From an uncultured Eubacteriales bacterium (lineage in GTDB: Bacteria > Bacillota > Clostridia > Christensenellales > CAG-138), in contig CACWJZ010000001.1 of NCBI GenBank assembly GCA_902761365.1, positions 118,877 to 182,876 on the forward strand: DNA of 64,000 nt, in the 5' to 3' direction. Below, one piece after another: positions 1 to 64,000 of this stretch (the stretch's first letter is position 1; each line of letters begins with the position of its first letter). The notes under the pieces were generated by a model, which saw only the letters and a program-made list of their open reading frames with translations, made no database searches and was not told where the DNA came from. The position numbers and the translations under genes were made by a program.

Positions 1-243
1 AAAACAGAGACCGACGTCGCCCATCTTCGGAATGTTCTGATTCATAACGAGAAAGTGTACGAAAAGCGGATTGCAGACCTCCGCGAAAAGGCCCGCCTCC
101 TCGGGGTTGAGAAATTCATCCTTAGCATGCAGGTCAAGAACCGGGACCAGGTGATCCGGGAACAGCAGCAGCAGATCGCCAACCTGAAAAAAGCCAACGA
201 TCAGCTGGCCAGGGCACAGGATGAGAGGAGGAACGGGCAATGA
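1..243 (+). CDS. Coiled-coil phage protein, 5' end outside window
   Basis: The frame is open from the first base of the window to a TGA at 241-243, so only the last 80 codons are visible. The residues are rich in Lys, Glu, Gln and Arg with heptad-like spacing, including a run of four Gln, which suggests a long amphipathic coiled coil. There is no recognisable domain. A GTG at 55 could also serve as start, but the upstream codons are open and of the same character, so a truncated longer gene is more likely. The stop overlaps the ATG of the next gene (ATGA), showing that it belongs to the same early phage transcript. Confidence 0.6.
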   Translation, partial: KTETDVAHLRNVLIHNEKVYEKRIADLREKARLLGVEKFILSMQVKNRDQVIREQQQQIANLKKANDQLARAQDERRNGQ

Positions 244-800
244 AAGATCATCTCTCGAAAATGCTCTTGGAGCACATCAATGCCATCAAGGACAAGGCAT
301 CCATTTTATTCGCCAGGCCGGAAATCGATATGCCCGAAGTCAAGGCATTTCTTTACGACACCATAAAGAAAAGCCTGGAGGTCGCAAGCGAATATGATAT
401 GGCGACCTTTATGACCAAAGAGCCTCACAGAGACAAACCGATCAAGGTTTTTCTTTCCGGCCCGATCTCCAGCCGGATGAGCACATACAAGTCAGATTTT
501 GCAGCATGGGAAAAGCTCGTCATCTATACGGGCGACATTCCCATCAACCCCGCCACCCTTCCGCTCGGCATGGAACCGGCCGACTACATGAGGATCACCC
601 TGGCCATGCTTCAGAGCGCGGATGCCATGTTGATGTTACCCGGATGGGAGGAGAGCGCCGGGGCCACATTGGAAAAGACATACGCCGAATATACCGGCAT
701 CCGGGTCATGTACCCCGACAAAACAGAGGTGGACTGCCTCGGATTTCTGACCACTTGTATAAACGAAAGAAGGGGGCCGAAAAACGATGGCGATCAATAA
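240..800 (+). CDS. DUF4406 (nucleoside 2-deoxyribosyltransferase-like) protein
   Basis: The 186-residue product has an alpha-helical N-terminus of about 65 residues followed by a DUF4406-type domain: KVFLSGPIS at 70-78, PINP at 101-104 and WEESAGA at 136-142. The family is a Rossmann-like relative of nucleoside 2-deoxyribosyltransferases, common in phages, with roles proposed in nucleotide metabolism. The SGP loop and the acidic SAGA-type helix match the family fold. I cannot say whether it is catalytically active. It starts within the stop of the preceding gene and ends overlapping the helicase start, consistent with one early operon. Confidence 0.75.
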   Translation: MKDHLSKMLLEHINAIKDKASILFARPEIDMPEVKAFLYDTIKKSLEVASEYDMATFMTKEPHRDKPIKVFLSGPISSRMSTYKSDFAAWEKLVIYTGDIPINPATLPLGMEPADYMRITLAMLQSADAMLMLPGWEESAGATLEKTYAEYTGIRVMYPDKTEVDCLGFLTTCINERRGPKNDGDQ

Positions 801-2160
801 AGGATTCGGCCTCCTGTTCGAGATGGGCTGCGGCAAGACGCTCACCGCCATCGCCGTCGCCGGCGCCGGGTACAAGATGGGCAAGATCAGGCGGGTCCTG
901 ATCGTCGCCCCCACCTCGGTGGTGGCCGTATGGCCGAAAGAGCTCCAGGAGTACGCCGCCTTCCCCTACACGGTAAAGACGTTGCTGGGCGACAAGAAAA
1001 CCCGGCTCAAGGCCCTGGACGATCTGCAGCGGTTCCCGTTCCCGCACCTGAAGGTGGCGGTGATCAACTACGAAAGCACCTGGCGGGATGGCATATTCGA
1101 GGCCCTGCAGGACTTCAACGCGGATCTCATCATTTGCGACGAATCCCAGCGGATCAAGACCCATGACAGCGAACAGAGCAAGGCCATGCACAAGCTCGGG
1201 GAGCTGGCCCCCTACAAGATGATCCTATCCGGGACCCCGGTCCAGAATGAGGCCGTGGACATCTGGAGTCAATACCGGTTCCTGGACCCGACGATCTTCG
1301 GGACCAACTTCTGGACCTTCCGAAACCGGTACGCCATCATGGGCGGATTCAACAGGAAGCAGATCGTGGCCTACCGGGACCTGGACCAGCTGATCCAGAA
1401 AGAGCACTCCATCGCCTACCGGGTCACGAAAGAGGAGGCCCTGGACCTTCCCGAACAGACCTTCGAAAATCGGTACATTGTTCTGAATAACGCCGAAAGG
1501 TCCGTATATAACAAGCTCCGCCGGGACAGCTATGCGGAGCTGGCGGACGGGGGCACGATCACGGCCACCACGGTCCTGACGAAGCTCCTCCGGCTGCAGC
1601 AGTACACCGGCGGCTTCCTGGTGGAAGATGACGCCACGAAACCCCGCCTGGTCAGCAAGGGGAAGCTGGACGCCCTGGCGGACATCCTCCAGGACTATGT
1701 GATCGAAGGAAAAAAGAAGCTGGTGATCTTCGCCCGGTTCCTTCCAGAGGTCCACGAAATAGAGGCCCTCACGGAAAAGATGCTCAAGCCCCACCGGATG
1801 AAGGCGGTGGCCATCTACGGGGAGATCAAGAAAGAGGACCGGGGAGCCGTGGTCCAGCAATTCCAGACGGACCCGGCCACCATGGTGTTCATCGGTCAGA
1901 TCGACACCGCCGGCACCGGGATCACGCTCACGGCCGCCGACACCTGCGTCTATTATTCCCTCAGCTACAACTACGCCACCTACAGCCAGAGCCTGAGCCG
2001 GATTCACCGGATCGGGCAACACCACCCCTGCACCTATATTCACCTGATCGTGGAACAGTCGGTGGACCAGCAGATACTCCAGGCCCTATCCAAAAAGGAG
2101 GACCTGGCAAAGACCGTCGTCGACGATTGGCGAAAATTCCTGGGAGGAGATGCAGCATGA
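787..2160 (+). CDS. SNF2-type DEAD/DEAH helicase
   Basis: The 457-residue protein carries the SNF2 superfamily II motifs in order: Walker A GCGKT at 14-18, a DESQ box in the middle of the first RecA lobe, SGTPVQN (motif III region) and QSLSRIHRIGQ (motif VI) near the C-terminus. Such stand-alone SNF2 proteins are frequent in Firmicutes phages next to replication genes and are thought to remodel or unwind DNA during replication or recombination. The start has a G-rich Shine-Dalgarno about 10 bases upstream. The protein begins only 13 residues before Walker A, so the usual upstream Q-motif segment is absent; in-frame stops at 748 and 760 rule out a longer start. Confidence 0.9.
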   Translation: MAINKGFGLLFEMGCGKTLTAIAVAGAGYKMGKIRRVLIVAPTSVVAVWPKELQEYAAFPYTVKTLLGDKKTRLKALDDLQRFPFPHLKVAVINYESTWRDGIFEALQDFNADLIICDESQRIKTHDSEQSKAMHKLGELAPYKMILSGTPVQNEAVDIWSQYRFLDPTIFGTNFWTFRNRYAIMGGFNRKQIVAYRDLDQLIQKEHSIAYRVTKEEALDLPEQTFENRYIVLNNAERSVYNKLRRDSYAELADGGTITATTVLTKLLRLQQYTGGFLVEDDATKPRLVSKGKLDALADILQDYVIEGKKKLVIFARFLPEVHEIEALTEKMLKPHRMKAVAIYGEIKKEDRGAVVQQFQTDPATMVFIGQIDTAGTGITLTAADTCVYYSLSYNYATYSQSLSRIHRIGQHHPCTYIHLIVEQSVDQQILQALSKKEDLAKTVVDDWRKFLGGDAA

Positions 2161-2423
2161 AGAATACCCTGACAGATCTGAACAACGCCTTATTTGAATC
2201 CATAGAAAGAATCCAGCAGGACAACCTTACTGATGAGGAGCTGGCCCGGGAGATCAAGCGGGCCGAGGCCGTATCCGATGTGGCGGAGATCATCGTCCGA
2301 AACGGGGAGCTGGCCCTCAAGACCATGATGCACCTGAACGAATACGGGTACGGTGCAGCGAAAGCAGCGAAACTGGATGCCCAGCTGGCCCCGGTGCCGG
2401 CGATGCTGGAGGCGAAGCAATGA
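2157..2423 (+). CDS. Small conserved-type phage protein, unknown function
   Basis: The 88-residue, mostly helical and acidic protein has no motif that I recognise. The start ATG overlaps the helicase stop (ATGA) and follows a GGAGGA Shine-Dalgarno, and its own stop overlaps the next gene in the same way. This tight coupling argues that it is a real early gene made together with the SNF2-type helicase and the HNH protein. A structural or accessory role to one of them is only a guess from position. Confidence 0.65.
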   Translation: MKNTLTDLNNALFESIERIQQDNLTDEELAREIKRAEAVSDVAEIIVRNGELALKTMMHLNEYGYGAAKAAKLDAQLAPVPAMLEAKQ

Positions 2424-3238
2424 GGATCAGGTACACCCAGGAACAGCATGAATTCCTGCGATCCTTTATCCCGGGGCACTCTGTCGGTGAGATCATCCGG
2501 GCGGTACGGGAACGCTTCGGAATGGAGATGTCAAAGGTGGCCGTCCAGTCATACAAGAAAAACCACAACATCCCATCCGGCACAAAAAACCACCCCCATC
2601 CAGGCAGCTCCTGGCTTTACCCCACACCGATCAAGGAATACATCCGGGAACACGTCAAAGGGGTCGGCCCAACAGAAATGGCGGAAAAGGTCAACCGGGA
2701 ATTCGGGATGGCCTACACACGCGGCCAGATGATGAACTACTACAAGCGGGCAAAACTCAAATCTGGAGTCTCGGGACGTTTTGAGAAGGGGCACCCTTCG
2801 CACAACAAAGGGAAAAAGGGCATGCCCATGCATCCGAATTCTATCAGCACCCAATTCAAGCCGGGCCACAGGCCGGCAAATAAGCTGCCAATCGGCGCGG
2901 TGGTCGAAAAGACGGACGGCTACCTATGGAGGAAAGTCGGGGAGGGCGCCCGGGATTGGAGGCAGGAGCACATCCTCATATACGAGGCAGCCCACGGCCC
3001 GGTTCCCAAAGGAGCAATCGTGACCTTCCTGGACGGCAACAGGAAAAACCTGACCTTGGACAACTTGCAGATGATCTCCAGGGGCGTCAACGGGGTCCTG
3101 AACAAAAAGGGGATGCGGACCGGCGACAAAGACCTGACCAGGGCCGCCGTCCTTCTGACCACCATCCGGGAAAAGGCCCGCGATTTTAGAAAGAACAGGG
3201 GAGAGGAAAGACATGAAAACGAAGTATGTCAAGGTTGA
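2420..3238 (+). CDS. HNH endonuclease (HNH_3-like)
   Basis: The 272-residue protein has an N-terminal DNA-binding-like half (about 1-120, helical, rich in Lys and Arg) and a C-terminal HNH_3-type nuclease core: His184 in EHILIYEAAHG, VTFLDGN with Asp205 and Asn207, and a following DNL. This is the arrangement of phage HNH proteins in which a histidine and the DGN segment build a beta-beta-alpha metal fold. The second His of the classical HH pair is Phe203, a replacement seen in part of this family. It may be a free-standing homing-type nuclease or a replication-associated nicking enzyme. The gene overlaps both neighbours. Confidence 0.85.
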   Translation: MRIRYTQEQHEFLRSFIPGHSVGEIIRAVRERFGMEMSKVAVQSYKKNHNIPSGTKNHPHPGSSWLYPTPIKEYIREHVKGVGPTEMAEKVNREFGMAYTRGQMMNYYKRAKLKSGVSGRFEKGHPSHNKGKKGMPMHPNSISTQFKPGHRPANKLPIGAVVEKTDGYLWRKVGEGARDWRQEHILIYEAAHGPVPKGAIVTFLDGNRKNLTLDNLQMISRGVNGVLNKKGMRTGDKDLTRAAVLLTTIREKARDFRKNRGEERHENEVCQG

Positions 3239-3503
3239 GACCTTGCACCGGCGGCTGGACCTGCTGCTGGGCGGAAAACAGGGGACCGGCTGCATGATCA
3301 CCGAAAGGGCGGTGCGGTCCCTGATCGATGGGACGCCGCCTGAGGATGTGGTGCCGGTTGGCCGCTCCACCGTGGTCACCACGATCCAGGCCACGCCCAC
3401 CGGCGCCGTGTTCGTCCACACTTGCAAGCTCTGCGGGGAGAGGGTCCGAAAGACAGACCCCTTCTGCTGGCATTGCGGGGCGCCGCTTTTCAAGATGGAA
3501 TGA
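3213..3503 (+). CDS. Zinc-ribbon phage protein
   Basis: The 96-residue product ends in two CxxC knuckles (CKLCG and CWHCG) spaced as a zinc ribbon at about residues 70-91. The N-terminal part is a mixed alpha/beta stretch without a known motif. The start lies inside the HNH gene and is preceded by a GAGAGGAAAG Shine-Dalgarno. Small single zinc-ribbon proteins of this kind are common in the early regions of Firmicutes phages; their function is unknown, and nucleic-acid or protein binding is inferred only from the ribbon. Confidence 0.7.
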   Translation: MKTKYVKVETLHRRLDLLLGGKQGTGCMITERAVRSLIDGTPPEDVVPVGRSTVVTTIQATPTGAVFVHTCKLCGERVRKTDPFCWHCGAPLFKME

Positions 3504-3544
3504 GCCGCCGACAGGCGACCAAATAAAGAGAGGAGAAAGACACT

Positions 3545-3988
3545 ATGACAACCCTGCCTGACATGATCCGGGATCTCCAGGCGCTTCTCGAGGAGAAAGA
3601 CGACCTGGCGGAACGGACCAAAACGAACAACGCCGCTATTGAGGCGGCAAAGGAACAGATCGCCCTTCGGATGGTGGACGACGATATGCCGGAAATCACC
3701 TACAAGGGGTACAGCTTCAAGTTGACGCCAAAGGTCAGCTACACAAAGAAGTCAGAGGCGGACATCGCCGCCGCCGGGGTGGACTTCTTCGATGTGCTCC
3801 GGGAGGAGGGCCTCGGGGACATCATCGTCGAGACGGTCAACGCCCGGACCCTGCAGTCCACCATCAACGCCCTCGTCGAAGAAGCCGGCGCCCTGCCTGA
3901 AGCCCTGGAGCCGGTGATCCGGGTATATGAATACAACGATATAACCCGGCGAAAGAAAGCAGTAGCCCGGGGAGGTAGATCAGCATGA
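3545..3988 (+). CDS. Early phage protein with N-terminal coiled coil
   Basis: The 147-residue protein begins with about 45 residues of predicted coiled coil (LQALLEEKDDLAERTKT and following), then a compact domain that ends in a basic tail. The layout resembles Gp157-like early proteins of siphoviruses, but similarity is too weak to name it. A GGAGAAAG Shine-Dalgarno precedes the ATG. The stop overlaps the small membrane gene that follows (ATGA). Confidence 0.6.
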   Translation: MTTLPDMIRDLQALLEEKDDLAERTKTNNAAIEAAKEQIALRMVDDDMPEITYKGYSFKLTPKVSYTKKSEADIAAAGVDFFDVLREEGLGDIIVETVNARTLQSTINALVEEAGALPEALEPVIRVYEYNDITRRKKAVARGGRSA

Positions 3989-4089
3989 CGATCCCACCGT
4001 TCCTGGCCGGCATCCTTTTCACGATCCTGGTCGAAGTAGCCGCCCTGATCATTTACGCCATCATCAACAACAGGAGGAACAAGCGATGA
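3985..4089 (+). CDS. 34-residue single-pass membrane protein
   Basis: The frame ATG (3985) to TGA (4089) encodes 34 residues: a short polar start, a hydrophobic segment of about 20 residues (FLAGILFTILVEVAALIIYA) and a basic tail with RRNKR. The Shine-Dalgarno GGGGAGG lies 9 bases upstream, and both ends overlap neighbouring genes by ATGA, which is strong support for translation despite the size. The charge distribution predicts the C-terminus in the cytoplasm. It sits among replication genes, so it could tether a phage protein to the membrane or act on the host envelope early in infection; this is inference. Confidence 0.65.
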   Translation: MTIPPFLAGILFTILVEVAALIIYAIINNRRNKR

Positions 4090-4547
4090 AAACCGAACAA
4101 CTGCAACTGGACACCCGATCCGATCTGGCCGTCGCCATCAGCGAGGAAGCGGCCAGGGCCATGGACAACATCCTCAGCCTGATCGAAGAAAGCCCCTTCA
4201 CGAAGCCGCCGGTCCATAACCGTCACGAAGCCTACGGCGTGGCGGCGGAGCACTACAGCAAGATCGCCGGATGCACGAAAATCATCAAAAAGGACTGCGA
4301 GGATCTCCTGACAACGCTCCCGGACCCCAGCCTCAACGCCATCGAAGCCACATCCGCCATCGTGAACAGCATCAACAAATCCGCCGTCATAATCCTCTAC
4401 GCCGCCGCCGAAATGCGGCTGACCCTTGAGGGACTATTCGCGGCGGAAAACGGCCAAGGCATAGACCCCGGTGACGATCAACCCACCATCTTCGACTTCG
4501 CCGATGCGAAGCCGCTCGAGGACACAGAAAAACAAGAGGAGGACTAA
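4086..4547 (+). CDS. Phage protein of unknown function
   Basis: The 153-residue, largely helical protein has an acidic C-terminus (FDFADAKPLEDTEKQEED). I recognise no domain. It is translationally coupled to the preceding membrane peptide (ATGA) and is followed after three bases by the ssDNA-binding-type gene, so it probably belongs to the replication module. Confidence 0.6.
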   Translation: MKTEQLQLDTRSDLAVAISEEAARAMDNILSLIEESPFTKPPVHNRHEAYGVAAEHYSKIAGCTKIIKKDCEDLLTTLPDPSLNAIEATSAIVNSINKSAVIILYAAAEMRLTLEGLFAAENGQGIDPGDDQPTIFDFADAKPLEDTEKQEED

Positions 4548-4550
4548 GCC

Positions 4551-5372
4551 ATGAAAACTGCCAACAAACCCACCACAGACCTCGCCCCCGTGGAATCCTT
4601 TATGATTGTAGACCGGTACGCCGGGCTCGATGAGGAGGCGAAAGCAGAGCTGCTCGATGAGATGAATGATTTTTCGGGGGAAAACACCCTGGTCTATAAG
4701 ACCATCAAGGTCCCTTCCGGCGAAACCCCCGTGTTCATCATTTCGGACGGAGAGGAAAGCGACAGCGCCAAAGAGATCGAGGGCGTGATCATCTTTACCC
4801 ATCGCCTGAATGGATACTGGCCCAATGCTATGGGCAGCACCCCCGATGGCGACAAGGCGCCGCTTTGCAGCAGCATGGACGGGATCACCGGCATGAACAG
4901 GGAAACCGGGGAGATCAGGGATTGCGCCACATGCCCCTATAATCAATTCGGATCTTCCCGCGACGGAGGCAAGGGCAAGGCGTGCAAGAATATGCGCCGG
5001 ATGTACCTCATCCAAAACAACGACCCTGACCTCTATATGCTTTCGGTACCGCCCACGTCGATCCGGGATATCAACAAGCAGCTGACGAAAATCCTGGGAA
5101 AAGGCATCCCGTACACCGGCATCCTGATCGGGCTAAAGCTGCAGAAAGCCGTCAATGCAAACAGGATCACTTACAACAAGGTGATCCTCGAAAACAGAGG
5201 AGAGCTGCCGCCCTCCGTTGCCGCCCAGGTCAAAGCCCTGCGGACGGAGATCAAGAGGAAGTACATGGAACAGGCAATCACCCCCGAGGATTACGCTGTC
5301 GAACAGACAACGGCCCCCGCCGATCCCGGCGCCTTCACCGACATACCCCCCGAGGAACTGCCCTTCAGTTAA
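4551..5372 (+). CDS. Probable phage ssDNA-binding protein with zinc cluster
   Basis: The 273-residue protein has a central Cys-rich segment (CSSMDG, CATCPYN, then GKACKN; about residues 107-145) that could bind zinc, and a flexible acidic C-terminal tail ending EELPFS. An acidic tail finishing in a hydrophobic tip is the hallmark of bacterial and phage single-stranded-DNA-binding proteins, which use it to recruit partners. It lies directly upstream of the primase-helicase. The body does not match canonical SSB closely, so the assignment rests on tail, position and beta-rich composition. An alternative is another primase-associated DNA-binding factor. Confidence 0.55.
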   Translation: MKTANKPTTDLAPVESFMIVDRYAGLDEEAKAELLDEMNDFSGENTLVYKTIKVPSGETPVFIISDGEESDSAKEIEGVIIFTHRLNGYWPNAMGSTPDGDKAPLCSSMDGITGMNRETGEIRDCATCPYNQFGSSRDGGKGKACKNMRRMYLIQNNDPDLYMLSVPPTSIRDINKQLTKILGKGIPYTGILIGLKLQKAVNANRITYNKVILENRGELPPSVAAQVKALRTEIKRKYMEQAITPEDYAVEQTTAPADPGAFTDIPPEELPFS

Positions 5373-5448
5373 GATGCCCGGCGACCATGGGGGCGCGGAT
5401 CTCCGTGCCCCCGCCGGATAGATCAGAGATTGAAAGGGTGGTGAGCGC

Positions 5449-8151
5449 ATGGCATTACAAGAGAAGCAGGTCGACCTGGACCGGATCGTGGACTACCGGG
5501 CAGAATATACCTCCGTCCTGGAGGGATGCAAGAGCACCGGGGACCACGAAATGGTCGCCCTGTGCCCATTCCACCAGGACAGGCAGCACAGCTTCTCGGT
5601 GGATCTTCGGACCGGGAAATGGCATTGCTTTGCAGAAAATGAGGGCGGGAACTTCGTGTCCTTTTGGGCGAAAATGCACGGATGCAGCACCGGGGACGCC
5701 TACAAGGCGATCCTGGAGAAGTATCATGTGGCCACCGCTGATGATAAGCCAAAGCCAAAGACCGGCCCCGATTCGTACACCCTGGAGGAGTACAGCTTCG
5801 AAAAGCGGCTCCCGGCGGACTTCCTCACCGGCCTGGGGATCACCACGGAAAAGGATCGGTCCGGGAAAACATTCCTCAGGACCCCATACTACCTGGAGGA
5901 CGGGAAAGAGAGCACCTACCGAAAACGGTACGCCCACAAGGAATTTCGATGGAGGCAAGGCAGCTCTGGTAAGATATGCCTGTATGGGGAGTGGCGCCTT
6001 CCACAGATCAGGGAGGTCGGCTACGCCGTCATGGTGGAGGGCGAAAGCGACACCCAAAGCCTGTGGTACATGGGCATCCCGGCGCTCGGCGTGGCCGGGG
6101 CGGATATGTTCAAGCCCGCCCAGGCCGCCCAGCTGCAGGACCTCAAGCTCTACATCCACCAGGAGCCGGACACCGGCGGGGAAACATTCGTGCGAAAGGT
6201 TCTTAACGGGCTGAAGGACGGGAACTTCATCGGCAAGGTTTACCGATGGAGCTGCGACCGGCTCGGCGTCAAGGACCCGTCGGACCTATACCTGAAGAAC
6301 GGTCGGGAAGAAGCCGCCCGAATGATCAAACAGGCGCTGCAGGGCGCTGAGGAGCTGGACCCGTACCAGGAAAACATCCCGGAGGCGATCAGCGGCGCCC
6401 CGATCAACCTGAGACAGCCCGAGGGCTGGGTCTACGGCGAAAAGGGGATCAGTCAGATCGATGAAAAGAAGTACACCCCCACCAACGTCTGCAGGACCCC
6501 GATCATCCTGACCCAGCGGCTCAAGAGCCTGGAAACAGGGGACGAGAAAATGGAGATCGCGTTCAAAAGGGACGATGCCTGGCACAAGGCGATCTTCCCC
6601 CGATCCGTCATATTCTCCAACCGGTCGATCACCCAGCTGGCGGACCTGGGCTGCACCATAACAAGCGAAAACGCGAAAGCGGTGGTCCGATTCCTGGGGG
6701 CGCTGGAGGCGGAAAACATCGATGTGATCCCGAAAGCGGACGCCGCCTCGACCTTCGGATGGCAGCCCGGGAAACGATTTATTCCCGGGCACGATCAAGG
6801 GATCACCCTGGACGTGGACCCCTCCCAGCGGGCCATGGCATCCGCCTACTGCCAAAACGGGACCCTGGACCGCTGGATCGGGCACATGATGGACCACCGG
6901 CGGCGGGATAAATTCAGGTTCATCCTGGCGGCCAGCTTTGCCGCCCCGCTCCTGCGGATCGTAAAAAAGAGGATCTTCTTCGTCTATAATTGGGGCGGCT
7001 CGAAGGGCGGAAAGACCGCCGCCCTCAAGGCGGCCCTGTCCGCCTGGGGCGACCCGGAAAGGCTCATGGTCAACTTCAACGCGACACAGGTGGGCCTGGA
7101 ACGCACGGCGGCCTTCTACTGCGATCTGCCGCTGGGCATCGATGAGCGTCAGCTGGCCGGCAATAAGCAGGATGCGCTGGAGAGGATCGTCTACATGATC
7201 GCCTCCGGCACCGGGAAGATCAGAGGCGCGAAGGGCGGCGGCCTTCAGACGACGAACCAATGGCGGACCATAGCCATCGCCACCGGCGAGGAACCGCTGA
7301 GCACCGACACCACCCAAACCGGCGTCAGCACCCGCGTCCTGGAGATCTACGGCGGCCCATTCGACAACGAACAGGACGCGGAGCTCATGCACCAACACTC
7401 CGTCGAGGATTGCGGCTGGGCTGGCCCGGCTTTCGTCGAGCGCCTGATTCAGCAGGATGAGCGCACGATCTGCGCCGCCTATGACGCCATGCAGGAATAC
7501 GTCCGGGATATAAGCGCCGGGAAGAACGGCTCCCATATATCGGGGATCGCCGCCGTTGCCCTGGCGGATGCGATGGCCGATAGCTGGATATTCGATCCAC
7601 GGAAAAGCCCCCCTGCTGCGGTTTCGGAAACGATCCGGGAATTATTGCAGCGGCTCCAGATCACCCCGGAAAGCTGGGAAAGAGCCAAGGCCATGGCCAA
7701 GTATATCCTGGTGGAGCAGGTCGAAAACAACAGCACGGACGTCAACGAAAACGCCGTCCAATTCGTCTACGATTGGGTGATCTCCAATAAAACCTACTTC
7801 AGCGCCAACGCCGTGGGGACGTGCCTGGGCATGTTGAGCAACGGGCGGGTCTATATTTTCCCGTCGATACTCAACCAGGCGCTGACAAAGGCAGGATACT
7901 CGCCCAGGAAAACGCTCAAGTATATGGCGGATCGGGGCCTGATAAGCAGCGCCACGAACAAAGAGGGAAAGAAAGTATACTCGATCATTCGATGGTTCGA
8001 GGACCGAAGCTGCCGGTTCGTGGAATTCTTCATGGACAAGCTGCAAGATCAGGAGGCAGCGCCGCCGCCCGGGCCACAGGAGGATCGGGTGGAGAGCATC
8101 ATGGATCGCCTGGAGGATCTGCCCCCGGATATGCCGCTGCCGTTTAATTGA
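5449..8151 (+). CDS. Primase-helicase: CHC2 zinc finger, TOPRIM-like, DUF927
   Basis: The 900-residue protein starts with a CHC2-type finger (Cys39, His42, Cys60), continues with a TOPRIM-like region around 195-260 (VMVEGESDTQSLW) and has a DUF927 helicase-like ATPase from about 400 to 720 with a P-loop (GGSKGGKT). This combination is typical of primase-helicases of phages and integrative elements: it would make RNA primers and unwind DNA at the fork. The fourth finger ligand, normally Cys three residues after Cys60, is Glu63. A GGGTGGTGAGC segment before the ATG can act as ribosome site. The repeat array that follows at once suggests that origin and initiator are adjacent. Confidence 0.85.
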   Translation: MALQEKQVDLDRIVDYRAEYTSVLEGCKSTGDHEMVALCPFHQDRQHSFSVDLRTGKWHCFAENEGGNFVSFWAKMHGCSTGDAYKAILEKYHVATADDKPKPKTGPDSYTLEEYSFEKRLPADFLTGLGITTEKDRSGKTFLRTPYYLEDGKESTYRKRYAHKEFRWRQGSSGKICLYGEWRLPQIREVGYAVMVEGESDTQSLWYMGIPALGVAGADMFKPAQAAQLQDLKLYIHQEPDTGGETFVRKVLNGLKDGNFIGKVYRWSCDRLGVKDPSDLYLKNGREEAARMIKQALQGAEELDPYQENIPEAISGAPINLRQPEGWVYGEKGISQIDEKKYTPTNVCRTPIILTQRLKSLETGDEKMEIAFKRDDAWHKAIFPRSVIFSNRSITQLADLGCTITSENAKAVVRFLGALEAENIDVIPKADAASTFGWQPGKRFIPGHDQGITLDVDPSQRAMASAYCQNGTLDRWIGHMMDHRRRDKFRFILAASFAAPLLRIVKKRIFFVYNWGGSKGGKTAALKAALSAWGDPERLMVNFNATQVGLERTAAFYCDLPLGIDERQLAGNKQDALERIVYMIASGTGKIRGAKGGGLQTTNQWRTIAIATGEEPLSTDTTQTGVSTRVLEIYGGPFDNEQDAELMHQHSVEDCGWAGPAFVERLIQQDERTICAAYDAMQEYVRDISAGKNGSHISGIAAVALADAMADSWIFDPRKSPPAAVSETIRELLQRLQITPESWERAKAMAKYILVEQVENNSTDVNENAVQFVYDWVISNKTYFSANAVGTCLGMLSNGRVYIFPSILNQALTKAGYSPRKTLKYMADRGLISSATNKEGKKVYSIIRWFEDRSCRFVEFFMDKLQDQEAAPPPGPQEDRVESIMDRLEDLPPDMPLPFN

Positions 8152-8194
8152 CGGCAAAAAGGGAGCTCGGCCACTTCCGAAAAAAAGCCGGCGG

Positions 8195-8245
8195 CCTTAC
8201 ACCTAAAAAATAGGTGTAAGGTTAGGTGTAAGGTTAGGTGTAAGG
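8195..8245. repeat. Iteron cluster 1: four 11-mers, three in tandem
   Basis: CCTTACACCTA at 8195-8205 is followed by TAGGTGTAAGG at 8211-8221, 8223-8233 and 8235-8245, the last three with an exact 12-bp period. The first two copies form a hairpin-capable palindrome with a 5-base A spacer. A further inverted copy lies at 8291-8301 and a direct copy at 8402-8412. All are exact 11-mers. Confidence 0.85.
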
Positions 8246-8455
8246 CAGAAAACGCCGAAAAACCAAGGCTTTTTTATAACCTATTACAGACCTTACACCT
8301 ATTACATGAAAAATACATACCGATTTTTGAAAAAGTGCAGAATGCACGAAAATCATGCAACTTGTGCAACTTTTCCAAAAAAGAGAGTGTATTTGCAAAA
8401 TTAGGTGTAAGGTGGCAAAACCGCCCCGAAACGCCCGAGGAATCAAGAGATTTTA

Positions 8456-8487
8456 CCTTACACCTAAATTTTTGAATAGGTGTAAGG
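8456..8487. repeat. Iteron cluster 2: inverted 11-mer pair
   Basis: CCTTACACCTA (8456-8466) and TAGGTGTAAGG (8477-8487) face each other across a 10-base AT-rich spacer. They lie about 35 bases before the next gene, so protein bound here could also control that gene. The unit is identical to the copies of cluster 1. Confidence 0.85.
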
Positions 8488-8523
8488 CGGACCAAAACCC
8501 CACGGTAAAGCGAGGAACGCGAC

Positions 8524-9084
8524 ATGACGAACACGAAAGACAACCTGGAGCAGCTCGACAAGGCCCTGACCCTGCTCACCGTCAACCGGAAACGGGTGCC
8601 CCTGGAGGAGCTGGAAACACGGTACGCCGCCGCCTATAAGAAGCTGACGGATGAGGTCAGGAGGCTTTCGGAATGGTACGCGGACGCCGCCATCGAAGCC
8701 CTGGCGATCCCCACCGACCCGAAATACACCGCCGGGAACGATTGGCTGAAAAAGAAGGTCGCCCGGATAAAAGAGGAGGAGCACCTGCCCGGCCGCCTCT
8801 ACGATCAGATCAGGGAGTCCCTGATTCGGACCCTGGATTGGAACGATCTCGGAAACACGATCTACAAGCTGCTGCAGCGGATAGAGGTGGAGGCGTGGGA
8901 GCCGTACCACCGGCGCTTCGTAACCCTGGACTTCGACAACATGACGGACGGGCGGCCATACAGCAGCCTACTCAAAGCCTGGTGGGTCCCCGATCCGGCG
9001 ATGCTGGGCGGCGGGGCTTGGCTGGATGAGGCGGGCAGGATTCGATTCGTCGGATGTAAACCGAAAACAGACAGGAGGGATTGA
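8524..9084 (+). CDS. Phage protein of unknown function
   Basis: The 186-residue protein is helical in its first 120 residues, with a coiled-coil-like start, and ends in a Gly/Trp-containing segment (KAWWVPDPAMLGGGAWLD). No family is recognised. A GAGGAA Shine-Dalgarno precedes the ATG. It is the first gene after the repeat array and so the first gene that could be controlled by a protein binding there. Confidence 0.6.
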   Translation: MTNTKDNLEQLDKALTLLTVNRKRVPLEELETRYAAAYKKLTDEVRRLSEWYADAAIEALAIPTDPKYTAGNDWLKKKVARIKEEEHLPGRLYDQIRESLIRTLDWNDLGNTIYKLLQRIEVEAWEPYHRRFVTLDFDNMTDGRPYSSLLKAWWVPDPAMLGGGAWLDEAGRIRFVGCKPKTDRRD

Positions 9085-9086
9085 CA

Positions 9087-9308
9087 ATGGAAATCAGCAA
9101 AAAACCGCCCTTTGATGCAGACACCGCCGAGGAATACATCACCGGCCTATGCATCCAGGCGAAGAACGAAAGGAACCGGGTATTCGCCAATGACAACGCG
9201 GGCAGGGGGACCTTCAATCAGGTTTACTCGGACCTATATATGCGGCTGACCGGTGAGGAGATAGCCTACAGGAAGGTCCTGGAGTATTTCTCACAATTTG
9301 AGCTTTAA
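9087..9308 (+). CDS. Small phage protein, paralogue of the next gene's N-terminus
   Basis: The 73-residue product contains the pattern YITGLCIQAKNER...GEEIAYRKVLEYF, which recurs with about 40 percent identity in the N-terminal 70 residues of the following gene. ATG 9087 is preferred to TTG 9081 because the AGGAGGG Shine-Dalgarno lies 8 bases upstream of it. The function is unknown. The two units probably arose by tandem duplication. Confidence 0.6.
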   Translation: MEISKKPPFDADTAEEYITGLCIQAKNERNRVFANDNAGRGTFNQVYSDLYMRLTGEEIAYRKVLEYFSQFEL

Positions 9309-9328
9309 CGGATATGCAGGAGGGAAAG

Positions 9329-9832
9329 ATGCGGACGATCCAGGAATACCTCGTCGGCCTATACATCCAGGCGAGGAACGAAAGAATTCTGGCGTTTGCC
9401 GAAGACAATCTCGACAGGGACCCCGCCCACCCGATCTTCTCGTACCGTTATCTGCGGCTGCTGGGAGAGGAGACGGCCCACAGGGTGATCCTGGAAGATT
9501 TCGCCCCCTATTTTGAACCCTTAATGAGCATGAAGGAGGAAAAGATGCACGATAAACACGGAACCTATGCAAGAATCGATCCGCCGGAACCGCGCCGGCC
9601 CGTCACAACCGTAATTCTGATGCCGCTGCGAAAGAACATCCCCGAGCCTTGCCGCGATTGGGAGCTGAGAACCTGCCCCTCCTGCGGCCAGGAATGCTGG
9701 TTTCAGGCGGGCGACCTGAAACACATCCGGGCCATTTTCGGAAAAGACCTGAAGCATGATCGGCTCATTCTCCTATGCTCAGAATGCGCCTTAAAAAGAA
9801 AACAGGAGGAAGGAAACGATGGCATCTTGTAA
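9329..9832 (+). CDS. Fusion-like protein: duplicated unit plus zinc ribbon
   Basis: From ATG 9329 (Shine-Dalgarno AGGAGGG just upstream) the protein has about 167 residues. Residues 1-70 repeat the preceding small protein; the C-terminal part contains a zinc ribbon (CPSCG ... CSEC). Between them, at 9545, is a second ATG preceded by a perfect AAGGAGG at the proper distance, in the same frame. The gene therefore looks like two ancestral genes joined by loss of a stop codon, and the ribbon part may still be made separately. Confidence 0.6.
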   Translation: MRTIQEYLVGLYIQARNERILAFAEDNLDRDPAHPIFSYRYLRLLGEETAHRVILEDFAPYFEPLMSMKEEKMHDKHGTYARIDPPEPRRPVTTVILMPLRKNIPEPCRDWELRTCPSCGQECWFQAGDLKHIRAIFGKDLKHDRLILLCSECALKRKQEEGNDGIL

Positions 9833-10079
9833 AGGCTGCGGGCGGCCCATTATCTGGATCATGTCGTCCGGCGGAAAGATGATCCCATGCGACCCGACAG
9901 AGGTCCTCTATTGGAAACGGCAAAAGGCCAGGGGGAAGATCGTCACAAGGAACGGTGAAGTGGTGAGCTGCGATCTGGATGCCGGAATCAAGGAAGAACC
10001 TACCGGGGTCGGCTACGTTCCCCATTGGGCGACCTGCCCCGTAGCGGGCAGATTCAAGAAAGAGAGGAACCGGGGATGA
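9819..10079 (+). CDS. Small zinc-binding-type phage protein
   Basis: The 86-residue protein has Cys4 and Cys7 (CKGCG), Cys24 near PCDP, Cys51 and a C-terminal HWATCP. This is a common pattern of small Firmicutes phage proteins annotated as hypothetical; metal binding is likely. The gene starts inside the end of the preceding one and overlaps the nuclease gene that follows (ATGA). Confidence 0.65.
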   Translation: MASCKGCGRPIIWIMSSGGKMIPCDPTEVLYWKRQKARGKIVTRNGEVVSCDLDAGIKEEPTGVGYVPHWATCPVAGRFKKERNRG

Positions 10080-10564
10080 TTATGAAAGGGCTCAACAAAG
10101 CTGAGATCTTCCGCATGAGCCGGAAATTGAGCCGGGATGAGATGCGGTGCTACCTGGAATTGGCGACAGGAAAGAAGATCAGCACCAAGGCTTTCGACAA
10201 CATCATGTACGACGTTCTCCCCTTCGAGGGGTATTTCCAGACGGAGATCATGGGGTTTCTTCGGGACAACTACCCGGGCGCCTTCGTTTGGAAGGCAGCG
10301 GCCGGACCGTACAGCCGGCAGGGCATCCCGGATGTGTGTGCGATCATTGACGGCCACTTCTTCGGATTTGAGATCAAGCGCCCCTATATCGGGCGGCTGA
10401 CAAAAATCCAGGAGCTCACCATAAAGCAGATCAGAGAGGCCGGCGGTACCGCCGCTGTGGTCAGCTTCTGGCATCAGGCAAAGGAGGTAATCGAAGGATG
10501 GAAAGAGAACACGGAGGACCGATGTGGTCACCAAATGACTACTCCGATTTCAGAGAATGGCTGA
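10076..10564 (+). CDS. VRR-NUC domain nuclease
   Basis: The 162-residue protein carries a VRR-NUC domain at about 52-135 with GIPDV (Asp86) and FEIK (Glu99, Lys101), the metal-binding residues of this PD-(D/E)XK-type fold, and Gln112 in the following helix. Stand-alone VRR-NUC proteins of phages are thought to be structure-specific nucleases resembling Holliday-junction resolvases. They usually sit next to SNF2 or replication genes, as here. ATG 10076 overlaps the stop of the upstream gene; ATG 10082 is an alternative. Confidence 0.88.
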   Translation: MIMKGLNKAEIFRMSRKLSRDEMRCYLELATGKKISTKAFDNIMYDVLPFEGYFQTEIMGFLRDNYPGAFVWKAAAGPYSRQGIPDVCAIIDGHFFGFEIKRPYIGRLTKIQELTIKQIREAGGTAAVVSFWHQAKEVIEGWKENTEDRCGHQMTTPISENG

Positions 10565-10827
10565 CCACACGCCCATTCGGCTGGATCGATATGGCAGCGT
10601 TTCAGAAACTCGAAGAACTGATAATGAACGAAGCCCACAAGCTAAAAGGCACCAGGAAGAACCTGGTCGACGCCATGGATGGCATGACCGATGTGCTCCT
10701 GGCCCTGGAGGGGATCGGACAGGAGATGCAGGACAAGATGGTGATCCTCGCCATGGCCCGGGCCATCTGGATCATGCTCGACTGGATCGTCCACCACATA
10801 GATCGAGAAAAGGGGGCATCCGAATGA
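10498..10827 (+). CDS. Phage protein of unknown function
   Basis: The 109-residue helical protein overlaps the end of the nuclease gene by 67 bases in another frame. It has no recognised motif. A Shine-Dalgarno-like AAGGAGGTAATCG precedes the ATG at 10498, which supports the long overlap rather than the in-frame ATG at 10522. The stop overlaps the next start (ATGA). Confidence 0.6.
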   Translation: MEREHGGPMWSPNDYSDFREWLTTRPFGWIDMAAFQKLEELIMNEAHKLKGTRKNLVDAMDGMTDVLLALEGIGQEMQDKMVILAMARAIWIMLDWIVHHIDREKGASE

Positions 10828-11081
10828 CAGAGGGATGGAAATGGCAAGAGGCCGCTGAAGCCCTGCACCAGGTGGCGATCACCGCACGAGTGATGCTGGA
10901 CAACCTGGCCAATGCCCTGAGGCTTGCCTTCGGAGACACCATGAAGCAGACGATCAGGGGAAACCTCACGCCCCGCCAATACCACCTTTACGTTCACGGA
11001 AAGCGCCGTGTCAGCAAGAAATGGGAAAACGCCGCCTGGAGAAAGGCCAGGCTCAAAGAAAGGAGAAAAAACCATGTTTGA
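10824..11081 (+). CDS. Small basic phage protein
   Basis: The 85-residue product has a very basic C-terminus (HGKRRVSKKWENAAWRKARL and following), suggesting nucleic-acid or capsid interaction. ATG 10824 overlaps the upstream stop. The end overlaps the start of the S-adenosylmethionine synthetase gene. The function is unknown. Confidence 0.6.
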   Translation: MTEGWKWQEAAEALHQVAITARVMLDNLANALRLAFGDTMKQTIRGNLTPRQYHLYVHGKRRVSKKWENAAWRKARLKERRKNHV

Positions 11082-11871
11082 AAAAGTTAACCCAGCCCAC
11101 CCGGACAAGATCGCGGACCGGATCGCCGGCGCCCTGGTGGACATCGCCTACGAGCTCCAGGAGAACCCCCGGATCGCTGTGGAGGTCCAGATCGGACACG
11201 GCCTATGCTCGATTATCGCGGAAACATCGGTGCGGCTACCCCTGGACCGGGTAAAGGCTGCCGCCCACCGGATCGGGAACGAAACCGACGACTTCTTCAC
11301 GGTGGAGTACCGGGAAGTTGCTCAGGATGCCCTTCTGGCAAAAAATCAGGCGGGGCACATCCGCTGCGGCGACAATGGGATCTTCAAGGGGATGCCGATG
11401 ACGGAGGAACAGATGCAGCTCACCGCCATCGCCGATCAGCTTTATCAGATGTACAAGACTGACGGGAAATACCTGCTGACGAACAGGCGCCTCATCATTT
11501 GCCAGAGTCACGCCGACCGGCATTTCCTGTCAGGCATGTTCCCCGGGGCGGAGATCAACCCAATCGGGGATTGGATCGGTGGCATGGATGTGGACACCGG
11601 AGCGACGAACAGAAAGCTGGGCAGCGATATGGGCGATGGCGTAACGGGCGGCGGGCTTCACGGTAAAGACCTCTCGAAAGCGGACGTCAGCGTGAATATA
11701 TACGCCTTCCTCAGGGCCCAGGAAACGGGGAAGCCAGTGGAGCTATGCTGCGCCATCGGTGACGACAGGGTGGACTGCCGTCCATATTCGGAAATCGTCG
11801 AGATCGCCCGGAGCTACATCTCGGTCCTGGGTGGCTTTGAAAAATTCGCGGAATGGGGGCTCGTCCGATGA
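11074..11871 (+). CDS. Phage S-adenosylmethionine synthetase (short MetK-type)
   Basis: The 265-residue protein keeps the MetK signatures in order: HPDKIAD (residues 9-15, nucleotide binding), CGDNGIFKG, and GDGVTGGGLHGKDLSKAD, which corresponds to the phosphate-binding GGGAFSGKD motif. Cellular MetK has about 380-400 residues, so this is a shortened phage version; the truncation includes the extreme N-terminus. It would make S-adenosylmethionine from methionine and ATP. A DNA methyltransferase lies 1.6 kb downstream, so the obvious inference is a dedicated methyl-donor supply for phage DNA modification. The start follows AGGAGAAAAAACC. Confidence 0.85.
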   Translation: MFEKVNPAHPDKIADRIAGALVDIAYELQENPRIAVEVQIGHGLCSIIAETSVRLPLDRVKAAAHRIGNETDDFFTVEYREVAQDALLAKNQAGHIRCGDNGIFKGMPMTEEQMQLTAIADQLYQMYKTDGKYLLTNRRLIICQSHADRHFLSGMFPGAEINPIGDWIGGMDVDTGATNRKLGSDMGDGVTGGGLHGKDLSKADVSVNIYAFLRAQETGKPVELCCAIGDDRVDCRPYSEIVEIARSYISVLGGFEKFAEWGLVR

Positions 11872-12074
11872 GCAGGACGGCGCTCATTGAACGGTTGATC
11901 ACCGAGAAGGTGAGCATGGGGGACCTCATCCGTTTGGTCAGAATTTGCCTTCGGATTCTTGAAAACCACGGAATCAGGATCGCGGACTTCGACCACAAGG
12001 GGCGGACCTTCTACGATTTGAAGGTTTACGGAAAGAAAGTATACATCATTTTTTCAGACGAGAAAGAGGCTTGA
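11868..12074 (+). CDS. Small phage protein
   Basis: The 68-residue product is translationally coupled to the synthetase gene (ATGA). It has a helical first half and a beta-rich second half ending in KKVYIIFSDEKEA. No family is recognised. It could be a helper of the synthetase, but only position suggests this. Confidence 0.6.
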   Translation: MSRTALIERLITEKVSMGDLIRLVRICLRILENHGIRIADFDHKGRTFYDLKVYGKKVYIIFSDEKEA

Positions 12075-12075
12075 C

Positions 12076-12558
12076 ATGAAAACGAACAGGCAGCAGCTTG
12101 AAAACAGAAAGGCCCTGAGGCATTACCTGAACCGATACTACCGGGCGAAGGACCGTCAAGCGAACCTGCGCCGGCGGCTTTCGGATCTTCGCCTGGAGCT
12201 GGACGGCCTCGGTGCGTCCCCGCTTTCCATGGCGAACATCCACGCCAAGGGGCAGACGGGCAGCGGCGCCGCCGCCATGGTGCTCAGGATCTGCGACATC
12301 GAGGAACGGATCGAGAAACAGGCGGAGCTGGAGAGCCGGATCGTCCTGGAGATCATGGACATCATCGAGCTGCTGCCGGCGGGGAGCATCGAAAGGGAGA
12401 TCGTCGAATTCAGGCACATAGACTGCCGGTCATGGACGGAGATCGAGCGCATGGCCCACCTGACAAGGTCCCCGTGTTTCGATGCCTACAACCGGGGGCT
12501 GGATAGCCTCCTGGAACACAGGAGGGTCCGGGAACTGATCGGGGCGGACCGTCGCTGA
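12076..12558 (+). CDS. ArpU/RinA-like late transcription regulator
   Basis: The 160-residue protein has a long helical N-terminus and a C-terminal sigma-region-4-like helix-turn-helix (RHIDCRSWTEIERMAHLTRSPCFDAYNRGLDSL). This matches the ArpU/DUF1492-type regulators that Firmicutes phages encode as the last early gene, immediately upstream of the packaging genes, where they activate late transcription. The position here is exactly that. The exact family was not verified by a search. Confidence 0.75.
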   Translation: MKTNRQQLENRKALRHYLNRYYRAKDRQANLRRRLSDLRLELDGLGASPLSMANIHAKGQTGSGAAAMVLRICDIEERIEKQAELESRIVLEIMDIIELLPAGSIEREIVEFRHIDCRSWTEIERMAHLTRSPCFDAYNRGLDSLLEHRRVRELIGADRR

Positions 12559-12580
12559 GGAAGGGGGCGAAAAAGTATTA

Positions 12581-12597
12581 TTTTTCCAATGGAAAAA
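12581..12597. repeat. 17-bp palindrome, copy 1
   Basis: TTTTTCCAATGGAAAAA is a palindrome with 7-bp arms and a 3-base centre, lying 22 bases after the late regulator gene. The identical 17-mer occurs once more at 41629-41645, after the lysis genes, so the two copies bracket the late module. Confidence 0.8.
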
Positions 12598-12677
12598 AGA
12601 TCGGCGCTGGGAGGACAAGCAAGGGGACAATGCCTCCCGGAAAGCAGACAGAAATGTGAGGAACGTGTGGCCACAAA

Positions 12678-12716
12678 AACACCGGGCGGCTGATCCACAG
12701 AAAGGCCCCCGGTGTT
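12678..12716 (+). terminator. Putative terminator after the early operon
   Basis: AACACCGGG (12678-12686) and CCCGGTGTT (12708-12716) form a perfect 9-bp stem with a 21-base loop, followed by CTATTTTCCCTTT. The weak T-run and long loop make it an imperfect intrinsic terminator. It also contains one copy of the degenerate repeat of this region, so it could be a binding site instead. Confidence 0.4.
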
Positions 12717-13233
12717 CTATTTTCCCTTTCGATCCAGGATTTACAGAGAGGCTCCGGGGGTCGGCATCCCTGAAACGATCCAGGAAAATGCGTCCCGAAT
12801 TTTAGTACCCCGCCTGGACCACAGAAAAGCCCCGGGGTTTCAATTCAGGATCTCGATTCGGAAAAATATCCAGGATAAAAACCACGCTGCAGCAAAGGCG
12901 GAAACGAATCGTTGTCAGCACATATTTATATGCCCACGGAAAGGGCGATCCACAAACAGACCCCCGGGGTCAGGATGCCGGTTTGCTTCCAGGATTCCCC
13001 CTCACCACGCCCTGATGGCCATCGAAAAAAGGGGGAAGCAGGTGGACAGCAGCGGACACAAGCGGATAACAGGGGACAGGAAAAAAAGGGCAGTCGATAG
13101 CCATATATCCAAATGGCAGGAGCCTCCATACACATCAGGACGCTGCAGGACTTTTATTCATGTACAATCGTTAACGTGAAGCAGTCGGGCAGGGACAGCT
13201 TCGCATCCATCGCGTCAAGGTCCTCTTGGCCGG

Positions 13234-13267
13234 AGCCGCACCCAACGATCAAACCGGGGGTGCGGCT
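13234..13267. terminator. Inverted repeat, possible terminator
   Basis: AGCCGCACCC (13234-13243) and GGGTGCGGCT (13258-13267) form a perfect 10-bp GC-rich stem with a 14-base loop. The sequence after it is TTGGTATTAAGG, so the T-run is weak. It lies 190 bases before the methyltransferase gene and may instead be part of the packaging site or the end of a short RNA. Confidence 0.4.
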
Positions 13268-13457
13268 TTGGTATTAAGGACCCGATTCCTACCCCCTCGA
13301 CCGCCGTAGGTACTACCTGGCAAAAAAAGAGAAGCGGGGCGCGGAAGGCGCGATGTTTTTCTCCGCGTAAAGTGAATTATTTTTTGCATTTCGTTACGCT
13401 AACCACCCCCGGCCCGGCCCTCCAGGCCCGGCTGACCCCCTGCCTACGGAGGAAACG

Positions 13458-14822
13458 ATGGAAGATAAGACCCGAATCGCCGGTGAACAGATGCGCTGGG
13501 AGCTCTGGGCGCTGGACGATATGATCCCTGCGACCTATAACCCGCGAAAGGCGCTCAAGCCGGATGACCCTGAATACCAGGAGATCATGCGGTCCGTGGA
13601 GACCTTCGACTATTCGGACCCCATCGTGCTGAACTACGACGGCACGATCATCAAGGGCCACCAGCGTCGCACCGTCATGATTGACATGGGATTCACCCAT
13701 GCCTGGGTCACCGTTCTGGAGATCAAGGACAAGCAGAAGGAAAAGGCGCTGAACATTGCCCTGAATAAGATCACGGGCAAATGGGACAACGAGATTCTGA
13801 AGAATCTGCTGCTGGAGCTTGACCTCAACGGCTACGACTTTACCGTGACCGGGTTTCACCGGGATGAATTGGAGGATTTGATCCAGCTGACAGATATCCC
13901 CCAGGAGGCCACGGATGACGGCTTCGATCCCGATGAGGCAGCGGCAAGCATCGAAACTCCGATCACGATCCGGGGCGACGTTTGGCAGCTTGGCCGGCAT
14001 CGCCTCATGTGCGGCGACGCCACCGAACCGTCAGACGTGGCCTCCCTCATGGGGAGAGAAAAACTGGACCTGGTGATCACCGATCCGCCATACAATGTGG
14101 ACTACGGCGAGAAAACAGACTTTCTGCGAAGGGCCGGCCATGGCAAGGGAAGGGATGGAATCGCAAACGACAAGATGAGCACAGGCGGCTTTTACAGTTT
14201 CCTGCTGGCCGCTTTTCAGAACATGGGCGACGCCATGCGGACCGGCGCCGTCGTTTACGTTTTCCACGCCGAAAGCACCGGCCTCGCGTTCCGACAAGCC
14301 TACGAGGAGGCTGGGCTCAAGCTATCGCAATGCCTCGTGTGGGAGAAAAACGCCTTCGTCATGGGGCGGAGCGATTATCAATGGCGCCACGAACCGATCC
14401 TGTACGGCTGGAAGGAGGGGTCGGCTCACTATTTCGTGAACGACCGCACCCAGGACACGGTGATCCTGGAGGAAATGCCCGAATTCAAGTCCATGAAGCG
14501 GCAAGAGCTCCTGGCGTTCATCGAAAAGTTGTTTCGGGATTTCAAGGATCAGCAGACGGTCCTCTTTGAGAATAAACCAAACAGGAACCCGCTACACCCC
14601 ACCATGAAGCCGGTCCCGCTGATCGGGCGCCTGATGAATAACAGCAGCCGCCCCGGATGGAACGTGGGAGATTTCTTCGGCGGCAGCGGTTCCACGCTGA
14701 TGGCGGCGGAGCAGCTGGGCCGGGCGGCCTTCCTGATGGAAAAGGACGAGCGCAACTGCGACGTGATCGTTCAGAGATGGGAAGCCTACACCGGGAAAAA
14801 GGCGGTGCGGATCGATGTCTGA
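13458..14822 (+). CDS. ParB-like domain / DNA methyltransferase fusion
   Basis: The 454-residue protein has an N-terminal ParB/Srx-like domain with NPR at 28-30 and IIKGHQRR near 68-75, and a C-terminal amino-methyltransferase. DPPY (from Asp209) precedes the AdoMet-binding FFGGSG (406-411), the motif order of beta-type N6-adenine or N4-cytosine enzymes. Such fusions commonly precede terminase genes in Firmicutes prophages and probably methylate phage DNA for protection or packaging control. A TACGGAGGAAACG ribosome site precedes the ATG. It pairs logically with the phage S-adenosylmethionine synthetase. Confidence 0.92.
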   Translation: MEDKTRIAGEQMRWELWALDDMIPATYNPRKALKPDDPEYQEIMRSVETFDYSDPIVLNYDGTIIKGHQRRTVMIDMGFTHAWVTVLEIKDKQKEKALNIALNKITGKWDNEILKNLLLELDLNGYDFTVTGFHRDELEDLIQLTDIPQEATDDGFDPDEAAASIETPITIRGDVWQLGRHRLMCGDATEPSDVASLMGREKLDLVITDPPYNVDYGEKTDFLRRAGHGKGRDGIANDKMSTGGFYSFLLAAFQNMGDAMRTGAVVYVFHAESTGLAFRQAYEEAGLKLSQCLVWEKNAFVMGRSDYQWRHEPILYGWKEGSAHYFVNDRTQDTVILEEMPEFKSMKRQELLAFIEKLFRDFKDQQTVLFENKPNRNPLHPTMKPVPLIGRLMNNSSRPGWNVGDFFGGSGSTLMAAEQLGRAAFLMEKDERNCDVIVQRWEAYTGKKAVRIDV

Positions 14823-15495
14823 AGAATTGCTCCTCGGCTTCGACCTTGGGAAAGCCCTCGGATTCAATGAACCGGAGGAAAAGCAGGAACAGCCGGTCGA
14901 ACAGGGGAGCATCAAGGTCAGCCATCGGATGGGCAAGCGCCAAATTTGGCGAAAGGCGGCATCCGAGGCGGCATTGGAACAGGCGATGCCCTGGCATTTC
15001 CAGGAGGGCGACTGCTTCCATTGTTTCTCGTTTGGGGACGTGGACAGCTTCTCGTTTTTCAAAATGGTGCTCAGGCAGCAGCCGATCCAGTACGCCGCGA
15101 TCAGCACCTGGTGCATGGCCGGCGAGGACGTGACAGACCTCCGGCGCTGGCATGCAAAGGGCATGGTCGGACGGGTGGACTTCTTCGTCGGTGAGATCTT
15201 CAAGGGAAGCTACCCGGACGTATACTCGGCGGTCATGGAATTCCTCGAGGAATGTGGCGGCCGGCTGGTGACCTTCCGAAACCACAGCAAGGTCATGGCC
15301 ATCGAAGGGGACCGGTTCGATTGCCTGATCGAAAGCAGCGCAAACGTGAACACGAACCCCCGGAGCGAAAACACGGTCCTCACGGTGGACCGCGACCTGG
15401 TGGCCGAATACATCAAGCTCTTTTCGGAGATCGTCCCGTTCAACAGGGACTGCGGTGCGCCTCCGTACAGAGGGAGAGGCAGCGCAAAAAGATGA
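14815..15495 (+). CDS. PLD-like domain phage protein
   Basis: The 226-residue protein contains one phospholipase-D-type half-site: HSKV (His157, Lys159), then DRFDCLIESSANVNTN, matching the HxK...SSAN pattern of the PLD superfamily. Only one such motif is present, as in bacterial Nuc-type members that work as dimers. In phages this family sits beside methyltransferase and terminase genes; a nuclease role is plausible. The gene overlaps the methyltransferase end and the small terminase start. Confidence 0.65.
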   Translation: MSEELLLGFDLGKALGFNEPEEKQEQPVEQGSIKVSHRMGKRQIWRKAASEAALEQAMPWHFQEGDCFHCFSFGDVDSFSFFKMVLRQQPIQYAAISTWCMAGEDVTDLRRWHAKGMVGRVDFFVGEIFKGSYPDVYSAVMEFLEECGGRLVTFRNHSKVMAIEGDRFDCLIESSANVNTNPRSENTVLTVDRDLVAEYIKLFSEIVPFNRDCGAPPYRGRGSAKR

Positions 15496-16118
15496 CGGAT
15501 CTCCAGATTGAAATTTCTGCGGGGGGGGGGCTCTATTTGGATGAAAGAGGAAAAGTAGCCGGGGGCGGGATGTACCGCGTGGAGATCATCGCCCAGCTTT
15601 TCGGCGTGACCGTCCGCCGCATCCAGCAGCTGACACAGGAGGGAATCCTACCCACCACGGAAACGGCGGAGGGGCGCCGGTATGACCTGGTCCCCACTAT
15701 TCAAAACTACGTCAAGTACCTTTCGGAAAAAGCCTACGGGAAGAACCGAAGCGAGGAGGAGCTGCAGCTGAAGAACAGAAAGGTCGCCGCTGAAGCATCC
15801 CTGAAGGAAGCGCAAGGCGAACTGGCCAGGTTAAAAACCGACATCGCCCAGGGCAGGTACATCCCCGTCGAGGAGGCGATCCTCGATTATCAAAAGTTTT
15901 TTGTGACGTTCAAAAAATTCGCGCTCTCCCTGCCGTCCCGGTTGATCGGATTCGTGTCCGGCTACCTTGACCCGGTGGAATCCCGCCGCATTGAGAAAGA
16001 CCTTGCAGGAGAGATTCAGAGGCTGCTCGGTGCATTCGTCCTCGCCGGGATCACCACGGATGCACAAACGCCGCCCAAAGCGCAAAAGGGAAGTGGCCCC
16101 GATAATGCCCCCGCGTAG
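15492..16118 (+). CDS. Terminase small subunit (Nu1-like)
   Basis: The 208-residue product has an N-terminal MerR-like winged helix (VEIIAQLFGVTVRRIQQLTQEGI, about 28-50) followed by a long helical region, the arrangement of lambda Nu1-type small terminases that recognise the packaging site. ATG 15492 overlaps the preceding stop and has GGGAGAGG upstream. A run of ten G encodes three glycines at about residue 11. ATG 15570 downstream would skip the run. The C-terminus overlaps the large-subunit gene. Confidence 0.8.
   Translation: MTDLQIEISAGGGLYLDERGKVAGGGMYRVEIIAQLFGVTVRRIQQLTQEGILPTTETAEGRRYDLVPTIQNYVKYLSEKAYGKNRSEEELQLKNRKVAAEASLKEAQGELARLKTDIAQGRYIPVEEAILDYQKFFVTFKKFALSLPSRLIGFVSGYLDPVESRRIEKDLAGEIQRLLGAFVLAGITTDAQTPPKAQKGSGPDNAPA
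15521..15530. repeat. Ten-G homopolymer inside the small terminase gene
   Basis: Ten consecutive G residues lie 30 bases after the start codon. In the sequence given the frame is intact. A change of one base would abolish translation from ATG 15492 but not from ATG 15570. Confidence 0.9.
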
Positions 16119-17946
16119 AATACGCCTCCGCAAGTACACGATCCCGGCGTACATCAAAGAGGCGCTCCAATCCCTACGCCCGCCCGAGGACATAAGCGTG
16201 TCCGAATGGGCGGAGCGATACAGAATTCTGACGATGGAATCCTCGGCCATGCCCGGCCCCTGGAGGAACAGCAAAACGCCGTACCTCGTGGGCATCATGG
16301 ACGAATTCAGGAACTACGACACAGAGGAGATCGTATTCGTCAAATCGACGCAGATCGGCGGAACAGAGGCGCTCTTGAATATGCTGGGCTTCGTGATCCA
16401 GCAGGACCCGGCCCCCACCATGATCGTCTATCCTTCGGATCAGCTCGGGGAACGGGCCTCCGATTACCGGCTCAAGCCCATGTTCAGAGCCTCGAAGGTC
16501 CTGAAGGAACGCTGGTGGGAAAACGCCTCCTCGAAGCTGGAGCAGCAGTTTGACGGGATGCACATCTCGATCACCGGCGCCAATTCCCCGGCGGACCTCG
16601 CAAGTCAGCCGATCCGATTCCTGTTTCTGGATGAGGTCGACAAATTCCCCGGGGCGTCGAAGAAGGAAGCGGACCCCATCAAGCTGGCCAGGGAACGGAC
16701 AAAGACCTACCACAACCGGAAGATCTACATGACCAGCACCCCCACGCTGCGGACCGGGCACATCTGGAAAGCGATGGAGGATGCGGACGCCGTAAAGCAT
16801 TACTTCGTCCCATGCCCCCACTGCGGGGAATTGATAGAGCTGAAATGGAATCAGGTCCGATTCCCGGACAAGGAAGGGATGAGCTACGCCGAAAGGGCAG
16901 ACCTGGCCTGTTACGTTTGCCAAAGCTGCGGCGGCGTGATCCGGGATCAGGACAAGCCCGAAATGCTCCGATACGGGGAATGGCGGACGGTGGAGCAGAA
17001 AGCCGAAACGCCCAGGAAGGTGGCGTACTGGATCAACGTCCTATATAGCCCCTTCGTCCGGTTTTCGGAAATGGCCGCCGAATTTTTGAGCAGCAAAGCG
17101 GACCCGGAAAAGCTGCAAAACTTTGTGAACTCCTGGCTGGCGGAGCCGTGGGAGGATACAAAGCTCAAGACCAGCGCAGATTTGGTGATGGACCGGCAAA
17201 CAGATCTGCCGGAATTCACGGTCCCGAATTGGGCGAAGCTCCTGACCGCCGGTGTCGACGTTCAGGAATCAAGCCTTTATTGGACGATCCGGGCATGGGG
17301 CGACTACATAACCAGTCAAAACATCGCCCACGGGCAGGCGTACTCCTTCCGGGAGATCGAAAGCGTGATGAACCTGAGCTACAAGCGGGAGGACGGCTCG
17401 GACATGGTCGTCCAGCTGGCGCTGATCGATTCCGGCGACAACACGGATGCCGTGTACGATTTCACGGCGTCCAATTCGGACTGGGCGCTGCCCAGCAAGG
17501 GATCATCCCATCCCATGATGACGCATTACAAGGTCTCGACCGTCAACCGCCCGGGCAGCCGGGCGCAAGGCCAGCAGCTGATCATGATCGATACGGGCAA
17601 GTACAAGGATATGATTGCCGGCCGCATGAAGAAGGAAAACGGCACGGGCAGCTGGATGGTCTATCAGGGATGCGACCTCGAGTACGCCGAACAGGTGACG
17701 GCTGAACACAAGGTGAACGAAAAGGGCGCCGGCGGGCGGGTGGTCCAGGTATGGCGCCAAAAGACAAGCCACGCGGACAACCACTACCTCGATTGCGAGG
17801 TATACGCCATGTGCGCCGCCGATATCCTCGGCGTCCGCAGCCTCCACCTTCAGGAGGTAAACGTGGAGCCGCGAGAGGCCGCCCCGAAACAGAAAACGGC
17901 GGCAACGGATGATTCATGGCTGCCCAGCGGCGGCAGCTGGTTATAG
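16105..17946 (+). CDS. Terminase large subunit (GpA family)
   Basis: The 613-residue protein matches lambda GpA-type large terminases (Phage_GPA). It has an N-terminal ATPase with a Q-rich Walker-like segment (VKSTQIGGTEALLN) and Walker B FLFLDEVDKF, a zinc cluster (CPHCG...CYVCQSCGG), and a C-terminal nuclease domain beginning around GVDVQESSLYW. It would cut and translocate DNA into proheads. The start is uncertain: ATG 16060 adds 15 basic residues and overlaps the small-subunit gene more deeply. The gene is followed by a lysin rather than the usual gpW-like gene. Confidence 0.93.
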   Translation: MPPRRIRLRKYTIPAYIKEALQSLRPPEDISVSEWAERYRILTMESSAMPGPWRNSKTPYLVGIMDEFRNYDTEEIVFVKSTQIGGTEALLNMLGFVIQQDPAPTMIVYPSDQLGERASDYRLKPMFRASKVLKERWWENASSKLEQQFDGMHISITGANSPADLASQPIRFLFLDEVDKFPGASKKEADPIKLARERTKTYHNRKIYMTSTPTLRTGHIWKAMEDADAVKHYFVPCPHCGELIELKWNQVRFPDKEGMSYAERADLACYVCQSCGGVIRDQDKPEMLRYGEWRTVEQKAETPRKVAYWINVLYSPFVRFSEMAAEFLSSKADPEKLQNFVNSWLAEPWEDTKLKTSADLVMDRQTDLPEFTVPNWAKLLTAGVDVQESSLYWTIRAWGDYITSQNIAHGQAYSFREIESVMNLSYKREDGSDMVVQLALIDSGDNTDAVYDFTASNSDWALPSKGSSHPMMTHYKVSTVNRPGSRAQGQQLIMIDTGKYKDMIAGRMKKENGTGSWMVYQGCDLEYAEQVTAEHKVNEKGAGGRVVQVWRQKTSHADNHYLDCEVYAMCAADILGVRSLHLQEVNVEPREAAPKQKTAATDDSWLPSGGSWL

Positions 17947-17960
17947 GAGAGGAGGAAACC

Positions 17961-18761
17961 ATGGCAACGGTTTACATCGGAAACGCCGTGTGCGACGAAC
18001 ACGGCAATGCCCGTGGCGGGCAGCCCGGGAATCAGACCGGGAGAGAACTGAGGAAGCAAGCCTGGTATAAGAACGCAAAAGGCTGGCGCGTTCTTCGCCC
18101 GAAAGACGCCGTCGATGCTCGGAAAATCACCTACGCCATGCGGGAGGCCGTTCAGAATATGGCCATCGGCTACAATCAGACCACCCGCAACACCCTGTAC
18201 ACCTATGCCTCGAAAGTTGGATTTGACACCGGACGCGTGACCACGCTCTGCGAAACAGATTGCTCCGCGCTGGTCCGCGTATGCCTGGCCTACGCCGGCA
18301 TTAAGGTGTCCAATTTTCACACGGGAAACGAGGCAGCCGTACTCCTGGCCACCGGAAAATTCGTGGAGCTGATCGGGACGGAATACACCGATTCCCCGGA
18401 TCGGCTCAAGGCCGGGGACGTGCTGATCACTCTAACCAAAGGCCACACGGCCGTGGTCCTCAACGACGGCCCCAAGGCAGAGAAGGACCCGGCTCCCGAG
18501 CCGACCCCCGAGCCGGAACCCGACCCGGCGCCCGAGAAAAAGAAGATGATCCGTGTCAAGGGCACGGTCCGCTGCAGAGAAGGAAACGGGACCGGTTATA
18601 AGCAGATCAGACCGACGGTTGGTCCAAAAACCAACCCGTCCGGTACCCTGCCATATCGCGGTCAGGCAGAGGAGAGCCCTTTCTGGTACGTAACAGAATG
18701 GCAAGGCCGGGTCGGATATATCAGCAGCAAAAAGAACCTGACGGAAATCGTCGAGGTCTAA
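17961..18761 (+). CDS. NlpC/P60-like peptidoglycan hydrolase with SH3-like tail
   Basis: The 266-residue protein has an NlpC/CHAP-like peptidase at about 1-170 with Cys101 in TDCSALVR and His162 in KGHTAVVLND. A Pro/Glu linker (about 178-192) follows, then a C-terminal SH3-like segment (196-266) likely to bind the wall. It is the only clear peptidoglycan hydrolase in the prophage part seen here, so it is the probable endolysin. ATG 17961 has GGAGAGGAGG upstream. The place between terminase and portal is unusual, since lysins normally follow the tail genes. Confidence 0.8.
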   Translation: MATVYIGNAVCDEHGNARGGQPGNQTGRELRKQAWYKNAKGWRVLRPKDAVDARKITYAMREAVQNMAIGYNQTTRNTLYTYASKVGFDTGRVTTLCETDCSALVRVCLAYAGIKVSNFHTGNEAAVLLATGKFVELIGTEYTDSPDRLKAGDVLITLTKGHTAVVLNDGPKAEKDPAPEPTPEPEPDPAPEKKKMIRVKGTVRCREGNGTGYKQIRPTVGPKTNPSGTLPYRGQAEESPFWYVTEWQGRVGYISSKKNLTEIVEV

Positions 18762-18785
18762 AACCATGAAGAAAGGAGATCGAAC

Positions 18786-19052
18786 ATGAAAGTGCAGCGA
18801 AAGGCCGTGACGGCCCAGACGCCGGTGGACTTTACCTTCGACGTTTATGCAAGCCAATTCCTCGTTAAGAACTTCACCGAGGATGACATCACAGTGGCGC
18901 TTCTCGACAATGAGGTCCTTATTCCCGCGAAAAGCGCCCAGATGGTCGTCACCTGCCTCGAACCCAGGGAAGCAGACCTGACCAACACGCTGACGGTGAC
19001 GGCGGAGATTTCGGACGAAACCGGGGTGGAAATCCAATGCCTGAATTACTGA
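18786..19052 (+). CDS. Small phage protein in head module
   Basis: The 88-residue protein is beta-rich (VDFTFDVYASQFLVKNF, TNTLTVTAEISDETG). It has no known motif. AAGGAGATC precedes the start. It overlaps the next small gene. A small capsid-associated or decoration role is possible from position only. Confidence 0.6.
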   Translation: MKVQRKAVTAQTPVDFTFDVYASQFLVKNFTEDDITVALLDNEVLIPAKSAQMVVTCLEPREADLTNTLTVTAEISDETGVEIQCLNY

Positions 19053-19231
19053 CGCAGCCGATGATCACCGGCTCCGGGATGACGTACATCGGTCTGGCGC
19101 CCGGCGTTCTTTACAGCATGGCCCCGGCTGGCGGGCATAAGAAGCGGAGCATCGAAACCGACTTCTGCTCGGCCTCGGCGGTGATCTCCGTGCCAAACAT
19201 CCGCATCAACGCGGAGGAAAGCGGAGGCTGA
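19037..19231 (+). CDS. Small phage protein in head module
   Basis: The 64-residue protein contains Gly/Met-rich segments (MITGSGMTYIGLAPGVLYSM). Its start overlaps the previous gene by 16 bases and a GGGGTGGAAATCC ribosome site lies in that overlap. The function is unknown. Confidence 0.5.
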   Translation: MPELLTQPMITGSGMTYIGLAPGVLYSMAPAGGHKKRSIETDFCSASAVISVPNIRINAEESGG

Positions 19232-19232
19232 C

Positions 19233-19460
19233 ATGAGCAACAGCACATACACCAAACAGGATCAGCTGAATGAAGTCAACAAAGCGATCCAGGCGGTCCT
19301 TGTTGGCGGTCAGTCCTACAAGATCGGCTCCCGGTCCCTGACCCGGGCAGACCTCAAGATGCTTCGGGCGATGCAAAGCGATCTGATCGCTCAGATTGCC
19401 GCCGAAAAGAATTCAACACTCATGGACGACACCTACGTCGCCGTTTTTGACGGGAGGTGA
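19233..19460 (+). CDS. gpW-like head completion protein
   Basis: The 75-residue protein consists of a helix, a short beta segment (KIGSRSLTR) and a second helix (ADLKMLRAMQSDLIAQIA). This is the size and layout of lambda gpW, which closes the portal for tail joining and is encoded between terminase and portal, as here. The resemblance is structural rather than strong sequence identity. Confidence 0.6.
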   Translation: MSNSTYTKQDQLNEVNKAIQAVLVGGQSYKIGSRSLTRADLKMLRAMQSDLIAQIAAEKNSTLMDDTYVAVFDGR

Positions 19461-19464
19461 CACC

Positions 19465-21000
19465 ATGAACTGGCTGGATCAACTGATCGGATTTATTAAC
19501 CCCGAGGCGGCCGCAAGGCGGGAAGCCTGGAGGCAGGTTCTGGAGGAACAGCGCCACTACGATGCGGGGAGCGCCCACCGTCTAAATCAGAATTGGTACG
19601 CGGACAATCAGAGCGCCGAATTCACGGACCGGTACAGCCGCGACATCGTCCGTGCCCGGGCGCGAGACCTTGAGCGAAACTCTGACATGATGAGCTCCGT
19701 GGTCGGCCCGTTCATCCGCAACATCATGGGGAAGGGCATGGTCCTGAAAGCGGCGACGAAGGACCCGGCCCTCAACGAACAGATCGAAAACCTCTGGAAG
19801 ATATGGTGCAAAAAGCGCAACTGCGACGTGACCCACACCCAAAGCCTCAGTCAGATTCTTCGGATGTGCATCCGCCGGAAAAAGGTCGATGGAGGAATCC
19901 TGATCGTCAAACGGTTCACCCAAGACGGGGTGCTGCCCTTCCAGCTGCAGGTCTTTGAGGTGGACGAACTGGACGCCACGGCGATCACGCCCTCGAAGAA
20001 GGGGAACCGGGTGGTCGGCGGCATCGAATACAACGCCTTCAACGCACCCGTTGGCTACTGGATAAAGCAGTACAGCATAGACGGGATGGAAACCATGAAC
20101 CCGGTATATTTGCCGGAAAAAGACGTGATCTTCTACTTCAGCAAGCGCCGCCCGTCGCAACTGCGCGAGATGAGCGACATGAGCCAAACGATCACCCGCA
20201 TCCGCGACGTCAACGAATTCATGGTCGCCGTCAGCGTGAAGCAGCGGATCGAAGCCTGCCTCTCTGTATTCATCAAGCGCCAATTTCCCACCACCGGGAT
20301 CGGGCGGCAGGCGGGCAGCAGCAACGAACCGCGCCAATCCTACGATGGCAAGACGCTCTCGCCCGGCATGATCAAGGAGCTCAACGTCGGCGATGAGGTC
20401 CAGGTCGTGAACCCACAGGGACAGGCGGCGGACGCCGTGTCCTACACAAAGCTGCAGCAGCGCATGATCGGCGCCGGCCAGGGCCTCTCCTATGAGGCCA
20501 CAAGCCGGGACATGGGCGAGACCACCTACAGCAGCGCCCGGCAATCCATCATTGAGGACGGGATGACCTATGCGGATGAGGACGAGCTGCTGGCGGAGGT
20601 CCTGGACGAGATATACGAGACCTTCATCATTTCGGCGGTCCTCGCGGAAAAGCTGAGGATTCCTGATTTTTGGCAGCGAAAAGACGAATATTTCCTTCAC
20701 TCCTTCGTGAAGCCTCCAAAGCCGTGGATCGAACCCGGCAAGGAAACCACCGCAACCAAAACCGCCCTGCAGACAGGTCAAAAGACCTTCAAACAGGTGG
20801 CGGCGGAAAACGGCGCCGATTGGAGGCAGCAGATCGATGACATGTGCGAGGTCCTGGAGTACGCGAAGGAAAAGCACAATATTGACTTGGGAGGTGTGAT
20901 TCTTGGGCAAGACGCAAAAAGCGGCCTCTATGTTTCGGACGATGACGGCGACGATGGAGCAGCCGCAACAGAGAACCCGGCCGACACCGGGAAGCAATGA
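19465..21000 (+). CDS. Portal protein, lambda type
   Basis: The 511-residue protein matches Phage_portal_2 (lambda gpB type): an N-terminal WLDQLIGFINP segment, the early helix RDIVRARARDLERNSDMMSSVV, and a core with the GLSYEATSRDMGETTYSSARQ signature at about 347-367. It forms the dodecameric DNA gate at one capsid vertex. ATG 19465 is preferred because GACGGGAGGTGAC precedes it. The 3' end overlaps the protease gene by 98 bases, a nested arrangement like lambda B/C. Confidence 0.93.
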   Translation: MNWLDQLIGFINPEAAARREAWRQVLEEQRHYDAGSAHRLNQNWYADNQSAEFTDRYSRDIVRARARDLERNSDMMSSVVGPFIRNIMGKGMVLKAATKDPALNEQIENLWKIWCKKRNCDVTHTQSLSQILRMCIRRKKVDGGILIVKRFTQDGVLPFQLQVFEVDELDATAITPSKKGNRVVGGIEYNAFNAPVGYWIKQYSIDGMETMNPVYLPEKDVIFYFSKRRPSQLREMSDMSQTITRIRDVNEFMVAVSVKQRIEACLSVFIKRQFPTTGIGRQAGSSNEPRQSYDGKTLSPGMIKELNVGDEVQVVNPQGQAADAVSYTKLQQRMIGAGQGLSYEATSRDMGETTYSSARQSIIEDGMTYADEDELLAEVLDEIYETFIISAVLAEKLRIPDFWQRKDEYFLHSFVKPPKPWIEPGKETTATKTALQTGQKTFKQVAAENGADWRQQIDDMCEVLEYAKEKHNIDLGGVILGQDAKSGLYVSDDDGDDGAAATENPADTGKQ

Positions 21001-21580
21001 GCAGCGCACCCTGGCCGTTGCCTCGATCCGGGCACTCGGGCAGGAGGAAGGAGGGAACGATCGGCAATTCCGCCTGTCCTTCTCTTCAGAGGAACCATAC
21101 GAGAGATGGTGGGGGATTGAGATTCTCGACCACGCGGACGGAGCCGTGGACTTGACCCGGATCAACGAGATCGGGGTCGTTTTGTTTAACCATAACCGCG
21201 ACTACGTCGTCGGCAAAATCCTCAAAGCCTGGATCGAGGATAACAGAGGAATCGCTGACATCGAATTCGACACCGACGATGATGCGGACGTCGTGTGCCA
21301 AAAGGTGAAAAGCGGGACGCTGAAGGGCGTCTCCGTCGGATACCGCATCGATTCCCTCGAGGAAGTCATGGCAGGAAAGCAGTCAACGGACGGCCGGTTT
21401 ACTGGACCATGCGAGATCGCAAGGAAGTGGTGGCCCTATGAGATCTCCATCGTCAGCGTTCCGGCGGACGGGACGGTAGGCGTAGGCAGACAAGCCGAGC
21501 CGAACGACCGGACGGTCCCGCTGAGTGTTCTGGAGCGCCAACTTCAAATAAACATCAACAATGGAGGAAAAACAGCATGA
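20903..21580 (+). CDS. Prohead protease (S78/HK97 family)
   Basis: The 225-residue protein has the S78 protease core: FNHNRD with His97 and GVSVGYR with Ser144, followed by WWPYEISIVSVPAD. It would cleave the scaffold segment of the capsid protein during maturation. TTG 20903 is chosen because GGGAGGTG lies 8 bases upstream; ATG 20930 lacks a ribosome site. The gene starts inside the portal gene and overlaps the capsid gene (ATGA). Confidence 0.88.
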   Translation: MGKTQKAASMFRTMTATMEQPQQRTRPTPGSNEQRTLAVASIRALGQEEGGNDRQFRLSFSSEEPYERWWGIEILDHADGAVDLTRINEIGVVLFNHNRDYVVGKILKAWIEDNRGIADIEFDTDDDADVVCQKVKSGTLKGVSVGYRIDSLEEVMAGKQSTDGRFTGPCEIARKWWPYEISIVSVPADGTVGVGRQAEPNDRTVPLSVLERQLQININNGGKTA

Positions 21581-23097
21581 ACAAAAAGCAGCAGCGCCTC
21601 GCCGCCATCCAGCGCCAGCAGGAACTGGTCAACGCGGCAAAGGGCGCGAATCGTTCCCTGACCGATAGCGAACAGGCTGAATTCGATCAGCTGCAGAGGC
21701 AGATCGAAACCCTGGATCGTGAGATCGCTGAGGAGGAGCGCCAGCAGACTGCGGCTCCCGCTACCCCCGCTGCCCAGGAGGAAACTCGCGGCGGTGAAAT
21801 GGCTGCGGAGCGTACCCGTGCGGCGGAGATCGCCGCCATGGCCCGCGACTTTGGCATGGACCTGCAGCGGTTCATTCAGGACGGTACGAGCGTCAATGAG
21901 GTCCGGGCTCACGTTCTCGGTCAGCTTCGGGCCAATCACGCACCCATCCCCGCCAACTCCGTCCAGACGGAAGCCCGTGGCGAGGATGAGTACCGTCGGG
22001 ATGTGTCTGACGGCCTGATGCTCCGTGGCGGCGTGGTCAACGTTCAGAACCCCAGCACCGGCGCCCGGCGCTTCGGTGGTATGAGCCTCCGGGACATCGC
22101 CATCGATTGCCTGAGCCGTGAGGGCCGTGACCCCCGGGAGCTTCTCCGCATGGGCGCGGATGAGCTCTATTCTGAGCTGGCCCGTCAGTTTTACAACCCC
22201 ACGGCGGCATTCCCCGCGATCCTGGATCAGACGATCCGCAAGAGCATCGTGGAGCTGTACGCTGCGGTTCCGACCACCTTCCAGCTCTTCACCACGAAGG
22301 GCAGCCTGCGCGATTTCAAGGTGACCGCTGATCACGAATACGTCATCGGTGGCGTCGGCGACTTCCTGCTGGTGCCCGAAAACGGTGAGCTCAAGGCGGA
22401 CAAGCCTCAGACCGAGCTGCTCCCCACCCGCAAGCTGGACACTTACGGGAAGCAGTTTTCCATGAGCCGTCAGGCGTTCATCAACGATGACATCGGCTTC
22501 GTCACCGAGGTCCCCGGCCTGTATGCGACCGCTGCCAAGCGGACCATCGATAAGCAGGTCTACAAGCTGCTGTTTAATAACAGCACGATCTTCGACGGCA
22601 AGGCCCTGTTCCACAACGATCACAAGAACCTGATCGGCTCCGGCACGAAGCCTACTCAGGCGGCCATCCAGGCCATGATCATGAAGATGCAGCAGCAGAC
22701 CGATCAATTCGGCGAGGCGATCTACGTGACCCCCCGGGCCATCGTCGTCCCCGTTGGATACGAATTCGATCTCGACGTCATCTTCCACAGCGCCCAGGTC
22801 CCCGGTTCCGCGAACAACGACTACAACCCCCTCAAGGACCGTCCCATGCAGACCGTCCAGTCCCCCGTGCTCAACGCCCTGGCTGGCGCCAATGCCTGCC
22901 CGTGGTTCATGGTCGCCGATCCCCGGAGCGCTCGTGGCATTCAGGTGGACTACCTCAACGGTCAGGAAACCCCGACCGTGCGCCGCATGGAGAGCCCCGG
23001 TCAGCTGGGCTTCACCTGGGACATCTACCTCGACTGGGGTATCAGTGTCCGCGACTTCCGTGGCCTCGTGAAAAACCCCGGCGTGGCCCTGTCCTAA
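21577..23097 (+). CDS. Major capsid protein (Mu gpT-like) with scaffold N-terminus
   Basis: The 506-residue protein starts with a coiled-coil scaffold-like region (about 1-80, Gln/Glu-rich), then an Ala-rich linker, and from about 190 a Mu gpT-type capsid fold (LRDFKVTADHEYVIGG, YGKQFSMSRQAFINDD). The N-terminal part is probably removed by the upstream protease. The gene uses CGT, GCT and ATC codons far more than its neighbours, as expected for the most abundant virion protein. A GGAGG site precedes the start. Confidence 0.9.
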   Translation: MNKKQQRLAAIQRQQELVNAAKGANRSLTDSEQAEFDQLQRQIETLDREIAEEERQQTAAPATPAAQEETRGGEMAAERTRAAEIAAMARDFGMDLQRFIQDGTSVNEVRAHVLGQLRANHAPIPANSVQTEARGEDEYRRDVSDGLMLRGGVVNVQNPSTGARRFGGMSLRDIAIDCLSREGRDPRELLRMGADELYSELARQFYNPTAAFPAILDQTIRKSIVELYAAVPTTFQLFTTKGSLRDFKVTADHEYVIGGVGDFLLVPENGELKADKPQTELLPTRKLDTYGKQFSMSRQAFINDDIGFVTEVPGLYATAAKRTIDKQVYKLLFNNSTIFDGKALFHNDHKNLIGSGTKPTQAAIQAMIMKMQQQTDQFGEAIYVTPRAIVVPVGYEFDLDVIFHSAQVPGSANNDYNPLKDRPMQTVQSPVLNALAGANACPWFMVADPRSARGIQVDYLNGQETPTVRRMESPGQLGFTWDIYLDWGISVRDFRGLVKNPGVALS

Positions 23098-23115
23098 AAG
23101 AAGGAGGAAATCAAA

Positions 23116-23442
23116 ATGGCAAAGTACGTTCAGAGAGGCGAGGCGCTTGACTTCGCCAATTCTTCCGGCTCCAAGATCGAAGCTGGGGACGTGGTCGTCC
23201 TCGGTACCCGCATCGGCGTGGCCGGCGGCGACATCGCCAATGGCGAGACCGGCGCCGTTCATGTGGTCGGCGTTTTCGAGTTTCCCAAGGCTTCTGGCGC
23301 CATCACCCTGGGTGCCGCCGTCTATTGGGACGCCACCAACAAGAAGATCACCACCACCAGCACCAGCAACACGCTGGCCGGCTTCGCGGTGGCTGCGGCG
23401 GAGTCCGGCGACGAAACCGCCCTGGTCAAGATCAACGCCTGA
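23116..23442 (+). CDS. DUF2190 capsid decoration-type protein
   Basis: The 108-residue beta-rich protein has the DUF2190 pattern: a YVQRGEALDF start, IEAGDVVVLG, and GDETALVKI at the end. In phages this family follows the capsid gene and includes head decoration or head-fibre trimers. Translation starts after AAGGAGGAAATC. Codon use is like the capsid gene, suggesting high expression. Confidence 0.85.
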   Translation: MAKYVQRGEALDFANSSGSKIEAGDVVVLGTRIGVAGGDIANGETGAVHVVGVFEFPKASGAITLGAAVYWDATNKKITTTSTSNTLAGFAVAAAESGDETALVKINA

Positions 23443-23463
23443 GCATTCGGCGGGAGGGATTCG

Positions 23464-23802
23464 ATGGAAGCCGTAACGTTCAAAAGCGTCCTGGAATCAG
23501 ACGTGAACAACGTATTCTTTAACCCGGACGAATTCGGCGACCCCCACACCATAGACGGCGTCAGCATGACGGCCATCGTGGATGAGATGGAGCAGATCGA
23601 ACGGGAAAAGAAGATGAAGTCGAAGATGGACGGGATATACGCCCGACAGGTTCTCCTCTACGTCAAGGCTTCTGAATTCGGACCCCTCCCGGCGCAAGGC
23701 AGGATCGTCACCCTTGACGGGAAGAAATACACGGTGGTCGACGCCACCGGCGAGGATTCTCTCGTCTACTCGATCACGCTGGAGGCGAACAGGAGCCGAT
23801 GA
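23464..23802 (+). CDS. Head-tail joining protein (gpFII-like position)
   Basis: The 112-residue protein has a helical middle (EMEQIEREKKMKSKMDG) and a C-terminal beta domain (GRIVTLDGKKYTVVDATGED) reminiscent of lambda gpFII-like head-tail attachment proteins, which bind the bottom of the connector. The context, after DUF2190 and before a gpZ-like gene, fits. Sequence alone does not prove it. Confidence 0.6.
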   Translation: MEAVTFKSVLESDVNNVFFNPDEFGDPHTIDGVSMTAIVDEMEQIEREKKMKSKMDGIYARQVLLYVKASEFGPLPAQGRIVTLDGKKYTVVDATGEDSLVYSITLEANRSR

Positions 23803-24374
23803 TCTACATCAAAGTCGAGGAGGACAGCCTCCGCTACGTCCAGCAGCGGCTGGGCAAGAATGCAGCACAAGCCCCCTTCGCAATATGCAACGCCGCCAAT
23901 CAGACGGCAACATGGGCACGGCGGGAGCTGCTGACGGCGGCTCAGGCACGGTATACCGTTTCGTCCGGCGGTTTCAATAAAAACGCCACGATCAAACGGG
24001 CTTCACCGGCCACCTTGACGGCGATCATCCGCGTGAAAGGCGCGACGCTGATGCTGACACGGTTTAAGACCTCGGCACCAAAGTCAGGCGCAAAGGCGGC
24101 GGTTCTTGCCGGGTCAGGGCTTCAGACGCTGCTCTACGGTGGCAACATCAAGGCCTTCAAGGGCAGCGTCGCAGCCGGAAAAAAGAGCACCGGTGCCATC
24201 ATGCAGCGGCGTGGGCCTTCCCGGTATCCCGTTAAGGTATTACACGGCCCAAGCGTTCCAAAGATGGTCGAGATGGTCTACACCGGAAAAGGCGAGGCCG
24301 GATTAAAGACGAAGATCGAAGCCATGTACCACGCGAAACTTGATGCGCAAATAAAGAAGGTGCTCTACTCATGA
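23799..24374 (+). CDS. Minor tail protein Z-like (gpZ)
   Basis: The 191-residue protein matches the prophage minor tail protein Z family: NAANQTATWARRELLTAAQARYTV near the N-terminus and MQRRGPSRYPVKVLHGPSVPKM towards the C-terminus. The family is needed for joining tail to head. It is coupled to both neighbours by ATGA-type overlaps. Confidence 0.8.
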   Translation: MIYIKVEEDSLRYVQQRLGKNAAQAPFAICNAANQTATWARRELLTAAQARYTVSSGGFNKNATIKRASPATLTAIIRVKGATLMLTRFKTSAPKSGAKAAVLAGSGLQTLLYGGNIKAFKGSVAAGKKSTGAIMQRRGPSRYPVKVLHGPSVPKMVEMVYTGKGEAGLKTKIEAMYHAKLDAQIKKVLYS

Positions 24375-24865
24375 CAGCAAATGATCTCCAGAAAGAAATC
24401 CAGAAAGACCTCGAAGCCCTGCTGGCGGATCGTCGGTACGAAACACCGGCTGGTGAAAAGGCAGCCGTGCAGGTATTTCGTCAATTCGTCCCCAAAAGGG
24501 CGTCTGAGGAGGACGACGATCCGTTCCCCTATATTGAGGTGCGGATCGCCGGGGGGAGACTGCCAAATCAGGAATCCCCGGAAAAGGTCCAGGTTTTTCT
24601 GATCATCGGCATCTATGACGACGATCACGAAAACAACGGCATGGAATCCGTCATGGAGATAATCCATGTGATCAAGGTCCACTACGAAGAAACACCGCTT
24701 CTGGCGGGGAAATTCGTATGCGACACCGAGGAGAGCCCCATCGAATGGGATCTCCAGGAGGAGGAATCCTGGCCCTACTTCTTCGGCATCATGTCCCTGG
24801 TATTCAACATCCCGGCCCCCCGGCGGGTCCCCGTCACCAACAAGAAAGCGCAGGTGCTCGTATGA
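24371..24865 (+). CDS. Tail terminator/completion-type protein
   Basis: The 164-residue alpha/beta protein lies directly between the gpZ-like gene and the sheath, the usual place of the tail terminator that caps the tube. Features include a DDDPFPYIEVRI strand and ESVMEIIHVIKVHYEE helix typical of that fold class. The assignment is mainly positional. Confidence 0.55.
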   Translation: MTANDLQKEIQKDLEALLADRRYETPAGEKAAVQVFRQFVPKRASEEDDDPFPYIEVRIAGGRLPNQESPEKVQVFLIIGIYDDDHENNGMESVMEIIHVIKVHYEETPLLAGKFVCDTEESPIEWDLQEEESWPYFFGIMSLVFNIPAPRRVPVTNKKAQVLV

Positions 24866-25071
24866 TCGTCTACGTCGGCCCAACCATGTACGGGATCGCA
24901 ACCCGGAACACCGTCTATTCAGAGATTCCGGCGGCCCTGGCCGCTGAGATCGAAAGCCGCCCCTTTTTGCGGGATCTGTGCATTTCCGTCCAGGAGCTCC
25001 CGGGCGCTTTGAAGCAGATACGCGAAAAGCGCGGCTTTTTCTACACCATGTACCAAAAAGCAATGCAATAA
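24862..25071 (+). CDS. Small tail-module protein
   Basis: The 69-residue product starts in the stop of the preceding gene (ATGA) and ends shortly before the sheath gene. It begins MIVYVGPT and has a helical C-terminus. Similar short genes precede sheath genes in other contractile-tailed phages; the function is unknown. Confidence 0.6.
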   Translation: MIVYVGPTMYGIATRNTVYSEIPAALAAEIESRPFLRDLCISVQELPGALKQIREKRGFFYTMYQKAMQ

Positions 25072-25089
25072 ACGAAAGGAGAAACAGCT

Positions 25090-26544
25090 ATGCCTTATCA
25101 GCATGGAGTGCGGGTCCTTGAAAAAGACACCAGCCTGGTGGCGCCGATCAGAGGCACCAGCGGGCTGCAGGTCGTCATCGGCTCCGCACCGGTCAACCTC
25201 GCTGAAAACCCCACGGCGGTGGTCAATACCCCGATCATCGCCTACAGCTGGGAGGAGGCCGTGAAGCAGCTGGGCTACTCGGACGATTGGGCCAGCTATG
25301 ACCTCTGCCAGAGCATGTATGCCAGCTTCAAGCTGGCCAACGTTGCCCCGGTTATTTTCATCAACGTCCTCGATCCGGCCACCCACAAGACCGAGGTGAG
25401 CACGGCGGAGGTCGTGTCCATCTCCAACCTTCAGGGCACCCTGGCGGTCAAGGGTGTCCTGAAATCCACCGTCACGGTGAAGAAGAACACCACCGCCCTG
25501 ACCCTGGGCACCGACTACGTCCTGGACTTCGATGCGGACGGCAACCTGGTGATCACCCTTCTGGCCACCGGCAGCGCCGCTTCCGAAACCAGCGTGAACG
25601 TGACCTACACGAAGCTGAACCCCGCCGCCGTCACCGCTTCCGCCGTCATCGGTTCCGTTTCCGGCAGCACGGAAACCGGCCTCGAGGTCCTGCGTCAGGT
25701 CTACCCCAAATTCGGGATGGTTCCCGGTCTGCTGGTCGCCCCCGGTTGGAGCAAGAACAGCGACGTCGCCGCCGTTCTCCAGGCGAAGGCTGAGGAGATC
25801 AATGGCTACTTCAAGTGCGAGGGCTTCATCGATGTCAACTCCGCGTCTGGCGGCTGCACGGTTTACACCGGGGCCAAGGCCGCGAAGGATAACGCCGGGA
25901 TCTCCTCGCCCCATTTCGGCGCTTGCTGGCCCTGCGTGAAGATCGGCTCGAAGGTCATGGCCTACTCGGCCCTTCTGGCCGCCATCACCGCAAGGAAGGA
26001 TGCGGACAACGATGACGTCCCGTCCCTGTCCCCGTCCAACACCCCGCTCCCGATCAGCGGCATCTGCCTGGAGGATGGCACGGAGGTCGTGCTCGATCAG
26101 GTCCAGGCGAACGCCCTGAACGGCGGCGGCATCATCACCGCCATCAACCTGAACGGCTGGAGGAGCTGGGGCAATAATACCGCCGCCTATCCCGGGACCA
26201 CCGATCCCAAAGACCGCTGGCTCATGTGCCGCCGGTTCTTCTCCTGGTGGGGTAATTCCTTCATCCTGACCTATCAGCAGAAGGTGGACAACCCCGCCGA
26301 CTTCCGCCTCATTGAGAGCATCGTCGATGCTGAGAACATCCGGGGCAACGCCTACGTTTCTTCCGGGAAGTGTGCAGCGGCCAGGATCGAATTCAATGAG
26401 GATGAGAACGAGATCACGGACATCTTGGATGGCCGTCTCACGTTCCACCAGCACCTGTCGCCCTGGACGCCGGCAGAGGATATCGTGAACATCCTCGAAT
26501 TCGACCCGGACGCCCTGGCGGACGTTATCAATGGGGGTGAGTAA
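25090..26544 (+). CDS. Contractile tail sheath protein
   Basis: The 484-residue protein matches phage tail sheath proteins: N-terminal HGVRVLEKDTSLVAPIRGTSG, a central domain, and a C-terminal block (WLMCRRFFSWWGNSFILTYQQKVDNPADFRLIESIVD) that interlocks sheath subunits. It shows that the virion is a myovirus with a contractile tail. AAAGGAGAAAC precedes the start. It ends two bases before the tube gene. Confidence 0.95.
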   Translation: MPYQHGVRVLEKDTSLVAPIRGTSGLQVVIGSAPVNLAENPTAVVNTPIIAYSWEEAVKQLGYSDDWASYDLCQSMYASFKLANVAPVIFINVLDPATHKTEVSTAEVVSISNLQGTLAVKGVLKSTVTVKKNTTALTLGTDYVLDFDADGNLVITLLATGSAASETSVNVTYTKLNPAAVTASAVIGSVSGSTETGLEVLRQVYPKFGMVPGLLVAPGWSKNSDVAAVLQAKAEEINGYFKCEGFIDVNSASGGCTVYTGAKAAKDNAGISSPHFGACWPCVKIGSKVMAYSALLAAITARKDADNDDVPSLSPSNTPLPISGICLEDGTEVVLDQVQANALNGGGIITAINLNGWRSWGNNTAAYPGTTDPKDRWLMCRRFFSWWGNSFILTYQQKVDNPADFRLIESIVDAENIRGNAYVSSGKCAAARIEFNEDENEITDILDGRLTFHQHLSPWTPAEDIVNILEFDPDALADVINGGE

Positions 26545-26546
26545 AA

Positions 26547-27074
26547 ATGGCGAAAATCGCAGGAATCCCCGAAGTCATCCATGACTTCAATATGTATCTC
26601 AGCGGGTCCAGGCTTGCCGGTATCACCGGCGACGTGAAGCTCCCCGAGCTTGAGGCGATCACGGCGGAGGTCAGCGGCGCTGGCATCCTCGGCTCCTACG
26701 AAGCCACCGTCCCCGGGCACTACAAGAGCCAGGAGATGGAGATTCCCTTCAGGTGCCTCAATGAGGACTACTTCCGCATGATCGACCCCACCCAGCCCGT
26801 CGAGATCACGCTCCGCGCTGCGGAGCAGGTGAGCGCAAAGACCACCGGCGCAACCGACTACGTCGGTATGCGTGTAGTCGTTCGCGGCAAGCCCAAGAAG
26901 ATCGAGCTCGGCAACGTCAAGCAGGGCGACAAGATGGACAGCAAGATCACCGTGGAGCAGACCTACATCCTGGTCGAGCACAATGGGACTACCGTCCTCG
27001 AGCTGGACAAGACCAATGGCCGTTTCGTCGTCAACGGGAAGGACGTGCTGGCGAAGGTTAGGAAGTTGACCTGA
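26547..27074 (+). CDS. Tail tube protein
   Basis: The 175-residue beta-rich protein corresponds to the P2 FII/Mu type major tail tube protein, which forms the inner tube. It begins MAKIAGIPEVIHDFNMYLSG and contains GILGSYEATVPGHYKSQEM. It lies immediately after the sheath, the standard order for contractile tails. Confidence 0.92.
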   Translation: MAKIAGIPEVIHDFNMYLSGSRLAGITGDVKLPELEAITAEVSGAGILGSYEATVPGHYKSQEMEIPFRCLNEDYFRMIDPTQPVEITLRAAEQVSAKTTGATDYVGMRVVVRGKPKKIELGNVKQGDKMDSKITVEQTYILVEHNGTTVLELDKTNGRFVVNGKDVLAKVRKLT

Positions 27075-27196
27075 TAGCCTGAAGGACTAACCATGCCCTC
27101 CGAGGTCTGCGGACCGCCGGTGAAAGCTCGGGCCTCCTTGGAGCCATGAGAAAGGCAACCCCAAGGGAAAAAACAAAAAACAGGAGGAAAGACAAA

Positions 27197-27520
27197 ATGG
27201 AACAGAATCAGGAACCCCGCACTGCAGATCAGGAATTCGTGGTCAAATTCAAAAAGGCGTACAAATTCGAGGGCGAGATCGTCAGCGAGGTGGACCTTTC
27301 GGGGCTCACCGATCTGACCGGCCAGGACATGATCAACGCCGAAAAGTACCTCGCCTCGATGGGCACCGTTTCCGCAACGCCGGAGCTGACCCTCGGGTAC
27401 TGCTTCTTCATCGCAAGCGTGTCCAGCGATAAGCCCATCGAATTCTTCAAGACCCTTGCACCGAATGACGCGATCAGGGTCAAGAACCGCGTGACCAGTT
27501 TTTTCTACAGCGAGGGTTAA
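27197..27520 (+). CDS. Tail assembly chaperone (Mu gp41/P2 gpE type)
   Basis: The 107-residue protein is the zero-frame product of the tail assembly chaperone gene, located between tube and tape measure. It has the VKFKKAYKFEGEIVSEVDLSGLTDLTGQDM region typical of Mu gp41-like chaperones. ATG 27197 is chosen because CAGGAGGAAAG precedes it. Near the 3' end lies TTTTTTC in the right phase for -1 slippage; the shifted product is described separately. The 122 bases before the gene hold no other gene. Confidence 0.85.
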   Translation: MEQNQEPRTADQEFVVKFKKAYKFEGEIVSEVDLSGLTDLTGQDMINAEKYLASMGTVSATPELTLGYCFFIASVSSDKPIEFFKTLAPNDAIRVKNRVTSFFYSEG

Positions 27521-27663
27521 GCCCACAGGACGGGAGGCAGAGCCGCAAGCTCTGCCTTTCGCTTTCCTTGAGCCTTCGGACAGGGCTGGACTATTTTTTG
27601 AACCTACCCCTGGACGAACTAATCGAAATAGCAAAGGAGGTCGCGGAAATCAATGGCCGGTGA
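27499..27663 (+). other. -1 frameshift site and C-terminal extension of tail chaperone
   Basis: T TTT TTC at 27499-27505 fits X XXY YYZ in the chaperone frame. After -1 slippage the frame stays open for 52 codons, from 27505 to TGA at 27661-27663, giving a fused protein of 155 residues. Its end, [18 protein letters not shown], looks like the second half of the P2 E+E' and lambda GT type products and lacks a start of its own. The extension runs into the tape measure gene start. This matches the conserved tail chaperone frameshift known in long-tailed phages. Confidence 0.8.
27535..27557 (+). promoter_or_regulatory. Stem-loop downstream of slippery site
   Basis: AGGCAGAGC (27535-27543) and GCTCTGCCT (27549-27557) form a perfect 9-bp stem with a 5-base loop, 29 bases after the slippery heptamer. 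It could stimulate frameshifting, though it is further away than usual, or slow transcription before the tape measure gene. There is no T-run, so a terminator is unlikely. Confidence 0.55.
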
Positions 27664-30600
27664 GTACCAGATAGCCGTCAAGATCGCTGGAAAGATAGAT
27701 CATTCTTTCACAGCAGCGATGGCACAGGCCTCCGGCGCGATGGGTGTTCTGGGCGGCGTCGGCCGTGTGATCGGCAACAGCGTGAAGATTGCCGGGGCCG
27801 CCTATGCCGCCGTAGCCGGCGGCGTTGCTGCGGTGGGAGCCGCAAGCATAAAGACCGGCTCTGAATTCGAGAAATCCATGTCCTCGCTTGCGGCCACCGC
27901 AAACGCAAACGAGGATCAGTACGCTGCCCTTGAGGCGGCGGCCATGCAAGCGGGGCGCACCACGTCAAAGACGGCAAGCGAAAGCGCCCAGGCGCTGGAG
28001 TATATGGCCCTGGCTGGATGGAGTGTCCAGGATTCGATCCAGGGTCTCCCGTCCGTCCTGAAGCTATCAGAGGCCACGGGCATGGACCTGGCCTACGCTT
28101 CGGACCTGGTGACGGATTCCATGTCCGCCCTGGGCGTGACGGTGGACCAGCTGCCCGGGTATTTGGATGTGGCCGCAAAGGCGAACAACAAGAGCAACCA
28201 AACGGCCCAGCAGCTGATGGAGGCATACCTCGGCGTTGGCGGCACCCTGCACAACTTGAACGTACCAATCGCCGAATCGGCAACCGCCCTCGGCGTTCTG
28301 GCCAATCGCGGCATCAAGGGGTCCGAGGGCGGCACCGCCCTCAATGCCATCATGGTCAACCTGACCACCGGCGCCGGAAAAGCCGGCAAGGCCATGAAGG
28401 ACCTGGGCGTTTCAGCCTTCGACCAAAACGGGAACTTCATCGGTCTCGAGGCGACGCTGCAGCAGGTGAATACAGCCCTCCAGGGATGCACGGAGGAGCA
28501 GCGCAATGCGTACCTGGCCGCCATCGGCGGCAAGACGCACGTCGATGCCTTGAACGCCCTGATGGCCGGCCTCAACACAGAGGTCAGGGACGGCGTGTCG
28601 GAATGGCAAGACCTGCAGACGGAGCTGGAAAATTCCAAAGACGCCCTCGACACAATGAGGGATACAAAGCTGGACAACCTGGCCGGCGACGTGGCGACAT
28701 TCACGTCCGCCCTGCAGGATGCGGGAATCAAGATATACAAACACCTGCAGGCGCCTCTGAGGAACGTCGTCAAGTTTGGGACCCAGCAGATCTACAACCT
28801 TTCGGATGCACTCGTCAACGGCGGATTTCCGGCGTTTGCGACGGAGGTGGGAAAGGTCCTGGCCAACGTGCTGACAGAGGGGATGACCTTCGGTCAGCGA
28901 TTCGTCGGAATCGTGGCCATGGTAGCATCGGGGCTTTTGAGTGGCGTCCGCGAACAGGCGCCGCAGATCGCATCCGGCGCTGCCGGGCTTCTATCCACGC
29001 TCCTCCAGAGTTTCATGGGATTCTATGCGGACTTCTGGAGCACCGGCGCCCTGCTGTTCAAGGAATTCCTGAAGGGCCTGGACAGCGAGATGCCGAACAT
29101 CATCCAGGCCGGCCTTCAGATGCTCCAGGACCTGAACGAAGGGCTCACAAGCCAGCTGCCCGAAATCCTATCCGTGGCCACGTCCATCGCGGCCCAGTTG
29201 ATCCAGGGACTCGGGTCGTCCCTTCCGGAAGCGATAAGCCTGGGCGCGAACATTATCAGTCAGCTGATGATCGGCATCGGACAGGCAGCCCCCGAGCTGA
29301 TGCCGCTGCTGGTTGACGCCGTCCTCCAGGCGGTGGCGGCCCTGGCGCAAGCGACCCCTCAGCTGATCGCTGCCGGCATCCAAATGGTCCAGGGCATCCT
29401 TCAGGGCATCCTCGCCGCTGCCCAGCAGCTCCTGACAGCAGGACCCGAACTGATCCTGAACGTGGTGAACGGCCTCCTCACGGCGCTACCCTCACTGATA
29501 GCGATGGGCGGACAGGCGGTCTTGAGCTTCGTCCAGGGCATCCCGGCGGCCCTCCCCCAGCTGGTGGCGGGCGGTCAGCAGCTGATCAGCGGCCTATGCG
29601 ACAGCCTGATCCAGAACCTTCCGTCCATCGTGGCCACGGCGCTCACGGTGGCGGCGCAGCTGGGAATCGCGCTATGCGAGGCCCTGCCGCAAGTCTTGAC
29701 CGCAGTGGCGGAAGTTATCTTCTCGACGGACTGGCTGGCAGTCGGCGGTCAGATCATAAGCGCAATCGCGGATGGCTTCACCCAGGCGTTCCCGGAATTT
29801 TCGGCATCGTGCTCCGCTGCTTGGAGCGCGATCACGTCCACCGTTTCTGGCGCTTGGGAGTCGCTGACGACCACTGCCTCAGAAATCTGGGGAAATATTA
29901 CGGGAGCAATCAGTGGCGCCGTCGATTCGGCCTCCAGCTGGCTCTCAGGCGCATGGAGCACGATCAGCAGCACCGCGACCACAACCTGGGACACGATCAG
30001 CAGCACCGCTTCCAGCGTTTGGGGTGGGATAACTGGTGCAATCAGCGGCGCTGTCGATTCGGCGCAGTCCACCGTATCCAGCGTATTCACCACGATCCAA
30101 ACCACGATCAGCAATGCGGTGAACGGTGCATACTCCACCGTCAGCAGCATCTTTGAGTCGATCCACACAACGATTTCGAACAAGATCAACAGCGCAAAGG
30201 AAGCCGTGCAAACCGCGATCGATGCCATAAAAGGGATATTCGATTTCAGCTGGTCGCTTCCGCCGCTTAAGCTGCCCCATTTTTCGATCACGGGCAGTTT
30301 CAGCCTGAACCCGCCATCGGTGCCCCACCTTTCGATTTCATGGTACAAGAAGGGCGCCATCCTGGACGGCGCTCAGATCTTCGGTGCCCAGGGGAACAAC
30401 CTGCTGGGTGGCGGAGAGGCAGGGAAGGAAGCGGTCCTGCCGCTTGATGCCCTTTGGAGAGAGATGCGGGCCATTATGACGGAGGTCATGCAGGGCACCG
30501 GCGACGGTGGCAGCCTGAAGGCCCTGGCGGACAAGATCAACGCCTCCCTTGCCGGGAACGGCGCCGGTCTGAAGATCAGAGACCTCGTCAATCGGCTCAC

Positions 30601-30817
30601 CGGCGAGGGCGACGACGGACAGGGCAGGAGAGGCCCCGGGCTCGTCGCTGCAGGAGCCGGCGGCCCCGCCTATACGATCACCTATGCTCCGACCTTCCAA
30701 TTCCTCGGCGACGCACCGTCGCAGGAGGAGATGACGGAGGCGGCCAGAATGTCGCAGGAGGAATTCAACGACATGATGGACGATTGGGTGAAGCAGCATG
30801 ACAGAAAGGACTTCTGA
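27653..30817 (+). CDS. Tail tape measure protein
   Basis: The 1054-residue protein has a TP901-type core at about 70-270 ([37 protein letters not shown]) followed by long hydrophobic helical stretches. A Trp-containing repeat region lies at about 715-870, where ISGAVDSA and TISSTA(T/S) units recur. It sets tail length and may have membrane-active segments for DNA entry. The start overlaps the chaperone extension. The C-terminal region ([18 protein letters not shown]) is the usual gp-like end of tape measures. Confidence 0.95.
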
Positions 30818-30830
30818 GGAGGAAGCGCCA

Positions 30831-31052
30831 ATGTTGTACGCATATACCACCGTATCGGGCGACACCTGGGACAGGATCGCCCTCGAGGTTTACGGCGACG
30901 AATTCCTGGTCGACTTCCTCCTGAAGGAGCCGAAAAACTTCCCGCTTCTGGACTATCAGGTGTTCCCGGCGGGCGTGACGGTCTACGTCCCGGAGCTCAC
31001 GGTTTCGGATGCCTACGAGGACGCGGACACCCCCGCATGGAGGAAGGACTGA
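30831..31052 (+). CDS. Tail protein X (LysM-like)
   Basis: The 73-residue protein is a P2 gpX-type tail protein: a LysM-like fold with YTTVSGDTWDRIALEVYGDE near the start and FPAGVTVYVPEL at the end. It acts at the tail hub and may contact the cell wall. ATG 30831 follows GAGGAGGAAGCGCC. The order X then D is that of P2-like tails. Confidence 0.9.
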   Translation: MLYAYTTVSGDTWDRIALEVYGDEFLVDFLLKEPKNFPLLDYQVFPAGVTVYVPELTVSDAYEDADTPAWRKD

Positions 31053-31053
31053 G

Positions 31054-32748
31054 ATGGCAAAAGCAAGAAGGGCATCCGTGGCGATGCTCTACAACAAAAA
31101 GAGCACCGATGAGGCGGCGCGGTATTTCGGAGGTTTTACCTACACCGACGTCGCCTCCGGTTCCTCGGACAGCATCAGCGTCCAATTCAATGACCCGGAC
31201 CGCCGGTGGATTGACGCCTGGTTCCCCCAAAAGGGGGACAGGCTGGAACCCACCGTGCTCTTTGAGGATTGGGAAGGGGACGGCGACGCAAAGACCATGA
31301 AGTGCGGCGCTTTTGTCGTCGACGATTTCAGCTTCGTGGGCGGCCCTATTCGGGTGACGCTTAACGCCGTGGCCATGCCTTCCACTTCGGGCTTCAAGGC
31401 GACGGAACGAACGAACACCTACGAAAAGACAACCCTCAAAGAGATCGGTGAAAAGATAGCGGTCCGGGCTGGGTTGGAGCTTTTCTTTGAGCCTTCGGAC
31501 AAGGTCAGCATTGAATCCGTATCCCAGGATAAGCAGACGGACTGCACCTTCTTCAACGATCTCGTCACAAAATACGGCTACGCCCTCAAGGTCTACAACG
31601 ATAAGCTGGTCGTTTTCGACGAGGCGACCTACGAAGGGAAAGCAACGGTAGCTACGCTGCATGAGGATGACTTCGAGACAGGGTGGAAGTACAACACCAC
31701 CCTGGCGGGGACCTACACCGGGATCACCTACTCCTACACGGCGGGCAAGAAAAACAAGACCTACTCCGTGGATATCGGGGATGTGAAAAGCGGCCGCGTC
31801 CTTTTTTGCGACGATTCATCGAACAACCTCTACGAGGCGACCCTCATCGCCGTGGCGAAGATCAACAATGCCAACAAAGGCACCACCACGATCCAAGCTA
31901 CACTGAAGGGCACGTGGAGGATTCGGGCCACGGATTGCGTGAAGATAGAGGGCATCGGGAAGCTCGACGGAAAATACTTCGTCGAGAAATCCTCCCTGAC
32001 GGTGAACAGCACCGGCGGCACAAAAACGAATCTCAGCCTCCGATTGGTCGAAAAGAGATTCGAGAAAGCGCCTTCCGCTATTCAGCAGGAGCCGGTCAAG
32101 CAGTCCTCCTCCTCGAAGGAGAAAAAGAAGCAGCAGCAGAAACAGCAGCAAGCCGCAAAGACCACCGCTACAAAGGCGACGAAATTCGTCACGCACGGGA
32201 AGAAGGTGGGCACCGGCACGGCGGCCCCCATCGTGAAGGGAGAAAAAGTGACCTCGATCACGAAACCGCTGTCCGGCAACGTCGTCCCCAAAGCGGCTGA
32301 CAAAAAAATCCTTACTCCGCTGGATGCAGTTCTCGCCGCTCAAAAGGAAATCGAAGCAAGGGTCCAGAGGGCAAAGTACCTGTCCACGGCTCCGAAAGCA
32401 GCAAAGCTACCGACAACCTCCGACAAAAAAGTGGGAGTTGGTACAGCCACGATACCGGCAGCAAAGCGCCCCACCGCGCTCGATCCTTCCACGAAGAAAG
32501 TGGGCACCGGCACCGCAACAGTGACTACTCAAAAGACCACCACTGCAGCAAAGACCACGACCACGACCACCACCGCAACGCGACCGGTGAGCCATGCAAA
32601 GCAGGTCGGCACCGGCACCGCAACGGTGACTACCAAAAAGACTACCACGACGGCGACCACGACCGCAAAGATCAAAACGGCGCAGAATACCACAAAGGCA
32701 TCCGCCGGCACGAAGATCACGAACCTGAGAACCAACTCCACGAAGTGA
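31054..32748 (+). CDS. Late control D/tail hub protein (gpD) with repeat tail
   Basis: Residues 1-360 match the phage late control D (gpD) family, the tail hub around the spike (SVQFNDPDRRWIDAWFPQKG, FFNDLVTKYGYALKVYND). The remaining 200 residues are low complexity: runs of Lys/Gln/Thr and four copies of K(K/Q)VG(T/V)GTA starting near nucleotides 32201, 32431, 32491 and 32601. The tail is unusual for gpD and looks like a repeat expansion. It may be disordered or a substrate-binding extension. GGAGGAAGGACTGAG precedes ATG 31054. Confidence 0.85.
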   Translation: MAKARRASVAMLYNKKSTDEAARYFGGFTYTDVASGSSDSISVQFNDPDRRWIDAWFPQKGDRLEPTVLFEDWEGDGDAKTMKCGAFVVDDFSFVGGPIRVTLNAVAMPSTSGFKATERTNTYEKTTLKEIGEKIAVRAGLELFFEPSDKVSIESVSQDKQTDCTFFNDLVTKYGYALKVYNDKLVVFDEATYEGKATVATLHEDDFETGWKYNTTLAGTYTGITYSYTAGKKNKTYSVDIGDVKSGRVLFCDDSSNNLYEATLIAVAKINNANKGTTTIQATLKGTWRIRATDCVKIEGIGKLDGKYFVEKSSLTVNSTGGTKTNLSLRLVEKRFEKAPSAIQQEPVKQSSSSKEKKKQQQKQQQAAKTTATKATKFVTHGKKVGTGTAAPIVKGEKVTSITKPLSGNVVPKAADKKILTPLDAVLAAQKEIEARVQRAKYLSTAPKAAKLPTTSDKKVGVGTATIPAAKRPTALDPSTKKVGTGTATVTTQKTTTAAKTTTTTTTATRPVSHAKQVGTGTATVTTKKTTTTATTTAKIKTAQNTTKASAGTKITNLRTNSTK

Positions 32749-32757
32749 GGAAAGACC

Positions 32758-33213
32758 ATGCAGGCATTGAGAATCGGAAAGGTGTCCTCGATTAATCGGG
32801 ACGCCGGCACCGCAAGGGTGACATACGAGGACCGGGACGGCTCCACCACCGGGGAGCTGCCGTTCCTGGCCTGGACGTACTGGATGCCCCACGTCGGCGA
32901 TCAGGTGCTGGTCGGCCATATCTCCAGCGGCGCCACCGCTGCCGTCATAATCGGGCCGGTTTGGAACGAAAGCCATGCCCCGGATGATTTCTCGGACGAC
33001 ATCTACCACCAGGAGATGGGCAGCACCCCCGGGGCCGCCTACATCTCATTCTGGAACGATATCCTGACGCTCCATGCGAAAAACATCCTGTTCGACGACC
33101 CGGATGAAACGAACACGGTCACGGTGAAGCAGATGCTCGAAACGCTGAGCACGATGAGCGGGCAGATCTCCAACCTATCCGGTCGGGTATCGGCCCTGGA
33201 GCATCGCATCTGA
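32758..33213 (+). CDS. Baseplate assembly protein V (spike)
   Basis: The 151-residue protein has an N-terminal OB-fold (RIGKVSSINRDAGTARVTYED, WMPHVGDQVLVGH) of the P2 gpV/Mu gp45 type, a Gly-rich middle and a short C-terminal coiled coil (LSTMSGQISNLSGRVSALEHRI). It forms the membrane-piercing spike. It is shorter than P2 gpV because the long beta-helix is missing. Confidence 0.88.
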   Translation: MQALRIGKVSSINRDAGTARVTYEDRDGSTTGELPFLAWTYWMPHVGDQVLVGHISSGATAAVIIGPVWNESHAPDDFSDDIYHQEMGSTPGAAYISFWNDILTLHAKNILFDDPDETNTVTVKQMLETLSTMSGQISNLSGRVSALEHRI

Positions 33214-33232
33214 AAAGCAGGAGGAACAGCGC

Positions 33233-33628
33233 ATGACAGTCGGAGCATGGGGCACGAAAATCGTCTTTGAGACAAGCGATACGAAAATCCTGACCTTCTC
33301 AAAATTCACCCGCAACGTGGGCTCCGAATGGGCGACCCACAACCGGATCGGGAAGAAGGATCAGACGGAATTCTTGAGGCCGTCCCTTCAGAAGGTGACC
33401 TTCACCATTGACCTCAACGCGACGCTCGGCGTCAGGCCCAGGGCCGTCCTGGACAGCATCGCCGATGCCGTGGAAAGCGGGGAGGTGAACACCCTGGTGA
33501 TCGGATCGAAGAAGGTGGGCACAAACCGCTGGAAGATCAAGAGCTGCTCCGAAACGTGGGACACGATCTACACGCAAGGGGAGCTGGTCCGGGCGAAAGC
33601 AAACCTGACCATGGAGGAATACCTATGA
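33233..33628 (+). CDS. Tail protein U-like (P2 gpU family)
   Basis: The 131-residue protein shows the gpU pattern: a beta-rich N-terminus, EFLRPSLQKVTFTIDLNA, then GVRPRAVLDSIADAVESGEVNTLVIG and a C-terminal WDTIYTQGELVRAKANLTMEEY. In P2 this protein completes the tail. AGGAGGAACAGCGC precedes the start. The end overlaps the gp25-like gene. Confidence 0.75.
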   Translation: MTVGAWGTKIVFETSDTKILTFSKFTRNVGSEWATHNRIGKKDQTEFLRPSLQKVTFTIDLNATLGVRPRAVLDSIADAVESGEVNTLVIGSKKVGTNRWKIKSCSETWDTIYTQGELVRAKANLTMEEYL

Positions 33629-33924
33629 CGCTCAATACCATTCAGTTCTCAGTCCTCGGGGAAATCGATGACGCGGAGGACGTGATGAGGTGCGTGGAAA
33701 ACCTCCTCCTCACGCCGGCCGGGACCATCCCCCTCGTGCGGGATTTTGGAATAGATCAATCCCTCCTGGATCTCCCGCTGCCCACGGCACAAAGCCTCCT
33801 GGCCGTGGAGATCATCGAAAAGGTCGCCAAATACGAAAACCGGGCAGCCGTGCAGGAGGTCCAGCTTTCGGCAAACCCCGAGGGACAAATCACAGCAAAG
33901 GTGGTGCTAACCGCAAATGTCTGA
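33625..33924 (+). CDS. Baseplate wedge protein (gpW/gp25 family)
   Basis: The 99-residue product matches the T4 gp25/P2 gpW baseplate family: DVMRCVENLLLTPAGTIPLVRDFGID is the conserved segment around the EPR-like loop, followed by a beta strand region. It links baseplate wedges to the sheath. The start overlaps the preceding stop (ATGA), and the end overlaps gene J. Confidence 0.88.
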   Translation: MTLNTIQFSVLGEIDDAEDVMRCVENLLLTPAGTIPLVRDFGIDQSLLDLPLPTAQSLLAVEIIEKVAKYENRAAVQEVQLSANPEGQITAKVVLTANV

Positions 33925-35071
33925 CACGCTACAATCGGTATTTGACCTCCCGGATGTTTCGTTCACCGAAAACGACACGCTGGAGGATATGGTCACACGG
34001 ATGATCACCAACTACGAGGCCCGCTACGAGGAGCTGACCGGTATTCCGCTGATCCTTTACCCCAGCCATCCCATGAGGATCATGATATACGCCGTCGCCC
34101 TCGACCTATTCCAGCTGGAGCAGTACGTCGAGAGGGCGGGGAAGCAGGACCTCCTGAAATATTCCTACGGCGACTTCCTGGACCACCTGGCCGCAAACAG
34201 GGGCGTGACCCGGGAACAGGCGGCCCCGGCGACGACGACCATACGCTTCACGCTGTCCGCCGCCCAGGACTACGCCATCGGAATCCCCGCCGGTACCCGC
34301 GTCACCAACGGGGACAGCATCTACTTCCAGACCACGGCCTACGCTGAGGTAGCAGCTGGCGACACCTACGTCGACGTGAAGGCCGAATGCACCGACGTGG
34401 GCATCGAAGGAAACGATCTTGTAGCCGGGCAGCTGAGCATGCTGGTGGACCCGATCCCTTATGTCGAATCCGTGGCAAACACGGACACCAGCAGCGGCGG
34501 GACAGACCTCGAGGAGGACGAAAGCCTGGCCGAAAGAGTATTCCTGGCGCCTTCCAGTTACAGCGTGGCGGGGTCCCAGGACGCCTACATCTACTGGGCA
34601 AAGACCTACAACACCGCCATCGGGTCCGTGGTCGTTCAAAGCCCGAACCCGTGCGAGGTGAAGATCTACATCCTGATGGACGATGGGACGATCCCAGGGT
34701 CCGGCGTCGTTTCCGGCTTGCAGGATTTCCTTTCGGCTACAACGATCCGGCCGCTGACCGATCAGGTGGAGGTGCTGACCCCCACAGCTGAGACCTTCAA
34801 CGTCGCCCTGACGTATTACATCAACCGCAGTGACAGCGCCCAGGCTGCCGCCATTCAGAGCGCCGTCAGCGATGCGGTGGACGATTACATCCTCTGGCAA
34901 ACCACCGATATCGGAAAGGACATCAACCCCTCCGAATTGATCCGCCGGGTGATCGATGCAGGAGCAAAGCGGGTCGTGGTCACGGCGCCGACCTTCACCA
35001 CGGTCACCGCGACGAAGGTCGCCCAGCTGGGCACGAAAACCGTCACCTACGGAGGGCTCGAGGATGACTAA
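33917..35071 (+). CDS. Baseplate J-like protein
   Basis: The 384-residue protein belongs to the Baseplate_J family (P2 gpJ/Mu gp47). The N-terminus includes DMVTRMITNYEARYEELTG and LYPSHPMRIMIYAVALDLFQ; the core includes GIPAGTRVTNGDSIYFQTT and AECTDVGIEGNDLVAGQLS. It builds the baseplate wedge that triggers sheath contraction. It overlaps both neighbours. Confidence 0.93.
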   Translation: MSDTLQSVFDLPDVSFTENDTLEDMVTRMITNYEARYEELTGIPLILYPSHPMRIMIYAVALDLFQLEQYVERAGKQDLLKYSYGDFLDHLAANRGVTREQAAPATTTIRFTLSAAQDYAIGIPAGTRVTNGDSIYFQTTAYAEVAAGDTYVDVKAECTDVGIEGNDLVAGQLSMLVDPIPYVESVANTDTSSGGTDLEEDESLAERVFLAPSSYSVAGSQDAYIYWAKTYNTAIGSVVVQSPNPCEVKIYILMDDGTIPGSGVVSGLQDFLSATTIRPLTDQVEVLTPTAETFNVALTYYINRSDSAQAAAIQSAVSDAVDDYILWQTTDIGKDINPSELIRRVIDAGAKRVVVTAPTFTTVTATKVAQLGTKTVTYGGLEDD

Positions 35072-35723
35072 CCTATACAACGGGCAGCTGGTAGAGCTCC
35101 TCGGCGGAAACGCCGCAGCGTACAACCCCGAGGTCCGGGCGTTCTCCTATGCGCTCCTGCAGGAGAAGCGCCGAATCATGGACTACGCCAAAAAGACGCG
35201 GACCGCGTCCATGATCAACGAACTGCCCGAGCCGATCCTGGACGTCCTGGCGGTTGAGCTCAGGTCCCCTTATTACAACGATGCGGCCAGCATCGACGAA
35301 AAGAGGGACGTGATCCGAAGCAGCCTCCTGTGGGCCTACAAGGCGGGAACCGCCGAAGCCATGGAGCAGCTGATCAAGGCGCTTTTTGGAACCGGCCAGG
35401 TCGTCGAGTGGTTCGACTTCGACCCGAATGACGGTGAGATCATCCCGGGGGAGTTTGATATCGAAACCGGCGCCGAGATGGAGGACCCGCAATCGTATAT
35501 GGCCAGGATCGGCCGGATCATCGACCGGGTGAAAAACGTGAGATCGCACCTCCGCAAGGTGCGATTTTTGCGTGACGTTCACGCACCGGAAACCGGAAAG
35601 GTGCTCTCGCAATCGTACCCAGCTCCCACGGTTGGAAACTGCATCGCCGTCATGGCGAGGACAGGAGCGCCGCAGCGGCAGGGCGCCTTCGTCCAATCGG
35701 TGCCACAGGTCGCAATCATTTAG
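35064..35723 (+). CDS. Tail protein I (baseplate)
   Basis: The 219-residue protein is of the P2 gpI family: RIMDYAKKTRTASMINELPEPILDVLAVELRSPYYNDAASIDEKRDVIRSSLLWAYKAGT-type segment with the KAGTAEAMEQLI motif. It connects the baseplate to the fibre. The ATG overlaps the J stop region (ATGA), preceded by GGAGGGCTCGAGG. Confidence 0.9.
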   Translation: MTNLYNGQLVELLGGNAAAYNPEVRAFSYALLQEKRRIMDYAKKTRTASMINELPEPILDVLAVELRSPYYNDAASIDEKRDVIRSSLLWAYKAGTAEAMEQLIKALFGTGQVVEWFDFDPNDGEIIPGEFDIETGAEMEDPQSYMARIGRIIDRVKNVRSHLRKVRFLRDVHAPETGKVLSQSYPAPTVGNCIAVMARTGAPQRQGAFVQSVPQVAII

Positions 35724-35789
35724 AGCTTATGACGTCGCAGCCACCAGCGGCTACCATAAGAACACCAAACAAAGAAGGAGGAAAACCAC

Positions 35790-36674
35790 ATGGCTCAATT
35801 CAAAGCCGGCGTCCTGACCGCAAAGGGTCTCGCGCTTTTGGCAAAGTGGCAGCTGGGCAGCACCACTCCCACGATCACCCGAGCCGTGATCGGCTCCGGT
35901 TCCTACGGCGAATCCGAAAGCCTGGTCAACCGGACGGCGCTGAAATCGCAGAAGCTCTCTGTCGCAATCAGCACCAAGTACATCCAGAACGCCTCGACCG
36001 TGCTGCTTAAGAGCATCTTCGACAATACCACGCTGAGCACCGGCTTCAAGGTCACCGAGATCGGCATCTATGCCATAGACCCGGATGACGGCGAAATCCT
36101 GTACAGCATGGCGGTGAGCGAGGACGAATCCGTGGCGGACTACCTGCCGGCTTATAACGGCACCTACCCGTCCACCATCGTTTTCAATTACCAAGTGGAA
36201 GTCAGCAACGCCGAAACGGTCACCATCCAGGCAGGGTCCGGTGCTTACGCACCGGCCGACGATTTCAACGATCTGAAAGAGCACACGGCTGAGCTGACCA
36301 TCCAGGCGGCTGCGAACAGCCTCGCCATCGCTCAGCTGGTGACCGCGATCCTGCAGGATGAGCGAAAGATCGCTGAGATGCGGGATGCCCATGATGCCCT
36401 GGTCGCCGCCGTTTTCAGCACCGAAACCGGCACGACCACCATGACCAACACGAAGGATTATCCCTTCAATGACAGCAAGAAAACCGTGGCGATCACCAAC
36501 ACCCGGCAGACCCTGTTCTACGACGTGGAGGTCGAGGTCACGGCGTACAGCGGCGGCCTTCCCGGAAACGTGATCGTTTCGGACAAGCAGCTCAACGGCT
36601 TCAAAATCGAATTTGACGGCAGCGCCAAGAGCGTCACCGTCGCCTACAAGATCAAGGAGGGCATGACAGTATGA
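35790..36674 (+). CDS. Tail fibre protein N-terminal type (gpH-like)
   Basis: The 294-residue protein starts like phage tail-collar fibre proteins (FKAGVLTAKGLALLAKWQLG, ITRAVIGSGSY, FKVTEIGIYAIDPDDGEILYS). This region attaches fibres to protein I. A helical middle (EHTAELTIQAAANSLAIAQ) and a beta-rich end follow. It is short for a fibre and probably serves as an adaptor for the diversified tip protein encoded two genes downstream. AAGAAGGAGGAAAACC precedes the start. Confidence 0.8.
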   Translation: MAQFKAGVLTAKGLALLAKWQLGSTTPTITRAVIGSGSYGESESLVNRTALKSQKLSVAISTKYIQNASTVLLKSIFDNTTLSTGFKVTEIGIYAIDPDDGEILYSMAVSEDESVADYLPAYNGTYPSTIVFNYQVEVSNAETVTIQAGSGAYAPADDFNDLKEHTAELTIQAAANSLAIAQLVTAILQDERKIAEMRDAHDALVAAVFSTETGTTTMTNTKDYPFNDSKKTVAITNTRQTLFYDVEVEVTAYSGGLPGNVIVSDKQLNGFKIEFDGSAKSVTVAYKIKEGMTV

Positions 36675-37012
36675 TCGTCATTCACAAAAACGAAGGGGAG
36701 AAAATCCCCTACGAAGTCAGCGGCAAGAGGATCACCTTTGACGATGACCTCTCCCTGAACCTCGCCAAGCAGGAAAAAGACTGGCCCGTGCATATCGACG
36801 TGTGCGTGGACCGCGACGGGAATCTGTGCAACGGGACCGGCGCCGGCCTGTATTACGTCGCCCAGCTCGACATCCCGGCAGCTGAGTACAGCGAACCGGA
36901 AACCGAGGGGGAGCAGCCCCAGCGTTTGCCGCTGGACATGGACAAGGTCACCCTGACCCTTTGGAGCATCGATGAGCTCGTGGAAGCCATCGACGATCCC
37001 GAGAACGACTAA
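36671..37012 (+). CDS. Small protein between fibre and diversified tip gene
   Basis: The 113-residue protein has a beta-rich N-terminus (HKNEGEKIPYEVSGKRITFDDDLS) and an acidic end. It is coupled to the fibre gene (ATGA) and followed by the tip gene, so it may be a fibre chaperone or a linker. No family is recognised. Confidence 0.6.
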   Translation: MIVIHKNEGEKIPYEVSGKRITFDDDLSLNLAKQEKDWPVHIDVCVDRDGNLCNGTGAGLYYVAQLDIPAAEYSEPETEGEQPQRLPLDMDKVTLTLWSIDELVEAIDDPEND

Positions 37013-37026
37013 GAGGAGGAACCGCA

Positions 37027-38142
37027 ATGGGAAACTTTGACATCGCAGATCTGGCGCTGCAGGCGGTGGCGCCGGGCAATAAGCTGCTCTATGACGACAA
37101 GGGGCTGCCCTCCGTCATGGTTTTCATCCCCAAATTCAAGCTGAGCGATGTGCTGACAGACGGCCCTGATGCCTACCACCCCGCCTTCATCATCAACGGC
37201 CAGGTGGTCGACGGCATCTGGATCAGCAAGTATCAGAATGTCGTGGAGAACGGCCGGGCGTACTCGCTCCCCGGCAAGGACCCCGCGAGCAATATTACCT
37301 GGGACACCGCCCGTGGCTACTGTGAAGCGAAAGGCGCCGGCTGGCACATGATGACAAAAGCCGAGTGGGGCATGATCGCCCTGTGGTGCAAGAAGCACGG
37401 TATCTTCCCCAAGGGGAACAATAACTACGGCAAGGATAGCACCGAGAGCGCCTACACCGCCATCCCCGCCACCTACGGCACCGGGGCGGACGCCGGGAAG
37501 ATCTTCCACGTCCTGACTGGCACCGGTCCCCTAACCTGGAGCCATGACGGCACCATGAAGGGCATCTGGGATCTCAACGGCAACGTGTCTGAGTGGGAGG
37601 GCGGCTTCCGCACCGTGTACGGTGAGCTGCAGTTCCTGGTCAATAACAACGGCGCCGACAAGAGCCACAGCCAGGCTGCCAATTCGGATCAGTGGAAGGC
37701 CCTGGACGCCACCACGGGTGAGTTTATCACCCCCAACGGTTCCGGCACCACCACGAACTCCGTGAAGGTTATCGCCGCATCCAGCAAGCCCAAATATGCG
37801 ATCACCATTGACCGCAGCGAGGGCAACACTGAAGAAAGCGAAAACGTGAACAGCGGCATCCAGGACATCACCTGCAGCGCCGATATCGCCGATGCGGCGA
37901 AGTACGTCCTGCGGGCATTCGGACTTCTGCCGGAGGCGGGAGCTGTTGCGGCTGATTACGGCGACGGGGACAGGTTGTATTTTAACAACGTGGCGGCAGA
38001 GCGCCTGGTCGTCGGCGGCGGTGGCTATAACGGCGCCGCCTTCGCCGGGGTGTTCTGCAGCGGCGGCAGCACCAGCACCCGCTCGTACTCGCACACCAAC
38101 TTCGGCTTCCGCTCCGCTTTTGCCGAATTGCCAACTGCCTAA
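37027..38142 (+). CDS. DGR target: FGE/C-type-lectin-like tail-tip protein
   Basis: The 371-residue protein has a formylglycine-generating-enzyme-like C-type lectin fold: WDTARGYCEAKGAGWHMMTKAEWGMIA at about 97-123, GNVSEWEGGF near 189-198, and a C-terminal GFRSAF ending. Residues 325-364 are encoded by the variable repeat. Fifteen codons there differ from the template, all through template adenines, including residues 329, 333, 336-339, 344, 346, 348-350, 354-356 and 359. This fold tolerates such diversity in BPP-1 Mtd and Treponema TvpA. It is probably the receptor-binding tip of the tail fibre. TAAGAGGAGGAACCGC precedes the start. Confidence 0.92.
   Translation: MGNFDIADLALQAVAPGNKLLYDDKGLPSVMVFIPKFKLSDVLTDGPDAYHPAFIINGQVVDGIWISKYQNVVENGRAYSLPGKDPASNITWDTARGYCEAKGAGWHMMTKAEWGMIALWCKKHGIFPKGNNNYGKDSTESAYTAIPATYGTGADAGKIFHVLTGTGPLTWSHDGTMKGIWDLNGNVSEWEGGFRTVYGELQFLVNNNGADKSHSQAANSDQWKALDATTGEFITPNGSGTTTNSVKVIAASSKPKYAITIDRSEGNTEESENVNSGIQDITCSADIADAAKYVLRAFGLLPEAGAVAADYGDGDRLYFNNVAAERLVVGGGGYNGAAFAGVFCSGGSTSTRSYSHTNFGFRSAFAELPTA
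38000..38118 (+). repeat. DGR variable repeat (VR)
   Basis: These 119 bases at the 3' end of the target gene align without gaps to the template repeat at 38608-38726. Of 34 template adenines, 20 are changed in the variable repeat (to G, T or C); none of the 85 other template positions is changed. The shared 3' end, GGCTTCCGCTCCGCT, is the expected site where mutagenic homing starts. Confidence 0.97.
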
Positions 38143-38156
38143 CCTGGCAGCCTGAA

Positions 38157-38176
38157 AGGGGCGCGGTAGCGCCCCT
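38157..38176. promoter_or_regulatory. DGR hairpin/cruciform downstream of VR
   Basis: AGGGGCGC, GGTA, GCGCCCCT form a perfect 8-bp stem with a 4-base loop 38 bases after the variable repeat. In Bordetella phage BPP-1 a hairpin of 8-bp stem and 4-base loop downstream of the repeat is needed for efficient target recognition. A GRNA-type loop is also found there, which GGTA fits. It could also weakly end transcription, but there is no T-run. Confidence 0.8.
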
Positions 38177-38202
38177 CTGAAAATGGATGAAAGGAAAGCA
38201 CC

Positions 38203-38583
38203 GTGCAGGAACGAGAGAATGACTATATGAGGGAGACCGACGGATGGGAGCCGTCCGATTCCATTCTGCAAAAAAAGATCTGCAGGATGGTCGAGGATAC
38301 ATACCCATACCTCAAAAACTTCCCCAAGGCTGAACGCCATGACCTGACAGCAGAAATCAAACGCCTGCAGTACAGCATGGTGGAGTTGACCGTCGAGGTG
38401 GACAATCACCATCGAAAGACAGCCCTGGAGAAGCTGGACACCCAAAACAAGCAGCTCAAGAAACTGGTGCGGCTTGCCTTCCGTTTGCGGTTCCTGGCCC
38501 CGAAATCCTACGAGCGATGGTCCGCCCTTCTCAAAGAGATCGGGCAGATCATCGGCGGACGGATAAACGAAAAGGCCAGGTAG
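38203..38583 (+). CDS. avd: Accessory variability determinant (Avd)-like protein
   Basis: The 126-residue, all-helical and basic protein has the size and composition of Avd four-helix-bundle proteins, which form pentamers that bind the reverse transcriptase and the template RNA. Segments such as LTAEIKRLQYSMVELTVEV and KKLVRLAFRLRFLAPKSYERWSA-type helices fit. It lies between the variable and template repeats, the BPP-1 order. GTG 38203 is chosen because AAAGGAAAG lies at good distance; ATG 38227 is an alternative. Confidence 0.88.
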   Translation: MQERENDYMRETDGWEPSDSILQKKICRMVEDTYPYLKNFPKAERHDLTAEIKRLQYSMVELTVEVDNHHRKTALEKLDTQNKQLKKLVRLAFRLRFLAPKSYERWSALLKEIGQIIGGRINEKAR

Positions 38584-38607
38584 CCGCTTCATTCGGGAGA
38601 TCGATAC

Positions 38608-38726
38608 AGCGCCTGGTCAACGGCGGCGGTAACTATAACAACACCACCAACGCCGGGGTGTTCTACAGCAACGGCAACAACAACACCCGCTCGAACACGA
38701 ACACCAACATCGGCTTCCGCTCCGCT
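38608..38726 (+). repeat. DGR template repeat (TR)
   Basis: The template is rich in AAC codons in the reading phase of the target (12 of 36 codons), the typical design that lets adenine mutagenesis yield many residues but no stop codon. It lies between the Avd gene and the reverse transcriptase gene and is the invariant donor. It is followed by 209 bases of spacer before the reverse transcriptase start, which in BPP-1-like systems is part of the RNA needed for priming. Confidence 0.97.
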
Positions 38727-38935
38727 CTGCCTCGAACAAAGGGCAAGGTGACCGGCGCCCACGGGTCCCGGTACAGACGGCCGCAATGCGGCCAATTCCA
38801 AGAGGCAAAGGATCGATCCCCCGTGCTTCAAAAAAGCAGAAAAGGTAAACAGCGGCGGCAGGTTGAACGGACCACATCCGGGCGGCCTCGCAAGTCTGGG
38901 TTCAGAAAGCCCCGAACCGCCGCGATCCCCGGTCT

Positions 38936-40057
38936 ATGATTCGGAACATATATCAGCAGCTAACGTCCTACTCGGCGCTGCTCCAGGCGGAGCATGACGT
39001 GACAGCCGGCAAGGGAGAAAAGAGGAGCACCCTCCTGTTCGAGCGCAACCTTGAGGACAACCTCCTTCAGATCAGCGCCGATCTTCGAAACGGCATCATC
39101 CCGAAAGTCAAGTACAACAGCTTCTACGTTTATATTCCGAAAACCAGGAAGGTCATCTACATAGACCTTCCGAACAAGATCATCCAGCGGTCACTTTATA
39201 ACGAGATCAACCCCAGGCTCAACAAGGGGTTCATTGAGGACACCTACGCATGCATCCCCGGGAAGGGGCAGCTGGCGGCGATGAACAGGGTGGCCAGCTG
39301 GATGAGGAATACCAGGATCAACAGCCCAGGAGAGTGGTACTACTTCAAATTCGACGTGGCCAAATTCTTTTACCGGATAGACCACGGCATTCTGATGGAC
39401 CTGCTCAAGAGCAAGATCGCGGACCCACAGGCCATAGATCTGCTGGAGTATTACATCTGCAACACCGGCGCCAGTTTCGGCCTTCCACTCACCGACAATC
39501 AGGAGGAGGCCACTGAGCCTGACGCTTTGAGCGCCCTGGGCATCCCCATCGGCGGCGGCTTGAGCCATACCCTCGGCAACCTTTACCTGGACCCGCTGGA
39601 TCAATTCATCAAGCGGGAGCTACGGGTCAGGAGATACGGCCGGTACATGGATGACGGGATACTGATGGACACCGACAAGCGGCGCCTGATCGAAACCGCA
39701 AAGAGAGCCGAGGACTTCCTGCATGAGCGCCTCCATTTGGAATGGAACCGCAAGACGGCGCTCCGGCCGGCCAGGTGCGGCGTGGAGTGGGTCGGGTGCG
39801 TGATCTACGATGACCACGTCACCCTCCGAAAGAGCACCACGCTCCGCATGAAGCGGCGGCTGGCGGAGGTCGAACAGGAGTACAATGCCGGGCTGATCAC
39901 CCTGGAAAAGGCAAAGCAGACCGTGGCATCATACCGGGCCATGTTGAAGCACGTGGACATGGACAACTACGAGGACAAGCTCTGGCGGGATTTCGTCCTG
40001 ACCAGGGGCGACATCCAGGAAGCAAAGCAACGGGGGAAAGAACTATGCTGGAATTGA
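38936..40057 (+). CDS. DGR reverse transcriptase
   Basis: The 373-residue protein has reverse transcriptase motifs in order: domain A FKFDVAKFF with Asp140, IPIGGGLSH at 203-211 and the catalytic YMDD at 237-240. The IGxxxS(Q) motif separates DGR enzymes from group II and retron enzymes; here the Gln is His211. It would copy the template RNA with errors opposite adenine and replace the variable repeat. No Shine-Dalgarno is evident; the ATG overlaps the stop of a frame that is open across the template (38517-38939), so coupled or low translation is likely. Confidence 0.95.
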   Translation: MIRNIYQQLTSYSALLQAEHDVTAGKGEKRSTLLFERNLEDNLLQISADLRNGIIPKVKYNSFYVYIPKTRKVIYIDLPNKIIQRSLYNEINPRLNKGFIEDTYACIPGKGQLAAMNRVASWMRNTRINSPGEWYYFKFDVAKFFYRIDHGILMDLLKSKIADPQAIDLLEYYICNTGASFGLPLTDNQEEATEPDALSALGIPIGGGLSHTLGNLYLDPLDQFIKRELRVRRYGRYMDDGILMDTDKRRLIETAKRAEDFLHERLHLEWNRKTALRPARCGVEWVGCVIYDDHVTLRKSTTLRMKRRLAEVEQEYNAGLITLEKAKQTVASYRAMLKHVDMDNYEDKLWRDFVLTRGDIQEAKQRGKELCWN

Positions 40058-40263
40058 CGGAAAGGTTGATAGAGATCGCCGATCAGCTCCTCACCATCAC
40101 CAAAGAGCAGAACCGCATCCTGCAGCAGCTGGAGGCAGCCAGGTACGGGGACGCCCTCGTGGAGATCGAAAGCAGCCTCGCCGGAATTCGGGAACGGGCA
40201 GACGGCCCGTTACATCTGAAGGAAGGAGGGACAGAGCAAAGAGATGGAAGGAATGACAGCTGA
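40045..40263 (+). CDS. Small coiled-coil protein after the retroelement
   Basis: The 72-residue protein overlaps the reverse transcriptase end and overlaps the next gene. Residues 1-50 form a predicted coiled coil (LIEIADQLLTITKEQNRILQQLEAA). It has no known domain. It may belong to the lysis block that follows or be an assembly factor; this is undecided. Confidence 0.55.
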   Translation: MLELTERLIEIADQLLTITKEQNRILQQLEAARYGDALVEIESSLAGIRERADGPLHLKEGGTEQRDGRNDS

Positions 40264-40585
40264 ACAGGTGATCAAAGTGGTCCTTTGGATCTGCGCCGCA
40301 ATATCAGCCGTCGGCGCTGCCGTGGCCGTGATCGTCAAAGCGGTGACCGCTGCAAAAGCGCCGACAAAGCAGCTGGAGCAGCGCATCGATATCCTGGAGG
40401 ACAAGATGGAAAAGCATGAGGAATTCTTCGGGAACGATAAGAAGCGCCTCGATGGGATCGAAGAAGGAAGCCGGGTCACCCAAAGAGCCATCCTCGCCCT
40501 TTTGAGTCACGGCATAGACGGAAACGATGTGGCCGGGCTCCGGGCCGCAAAGGACGAACTCCAGCAATACCTCATCAACCGATAA
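40244..40585 (+). CDS. Membrane/coiled-coil protein of the lysis block
   Basis: The 113-residue protein has one N-terminal membrane helix (VIKVVLWICAAISAVGAAVA, about 9-31), a coiled coil (LEQRIDILEDKMEKHEEFF) and a soluble end. The layout resembles XhlA-type or antiholin-like lysis proteins, but the polarity differs. It lies just before a holin-type gene. GGAGGGACAGAGCAAAG precedes ATG 40244. Confidence 0.6.
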   Translation: MEGMTAEQVIKVVLWICAAISAVGAAVAVIVKAVTAAKAPTKQLEQRIDILEDKMEKHEEFFGNDKKRLDGIEEGSRVTQRAILALLSHGIDGNDVAGLRAAKDELQQYLINR

Positions 40586-40603
40586 GAGAAAGGGGAGATC
40601 AAC

Positions 40604-41152
40604 ATGAAAAAGAGAACCGCAAGAACCGTCGCCCTGATCATGGCCCTGGTCATGATCTGCGTCATGCTGGCCGCTTGCAGCGCCGGCGCCCAGGAGGCCG
40701 TGTCCAATGTGGACATCGGGGGAAAGACCCCCGGCCAGGTCCTTCTGGACGCGATCTGGAAGCTGGTCGAGCTGGCCATCGCCGTGGCCGGTGCGCTCTT
40801 GACCTATTTCGTCAAGACCACCGCCGTTCCATTCATTGAGAATGTCGTTGTCCCATGGCTCAAAGAAAAGCGACTATACGCCAGAGTGAAGCAGGGCGTC
40901 CAATTTGTCGAACAGATGGCGAAGAATGGCAAACTGCAAGAGCTGCTTGGGTGCCCGGTTGACGGTGACGGCAAGAAAAAATATCTCATAAAACTACTGC
41001 AACGGTGCGGCATTGAGGTCACAGAGGAAGTGGACGCCATGATCGAATCCGCCGTCTACGAAATGAACCAGGCCGCAAAGAAAGCCGCAAAGGAAGCCCT
41101 GGATGGCCTTCTGATGAAACCCGCAGACGGCGAGGAGGAAACAACTGAATGA
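40604..41152 (+). CDS. LLH-type holin-like lipoprotein
   Basis: The 182-residue protein starts with a signal sequence and lipobox (MVMICVMLAAC, Cys25), then a membrane helix (LVELAIAVAGALLTYFVKT, about 48-68) and a charged helical domain (LYARVKQGVQFVEQMAKNGKL) characteristic of phage holin LLH family proteins. It probably controls lysis timing at the membrane. The lipobox is unexpected for a holin. The stop overlaps the next gene (ATGA). Confidence 0.7.
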   Translation: MKKRTARTVALIMALVMICVMLAACSAGAQEAVSNVDIGGKTPGQVLLDAIWKLVELAIAVAGALLTYFVKTTAVPFIENVVVPWLKEKRLYARVKQGVQFVEQMAKNGKLQELLGCPVDGDGKKKYLIKLLQRCGIEVTEEVDAMIESAVYEMNQAAKKAAKEALDGLLMKPADGEEETTE

Positions 41153-41481
41153 GCACCCCCAGCACCGGCGCCAAGAAGCGCAAGGCCACGAAGGCCCCCG
41201 ATGCCGTCCAGGAGGTCCAGGAGGCGGCCCAGGCCGCCCCTGCTCCCTTGGCCACAGAGGTCAAGGGAGATGCCCCCGAGGCCGTCCAGGAGGCCGGATT
41301 CCTGGTGGAGATCGCAACGGATGTGGTGAACGTCCGGGACGGGTCCGCCCTCGGCTTCAACATCGTGACCACCCTCAAGAGGGGGGAGGTCGTGCGGATC
41401 TCCGAGGAGCTGGAGGACGGCTGGGGCCGCCTGTCCAGCGGGGCCGGATTCATCAACCTGGTATACACCCGGAGGGTATAA
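41149..41481 (+). CDS. SH3-domain protein at end of the late operon
   Basis: The 110-residue protein has a disordered Ala/Pro/Glu-rich first half and a bacterial SH3 domain at about 52-107 (VNVRDGSALGFNIVTTLKRGEVV, DGWGRLSSG). Such domains bind cell-wall peptides. It could assist the lysin, whose own gene is far upstream, or act in the envelope. It is followed by a strong terminator. Confidence 0.75.
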   Translation: MSTPSTGAKKRKATKAPDAVQEVQEAAQAAPAPLATEVKGDAPEAVQEAGFLVEIATDVVNVRDGSALGFNIVTTLKRGEVVRISEELEDGWGRLSSGAGFINLVYTRRV

Positions 41482-41511
41482 CAGGACCAACCGCATAGTA
41501 CCATAGCAAGC

Positions 41512-41548
41512 AAAAGCAGCCGTTTCTCGCGGCTGCTTTTTTGTTTTT
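41512..41548 (+). terminator. Intrinsic terminator of the late operon
   Basis: AAAAGCAGCCG (41512-41522) and CGGCTGCTTTT (41530-41540) form a perfect 11-bp stem with a 7-base loop, followed by TTGTTTTT. This is a textbook terminator and marks the end of the rightward late transcript. Confidence 0.93.
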
Positions 41549-41628
41549 CTCGGGGGCCGTGTGGCCCCGTGTTCGATTTCAGGTTCATGGGGATGCGGGA
41601 ATACCTACCCGCCGGGAAGCCCCGAAAA

Positions 41629-41645
41629 TTTTTCCAATGGAAAAA
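41629..41645. repeat. 17-bp palindrome, copy 2
   Basis: TTTTTCCAATGGAAAAA is identical to 12581-12597. Here the palindrome extends by two bases on each side (AA...TT). It lies just after the last codons of the minus-strand operon, so it may help end that transcript, or it may be a shared protein-binding site. Confidence 0.8.
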
Positions 41646-41843
41646 TTATACACATTCGAACCCGTGCCGCTTCAGGTATGCCCTGGCTTGCTGCTCCTGG
41701 GTAAATAGGCGGCTCTTGCGCTTCTGGCGGTCCCTTCCGATGACCAGCGTGTCGCCGATCCCGGCGATCAGCCAGTAGTCCTTCCCGTTCTTCGAAATGG
41801 GATTGTAGTAGACGGCCTCGCCCTTCTCGTTTGCCATTTTCAT
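41646..41843 (-). CDS. Accessory operon gene 7 (unknown)
   Basis: The 65-residue protein is last in the minus-strand operon. It is basic, with a beta-rich start (GEAVYYNPISKNGKDYWLIAG) and a helical end (TQEQQARAYLKRHGFECV). ATG 41843 has AAGGAGGGC upstream; a GTG six bases earlier is too close. No family is recognised. Confidence 0.65.
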   Translation of the reverse strand: MKMANEKGEAVYYNPISKNGKDYWLIAGIGDTLVIGRDRQKRKSRLFTQEQQARAYLKRHGFECV

Positions 41844-41858
41844 ATTCACGCCCTCCTT

Positions 41859-42125
41859 TCAGTAGGTGACCACATAGCCGTTGTATTTGAAGGTCCTGGC
41901 GACCTCGACAGCGGCGGCCAGTTTCGCGGCAAATGCCTCCGCTTCCTCCGGGGCAACGGCACCCTTGCAGCACCAGTTCACCTTCAGGCTGACCGGCTGC
42001 CCGAACAGGTGGCCGCCGTCGGTTTCCAGGGACACGTCCCGGGTGAACCCCTGCTGATCGGGATTCAGCTGACGGTTCAGATCGCCCAGGGCGAGATCGA
42101 ATTCACGATAGCTCACGGTTTTCAT
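41859..42125 (-). CDS. Accessory operon gene 6 (unknown)
   Basis: The 88-residue protein starts MKTVSYREFDLALGDLNRQL and has an acidic Ala-rich helix near the end. AAGGAGG lies upstream. GTG 42131 is an alternative start. The sequence suggests a small alpha/beta fold (strands around VSLKVNWCCKG). The function is unknown. Confidence 0.65.
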   Translation of the reverse strand: MKTVSYREFDLALGDLNRQLNPDQQGFTRDVSLETDGGHLFGQPVSLKVNWCCKGAVAPEEAEAFAAKLAAAVEVARTFKYNGYVVTY

Positions 42126-42127
42126 TT

Positions 42128-42427
42128 TCACATAACCTCCTTCTGCGGTAGGAATTGGGTGTCACAGAGCCGGAAAGCGGCGGCGAGGGCCTCGCCTTCG
42201 GTTTCATATTCGCCCTCGTCTTCGGCCATGGCCACCAAGCGGCAATGGAAAAAGTCGACGTCCTCTGGATCGTCCAGCAGCCCGTACACGCTGCAGGTGA
42301 ACCATTCACCACGGGGGCCGGTGCACCATTCGGCGGTGACCACAAAATCCTTGTACTGGACCACCACGCCGCCATCGTCCTCCAGGCGTTCCTTCAGGGA
42401 GAGGTAGGTGTCAAAGTAATTCGCCAT
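42128..42427 (-). CDS. Accessory operon gene 5 (unknown)
   Basis: The 99-residue acidic protein (many Asp and Glu: LLDDPEDVDFF, EDEGEYETEGE) starts at ATG 42427 after GGAGGATCGAGAACC. A small strongly acidic protein could mimic nucleic acid, a trait seen in some phage anti-defence proteins; this is speculation. It overlaps the preceding gene by 17 bases. Confidence 0.65.
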   Translation of the reverse strand: MANYFDTYLSLKERLEDDGGVVVQYKDFVVTAEWCTGPRGEWFTCSVYGLLDDPEDVDFFHCRLVAMAEDEGEYETEGEALAAAFRLCDTQFLPQKEVM

Positions 42428-42611
42428 GGTTCTCGATCCTCCATTCACAATATTGATCAGACAGCCCAGCGGCCTCGATCACGTCCCACAGGGTGCAGAA
42501 CGTCCGGCGGGCCAGCTCGTGTTCATCGTCGGGGAAGATGCGCTTCTCGCGCTGCAGCGTTTCAAATGCCTCGAATGCCTTACGGAAAAGGACTTCTTGC
42601 AGATCGTTCAT
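42411..42611 (-). CDS. Accessory operon gene 4 (unknown)
   Basis: The 66-residue helical protein (LFRKAFEAFETLQREKRIFPDD) has AAAGGAGGCAACC directly upstream of ATG 42611. It overlaps gene 5. No family is recognised. Confidence 0.65.
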   Translation of the reverse strand: MNDLQEVLFRKAFEAFETLQREKRIFPDDEHELARRTFCTLWDVIEAAGLSDQYCEWRIENHGELL

Positions 42612-42623
42612 GGTTGCCTCCTT

Positions 42624-42893
42624 TCAAGATGCGACGTACACGGTGGTCCCGGTGGGAACGGCGTGGGCTGCCAGCAGCACCGCCGCCCTTTTCTTCGCCT
42701 CGCTCAGCGTCCACACGCCGGGAATCCAGAAGATCGTGTCCCTACGGGTGGGGGAGACCTGATCGATGAAGGTCTCAGGGGCGATCCCCTCCACCACGGC
42801 GTTCTTCAGGACGAAAGCCCAGTGGCCGGTTCCCCGGGGCGCTTTGCCGTGGGCCAGGACGTAGTCCCTGTTGCTGAATTCGTAACGGTTCAT
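42624..42893 (-). CDS. Accessory operon gene 3 (unknown)
   Basis: The 89-residue protein has a Gly/Trp-containing centre (GKAPRGTGHWAFVLKN) and a helical stretch (SEAKKRAAVLLAAHAVP). GTGGAGGGTTGAATC precedes the ATG. The fold is unknown. Its aromatic, Gly-rich core suggests a compact globular protein. Confidence 0.65.
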   Translation of the reverse strand: MNRYEFSNRDYVLAHGKAPRGTGHWAFVLKNAVVEGIAPETFIDQVSPTRRDTIFWIPGVWTLSEAKKRAAVLLAAHAVPTGTTVYVAS

Positions 42894-42896
42894 GAT

Positions 42897-43079
42897 TCAA
42901 CCCTCCACTTTGAAGGTCAGGCGGCCTTCGTTGTCCATTGAGAAATCCAACACGGTCAGATCGTCGAGCTCGTCGGGAATGTCCCGGACGCTGCCGGAAA
43001 AGATCGTCTGCCCGGCCTTCAGGAGATTCACGCGGGCGTTCCGGCTGATCAGCTGGTAGAAGTTTCGGAGCTTCATCAT
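42897..43079 (-). CDS. Accessory operon gene 2 (unknown)
   Basis: The 60-residue protein begins MMKLRNFYQLISRNARVNLL and ends in beta strands (DLTVLDFSMDNEGRLTFKVEG). The pattern, an N-terminal helix followed by short strands, is common in small phage proteins of gut Clostridia. It starts right after the stop of gene 1 with AAGGAGGACTGA upstream. Confidence 0.65.
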   Translation of the reverse strand: MMKLRNFYQLISRNARVNLLKAGQTIFSGSVRDIPDELDDLTVLDFSMDNEGRLTFKVEG

Positions 43080-43289
43080 TCAGTCCTCCTTGATGTTCAG
43101 GCCCATGAACCGGGAAGCCTCATTGATCAGCTCCAGCAGGTGGGCAGCCGATCCAACATCCGCCCAATTCACGTCGTCCGGGTCCTTACCAAAGAAGCAG
43201 TCAGCCCCATCCTTCAGGGCATCGATCTTCTGTTGAAGCTCCTCCATGAGCTCGGCATATTTGCAGGTCGCGTTCACGTTTTTCATCAT
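43080..43289 (-). CDS. Accessory operon gene 1 (unknown)
   Basis: The 69-residue acidic helical protein is the first gene after the minus-strand promoter, with GGAGGTGCTCA upstream of ATG 43289 and a leader of only about 20 bases. Features include CKYAELMEELQQKIDALKDG and a C-terminal LLELINEASRFMGL helix. No family is recognised. Confidence 0.65.
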   Translation of the reverse strand: MMKNVNATCKYAELMEELQQKIDALKDGADCFFGKDPDDVNWADVGSAAHLLELINEASRFMGLNIKED

Positions 43290-43314
43290 TGAGCACCTCC
43301 GTTTCATTGTCTGT

Positions 43315-43343
43315 ATTATACCACGGTATACCGTGGAAGTCAA
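43315..43343 (-). promoter_or_regulatory. Promoter of the minus-strand accessory operon
   Basis: On the minus strand, TTGACT (43343-43338) and TATAAT (43320-43315) are separated by 17 bases, close to the vegetative sigma consensus. The 16-bp operator fills almost the whole spacer, so a bound regulator would block RNA polymerase. Confidence 0.88.
43321..43336. promoter_or_regulatory. Operator 1: perfect 16-bp palindrome
   Basis: CCACGGTATACCGTGG is a perfect palindrome located between the -35 and -10 boxes of the leftward promoter. It is the natural binding site of a dimeric XRE-type repressor such as the one encoded at 43436. Confidence 0.88.
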
Positions 43344-43351
43344 GCTATTTT

Positions 43352-43367
43352 TCACGTTTTACCGTGG
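43352..43367. promoter_or_regulatory. Operator 2: degenerate copy
   Basis: TCACGTTTTACCGTGG matches operator 1 at 13 of 16 positions. The centres of the two operators are 31 bases apart, about three helical turns, which would favour cooperative binding on one DNA face. It lies just upstream of the rightward -35 box. Confidence 0.78.
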
Positions 43368-43376
43368 AATATTTTA

Positions 43377-43406
43377 TTGACAAAGGGGAGGCAGCGGCGT
43401 TATAAT
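43377..43406 (+). promoter_or_regulatory. Promoter of the XRE regulator gene
   Basis: TTGACA (43377-43382) and TATAAT (43401-43406) are perfect consensus boxes with an 18-base spacer. Transcription would start near 43413 and reach the regulator gene after a short leader. Confidence 0.9.
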
Positions 43407-43435
43407 CCGATCAGACAATCAAGAGGAGGCAGCGC

Positions 43436-43663
43436 ATGGCATACATGAAGAACACCGAAAACCTCGCGCCGGTTGACCGTATCCGAATGGAAAAGGGGAT
43501 CAGCAGATCTGAGCTTTCACGGCGCACCGGCGTCCCGGCCAGGACGCTGGAGGATTGGTCCGCAAGGAAGAACACGAACCCGAGCGCAAGGCACCTATAC
43601 GCCGTGGCCCAGGCGCTGGGCTGCCGGATGGAGGATCTGATCGAACCCGAGATGTGGAAGTAA
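43436..43663 (+). CDS. XRE-family helix-turn-helix regulator
   Basis: The 75-residue protein is a single XRE-type helix-turn-helix (VDRIRMEKGISRSELSRRTGVPARTLEDW) with a helical C-terminus and no cleavage or sensor domain. This is the size of Cro-like or small operon repressors. It is divergent from the accessory operon and the two operators lie between them, so it probably represses that operon and perhaps itself. AAGAGGAGGCAGCGC precedes the start. Confidence 0.88.
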   Translation: MAYMKNTENLAPVDRIRMEKGISRSELSRRTGVPARTLEDWSARKNTNPSARHLYAVAQALGCRMEDLIEPEMWK

Positions 43664-43678
43664 GGAAGAACACAAAAA

Positions 43679-43714
43679 GACCGCCCACGGAAAACCCGTA
43701 GGCGGTCAATTTTT
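43679..43714 (+). terminator. Intrinsic terminator after the regulator
   Basis: GACCGCC (43679-43685) pairs with GGCGGTC (43701-43707); within it ACGG pairs with CCGT around an AA(A)A loop. AATTTTTG follows. It ends the regulator transcript and separates the prophage from the tRNA gene. Confidence 0.85.
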
Positions 43715-43796
43715 GTCACCGCTTCCTCAGCGGCTGGACCAACACGAAACACTTACCGGTGAAATAGACCGTCAAGGTGTTCGCCTGGCACCCGAA

Positions 43797-43872
43797 TGGT
43801 GGAGCATAGGAGAGTCGAACTCCTGGCCTCCACAATGCCATTGTGGCGCGCTACCAACTGCGCTAATGCCCC
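43797..43872 (-). tRNA. tRNA-Ala (GGC)
   Basis: On the minus strand a 76-base cloverleaf runs from GGGGCAT to ATGCTCC-A-CCA, with TTCGACTC in the T arm. The anticodon stem CACAA/TTGTG encloses GGC. CCA is encoded. The 3' end faces the prophage, so it is the likely integration site. Confidence 0.97.
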
Positions 43873-43980
43873 TTGCAACTTTGCATATTATAACCGGTGT
43901 TCTCCGATTTGTAAAGAGGTATTTTTCACTTTTTTGAAGAATTTCATTGTAATAGATTTTTGAACAATCCACGTTTGCCT

Positions 43981-44008
43981 TTGCAGAAGTTGTCCTGTGT
44001 GCTATAAT
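43981..44008 (+). promoter_or_regulatory. Probable promoter of the penicillin-binding protein gene
   Basis: TTGCAG (43981-43986) and a perfect TATAAT (44003-44008) are 16 bases apart, upstream of GGAGAAAAGT and ATG 44025. The leader would be very short. The region between the tRNA and this promoter is AT-rich and shows no gene. Confidence 0.5.
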
Positions 44009-44024
44009 CATATTGGAGAAAAGT

Positions 44025-46730
44025 ATGGCCAAGCAGTATTCAAAACATAAAAAGAGAGGTCCTTCCACTCAACAGACCCTGTCCGGGGCCCATAGGAATG
44101 TTCCCAACGGCACGTTGACCCGGGATGAGCGCAAACGTCCCTTCCTGCTGGAGGTCCTTTTCAATGCCCTGAAACTACTGCTGTTTGCCCTGATCGTCAT
44201 GGGGTTTGGCGGTCTGGGCCTCATGTACGGGGTGGGGAAGGCCTATGTGGATTCCACACCTATGCTGGAGATCTCTCAGCTCACCCGAAGCGACCGAACC
44301 AGCTATCTGTACGATATGCATGGGAACGAGATCACCAATCTCACCTCCATGGAATATCGGGACTGGGCCGCACTCAACGAGATTCCCGACATCCTGAAGA
44401 ACGCTTTTGTGTCTATCGAGGATGTCCGCTTCTATAAGCACCAGGGCGTGGACTTCAAGCGTGTCTTTTCTGCCGCCCTTGAGATATTGGGTAACAGCAA
44501 TTCTTCTGGCGGCAGCACCATCACTCAGCAGCTAATTAAAAACAAGATCCTGGGCACTCAGCGCACCTACAAGCGTAAGATGCAGGAAGCGTATCTGGCG
44601 ATCCAGCTGGAAAAGGTTGTGGATAAGGACCAGATCCTGGAAGCGTATCTGAATGACATCTATCTCGGTGGTTCCAACTATGGGGTAAAGGCGGCGGCCA
44701 AAGATTACTTCGGCAAGGAGTTGTCCGAGCTGACCATTCGGGAATGCGCCCTTTTGGCGGGTCTGACGCAAAGCCCATATTATTATAACCCCCGGCAGAA
44801 CATGTACTATCGAGAGGGAAATCCTTATTTTAGGACTGTCAATCGAACGAACACGGTGCTGGAACGGATGTATCAGAACGGATACATCACCAAAGAACAG
44901 TATCAGACCGCTCTCGAGGAGCAGGAGAACATCCTATCTGTCAGCAAAAATTCCAAAATGTATGATATGGCCTATTTCGTTGAATATGCCATATCCGATG
45001 TGATCACCCACTGGATGTCAGTCGATGGCGTGCCGGACACCTCTGCCAACCGGACTTATTATGAAAATATGCTTCGGACCGGCGGATACAAGATCTACAC
45101 TACTGTTGATCCGAAGATACAGAACACAGTCCAGGAAACCTTGTCCACCTGGAACGGCTACCCTGAACTGGCCGACGGCAATGCCGCTGTATTGACGGAA
45201 GAGATCTCGGAGAACGTCACCATCCAGACCGTGGAACCTCAGGCGGCCGCTGTAGTCATCGACCAATCAACAGGCTATCTTAGGGCGATCATCGGCGGTC
45301 GGGACGAGCCTCAGATCCGTAAGGGACTGAATCGAGCGGCTCAAAGCTTTACTGAGGTGGGCTCCTGTATAAAGCCGCTGGCAGTCTATGGCCCGGCGCT
45401 CGATCGAGGCATGTCGCCCGCATCCGTGGTCATCAACGCTGAAGGCACCATTGCCGGCTGGGGCACGGAGAAGGGGTATCCCGGCGGCGGTCTTTCCTCC
45501 AGCCGCACCTATGGGTTCGTCACCATGCGTACCGGCCTGGCCCAGTCCCTGAATGTGGTGGCTGCCCGGGTCCTTATGGAGGATGTAGGCATCGCCACGG
45601 CCACAGAGTATATGGAGCGGTTGGGCATTCCGCCCGCCCAACTCAACCTGGACGGACCTGGCCTTGCTTTGGGCACCTCCGGCATCACGCCCATACAGAT
45701 GTGCGCCGCCTATGCAGCCATCGCCAACAACGGTTATTACTGGCAGCCCATCTCCTTCACGAAAGTGGAGGACGAGGACGGGCACGTGGTCTTGGACGCG
45801 GACCTGATCCGCAATCGGGCCACGAAGGTTTATAGCCAGACCAGTACCGCCTATCAGCTGGTGGACATGCTGACGGATGCCGTAAAAAGCGGCACCGGTA
45901 AGCAAGCACGCATGAACGGTTTCACGGTGGCTGGGAAGACGGGTACAAACTCCAAGTATTCCAGCGTCTATTTTGCCGGTATGACCTGTGACTATACAGC
46001 TGTGGTTTGGATCGGTCATGATCTGCCCAGCAACAAACTGAAGACCGGCTCCACCGGCGGCGATTATGCGGCGTCCCTGTGGAAAGCGTTCATGGAGAAG
46101 GTGATGGAGGATCACACAGATCAGCCCATCATCAACGAGAATACCACTATGCTGGGCATGGTCCAACGGACAGTCTGTCCCGTATCCGGGATGTTGGCGT
46201 CTCCAGGCTGCATCAAGTACCAAGGGAACGGCAAGAAGTTTAACCTGGTTACAGACTGGTTCGATTACGATTCCGTGCCCACGGATTACTGTGATATGCA
46301 CGTGACCGTCAGCATTTGCCGGGACAGCAATTGCCGAGCTGGAGCTTCCTGTGACCCCAAATCGGTGGAGGACGTGACCTATGTGCTGATCCGCCCGGAT
46401 TCCATGTTCTTCGACCTTTCAGATGAAGTCCTGACGAAGATATTCGGAAACACCTACCTGCGCACGGACAAATCGGCGGACGCCTTCATCAATAGCCTCC
46501 CGGTGTGCAACCTGTCTGAGAACCTTACCGCCGTCAAGAACAATCGCGACGCTCTGATCCGAGAGGTGACAACCTTCCTGTCGGATACACCAGAACTTCC
46601 CGAAGAGGTGCGTAACCGGCTTGCAGACCTGATTGGACGGGCCGCTTCAGCCAATACTCTCTCAGACATTGAAGAAGCTGTCACAGCTCTGCGGCAGGCC
46701 TATGACCGCGTCCGCAACTTCGGCTATTGA
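44025..46730 (+). CDS. Class A penicillin-binding protein (PBP1A-type)
   Basis: The 901-residue protein has a short basic cytoplasmic start, one membrane helix (LLLFALIVMGFGGLGLMYGV, about 48-67), a glycosyltransferase domain (EDVRFYKHQGVDF, GGSTITQQLIKN) and a transpeptidase with SCIK (Ser447), SLN (AQSLNVVAAR) and KTGT (Lys638). A C-terminal extension of about 170 residues follows, with four Cys in a short stretch (SICRDSNCRAGASC). It polymerises and crosslinks peptidoglycan. ATG 44025 is supported by GGAGAAAAGT; TTG 44013 is less likely. It is the first chromosomal protein gene after the prophage. Confidence 0.95.
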   Translation: MAKQYSKHKKRGPSTQQTLSGAHRNVPNGTLTRDERKRPFLLEVLFNALKLLLFALIVMGFGGLGLMYGVGKAYVDSTPMLEISQLTRSDRTSYLYDMHGNEITNLTSMEYRDWAALNEIPDILKNAFVSIEDVRFYKHQGVDFKRVFSAALEILGNSNSSGGSTITQQLIKNKILGTQRTYKRKMQEAYLAIQLEKVVDKDQILEAYLNDIYLGGSNYGVKAAAKDYFGKELSELTIRECALLAGLTQSPYYYNPRQNMYYREGNPYFRTVNRTNTVLERMYQNGYITKEQYQTALEEQENILSVSKNSKMYDMAYFVEYAISDVITHWMSVDGVPDTSANRTYYENMLRTGGYKIYTTVDPKIQNTVQETLSTWNGYPELADGNAAVLTEEISENVTIQTVEPQAAAVVIDQSTGYLRAIIGGRDEPQIRKGLNRAAQSFTEVGSCIKPLAVYGPALDRGMSPASVVINAEGTIAGWGTEKGYPGGGLSSSRTYGFVTMRTGLAQSLNVVAARVLMEDVGIATATEYMERLGIPPAQLNLDGPGLALGTSGITPIQMCAAYAAIANNGYYWQPISFTKVEDEDGHVVLDADLIRNRATKVYSQTSTAYQLVDMLTDAVKSGTGKQARMNGFTVAGKTGTNSKYSSVYFAGMTCDYTAVVWIGHDLPSNKLKTGSTGGDYAASLWKAFMEKVMEDHTDQPIINENTTMLGMVQRTVCPVSGMLASPGCIKYQGNGKKFNLVTDWFDYDSVPTDYCDMHVTVSICRDSNCRAGASCDPKSVEDVTYVLIRPDSMFFDLSDEVLTKIFGNTYLRTDKSADAFINSLPVCNLSENLTAVKNNRDALIREVTTFLSDTPELPEEVRNRLADLIGRAASANTLSDIEEAVTALRQAYDRVRNFGY

Positions 46731-46795
46731 ATTGTGGCGAGGATGCGAACGGTTTGCGTAAAAAACCTACTCCTTCTTCCCATTTTTGAAAAATA

Positions 46796-46804
46796 TGATA
46801 TAAT
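46796..46804 (+). promoter_or_regulatory. Extended -10 promoter of the two-component operon
   Basis: TGATATAAT (46796-46804) is an extended -10 element with a perfect TATAAT, 29 bases before the response regulator gene; no good -35 box is visible. AAGGAGG lies between it and ATG 46834. Confidence 0.6.
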
Positions 46805-46833
46805 GTGTTGAAATCGCGCAAGGAGGCATCTTT

Positions 46834-47523
46834 ATGGATACCAAAATTCTGATCGCAGACGACGATCCCATCGTACATGAGTCGTTGAAGATATATCTCG
46901 AAGCCGAGGGATTCAAGACGGTGGACTGCTATGATGGCATTTCGGCCATCGCTGCGGCGGACAGCACCGTTTCCCTTTGCGTGCTGGACATCATGATGCC
47001 TGGCAAGTCCGGCATCGACGTCTGCCGGGAGATCCGCAAGACAAGCCAGGTCCCCATCGTCATGCTCACCGCCAAGGGTGAGGAAGTGGACAAGATCGTG
47101 GGTCTTGAGCTGGGAGCGGATGACTATATCGTCAAGCCCTTCAGCCCCCGTGAGGTAGTGGCCCGGATCAAGGCCATCCTGCGTCGGACGGAAAACCATG
47201 CGGCGGGGGAGGACTCCGGCAAGAATGTGATCCAGCATAACGGCCTTTCCATCGATCTCAACAGCTATACGGTGCTGCTCAGGGGCGAGCCGGTCATCTG
47301 CACCCCCAAGGAGATCGAGATTCTGTTCCTGCTGGCCTCCAATCCCGGCCATGTGTTCACACGGGACACTCTGCTCTCCAAGGTATGGGGCTATGACTTT
47401 GCCGGAGAGACCCGAACGGTAGACACCCATATCAAGCGGCTCAGGGCCAAGCTGGATTCCACCGGCCTGGGGTGGAGCATCAAGACCATTTACGGAGTCG
47501 GGTATAAATTCGAGTTGGAATAA
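46834..47523 (+). CDS. OmpR/PhoB-family response regulator
   Basis: The 229-residue protein has a receiver domain with acidic pocket Asp9-Asp11, phospho-acceptor Asp52 (LDIMMPG), and VKPFSPRE, followed by a winged-helix DNA-binding domain (ETRTVDTHIKRLRAKL, YGVGYKFE). It is co-transcribed with the histidine kinase seven bases downstream. Possible regulons include envelope or phosphate stress genes; the sequence does not decide which. Confidence 0.95.
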   Translation: MDTKILIADDDPIVHESLKIYLEAEGFKTVDCYDGISAIAAADSTVSLCVLDIMMPGKSGIDVCREIRKTSQVPIVMLTAKGEEVDKIVGLELGADDYIVKPFSPREVVARIKAILRRTENHAAGEDSGKNVIQHNGLSIDLNSYTVLLRGEPVICTPKEIEILFLLASNPGHVFTRDTLLSKVWGYDFAGETRTVDTHIKRLRAKLDSTGLGWSIKTIYGVGYKFELE

Positions 47524-47529
47524 TCGATA

Positions 47530-49467
47530 ATGAAAGGCGTCCTGTTCCGCAGAACTCTCGCATTATTTATTCTGGTGTTGCTCCTGGCGGATATTGCTAT
47601 CCTGGGGGCCTACTCCTATTTTGGCCGAAAAACCTATATCGGACTGGAGCTGGACTCCCTGGACTCTGTCATGAACTCCGCCAGAGGCATCTATGAGGTC
47701 CGGGACGACATGTTCTCCAGCCGCAACTCCTTCCCAAAATCTCTGGGCTTTTTGAGCAGTACAGCGGATGTGAAGTACTATTACTTCTATTATGCCAACG
47801 GGGGCATCGAAGCCGTCACCAATATTGCCGAATACAGTAACTCCTATATCCAAAGCGTACAATATGACATCCTAGAGGGCCGTGAAATCCGCAAGAAGGA
47901 CCTGCAGCTCACCAATCATATCAATGCTATCGCCGTGGGAGAGCCCCTGTACGGCAGCGACGGCATCGTCGAAGGCGGGCTCATCTTTGTGCGGGAGATC
48001 CAGCACATCGACATCGCCTTCGGCAAGCTGAACTCCGCCCTGCGTCTGTTGGGCATCGCCATCGTGCCGGTGCTGCTCATCATCGCCCTGGCCAGCATCC
48101 GCGAGATCAACAAGCCCATCAGCGAGATGACCAAGGTGGCCATTGAACTCACTAACGGCAACTACAGCGTCCGCGCCAACGAGAACGTCCACGGGGAGAT
48201 CGGCATCTTTGCCCGGGCCATGAACCGCATGAGCGACACCATCTCCCAGACCATCTATCAGCTGGACAGCGAAAAGCGGCAGCTCTGGTACATCCTTTCC
48301 AGCTTCACCGATGGCGTGGCCGCCCTGGACAATACCGGCAACCTGACCCACTACAACCCGGCCCTTATGAAGATGTTCGGGGCGGTGGACGTGAAGACGC
48401 CCCACGACCTAATCCCCGATACGGAGATATGGGAGGCTTTCCGCCGGGTCTCGGAGACGCGGGAGCCCAACACCCTTCGGTACACCCTGCCGGGAGAGAA
48501 ATACCTGTGGATCTCCATCGTGCCGGTGATGGGAGAGAACGACACCTGCACGGGCGTGGTTGGCCTTTTCAAGGACGTGACGGAGATCGAAAACCTGGAG
48601 AAGATGCGCCGAGACTATATCGCCAACATCTCCCATGAGCTGCGCACGCCGCTGACAGCCATCCGCGGGCTCCTGGAACCCCTTTCGGACGGCATGATCA
48701 AGGACGATGCCGTCAAGATGCGCTACTACGGCATCATGCTCCACGAGGTGGAGCGGCTTTCCCGCCTCATCACCGACATGCTCCAGCTGTCCCGGCTCCA
48801 GTCCGGCACGGAATACATGGAAAAATCCACCTTCAGTCTGGCTGAGCTCATCGACGACGTGTATCAGAGCTACCGTCAGAACGCCCAGCAAAAGGGCATC
48901 CAGCTGGAACTGGATATGGAGGAGGATCTTCCTGACGTGATCTCCGATCCGGATCGGATCGAGCAGGTTCTGGTGATCCTCCTGGACAACGCCATGCGCT
49001 ACGCCGGTGAGGGGGGCACCATCCGCATCGGCGCCCGACAGGACGCCAACGACATCTATGTTTCCGTGTGGGACTCCGGCTGCGGCATCTCCCCGGAGGA
49101 CATGGTCCACGTCTTTGAACGATTCTATAAGACGGACAAATCCCGCAAGGAAGGCGGCACCGGCCTGGGCCTTTCCATCGCCAAGCAGATCATGGAAAAG
49201 CTGGACGAGCAGATCACCGTGCAGAGCGAGGTGGGCCAGTGGACCTGCTTCACCTTCACCGTGAAGAAGTATGTGTCGAACGCCATCGCCCTTGGTCCCG
49301 TGGACACCGCAGCCATCGTGTATACCGACCTGGCGAACGATCAGCCTGCCGAGGCAGCGGGGGAGAAGGACACTCTGGATGCTCCCTTCGAGGTCCTGAA
49401 GCAGGATAAAAAGCCCGATAAGCCGTGGTTCAAGGATAGAGTCATTAAGAAGAAAGAATCGAAATAG
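47530..49467 (+). CDS. Membrane sensor histidine kinase (PhoR/WalK-like layout)
   Basis: The 645-residue protein contains an N-terminal membrane helix, an extracellular domain of about 140 residues, a second helix (LLGIAIVPVLLIIALASI), HAMP, a PAS domain, a HisKA domain with NISHELRTPL (His369) and an HATPase domain with NAMRYA and GTGLGLSIA. The C-terminal 60 residues are a disordered tail. The layout is that of PhoR or WalK-type kinases. The proximity to a PBP and a SPOR protein gene hints at cell-wall sensing. Confidence 0.95.
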   Translation: MKGVLFRRTLALFILVLLLADIAILGAYSYFGRKTYIGLELDSLDSVMNSARGIYEVRDDMFSSRNSFPKSLGFLSSTADVKYYYFYYANGGIEAVTNIAEYSNSYIQSVQYDILEGREIRKKDLQLTNHINAIAVGEPLYGSDGIVEGGLIFVREIQHIDIAFGKLNSALRLLGIAIVPVLLIIALASIREINKPISEMTKVAIELTNGNYSVRANENVHGEIGIFARAMNRMSDTISQTIYQLDSEKRQLWYILSSFTDGVAALDNTGNLTHYNPALMKMFGAVDVKTPHDLIPDTEIWEAFRRVSETREPNTLRYTLPGEKYLWISIVPVMGENDTCTGVVGLFKDVTEIENLEKMRRDYIANISHELRTPLTAIRGLLEPLSDGMIKDDAVKMRYYGIMLHEVERLSRLITDMLQLSRLQSGTEYMEKSTFSLAELIDDVYQSYRQNAQQKGIQLELDMEEDLPDVISDPDRIEQVLVILLDNAMRYAGEGGTIRIGARQDANDIYVSVWDSGCGISPEDMVHVFERFYKTDKSRKEGGTGLGLSIAKQIMEKLDEQITVQSEVGQWTCFTFTVKKYVSNAIALGPVDTAAIVYTDLANDQPAEAAGEKDTLDAPFEVLKQDKKPDKPWFKDRVIKKKESK

Positions 49468-49545
49468 GGGCCGTTTTGCGGGCCGTTCTGAAGTATGACC
49501 TTCCATGCATATCCTTTCACAAAGGATAATGGGAGGTCAATGTAT

Positions 49546-50451
49546 ATGTCACGATCCTATGAGAGCCGCTATGCCCACCAGCATCGGGGGGCGGAGAAGG
49601 GGTATTCGGGAAAATCGCTGGTGTTCATCCTGCTCTGCTGCGCGCTGACGGTATTCCTGCTCAGCACGTCCTATCTGGGGGATAAGCTGGTGGATCAGTA
49701 TATCACGCCGGTTTTTGCCAAGATCATGGGCAAAGGCGTGACGCCGGAGCCCTCTGAGCTGCCCGTCATGGCCCAGGCCCGTGAAGAACCCACCATGACC
49801 GCCGCGCCTGCCACGGAAAAGTTCGTCTTCGAGCTGCCGGAGACCTCCTGGTATCTGCTGCAGATGGGCGCCTACGCGGACCCGGAGGAGGCGCACGCCC
49901 AAGCTCTTTCCATCCAACGCATGGGGGCGGGCGGCTATATCTATGAGGACGAGCAGGGGTTCAGCCGAGTCTTTGCCGCCGCCTACCGGGATCAGGAGAG
50001 CCTGCTGCAGGTCCAGCAGCAGGTCCGCAGCAGCGGCTATGAGAACACGGCCTATTCCATCCATCCCGACGGGATCCAGGTGACCCTGTCCGGCCAAAGT
50101 GCAGATGCACAACGGCTCAAGGCCGCCATGGAAACCATCCAGAGCGTGCCCGTCTCCCTGACGGATTTTGCCCTGAAATACGATGAAAAAGGCCTGACGC
50201 CCGCCCATGCCATCCAGTTTATGAACGAGCTGTCCGTTTCCCTGTCCGCAGCCCGTCAGAGTTTTCAAGGTTTGCGGGACACAGCGCCTATGGCGCAATT
50301 AGACGTATATGCGGCCTGGATCATGGACAGCATATCGACATTCCTGGCAAAGAGTGATACAATGAATACGGTCGAATGCGGAGCAGCTGTGAAGCACTTT
50401 CAAATCGAATCCATAATAAAATATAATATATTAGTTAAGGATATAGAATAG
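49546..50451 (+). CDS. SPOR-domain membrane protein
   Basis: The 301-residue protein has a basic cytoplasmic start, one membrane helix (SLVFILLCCALTVFLLSTSYL), a linker and a SPOR-type domain (ETSWYLLQMGAYADPEEAHAQALSIQRMGAGGYIYED). SPOR domains bind denuded septal peptidoglycan. The rest is helical. ATG 49546 is nine bases from GGGAGG; ATG 49540 is an alternative. It may take part in division or sporulation-type wall remodelling. Confidence 0.85.
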   Translation: MSRSYESRYAHQHRGAEKGYSGKSLVFILLCCALTVFLLSTSYLGDKLVDQYITPVFAKIMGKGVTPEPSELPVMAQAREEPTMTAAPATEKFVFELPETSWYLLQMGAYADPEEAHAQALSIQRMGAGGYIYEDEQGFSRVFAAAYRDQESLLQVQQQVRSSGYENTAYSIHPDGIQVTLSGQSADAQRLKAAMETIQSVPVSLTDFALKYDEKGLTPAHAIQFMNELSVSLSAARQSFQGLRDTAPMAQLDVYAAWIMDSISTFLAKSDTMNTVECGAAVKHFQIESIIKYNILVKDIE

Positions 50452-50458
50452 ATAATAT

Positions 50459-50914
50459 ATGAAAAAGCAGGTGACCATCTATACGGACGGCGCATGCTCC
50501 GGCAATCCGGGACCGGGTGGCTGGGGCTGCGTGTTGATGTACCGGCAGCACCGGAGGGAAAGCTCCGGCGGCGCGGAGAACACGACCAACAACCGCATGG
50601 AGATCACGGCGGCGTTGGAAGCGCTCAAGCTCCTGAAGGAGCCGTGCGAAGTGGACCTGTATACGGACAGCGCGTACCTGTGTAACGCCTTGGAAAAAAA
50701 CTGGCTGGAGACTTGGTCACACAACGGTTGGAAAACGGCGTCAAAAGCGAACGTGGAGAATCAGGATCTGTGGAAAGAGTTATTGTTGTTGCTGCAGTGC
50801 CATGACGTGAAGTTCCACAAGGTCAAAGGTCACGCCGACAACGAGTTCAACAATCGCTGCGACAAGCTGGCCCGAGAAGCCACGCAGAAGGTCATTTCGG
50901 CTCAAAAGAGCTAA
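50459..50914 (+). CDS. rnhA: Ribonuclease HI
   Basis: The 151-residue protein has all catalytic residues of RNase HI: Asp10 (YTDGACSGNPGPGGWG), Glu48 (NNRMEI), Asp70 (YTDSAYL), His125 (KGHADNEFNN) and Asp135. It removes RNA from RNA-DNA hybrids. It follows the SPOR gene after seven bases, in a region with no clear Shine-Dalgarno. Confidence 0.96.
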   Translation: MKKQVTIYTDGACSGNPGPGGWGCVLMYRQHRRESSGGAENTTNNRMEITAALEALKLLKEPCEVDLYTDSAYLCNALEKNWLETWSHNGWKTASKANVENQDLWKELLLLLQCHDVKFHKVKGHADNEFNNRCDKLAREATQKVISAQKS

Positions 50915-50942
50915 AATGGCCCTAATCTGTTATTTTTCTGTG

Positions 50943-50982
50943 AACAACTATTCGTTAAACTTGTCTTTAACGAATAGTTGTT
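50943..50982. repeat. 17-bp-arm inverted repeat between rnhA and the Xer gene
   Basis: AACAACTATTCGTTAAA (50943-50959), spacer CTTGTC, and TTTAACGAATAGTTGTT (50966-50982) form a perfect palindrome. It could be the rnhA terminator (TTTT follows), but the arms are AT-rich. The 6-base asymmetric spacer is the geometry of a Xer/dif core site. The recombinase start codon is 14 bases downstream. Confidence 0.7.
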
Positions 50983-50995
50983 TTAGAATAAAGCC

Positions 50996-52099
50996 ATGAG
51001 CGACTACCCCCTTCAGAAGAAAAAAGATTACACGCTGAAGCTCCGGGCCGTGCTTTCGGAGCTCCCGAAGTTCGCCGGTTTGTATTTTCGCGCCATGGAA
51101 TTGCAGACCAGCATCCTGACGCGGTACGGTTACGCCATCGATCTCAAAAACTTTTTCCGGTTTTGTACGGAGCAGGTGGAAGGTTTTCAGGGAAAGTCCC
51201 CCACCTCTCTGACGCTGGACGATTTAGATCGGATCACCGCCCTGGATATCGAGCTGTTTTTGGAGCACGTGACCCTCTACACGGGCGATGACGAGCGCGA
51301 ACGGGAGAACAACGAACGGGCGAAAGCGCGAAAATTGTCTGCTATACGGTCGTTTTTTAAGTATTATCACCGGCAGGAGCTCATCAAAAACAACCCGGCC
51401 TCCCTGGTGGACACCCCCAAACTCCATGACAAGGCCATCATTCGGCTGGAAGCCAACGAGGTGGCCGATTTGCTGGACATCGCAGAGGTCGGGAAAGGCT
51501 TGTCCGAGCGGCAAAAGCAGTTTCATCAGGCCACCAAGGTCCGGGACACGGCGATTTTGACCCTGTTTTTGGGCACAGGCATCCGTATCAGCGAGCTGGT
51601 GGGCATCGATATAGACGACGTGGACTTCGCCACAGACGCCTTTTTGGTCACCCGCAAGGGCGGCAATCAGGAGATGCTGTCCTTCGGACCGGAGGTACGC
51701 GCCGCTCTGCTGGCGTATCTCGAACAGCGGGAGCTCATGGAACCCCTGGCCGGCAGTGAAAACGCCCTGTTCCTCTCCCTCCAGCGCAAGCGGATCACCG
51801 CCCGGGCCGTGGAGAACCTGGTCAAAAAGTATGCCAGGATAGCATCGCCTCTTAAGAAGATCACGCCCCACAAGCTGCGCAGCACCTACGGCACCATGCT
51901 CTATCAGGAGAGCGGCGACATCTACTTGGTGGCGGACGTGCTGGGCCACAAGGACGTGAATACCACCCGTAAGCACTACGCCGCCATCCAGGAGGAACGG
52001 CGGCGTCAGGCGACCAAGTATATCAAATTGCGGGAGGATCCTACGCCTCCCAGTCCAGATCGTCCGGAGCCCCCGTCGAATCCCCCTGATCGTCCGTGA
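50996..52099 (+). CDS. Tyrosine recombinase, XerC/D type
   Basis: The 367-residue protein has an N-terminal SAM-like DNA-binding domain (about 20-140) and a C-terminal catalytic domain with Arg197 (GTGIRISEL), Lys in TRKGGNQEM, His292-x-x-Arg295 (HKLRSTYG), His318 (LGHKDVNTTRKHYA) and the nucleophile Tyr328. It resembles chromosomal Xer proteins more than phage integrases and sits among host genes. The C-terminal end is Pro-rich and overlaps the convergent Cys-rich gene by 59 bases. No good Shine-Dalgarno is seen. Confidence 0.88.
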   Translation: MSDYPLQKKKDYTLKLRAVLSELPKFAGLYFRAMELQTSILTRYGYAIDLKNFFRFCTEQVEGFQGKSPTSLTLDDLDRITALDIELFLEHVTLYTGDDERERENNERAKARKLSAIRSFFKYYHRQELIKNNPASLVDTPKLHDKAIIRLEANEVADLLDIAEVGKGLSERQKQFHQATKVRDTAILTLFLGTGIRISELVGIDIDDVDFATDAFLVTRKGGNQEMLSFGPEVRAALLAYLEQRELMEPLAGSENALFLSLQRKRITARAVENLVKKYARIASPLKKITPHKLRSTYGTMLYQESGDIYLVADVLGHKDVNTTRKHYAAIQEERRRQATKYIKLREDPTPPSPDRPEPPSNPPDRP

Positions 52100-52325
52100 G
52101 GTCCATTTCGGGTTCCATCTCCTCGTTGGGGTCCAGGACACATAGGGCGCCCCCTTCCCCGTCCATGAGCACGCGGCCGATGGGTATCTCCCGATAGGCT
52201 TCGATGATCTCCAGGCACTTGAAACAGTTATCGCATAGCTTGTTGGGGTACAGCTCGCAGAGGTCCTCCTCGCAGGCGCCGCAGTCGTCACAAACGGCCT
52301 TCAGGCCCAGAATGCATTTCTTCAT
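52041..52325 (-). CDS. Cys-rich small protein
   Basis: The 94-residue protein has nine Cys in the first 45 residues (VCDDCGACEEDLCELY, LCDNCFKC), consistent with two zinc or iron-sulfur sites, and a strongly acidic end. It lies at the end of the miaB-miaA operon, overlapping the PLP-enzyme gene by four bases. The role is unknown. Confidence 0.7.
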   Translation of the reverse strand: MKKCILGLKAVCDDCGACEEDLCELYPNKLCDNCFKCLEIIEAYREIPIGRVLMDGEGGALCVLDPNEEMEPEMDLTDDQGDSTGAPDDLDWEA

Positions 52326-53581
52326 ATTTCCCCCGCCTCCCTTTGCGCCAGGACCGCTTCAACGACCTCCATCAGGGCCAGTTTGCCGTGCTCATAGGTG
52401 AGGCTGCCCTGCATGTATACAGCAAACGGCGGGCGAATGGGCCCATCTGCGCTGAGCTCCGTGGTGGCGCCCTGGACGAAGGTCCCCGCCGCCATGATGA
52501 CGGGATCGGCATACCCCGGCATATCCCAGGGCTCAGGTGTCACGTCGCTGTCCACCGGGGATGCGTGCTGCACCGCTTTGCAGAAGGCGATGAGCTCCCG
52601 GGGCTCGTGAAAGCGAATGGATTGAACGATGTCCGCTCTGTACCTGTCCCCCGCGGGCATGACCTCATAGCCCAGCTTTCCGAAGACCTCTCCAAAGAGC
52701 ATGGCCGTCTTCAGGCACTGCATCACCGTATGGGGCGCCAGGAACAGCCCCTCGAAGAAAGGACGATAGGAAGCAGCGTAGGACCCCACCTCCCGACCGG
52801 AGCCGGGCACGGTGATCCGGTAGCTGATGCGCTCGATCAGGTCCTTCCGCCCGGCCACATAGCCGCCCGTAGGCGCGATGCCGCCGCCGCAGTTCTTGAT
52901 AAGGGAGCTCATCATCACGTCCGCGCCCACCGCAGAGGGTTCTTTATCCTCCGTGAACTCCCCATAGCAGTTGTCCACCGCGATGATGATGTCCGGCCGG
53001 ATCGCCTTCACCTGCCGAAAAAGAGACGCCATCTTTTCCACCGAGATGGCCTCCCGCCAGGCGTAGCCCCGGGAGCGCTGCACATAGAGCATCTTCACCT
53101 CGGGATGGTCTTGGATGCCCGCCAGAATGCTGTCCACATCGAAGGGCTCCTCCCCCGCCTGCAGCTCAGCCATGCGAAACTCAATGCCGAAGCGAGCGAG
53201 GGCGTTGGGCTCGCTGCCGCTGAGCCCCACCGCCGTTTCCAGGGTGTCGTAGGGCCGCCCCGTGGCTGAAAAGATCACATCCCTTGGCTCCAGAAGGCCG
53301 CTCAGGGCCAGAAAGATGGCGTGGGTCCCGTTGGCGATCTGGGGACGGACCAGGGCGTCCTCCGTCTGCAGGGCGCGGGCAAATACCCTGTCCAGAGCGT
53401 CCCGCCCAAGATCGTCGTAGCCGTAGCCCTCCGTAGGCGCGAAATGCCGGGGCGATACCGGCTCCGCCCGAAAGGCGTCCAACACCCGCTTCTCGTTCTT
53501 CAGGGCGATCTCTTCCAAATGGGCAAAGGCCGGCTGCAGCCGTGCCTCCGCCGCCCGGACCAGTTCCGATACGTCATTCAT
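52322..53581 (-). CDS. Methionine gamma-lyase-family PLP enzyme (YnbB-like)
   Basis: The 419-residue protein belongs to the PF06838-type family (once called aluminium resistance protein). It has PLP-binding features: NGTHAIFLALSGLL, DNCYGEF, and Lys in SSLIKNCGGGIAPTGGYVAG. The family is of cystathionine gamma-synthase/lyase type with unknown substrate, and in Firmicutes it usually follows miaA and hfq. Here it overlaps miaA by eight bases. Confidence 0.9.
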   Translation of the reverse strand: MNDVSELVRAAEARLQPAFAHLEEIALKNEKRVLDAFRAEPVSPRHFAPTEGYGYDDLGRDALDRVFARALQTEDALVRPQIANGTHAIFLALSGLLEPRDVIFSATGRPYDTLETAVGLSGSEPNALARFGIEFRMAELQAGEEPFDVDSILAGIQDHPEVKMLYVQRSRGYAWREAISVEKMASLFRQVKAIRPDIIIAVDNCYGEFTEDKEPSAVGADVMMSSLIKNCGGGIAPTGGYVAGRKDLIERISYRITVPGSGREVGSYAASYRPFFEGLFLAPHTVMQCLKTAMLFGEVFGKLGYEVMPAGDRYRADIVQSIRFHEPRELIAFCKAVQHASPVDSDVTPEPWDMPGYADPVIMAAGTFVQGATTELSADGPIRPPFAVYMQGSLTYEHGKLALMEVVEAVLAQREAGEI

Positions 53582-54509
53582 GCAAAACAGTCTCCTTTAC
53601 ATACCGTTCGATTTCGCGGTACGCTTCCTCGTAGTCTTCACAATCGAACCAGCGGATGCGCTCGTCCCGGCGGAACCAGGTCAGCTGCCGCTTGGCGAAT
53701 TGGCGGGTGGCGCGCTTGATGTCCTCCACCGCTTTTTCCAGGGGGACCTCCCTCTCCAGATAGGCCAACAGCTGCGCGTAGCCGATGGCCTGCATGGCGG
53801 GCAGCTGTCGGCTATATCCTTTGGCTTGTAAGCCCTTTACTTCGTCCAGCAGTCCTTCGGCCATCATGCGGTCCACCCGACGGTCGATGGCATCATAGAG
53901 CTTTTTCCGGGGCATGGCCAGTCCCACGCGGACCGCCGGATAGCGGTCGTGGCGCTGAGCGGCCAGGTATTCCCGGTTGAAGGAAGAAAAAGGGCGCCCG
54001 CTGAGCAGGAACACCTCCCGGGCCCGGACCACCCGCTTTTTGTCGTTGGGGTGGAGCTTTTGGCCGGAAGGTCTGTCATCCATGGACATCTGCGTAAAAA
54101 AAGCCTGGGGATCGGCGTCATATTCTGCTTCGAGCCGTTTCCGCAGCGCCGCATCCACGGGCAGCGCATACCCCATGTCCTCCAGCACCGCGTCGCAGTA
54201 CAGGCCGCTGCCGCCCACCAGGATGGGCTGCACCTTTCGACGGGCAAGGTCCGCCAGCGCCGTGTCCGCCACCTGCTGAAAGGCAGCCACGGAAAACGAG
54301 GTATCGTCCGGATCAACGATGTCGATGAGGTGATGAGGCACCCGCTGCCGCTCCGAGAGGTTTGGCTTTGCGGAGCCTATGTCCATGCCCCGATAGACGG
54401 CCACGGAATCGACGGACAGGATCTCTCCTCCCCATCGCTCCCCCAGCCGCAGGGCCGTTTCGCTCTTATGGCAGGCCGTGGGCCCGCAGATCAACAGTAG
54501 CGGCTTCAT
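53574..54509 (-). CDS. miaA: tRNA dimethylallyltransferase
   Basis: The 311-residue enzyme transfers a dimethylallyl group to A37 of tRNAs reading U-starting codons. Family signatures are SVDSVAVYRGMDIGSAKP, VPHHLIDIVDP, VGGSGLYCDAVL and the C-terminal RQFAKRQLTWFRRD. The P-loop reads GPTACHKS rather than GPTAxGKT: the Gly before the Lys is His14. The gene overlaps mutL by four bases. MiaB, encoded upstream in the same operon, modifies the same base. Confidence 0.96.
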   Translation of the reverse strand: MKPLLLICGPTACHKSETALRLGERWGGEILSVDSVAVYRGMDIGSAKPNLSERQRVPHHLIDIVDPDDTSFSVAAFQQVADTALADLARRKVQPILVGGSGLYCDAVLEDMGYALPVDAALRKRLEAEYDADPQAFFTQMSMDDRPSGQKLHPNDKKRVVRAREVFLLSGRPFSSFNREYLAAQRHDRYPAVRVGLAMPRKKLYDAIDRRVDRMMAEGLLDEVKGLQAKGYSRQLPAMQAIGYAQLLAYLEREVPLEKAVEDIKRATRQFAKRQLTWFRRDERIRWFDCEDYEEAYREIERYVKETVLHE

Positions 54510-56437
54510 AGGACCCGCTTGAACATCTTTTCCATATCCCGCTTGGAGAGCCGCGCCACCACCGGCCGCCCATGGGGACAGGTCAGGGGGATCCCCTGCT
54601 CCACATAGGTCTTGAGCAGGCTCACGATCTCCTCCTTGTGCAGGGGTTCGCCGCCTTTCACGGCGTGCTTGCAGGAGGCGTAGATCAGCTTTTCCCGAAC
54701 CAGGGCTTTCTTAGCGCCCTTCCCCGCCTCCCCGATGGCGTTGATGGCTTGATGCAGGGATTCTCCGTCGAAGATGGTCCCGTTCAGGACCGGCACGGCG
54801 ATCAGGTTCAGGCTGAGGGCGCCCACCCGCTCAAAGCGATAGCCCAGCTCCTCCAGCTCAGATTGCCATTCCTCCACCAGCTCAAACTCCCGGGGCTGCA
54901 GTGTGAGCAGCTGAGGGATCAGCAGCTCCTGAGAGGCGGCAGCCACCTCACGCCCGTTGAACTCCTCGTACAGCCGGCGCTCGTGGGCGGCGTGCTGGTC
55001 TATGAGATACAGGTCATCCCCGTGCTGGATGATCCAATAGGTGTTGAAAGCGCAGCCGATGATGTTGACGGCAAAGTCCAGGGGCAGCGCGTCCTGCTCC
55101 GTCTTCTTGGGCGTAGGGGCAGGCTCCGGCTTCCGATTGCCGATGACGGCGTATACCTCCACGCCGTTCTTTTTCGGTGCATCGGTTTCCACCGTTTCCT
55201 TCTTCGGGAAGGTGTTGTAGGCGTATTCGAAGCCGCTTTCCTTCAGAACCGACCGAGGCGGCACGACCACCTGCTTCTTATACTCCTCCACATAGCTTTT
55301 GACAGGCTTTTCGGGCTGATTCAACTGGTCATAGGTCATATGAGGAGAAAAGGTCTTGCCCTCCGGCTTAGCTTCTGCAATCGGTTCCTTCTTTTGCTCC
55401 GGCTCGATGACCTTTGACTTGGGCTGTTCTGGCAGCTGTACCCGAGGGATCACCGGCTGCCGCAGCGCCTGAGCACAGGCGGCGGTCACAGCATACTCCA
55501 CCCGGGGCTGATCCACGAATCGGATCTCCGTCTTGGCCGGGTGGACGTTCACGTCCACCTCCTCCTTGGCGATGGTAATATTGAGCAAAGCAAAGGGGTA
55601 CCGACCCGCCATCATGCGGGTGTCATAGGCCTTCTGGATGCCGGCAAACAGGCCGATGGACTTGATATACCGGCCGTTGACAAACAGGGTCTCCATGGAC
55701 CGGTTGGGCCGGGAGATCTCCTGGTTCCCCACAAAGCCCTCCACACGCACATAGCCGTTGTCCAGCAGCACCGGCAACAGCCGATCGGTGATCTCGGCGC
55801 CGTAGACGCAGAATACGGCGTTTTTCAGCTGGCCGTCCCCATAGGTTTCGTACACGCATTTCCCGTTGCTCAGAAAGCGGAAGGCGATGTCGGGGCGGCC
55901 CAGGATGGCCCGGGCCATGAAATCGCCGATATACCCCGCCTCCGAACGGGCAGAACGCATGAACTTCAGCCGCGCCGGGACCTTGGCAAAGAGATTGTCC
56001 ACCTGGATGATGGTCCCGAACACGCAGGAGCAGGCCTCATTGACAGTTAACTTCCCGTTGTCGAATACGATCCGCGTGCCCCACTCCCCGCCGGGCACCC
56101 GCGTGGTCAGGGTCACCAACGACACGGCGCCGATGGAGGCCAGCGCCTCACCCCGGAACCCAAGGGTGCCGATGGCTGCCAGGTCCTCCTGGGTGCTGAT
56201 CTTGCTGGTGGCATGGCGCAAAAAGGCCGTGGGACAGTCCTCCGGCTGTATGCCGCCGCCGTTGTCCGTGACGCGGATGGAACTCAAGCCCCCATCCGTT
56301 ATATCCACGGTGATGGCCGTGGCCCCGGCGTCGAGGGCGTTCTCCACCAGCTCCTTCACCACGGAAGCGGGACGCTCCACCACCTCGCCGGCGGCGATCT
56401 GGTTGGCTAAAGCCGGTGGCAGGACTTTGATCAGCAT
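54506..56437 (-). CDS. mutL: DNA mismatch repair protein MutL
   Basis: The 643-residue protein has the GHKL ATPase N-terminus (NQIAAGEVVERPASVVKELVENALDAG-type region, DNGGGI, GFRGEALASI) and a C-terminal endonuclease domain with DQHAAHERRLYEE, the metal-binding motif that marks nicking-competent MutL. It follows mutS by three bases. A long, variable Pro/Glu/Lys linker (about 330-430) connects the domains. Confidence 0.97.
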   Translation of the reverse strand: MLIKVLPPALANQIAAGEVVERPASVVKELVENALDAGATAITVDITDGGLSSIRVTDNGGGIQPEDCPTAFLRHATSKISTQEDLAAIGTLGFRGEALASIGAVSLVTLTTRVPGGEWGTRIVFDNGKLTVNEACSCVFGTIIQVDNLFAKVPARLKFMRSARSEAGYIGDFMARAILGRPDIAFRFLSNGKCVYETYGDGQLKNAVFCVYGAEITDRLLPVLLDNGYVRVEGFVGNQEISRPNRSMETLFVNGRYIKSIGLFAGIQKAYDTRMMAGRYPFALLNITIAKEEVDVNVHPAKTEIRFVDQPRVEYAVTAACAQALRQPVIPRVQLPEQPKSKVIEPEQKKEPIAEAKPEGKTFSPHMTYDQLNQPEKPVKSYVEEYKKQVVVPPRSVLKESGFEYAYNTFPKKETVETDAPKKNGVEVYAVIGNRKPEPAPTPKKTEQDALPLDFAVNIIGCAFNTYWIIQHGDDLYLIDQHAAHERRLYEEFNGREVAAASQELLIPQLLTLQPREFELVEEWQSELEELGYRFERVGALSLNLIAVPVLNGTIFDGESLHQAINAIGEAGKGAKKALVREKLIYASCKHAVKGGEPLHKEEIVSLLKTYVEQGIPLTCPHGRPVVARLSKRDMEKMFKRVL

Positions 56438-56440
56438 GGC

Positions 56441-59077
56441 TCATTCCTCCTTCAGGGCGTCGTGATAGGAATACAGCTTCTGCAGCGCCATCATGGGCGT
56501 CATGTTCTCCAGATTGAGCGCCCTCATATCCGCCAACACCGCTTTATCCACAGGGTTATCCACAACTTTTCTTGACTTATCCACGGATATTTCGTGATTA
56601 TCCACCGTTTCTATGCGGGATTTCTCATGCATAGTCGCCATATCCGAGTTTTCAAGACCTTGCAGTATCTGCCCCGCCCGGGTGATCACCCCATCGGGGA
56701 TGCCCGCAAGCCGCGCTACCTGCACGCCGAAGCTCTTGTCGGCGCTTCCGCGGACGATCTTGCGCAGGAACAGGATGTCCTCCCCGATCTCCTTCACGGA
56801 GATGCGGTAATTCTTCACGCCGGAGAGCCGCCCCTCCAGCTCAGACAGCTCGTGATAGTGGGTGGCGAAGAGGGCCTTGGCCCCGCAGGTCTCCTCGGAC
56901 GCGATGAACTCCAGCACCGCCCAGGCGATGGACAGCCCGTCGTAGGTGCTGGTGCCGCGGCCGATCTCATCCAGGATCAACAAACTATTTTTGGTGGCGT
57001 TGTTGAGGATGTTGGCCACCTCGCTCATCTCCACCATGAAGGTGCTCTGGCCGCTGGACAAATCGTCGCTGGCGCCGATGCGGGTGAAGATACGGTCCAC
57101 CAAGCAAATGTGAGCCGCTTCCGCCGGCACGAAAGACCCCATGTGGGCCATGAGGGCGATGAGGGCCACCATGCGCATATAGGTGCTCTTGCCGGCCATA
57201 TTGGGGCCGGTGATGATGAGCAGCCGATTCTCCTCCCTATCGAGCAGCACGTCGTTGGGAATGAAGCCGTCCTGCAGGGTGCGTTCCACGATGGGATGTC
57301 GGCCGTTGCGGATGGAAATCACCCCGTCCTCCCCCATCTCGGGCCGCACATAGCGGTTGGTCACCGCCACCTGGGCGAAGGCGGCGTACACATCCAGGCG
57401 GGAGATGAGCTGTGCGTTCTTCTCCAGCCGCCCCGTCTGAGGCAGCAGTGCGTCCCGTACCTGGCTGTAGAGCTCCGCTTCCAGCTTGATGAGCCGCTCG
57501 TTGGCGGTGAGGATGCGGTTTTCGATGTCCTTCAGTTCCGGCGTGATGTACCGTTCGGCGTTGGTCAAGGTCTGCTTGCGCTGATAGTAGTAGGGCACCT
57601 GGTCCACGAAGGATTTGGTCACCTCCAGAAAGTACCCGAATACCTTGTTGAACCCGATGCGCAGGTTCTTGATGCCCGTGCTCTCCCGCTCCCGGGTCAG
57701 CACGTCGTCCAGCCACTTCTTTGCGTTGCCGGAGATGTCCCTGAGCTCGTCCACCTCCTGATTGTACCCGGCACGGATCACACCGCCCTCCTTGAGGTTG
57801 GGAGCGGGATCGTCGTCGATGGCCCGGTCGATGAGGTCGATGGTGTCCTCCATTCGGTCCAGTTCCTGGCGGATGGTCGAAAGATCGGCAGAGGTGCAGT
57901 CAGAGATCACGTCCAGCACCGGCCCAATCTGCCGCAGGGACCTGGACAGGGCGATACAGTCCCGGGGATTGATGGTACCATAGGCGATCTTGGAACACAG
58001 GCGCTCGATGTCGTAAATCTTGTCTAAATGCTCCCGAAGCTTCGTGCGCAGGACCGTGTTGCTGAAAAGCTCCTCCACGGCGTCTTGCCGCGTTTCAATG
58101 GCGGCGAGCTCCTGCAGCGGACAGTCGATCCAGGTCCGCAGCATCCGGCGGCCCATGGCGGTCCTGGTTTGGTCCAACAGGTACAGCAGGGTGTTCTTAC
58201 CGCCGCTGCCCGTGCGGATGCCTTCCGTCAGCTCCAGATTGCGCCGGGTGTTCCCGTCGAGCTGCATGTAGTCCGAGCGGCTGACGATGGACAGGCGGCG
58301 GATGTGGCTGAGCCCATTCTTCTGGGTGTCCTCCAAATACTGCATGAGCCCGCCGGCTGCCGAGATGGCCAGCGGCATCTGAGCGCACCCGAAGCCGTCC
58401 AGCGTGGACACGTCGAAGTGCTTCTTCAGCGTCTCCGCAGATCTGGCCAGCTGAAACACGCTGTCTGGCTGCTTCTCCAGATAGCACAGGCCTTGCAGCC
58501 GCTTCTTCAGATACTCCTGTTCAAATAGGGCGTCGTTCGACACGCATTCGGTGGGCGCGATGCGGTTGATCTCGTCCAGCAGCGCCGCCTCAGTCTCCTT
58601 ACCCTTGATCTCCCCCGCCCTGAATTCGCCCGTGGACACGTCCGCATAGGCGTAGCCGTAGCCAGTCCGCCCCGCATAGACGGACAGGATGTAGTTGTTT
58701 TTGCCCGCGTCCAGGAGCTTTTCTTCGATGACCGTGCCCGGGGTGATGACCCGGATGACGGCCCGATCCACCAGCCCCTTGGCCAGGGCCGGGTCCTCCA
58801 TCTGCTCGCAGATGGCCACCTTGTACCCCCGGCTGATGAGCCGCTGCACGTAGGTGTCCACGCTGTGGTACGGCACGCCGCACATGGGCGCACGCTCCGG
58901 CAGGCCGCAGTCCCGGCCCGTCAGGGTCAGCTCCATGATCTTGCTGCCCTCGATGGCGTCCTCGAAGAACATCTCATAAAAGTCACCCAGCCGATAGAAC
59001 AGGAAGCAGTCCTTATACTGCTCCTTCATCTGCAGATAGTGACGCATCATGGGCGACATGCCCTCTACGATCTTCAT
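56441..59077 (-). CDS. mutS: DNA mismatch repair protein MutS
   Basis: The 878-residue protein has the N-terminal mismatch-binding domain (LQMKEQYKDCFLFYRLGDFYEMF), core domains, and the ABC-type ATPase (GPNMAGKSTYMR, DEIGRGTSTYDG). ATG 59077 gives the normal MutS start MKIVEGMSPMMRHY. Between the ATPase and the short C-terminal domain lies a non-conserved linker with repeated VDN/VDK residues; its DNA contains four DnaA-box-like sites. The gene overlaps the preceding YlbF-type gene by four bases. Confidence 0.97.
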   Translation of the reverse strand: MKIVEGMSPMMRHYLQMKEQYKDCFLFYRLGDFYEMFFEDAIEGSKIMELTLTGRDCGLPERAPMCGVPYHSVDTYVQRLISRGYKVAICEQMEDPALAKGLVDRAVIRVITPGTVIEEKLLDAGKNNYILSVYAGRTGYGYAYADVSTGEFRAGEIKGKETEAALLDEINRIAPTECVSNDALFEQEYLKKRLQGLCYLEKQPDSVFQLARSAETLKKHFDVSTLDGFGCAQMPLAISAAGGLMQYLEDTQKNGLSHIRRLSIVSRSDYMQLDGNTRRNLELTEGIRTGSGGKNTLLYLLDQTRTAMGRRMLRTWIDCPLQELAAIETRQDAVEELFSNTVLRTKLREHLDKIYDIERLCSKIAYGTINPRDCIALSRSLRQIGPVLDVISDCTSADLSTIRQELDRMEDTIDLIDRAIDDDPAPNLKEGGVIRAGYNQEVDELRDISGNAKKWLDDVLTRERESTGIKNLRIGFNKVFGYFLEVTKSFVDQVPYYYQRKQTLTNAERYITPELKDIENRILTANERLIKLEAELYSQVRDALLPQTGRLEKNAQLISRLDVYAAFAQVAVTNRYVRPEMGEDGVISIRNGRHPIVERTLQDGFIPNDVLLDREENRLLIITGPNMAGKSTYMRMVALIALMAHMGSFVPAEAAHICLVDRIFTRIGASDDLSSGQSTFMVEMSEVANILNNATKNSLLILDEIGRGTSTYDGLSIAWAVLEFIASEETCGAKALFATHYHELSELEGRLSGVKNYRISVKEIGEDILFLRKIVRGSADKSFGVQVARLAGIPDGVITRAGQILQGLENSDMATMHEKSRIETVDNHEISVDKSRKVVDNPVDKAVLADMRALNLENMTPMMALQKLYSYHDALKEE
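56544..56606 (+). promoter_or_regulatory. Cluster of four DnaA-box-like 9-mers inside mutS
   Basis: TTATCCACA at 56544 and 56556, TTATCCACG at 56577 and TTATCCACC at 56598 are all in the same orientation, with start-to-start distances of 12, 21 and 21 bases, that is, on one face of the helix. Two copies equal the DnaA-box consensus. They lie in the part of mutS that encodes a variable linker. Confidence 0.7.
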
Positions 59078-59460
59078 GCTTCCCCGTCTTTCTCTTTTTC
59101 TTGGATGGCGCACGCTTCGGCGCAGCTGCTGCAATTCCCGCCGCAGGAGAAGGAAACGGTGCCCTTCGCCTGGGCAAGGTATTCGTTCATGGCCTTGTTG
59201 GCCGCCTGCAGCTCCACGATCTTGGGGTTCTGACTGAGCAGGAAGCCGATATAGTCCATATCGTTGCTGAGCCGGACCGCCTCGTCGGCGTCAAAGCCCT
59301 CGGTCTGCACCATCTTTGCCAGCCGAGCGGTGCCTTCCTCATATTCTTTGACCATCTCGGACAGCTCCGTATCGTCGTTGACGGCCCGTTTGGCCTTCAG
59401 ATACCGATGGATCTCGTCGGCAGCCAGCACATCCAGCATGCCCTTCTTCTTTTCTTCCAT
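59074..59460 (-). CDS. YlbF/YmcA-family protein with Cys tail
   Basis: The 128-residue helical protein matches the Com_YlbF family (DTELSEMVKEYEEGTARLAK, NPKIVELQAANKAMNEYLAQ). In Bacillus the YlbF-YmcA-YaaT complex carries iron-sulfur clusters and controls RNase Y-dependent RNA processing and development. The C-terminus has four Cys (CGGNCSSCAEAC) that could bind such a cluster. It lies between miaB and mutS. Confidence 0.85.
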   Translation of the reverse strand: MEEKKKGMLDVLAADEIHRYLKAKRAVNDDTELSEMVKEYEEGTARLAKMVQTEGFDADEAVRLSNDMDYIGFLLSQNPKIVELQAANKAMNEYLAQAKGTVSFSCGGNCSSCAEACAIQEKEKDGEA

Positions 59461-59464
59461 ATCT

Positions 59465-60862
59465 TTACTCCATTCTTCCCAGCAGGGAGTTTCGCGCGCA
59501 TTCCGTGACGTTCACGGTCTGATAGGTGCCCAGCAGCCTTTCGTCACCGGGGAAATAGACCATCTTGAAGGTGTCCAGTTTCCCGAAGAGGATGGTCTCC
59601 CCTCGTCTGTCGAAGCCTTCCACCAGCACCTCTCCCCTGTGCCCCAGATACTTTCGATTGTTCTCGGCGGTCTTCCGGGCCTGCAGGTCGTTCAGCCGCT
59701 TCAATCGCTCCTTCTTGACCTCTTCGAGCACCTGAGGCGTTTCCTTCGCGGCCCGGGTGCCTTTGCGGGGCGAATACTTGAAGGTGAAGGCGGCGGCAAA
59801 TCCCACCTGATCCATGAGCGACAGGGTGTCCTCAAAATCCCTGTCGGTTTCCCCGGGAAAACCGACGATCACATCGGTGGTGAGCTCCATGTCCGGCACC
59901 GTCTTTCTCAGGTCCTCCACCAGCTGCAGATACCCCTCCCGGGTGTACCGACGGTTCATCTTCTCCAATATGGCGGTGCTGCCGGACTGGACGGGCAGGT
60001 GCATATGGTGGCAGACCTTGTCGTTCTCCGCGATAGCTGCCATGAGCCGGGGCGTCAGGTCCTTCGGATGGCTGGACATGTATCGGATGCGGCGGATGCC
60101 GTCCACCCCGTTCACCGCGTGCAGCAGATCGGCGAAGTCCACGTCCATACCCTTGCCGTAGGAGTTCACGTTTTGGCCCAACAGAGTGACCTCCGTGATC
60201 CCCTGCCCGGCAAGGCAGCGGACCTCATCGACCACCTCGGATAGCTCCCTTGACCGCTCCCGGCCCCGCACGTAGGGCACGATGCAGTAGGAGCAGAAGT
60301 TGTCACAGCCGAAAGTGATGTTGACGAAGGCGGAAAAGGGATTGGACCGACGGGCGGGCAAGCCTTCGCAGATGGCGAAGCCCTCCTCCTCCGTCAAGAT
60401 CAGCCGCTCGCCGTTCAGCGCGCTCAGCATCAACTCCGGCAATCGCCACAGCACGTTGGTGCCGAAGACGAAGTTGACGAAGGGGAACCGGCGCATGACC
60501 TTCTTCGCCACATCCGGCTGCTGCATCATGCATCCGCAGATGCCGATGATCAGCTCCTCGTCAGCGTCCTTACGCTCCTTCAATGTCCCGATGTTGGCCA
60601 GCAGCCGCTTCTCCGCGTGATCCCGCACGCAGCAGGTGTTGAACAGGATCACGTCGGCTTCCTCCCGTGATCGGGCCTGACCATAGCCCATCTCCTGCAG
60701 CAGGCCCGCGATGGTCTCGGAATCCCGCACGTTCATCTGGCAGCCGTAGGTCTCGATATAATAGGTCTTCCCCTGGCTCCGGACCCGGTCCAATACCTCC
60801 TGGGCCATGCCCTGTTGCAGCTCTATTCGATTCGGTTCGATACGTTTTGCCTGCATCCACAT
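59465..60862 (-). CDS. miaB: tRNA-2-methylthio-N6-dimethylallyladenosine synthase
   Basis: The 465-residue radical-SAM methylthiotransferase has an N-terminal UPF0004 domain with three cluster Cys (YGCQMN, NTCCVR, GCMMQ), the radical-SAM motif CDNFCSYC, and a C-terminal TRAM domain. It adds a methylthio group to i6A37 in tRNA. It is first in the minus-strand operon miaB, YlbF-type gene, mutS, mutL, miaA, PLP enzyme, Cys-rich protein. ATG 60856 is an alternative start with better spacing to GGAG. Confidence 0.97.
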   Translation of the reverse strand: MWMQAKRIEPNRIELQQGMAQEVLDRVRSQGKTYYIETYGCQMNVRDSETIAGLLQEMGYGQARSREEADVILFNTCCVRDHAEKRLLANIGTLKERKDADEELIIGICGCMMQQPDVAKKVMRRFPFVNFVFGTNVLWRLPELMLSALNGERLILTEEEGFAICEGLPARRSNPFSAFVNITFGCDNFCSYCIVPYVRGRERSRELSEVVDEVRCLAGQGITEVTLLGQNVNSYGKGMDVDFADLLHAVNGVDGIRRIRYMSSHPKDLTPRLMAAIAENDKVCHHMHLPVQSGSTAILEKMNRRYTREGYLQLVEDLRKTVPDMELTTDVIVGFPGETDRDFEDTLSLMDQVGFAAAFTFKYSPRKGTRAAKETPQVLEEVKKERLKRLNDLQARKTAENNRKYLGHRGEVLVEGFDRRGETILFGKLDTFKMVYFPGDERLLGTYQTVNVTECARNSLLGRME

Positions 60863-60885
60863 ACTTCTCCAATTTAATCGAATGT

Positions 60886-60914
60886 ATTATAGCGTATTTT
60901 CGTCGCCGCGACAA
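60886..60914 (-). promoter_or_regulatory. Promoter of the miaB-mutSL-miaA operon
   Basis: On the minus strand TTGTCG (60914-60909) and TATAAT (60891-60886) are separated by 17 bases, 24 bases upstream of the miaB start. The -10 box is perfect; the -35 box matches at four positions. Confidence 0.7.
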
Positions 60915-60993
60915 CATTATTTTTTCCGTTTCCCTTGTGCGCAGGCAGGAAGGATGGTACTATGATACCGATATGCACAGGAGGTCTTATGCC

Positions 60994-62532
60994 ATGTTTT
61001 CTGACTACAAAGCCTATATAGCCAACGCCCAGGGCAAAAAGCTGTACCTGCTGCCCCGGATGGCCAACCGCCACGGCCTCATCACCGGCGCCACCGGTAC
61101 GGGCAAGACCGTGACCATGAAGGTCCTGGCGGAGAGTTTTTCAGACATGGGCGTACCCGTGTTCCTGGCGGACGTGAAGGGCGACGTGTCGGGCCTCGCC
61201 GAGCCCGGCGTGGATTCGGAGGGCATGCAGAAGCGGATCGACCGGTTCGATCTCAGGGAATGCTGGGACTACCACGGCTACGCCGTGACCTTCTGGGACA
61301 TCTTCGGGGAGAAGGGCATCCCCGTCCGCATCCAGGTGTCGGACATGGGCCCCCTCATGTTTTCCCGGTTATTGGGCCTTACAGAGGTCCAAACGGGCGT
61401 TTTGCACATCGTCTATCGGGTGGCGGACGACAACGGCCTGGAGCTCATCGACTTGAAGGATCTACGGGCCATGCTCACCTACGTTTCCGACAACCGAGCG
61501 AATCTCGTCACCACCTATGGGAACGTGACGCCCCAGAGCATCGGCGCCATCCAGCGGGCCCTGCTGCGGCTGGAGGACGAGGGCGGCAACATCTTCTTCG
61601 GGGAGCCATCCATCTCCGTCTCGGACCTGCTGCGGGTGGATGAGAACGGGCATGGCCTGCTGAACATCCTGGACAGCACCAAGCTGATCCAAAGCCCGCT
61701 CATCTACAGCACCTTCCTTATCTGGCTGGTGTCGGAGCTGTTCGAGCGGCTGCCGGAGGTGGGCGATCCGGAGAAGCCCAAGGCGGTGTTCTTCTTCGAT
61801 GAAGCCCATCTGCTCTTCCAGAACGCACCCAAGGCCTTCCTGGAGAAGATCGTGCAACTGGTGAAGCTGATCCGCTCCAAGGGCGTTGGCATCTATTTCG
61901 TGAGCCAAAGCCCCTCCGACATACCTAACGACGTGCTCGCGCAGCTCAGCAACCGCATCCAGCACGGGCTTCGGGCCTACACTCCCTCCGAGATGAAGGC
62001 GGTGAAGGCGGCGGCCAACTCCTTCCGGCCAAACCCCGCCCTGGACTCCGAAAAGGAGATATTGAGCCTGGGCACCGGCGAGGCGCTGGTTTCCCTGCTG
62101 GATGAGAAGGGCATTCCCACCATGGTGGAGCGGGCCAACATCCTGCCGCCCCAGAGCCTCATGACACCCGCTCAGGAGGAAACGCGAAAGTCTATCATGG
62201 ATAACGATCCCCTCTTCACCTCCTATCAGGAGGCGGTGGACCGGTATTCGGCCTATGAGAAGCTGAAGGATGAAACGGACGCACGGGAGCAGGCGGAACG
62301 GGAAGAGGCGGAGCAGAAGGCCTTGGCCAAGCAGGAGGCGGAGGAAAGAAAAGCCGCCGCCCGGCAGGAGGCTGAACAAAAGAAGGCCGCCACAGCCAAG
62401 AAGAAGCAGCAGAGCGCCGCTGGGAAGGCGTTCAAAAAGGTAGCGAAGACCGCCACCAACTCCCTCCTGGACCGGGTCGGTCGGAAGATCGGCAAAGCCA
62501 TCGCCCGGGGCATATTCGGGAACTGGCGGTAA
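60994..62532 (+). CDS. DUF853/HerA-type ATPase
   Basis: The 512-residue protein belongs to the DUF853 (HerA-like) family: Walker A TGATGTGKTVT near 33-43, Walker B AVFFFDEAHLLF, and VSQSPSDIPNDVLAQLSNR. These are FtsK/HerA-type hexameric ATPases of unclear role, perhaps DNA translocation. A C-terminal region of about 80 residues is a charged Lys/Glu/Ala-rich helix. ATG 60994 follows CAGGAGGTCTTATGCC. Confidence 0.9.
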   Translation: MFSDYKAYIANAQGKKLYLLPRMANRHGLITGATGTGKTVTMKVLAESFSDMGVPVFLADVKGDVSGLAEPGVDSEGMQKRIDRFDLRECWDYHGYAVTFWDIFGEKGIPVRIQVSDMGPLMFSRLLGLTEVQTGVLHIVYRVADDNGLELIDLKDLRAMLTYVSDNRANLVTTYGNVTPQSIGAIQRALLRLEDEGGNIFFGEPSISVSDLLRVDENGHGLLNILDSTKLIQSPLIYSTFLIWLVSELFERLPEVGDPEKPKAVFFFDEAHLLFQNAPKAFLEKIVQLVKLIRSKGVGIYFVSQSPSDIPNDVLAQLSNRIQHGLRAYTPSEMKAVKAAANSFRPNPALDSEKEILSLGTGEALVSLLDEKGIPTMVERANILPPQSLMTPAQEETRKSIMDNDPLFTSYQEAVDRYSAYEKLKDETDAREQAEREEAEQKALAKQEAEERKAAARQEAEQKKAATAKKKQQSAAGKAFKKVAKTATNSLLDRVGRKIGKAIARGIFGNWR

Positions 62533-62548
62533 ACGGGAGGCCGTCTGT

Positions 62549-63211
62549 ATGTCCACAGGTATCGTCATAAAACCCTACGCGATTTTTGACATGGACGGCA
62601 CGCTGGTGGATTCCATGGGGTGCTGGAACGGCGTATATATAGAGTTTCTGACAGCCCATGGAGCCAGTGCATATGCAAAGGAGCTCGTCGAGAATACCGC
62701 CCATTTAACGACCTATGAATCCGCTGTGCTGTTCCGGGATCGTCTGTCTCTGGACATCTCCGCCTCTGAGATCGTCGTTGCGCTTGATGCACGCATGAAG
62801 GAGCTGTATCAAACAGAGGTTTGTGAAAAGCCCGGCGTTCGCGCGTGGTTGGAACATCTCAGAAACCACGGCATTCGTATGTGTATCGTGTCCTCCACCC
62901 CGGAACCGCTGATCCGCGTCTGTTTGGAACGGCTGGGACTCATGGATTTTTTCTCATTCATTCTCTCATGCGATACCATCGGTAAAGGAAAGGATGCGCC
63001 CGACGCATATCTTGCGGCCACTAAACAGCTTGGAGCCATTCCAAGTGATGTAGCAGTATATGAGGATTCCCCTGTGGCGCTGCTGACGGCCAAGAAAGCA
63101 GGATTCTATGCCGTGGCTGTATATGATGATTCGTCGGCCAGACTATGGGAAGAGATGTGCAGGAATGCCGATTCTGCTGTTTTGGATTGGCGAAAGATCA
63201 CAAAAAGCTGA
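62549..63211 (+). CDS. HAD-superfamily hydrolase (phosphoglucomutase/phosphatase-like)
   Basis: The 220-residue protein is a HAD subfamily IA enzyme: nucleophile motif FDMDGTLVDS (about 10-19), CIVSSTPEP (motif II), Lys in CDTIGKGKDAPD (motif III) and VYEDSPVALLTAKKAGF (motif IV). The cap domain is helical, as in beta-phosphoglucomutase and phosphoglycolate phosphatase. The substrate cannot be inferred. Codon use is somewhat more AT-rich than that of its neighbours. Confidence 0.92.
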   Translation: MSTGIVIKPYAIFDMDGTLVDSMGCWNGVYIEFLTAHGASAYAKELVENTAHLTTYESAVLFRDRLSLDISASEIVVALDARMKELYQTEVCEKPGVRAWLEHLRNHGIRMCIVSSTPEPLIRVCLERLGLMDFFSFILSCDTIGKGKDAPDAYLAATKQLGAIPSDVAVYEDSPVALLTAKKAGFYAVAVYDDSSARLWEEMCRNADSAVLDWRKITKS

Positions 63212-63215
63212 TAAA

Positions 63216-63318
63216 GTGCGGGAAACAGGACTTGATTCGCGCCTGCGGGCTTGGTCGGGGCGCAGCTCTCGGGCCCCACTGGAGCCCGATTCACTACTGC
63301 GCCCTTCAAGTCCTGTTT
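63216..63318. repeat. 103-bp nested palindrome with tRNA-derived ends
   Basis: The outer arms AAACAGGACTTGA (63223-63235) and TCAAGTCCTGTTT (63306-63318) pair over 13 bp. Inside, GGGCGCAG (63258-63265) pairs with CTGCGCCC (63297-63304), and TCGGGC (63269-63274) with GCCCGA (63284-63289). The left end, GTGCGGGAAACAGGACTTGA, equals the last part of the adjacent tRNA-Leu (63368-63387). It is probably a small mobile or structured element; I know no name for it. Confidence 0.75.
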
Positions 63319-63330
63319 TAACCTCTGTAA

Positions 63331-63364
63331 GCAAATAACCTCCGGTTTTCCGGAGGTTGTTTGC
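63331..63364 (-). terminator. Terminator of the tRNA cluster
   Basis: AACCTCCGG (63337-63345) and CCGGAGGTT (63350-63358) form a 9-bp stem with a TTTT loop, extended by GCAAA/TTTGC. It lies just after the 3' end of tRNA-Leu on the minus strand, with ATTTGCTT following in that direction. Confidence 0.7.
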
Positions 63365-63365
63365 T

Positions 63366-63452
63366 TGGTGCGGGAAACAGGACTTGAACCTGCATGAAAT
63401 CGCTTTCACACGGACCTGAACCGTGCGCGTCTGCCAATTCCGCCATTCCCGC
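63366..63452 (-). tRNA. tRNA-Leu (CAG)
   Basis: The 87-base gene has a long variable arm typical of tRNA-Leu, acceptor GCGGGAA/TTCCCGC, anticodon stem CACGG/CCGTG with loop TTCAGGT, and encoded CCA. It is the last tRNA of the cluster before the terminator. Confidence 0.96.
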
Positions 63453-63456
63453 ATAT

Positions 63457-63541
<85 letters not shown>

Positions 63542-63562
63542 AAGTATGAAGCTGTCAAGGTC

Positions 63563-63637
63563 TGGAGCTGGTGAAAGGAGTCGAACCTTCAACCTACTGA
63601 TTACAAATCAGTTGCTCTGCCATTGAGCTACACCAGC
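63563..63637 (-). tRNA. tRNA-Thr (TGT)
   Basis: The 75-base gene has acceptor GCTGGTG, anticodon stem ACTGA/TCAGT with loop TTTGTAA giving TGT, T-loop GGTTCGACTC and encoded CCA. Confidence 0.96.
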
Positions 63638-63666
63638 AAGCTGGTGAGCCGATTTCCCGGAGAAAA

Positions 63667-63743
63667 TGGCGACCCGGAGGGGGCTCGAACCCCTGACCTC
63701 CAGCGTGACAGGCTGGCGTACTAACCAACTGTACTACCGGGCC
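63667..63743 (-). tRNA. tRNA-Asp (GTC)
   Basis: The 77-base gene has acceptor GGCCCGG, anticodon loop CTGTCAC giving GTC, the G discriminator base expected for tRNA-Asp and encoded CCA. Confidence 0.96.
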
Positions 63744-63746
63744 GCG

Positions 63747-63823
63747 TGGTGGGCCTTCAGGGACTTGAACCCCGGACCGATCGGTTATGAGCCGACTGCT
63801 CTGACCAACTGAGCTAAAGGCCC
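63747..63823 (-). tRNA. tRNA-Met (CAT)
   Basis: The 77-base gene has acceptor GGGCCTT, anticodon loop CTCATAA giving CAT and encoded CCA. The 1-72 pair is G-C, so it is not an initiator. It is either elongator Met or an Ile tRNA whose C34 is changed to lysidine; Met is the more common reading. Confidence 0.88.
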
Positions 63824-63843
63824 AATCAATTCCCAGAAGGAAA

Positions 63844-63918
63844 TGGTGACCCCGAGGAGAATCGAACTCCTGTTACCGCCGTGAAAGGGCGATGTCTTAA
63901 CCGCTTGACCACGGGGCC
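63844..63918 (-). tRNA. tRNA-Glu (TTC)
   Basis: The 75-base gene has acceptor GGCCCCG, anticodon loop CTTTCAC giving TTC, T-loop GTTCGATTC and encoded CCA. Confidence 0.96.
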
Positions 63919-63923
63919 ACACC

Positions 63924-64000
63924 TGGTCGGGGTGAGAGGATTTGAACCTCCGGCCCCATGCTCCCAAAGCACGTGCGCTACCGGACTGCGCCACACCCCG
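63924..64000 (-). tRNA. tRNA-Pro (TGG)
   Basis: The 77-base gene has acceptor CGGGGTG, anticodon loop TTTGGGA giving TGG and encoded ACCA. Its 5' end is the last base of the window, so the cluster may continue outside. Confidence 0.96.

Follow-up and report, generated by a model that had tools for sequence, protein, structure and literature searches.

The window, as we call the whole 64,000-nucleotide stretch of DNA that was analysed, carries a new representative of an established system, the diversity-generating retroelement (DGR). We have little doubt that the element is functional, that it belongs to a temperate phage with a contractile tail, and that its reverse transcriptase (RT) comes from a clade that swapped motif 4 once while keeping both its activity and its choice of adenines. 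The clade is a DGR variant in which the signature motif is altered and the defining activity is retained.

The components of the cassette are listed in Table 1. As the sequence-only reading had stated, the DGR is complete and in the BPP-1 order: the target gene, hairpin, bAvd gene, template repeat (TR), spacer and intact RT gene follow one another, and the frames of the target, Avd and RT are open. The variable repeat (VR) lies at the C terminus of the 371-aa ORF and differs from the TR at template adenines. The RT belongs to the DGR family by its phrog_1423 match and by structure, with an intact YxDD motif (RYMDD), and the accessory protein Avd is recognized by PF22296. The signature (I/V/L)GxxxSQ (SQ) is absent from RT motif 4. 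A search of the source assembly (116 contigs, 68.97% completeness) with the TR returned two places only, the TR and the VR, and a search with the RT returned a single gene, the window RT; no second DGR target was found in this incomplete assembly.

Table 1. Features of the DGR and its prophage in the window (positions are those of the window)
Feature	Position	Strand	Details
DGR target gene, 371 aa, TaqVP-like (FGE-sulfatase / C-type lectin type), C-terminal variable end	37027..38142	+	open frame; PF03781 E 6.9e-6; phrog_2889 E 8e-111; 5vf4 E 1.1e-47
Variable repeat (VR)	38000..38118	+	final 17 bases identical to TR, without template A
Hairpin/cruciform behind VR: stem AGGGGCGC, loop GGTA, stem GCGCCCCT	38157..38176	+	8-bp GC-rich stem
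avd (bAvd), 126 aa, GTG start	38203..38583	+	PF22296 E 1.2e-22; phrog_3206 (Avd protein of DGR) E 1.4e-25
Template repeat (TR)	38608..38726	+	34 A; A-containing codons in VR frame: 21, including 12 AAC
Spacer TR-RT, predicted structured part of DGR RNA	38727..38935	+	consensus fold with covariation, 7 clade members
Reverse transcriptase (RT), 373 aa	38936..40057	+	PF00078; phrog_1423 E 9.3e-104; structure model
RT motif 4, residues 205-211 IGGGLSH (DGR RTs: (I/V/L)GxxxSQ)	39548..39568	+	
RT catalytic YMDD, residues 237-240, intact	39644..39655	+	
Candidate right att site in 3′ end of tRNA-Ala (43797-43872, minus strand)	43800..43816	.	17-bp repeat

The VR and the TR align without gaps over 119 bases, and the same pair was recovered by a repeat finder that is blind to adenines. 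On recount, the earlier figures held: the two repeats differ at 20 positions, each of them a template adenine, so that 20 of the 34 adenines and none of the 85 other bases were changed (hypergeometric p = 5.7e-14). Adenine was replaced by G in 12 cases, by T in 6 and by C in 2. The codon counts were likewise reproduced, with 15 VR codons that differ from the TR, all 15 with an altered amino acid, and six more adenine-containing codons still unchanged; a stop codon can be reached from none of the 21 adenine-containing TR codons. The homology stops after the A-free segment that ends both repeats, and no IMH/IMH* difference was seen. Ordinary duplication followed by drift, or DNA or RNA editing, could in principle generate differing repeats without a DGR, a reading that nothing was found to favour and to which we give almost no weight in view of the p-value for the adenine restriction and the joint presence of Avd, RT, hairpin and structured spacer; nor would a single deaminase turn adenine into G, T and C. 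The element had been described as recently active, which we infer as well, and with good support, since no non-adenine difference has built up between the TR and the VR; the window copy itself is probably active at present.

The structure model of the window RT (pLDDT 88.5) finds its best match in the BPP-1 DGR RT 8ub7 (TM 0.76/0.86). Its motif 4 reads IGGGLSH, a feature that had gone unremarked in the sequence-only reading. The SQ signature was described in a 2012 survey, where 90% of 155 elements carried it (PMC3521204), and is thus a hallmark rather than a strict requirement. The same survey lists SH among the motif endings of 15 variant elements out of the 155, for which it could rule out neither sequencing errors nor a recent loss of activity, and it counts the SH elements as DGRs (PMC3521204), so that the filing of the window element as a DGR stands on function and RT family.

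We collected relatives by a target search, an RT search and an RT profile (in one profile search, 80 of 158 matches were kept). The resulting set, gathered around the window query, comprised 95 RTs of at least 300 aa that are distinct in their last 330 residues; it includes near-copies (L061/L063 and L074/L075), and L043, one of the 74 RTs without SH, is group II-like. The motif [IV]GGG[LM]SH was present in 21 of the 95 RTs, the window RT included, and SH in none of the other 74. In a tree calculated without the motif columns, all 21 [IV]GGG[LM]SH RTs fell on one side of a branch with an SH-aLRT of 100, in what was a quick search without bootstrap that left the deeper forks partly open. The motif labels were more clustered on this tree than in any of 500 shuffles (shuffled-label mean, 19.3 changes). 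Members of the clade are as little as 44-50% identical to the window RT, and a core of the YxDD type (RYMDD, RFMDD, RCMDD or RYADD) is preserved in every one of the 21. The strings GGGLSH, IGGGLSH and GGGMSH were absent from the open-access literature searched, and in that literature, which comprised the 2012 survey but not its supplementary files, we found no account of [IV]GGG[LM]SH as a working clade.

To evaluate the mutagenesis quantitatively, we scored the TR/VR pairs of the clade. A scorable pair was available for 16 of the 21 RTs (in L054, L063, L070, L071 and L075 it was missing or scored below 75). In these 16 pairs, 227 of 445 adenines were changed versus 8 of 1,403 other bases; in 51 other pairs with distinct TRs, the corresponding figures were 743 of 1,432 and 42 of 4,501. 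These totals are somewhat flattering, because the pair script penalizes non-A mismatches and hence favours adenine-only stretches. Eleven of the 16 clade pairs had no non-A change at all, and the remaining five had one to three (L012, 3; L060, 2; L073, L065 and L076, 1 each). Four pairs recounted from gapless, adenine-blind alignments (the window, L010, L015 and L016) had no non-A change.

A natural contrast came from the targets. Among 41 loci recovered by searching with the constant target region, the RT was of the GGGLSH type in 6 (four phages) and of the SQ type in 20; in the rest it was cut by a contig end (3), reduced to a remnant (2) or without a match in the fetched DNA (10). RTs with VGSLISQ serve targets 64% identical to that of the window and show the same adenine-only pattern (no non-A change in L146, one in L147). 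This contrast also speaks for a working clade.

Two apparent novelties were rejected. The error spectrum of the clade seemed shifted, with A to C making up 13.7% of the changes versus 25.4% in the 51 other pairs (Mann-Whitney p = 0.003), but no difference was seen against the 13 nearest SQ relatives (A to C 18.5%, p = 0.57), and we therefore claim no shift. One TR AAC codon was missing from the VR in L012, L017 and L060, the gap in L012 perhaps falling within or next to the (AAC)3 run; among the TRs with (AAC)3, such loss affected 2 of 7 in the clade and none of 12 outside it. Codon loss by slippage was dropped as a novelty, since insertions and deletions in AAC repeats are known from earlier work cited in PMC12875486.

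As an assessment that is free of the bias of the pair script against non-A mismatches, we compared sightings of the same phage. The strongest case is that of L068 and L069, from two metagenomes, which have identical TRs and differ at 7 positions in 5,900 bases; all 7 fall within the 40 VR bases compared, and all are at template adenines. L061 and L063 differ at 14 positions in 4,114 bases, of which 5 lie in 37 VR bases, each at a TR adenine, and 9 elsewhere. Likewise, all 7 VR differences between L074 and L075, which are 96.6% identical overall, are at template adenines. No VR difference was seen in the same-phage comparisons L010/L011, L012/L014 and L061/L062, and retrohoming is therefore not constant. 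The sequence-only reading had proposed a search of related prophages for an identical template with differing VRs, and members of the same clade do differ in this manner, at template adenines. Elsewhere in the clade, the VR thus undergoes ongoing, adenine-only change, and its change between sightings points indirectly to retrohoming that would depend on the RT.

These comparisons also bear on the notion that an RT with the SH motif is damaged or has recently lost its function, with the adenine-only differences left over from earlier activity. Inactivation has been raised for variants with SP, SH, NQ, PA, AQ and VQ (PMC3521204), and the loss of a DGR does occur in this lineage, since a related contig (L005/L006/L018) retains only a VR, with avd, the TR and the greater part of the RT gone. 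However, the motif is fixed across the clade down to its most distant members, with the catalytic core kept throughout, and VRs that change between two sightings at adenines only contradict inactivity for the clade. We consider inactivation very improbable and favour a working RT. Since the mutagenesis in the SH clade is adenine-only, the SQ glutamine is not required for activity or for the choice of adenine. In our judgement, the SH clade probably mutates adenines almost exclusively, with a spectrum that could not be told apart from that of its nearest SQ relatives, and the SQ glutamine is probably not the determinant of adenine infidelity.

The RNA and DNA structures around the repeats agree with those of known DGRs. 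Phage DGRs have a hairpin/cruciform with a GC-rich stem of 7-10 bp and a 4-nt GRNA loop, located 4 to 34 bp from the VR in the examples given, a distance called flexible (PMC3240598). The hairpin of the window lies 38 bases behind the VR, and its loop fits the GRNA consensus. Behind the VR in 12 of the 16 clade pairs, we found a perfectly paired stem (8-13 bp) closed by a four-nucleotide GNNA loop (GRNA in 10), the stems differing in sequence; the exceptions were L060 (a stem with G-T), L016 and L059 (a GATA loop on a stem of only 3-4 bp) and L065 (no clear hairpin). The TR-RT spacers of seven clade members gave a consensus fold in which both partners had changed in 28 of 50 pairs. Shuffles averaged 14.1, none of 500 reaching the observed count, and slid controls gave 6 to 13; the structure had, however, been derived from the same alignment that was scored for covariation. 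Rfam gave no match within 37900-39100.

By analogy with the biochemistry of BPP-1, the RT together with Avd would copy the TR-spacer RNA into cDNA, misinserting opposite template adenines. The cDNA would then replace the VR beside the hairpin, the TR remaining as the master copy, and this replacement would change the C-terminal variable face of the TaqVP-like protein. For the clade as a whole, motif 4 would have passed from (I/V/L)GxxxSQ to [IV]GGG[LM]SH on a single occasion and then become fixed, with no measurable loss of activity or adenine choice. The cDNA route is what we infer for the window element.

The genes around the DGR encode a terminase, portal, sheath, tape measure, baseplate J, tail collar fibre and holin-like protein. 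The contractile tail is indicated by the sheath (phrog_23, E 1.1e-68), and the sequence-only reading was correct in placing the element in a contractile-tailed prophage, which has, besides sheath, baseplate, terminase and portal, an integrase and candidate att sites. These sites are candidates by virtue of a 17-bp repeat, whose left copy falls beyond the window (contig C1:115117-115133), next to a large serine recombinase gene (resolvase, recombinase and zinc-ribbon domains); they would bound an element of 47,576 bp (~47.6 kb). Among 12 genomes of the genus, the 11 others searched lacked the window RT (E 1e-20) and the tail sheath (E 1e-30), and we found no second sighting of the prophage.

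The target had been called lectin-like. Its residues 11-244 are homologous to TaqVP (5vf4; PDB sequence search), a protein with a C-type lectin fold from a Thermus aquaticus prophage DGR (PMC6328139), so the description is supported for this part of the protein, and the variable end lies outside the match. The same search gave no match to Mtd. An AlphaFold2 model of the target (7 rows, mean pLDDT 37.9; Foldseek match to TaqVP with TM 0.25) was too poor and was rejected, and it is therefore the sequence match that the lectin assignment draws on. Immediately upstream of the target are the genes for baseplate J, a baseplate/tail protein and a tail collar-fibre protein, and one small ORF. Mtd of BPP-1 is a precedent for a receptor-binding protein varied by a DGR. 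By this precedent and the gene order, the target may be a tail-tip, receptor-binding protein that switches host receptors. The element might instead work as described and diversify binding to something else, such as mucus, polysaccharide or other cells: the FGE-sulfatase/lectin-type fold of the target body serves many ligands, and other DGR phage targets include relatives of a capsid-decoration protein with a suggested role in adherence to mucus (PMC11792537). We regard this as unlikely, given that the target follows baseplate and tail genes, the usual site of receptor-binding genes, and given the analogy with Mtd, and we prefer the receptor-binding reading.

Among the closest known systems, the DGR of Bordetella phage BPP-1 (Mtd, Avd, bRT; RT structures 8ub7-8ubf) shares with the window the order target-VR, hairpin, avd, TR, RT, the adenine-only change, the RT fold, the GRNA hairpin loop (PMC3240598) and a structured spacer behind the TR (PMC12875486). 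Its motif 4 is IGSLTSQ rather than IGGGLSH, and, unlike the BPP-1 target, that of the window is related to TaqVP by sequence, with no Mtd match. The DGR of Faecalibacterium phage FP_Lagaffe (MG711461), a tail phage of gut Bacillota, has the gene order of the window and an adenine-only pair, and its target and Avd resemble those of the window (22% of query, 67% DNA identity), whereas its RT is of the SQ type and 33% identical to the window RT; a second variable region has been reported for Lagaffe_CP (PMC11792537), whereas none was found for the window. The Thermus aquaticus DGR provides the target homologue and, as in the window, has avd followed by the TR (PMC6328139), but in another host group. 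Among 50,697 phage records, Bacillus phage BalMu-1 (KP063903) gave the best RT match (39% identity); its TR/VR pair is laid out as in the window, but its RT motif is IGNLTSQ. The variant DGRs of DiGReF include the SH ending of the window, with no clade named in the part of that survey available to us (PMC3521204).

As the cause of the adenine-only error of DGRs, the SQ motif has been a prime suspect, its glutamine having been proposed in 2012 to set the adenine infidelity (PMC3521204). A natural clade that lacks SQ and mutates adenines only is a ready-made experiment, which narrows down the location of the determinant. If our reading is true, either the histidine and the GGG turn rebuild the same template grip, or the selectivity resides elsewhere in the complex. 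Searches that demand SQ will overlook working elements.

The variable repeat (VR) was shorter than the template repeat (TR) by one AAC codon in three phages of the clade whose reverse transcriptases (RTs) carry motif 4 as [IV]GGG[LM]SH, and the missing codon fell within or next to an (AAC)3 run. This loss agrees with previously proposed RT slippage on AAC repeats; PMC12875486 cites previous studies of insertions and deletions in such repeats.

Coordinates of the features described
Feature	Locus	Position
VR one AAC short	L012	1045-1160
VR one AAC short	L060	3079 onward
VR one AAC short	L017	4269-4384
Degraded cassette	L006	4760-6340
RT with two-part match (L045, L047)	G490:C2	41281-42297
TR-RT spacer helices	window	38690-38960
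72-aa ORF	window	40045-40263
Target with SQ-type RT	L146, L147	3001-6873

A close relative of the window phage region (L006; 88% DNA identity downstream, with identical DNA in L005 and L018) lacks avd, the TR and RT residues 1–263, leaving an RT remnant directly 3′ of the VR and hairpin; further deletions fuse portal, baseplate J and target. This degraded cassette, found in two metagenome contigs, is a DGR fossil whose VR is frozen. Elsewhere, the match to a DGR-type RT from a same-class genome was split in two, and one of the parts contains an internal TAG stop; changes in the adjoining TR/VR pair were still mostly at adenines.

Helices in the TR-RT spacer covary across seven phages (the window, L010, L012, L015, L016, L054 and L059); the spacer matched no Rfam family. 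The ORF overlapping the RT end has a counterpart behind the RT in L005/L006 (69% identity) and no matches in Pfam or PHROGs.

In L146 and L147, a target 64% identical to that of the window is paired with an RT of the usual (I/V/L)GxxxSQ type (35.5% identity). As judged from this pairing, cassettes have exchanged targets and RTs by shuffling.
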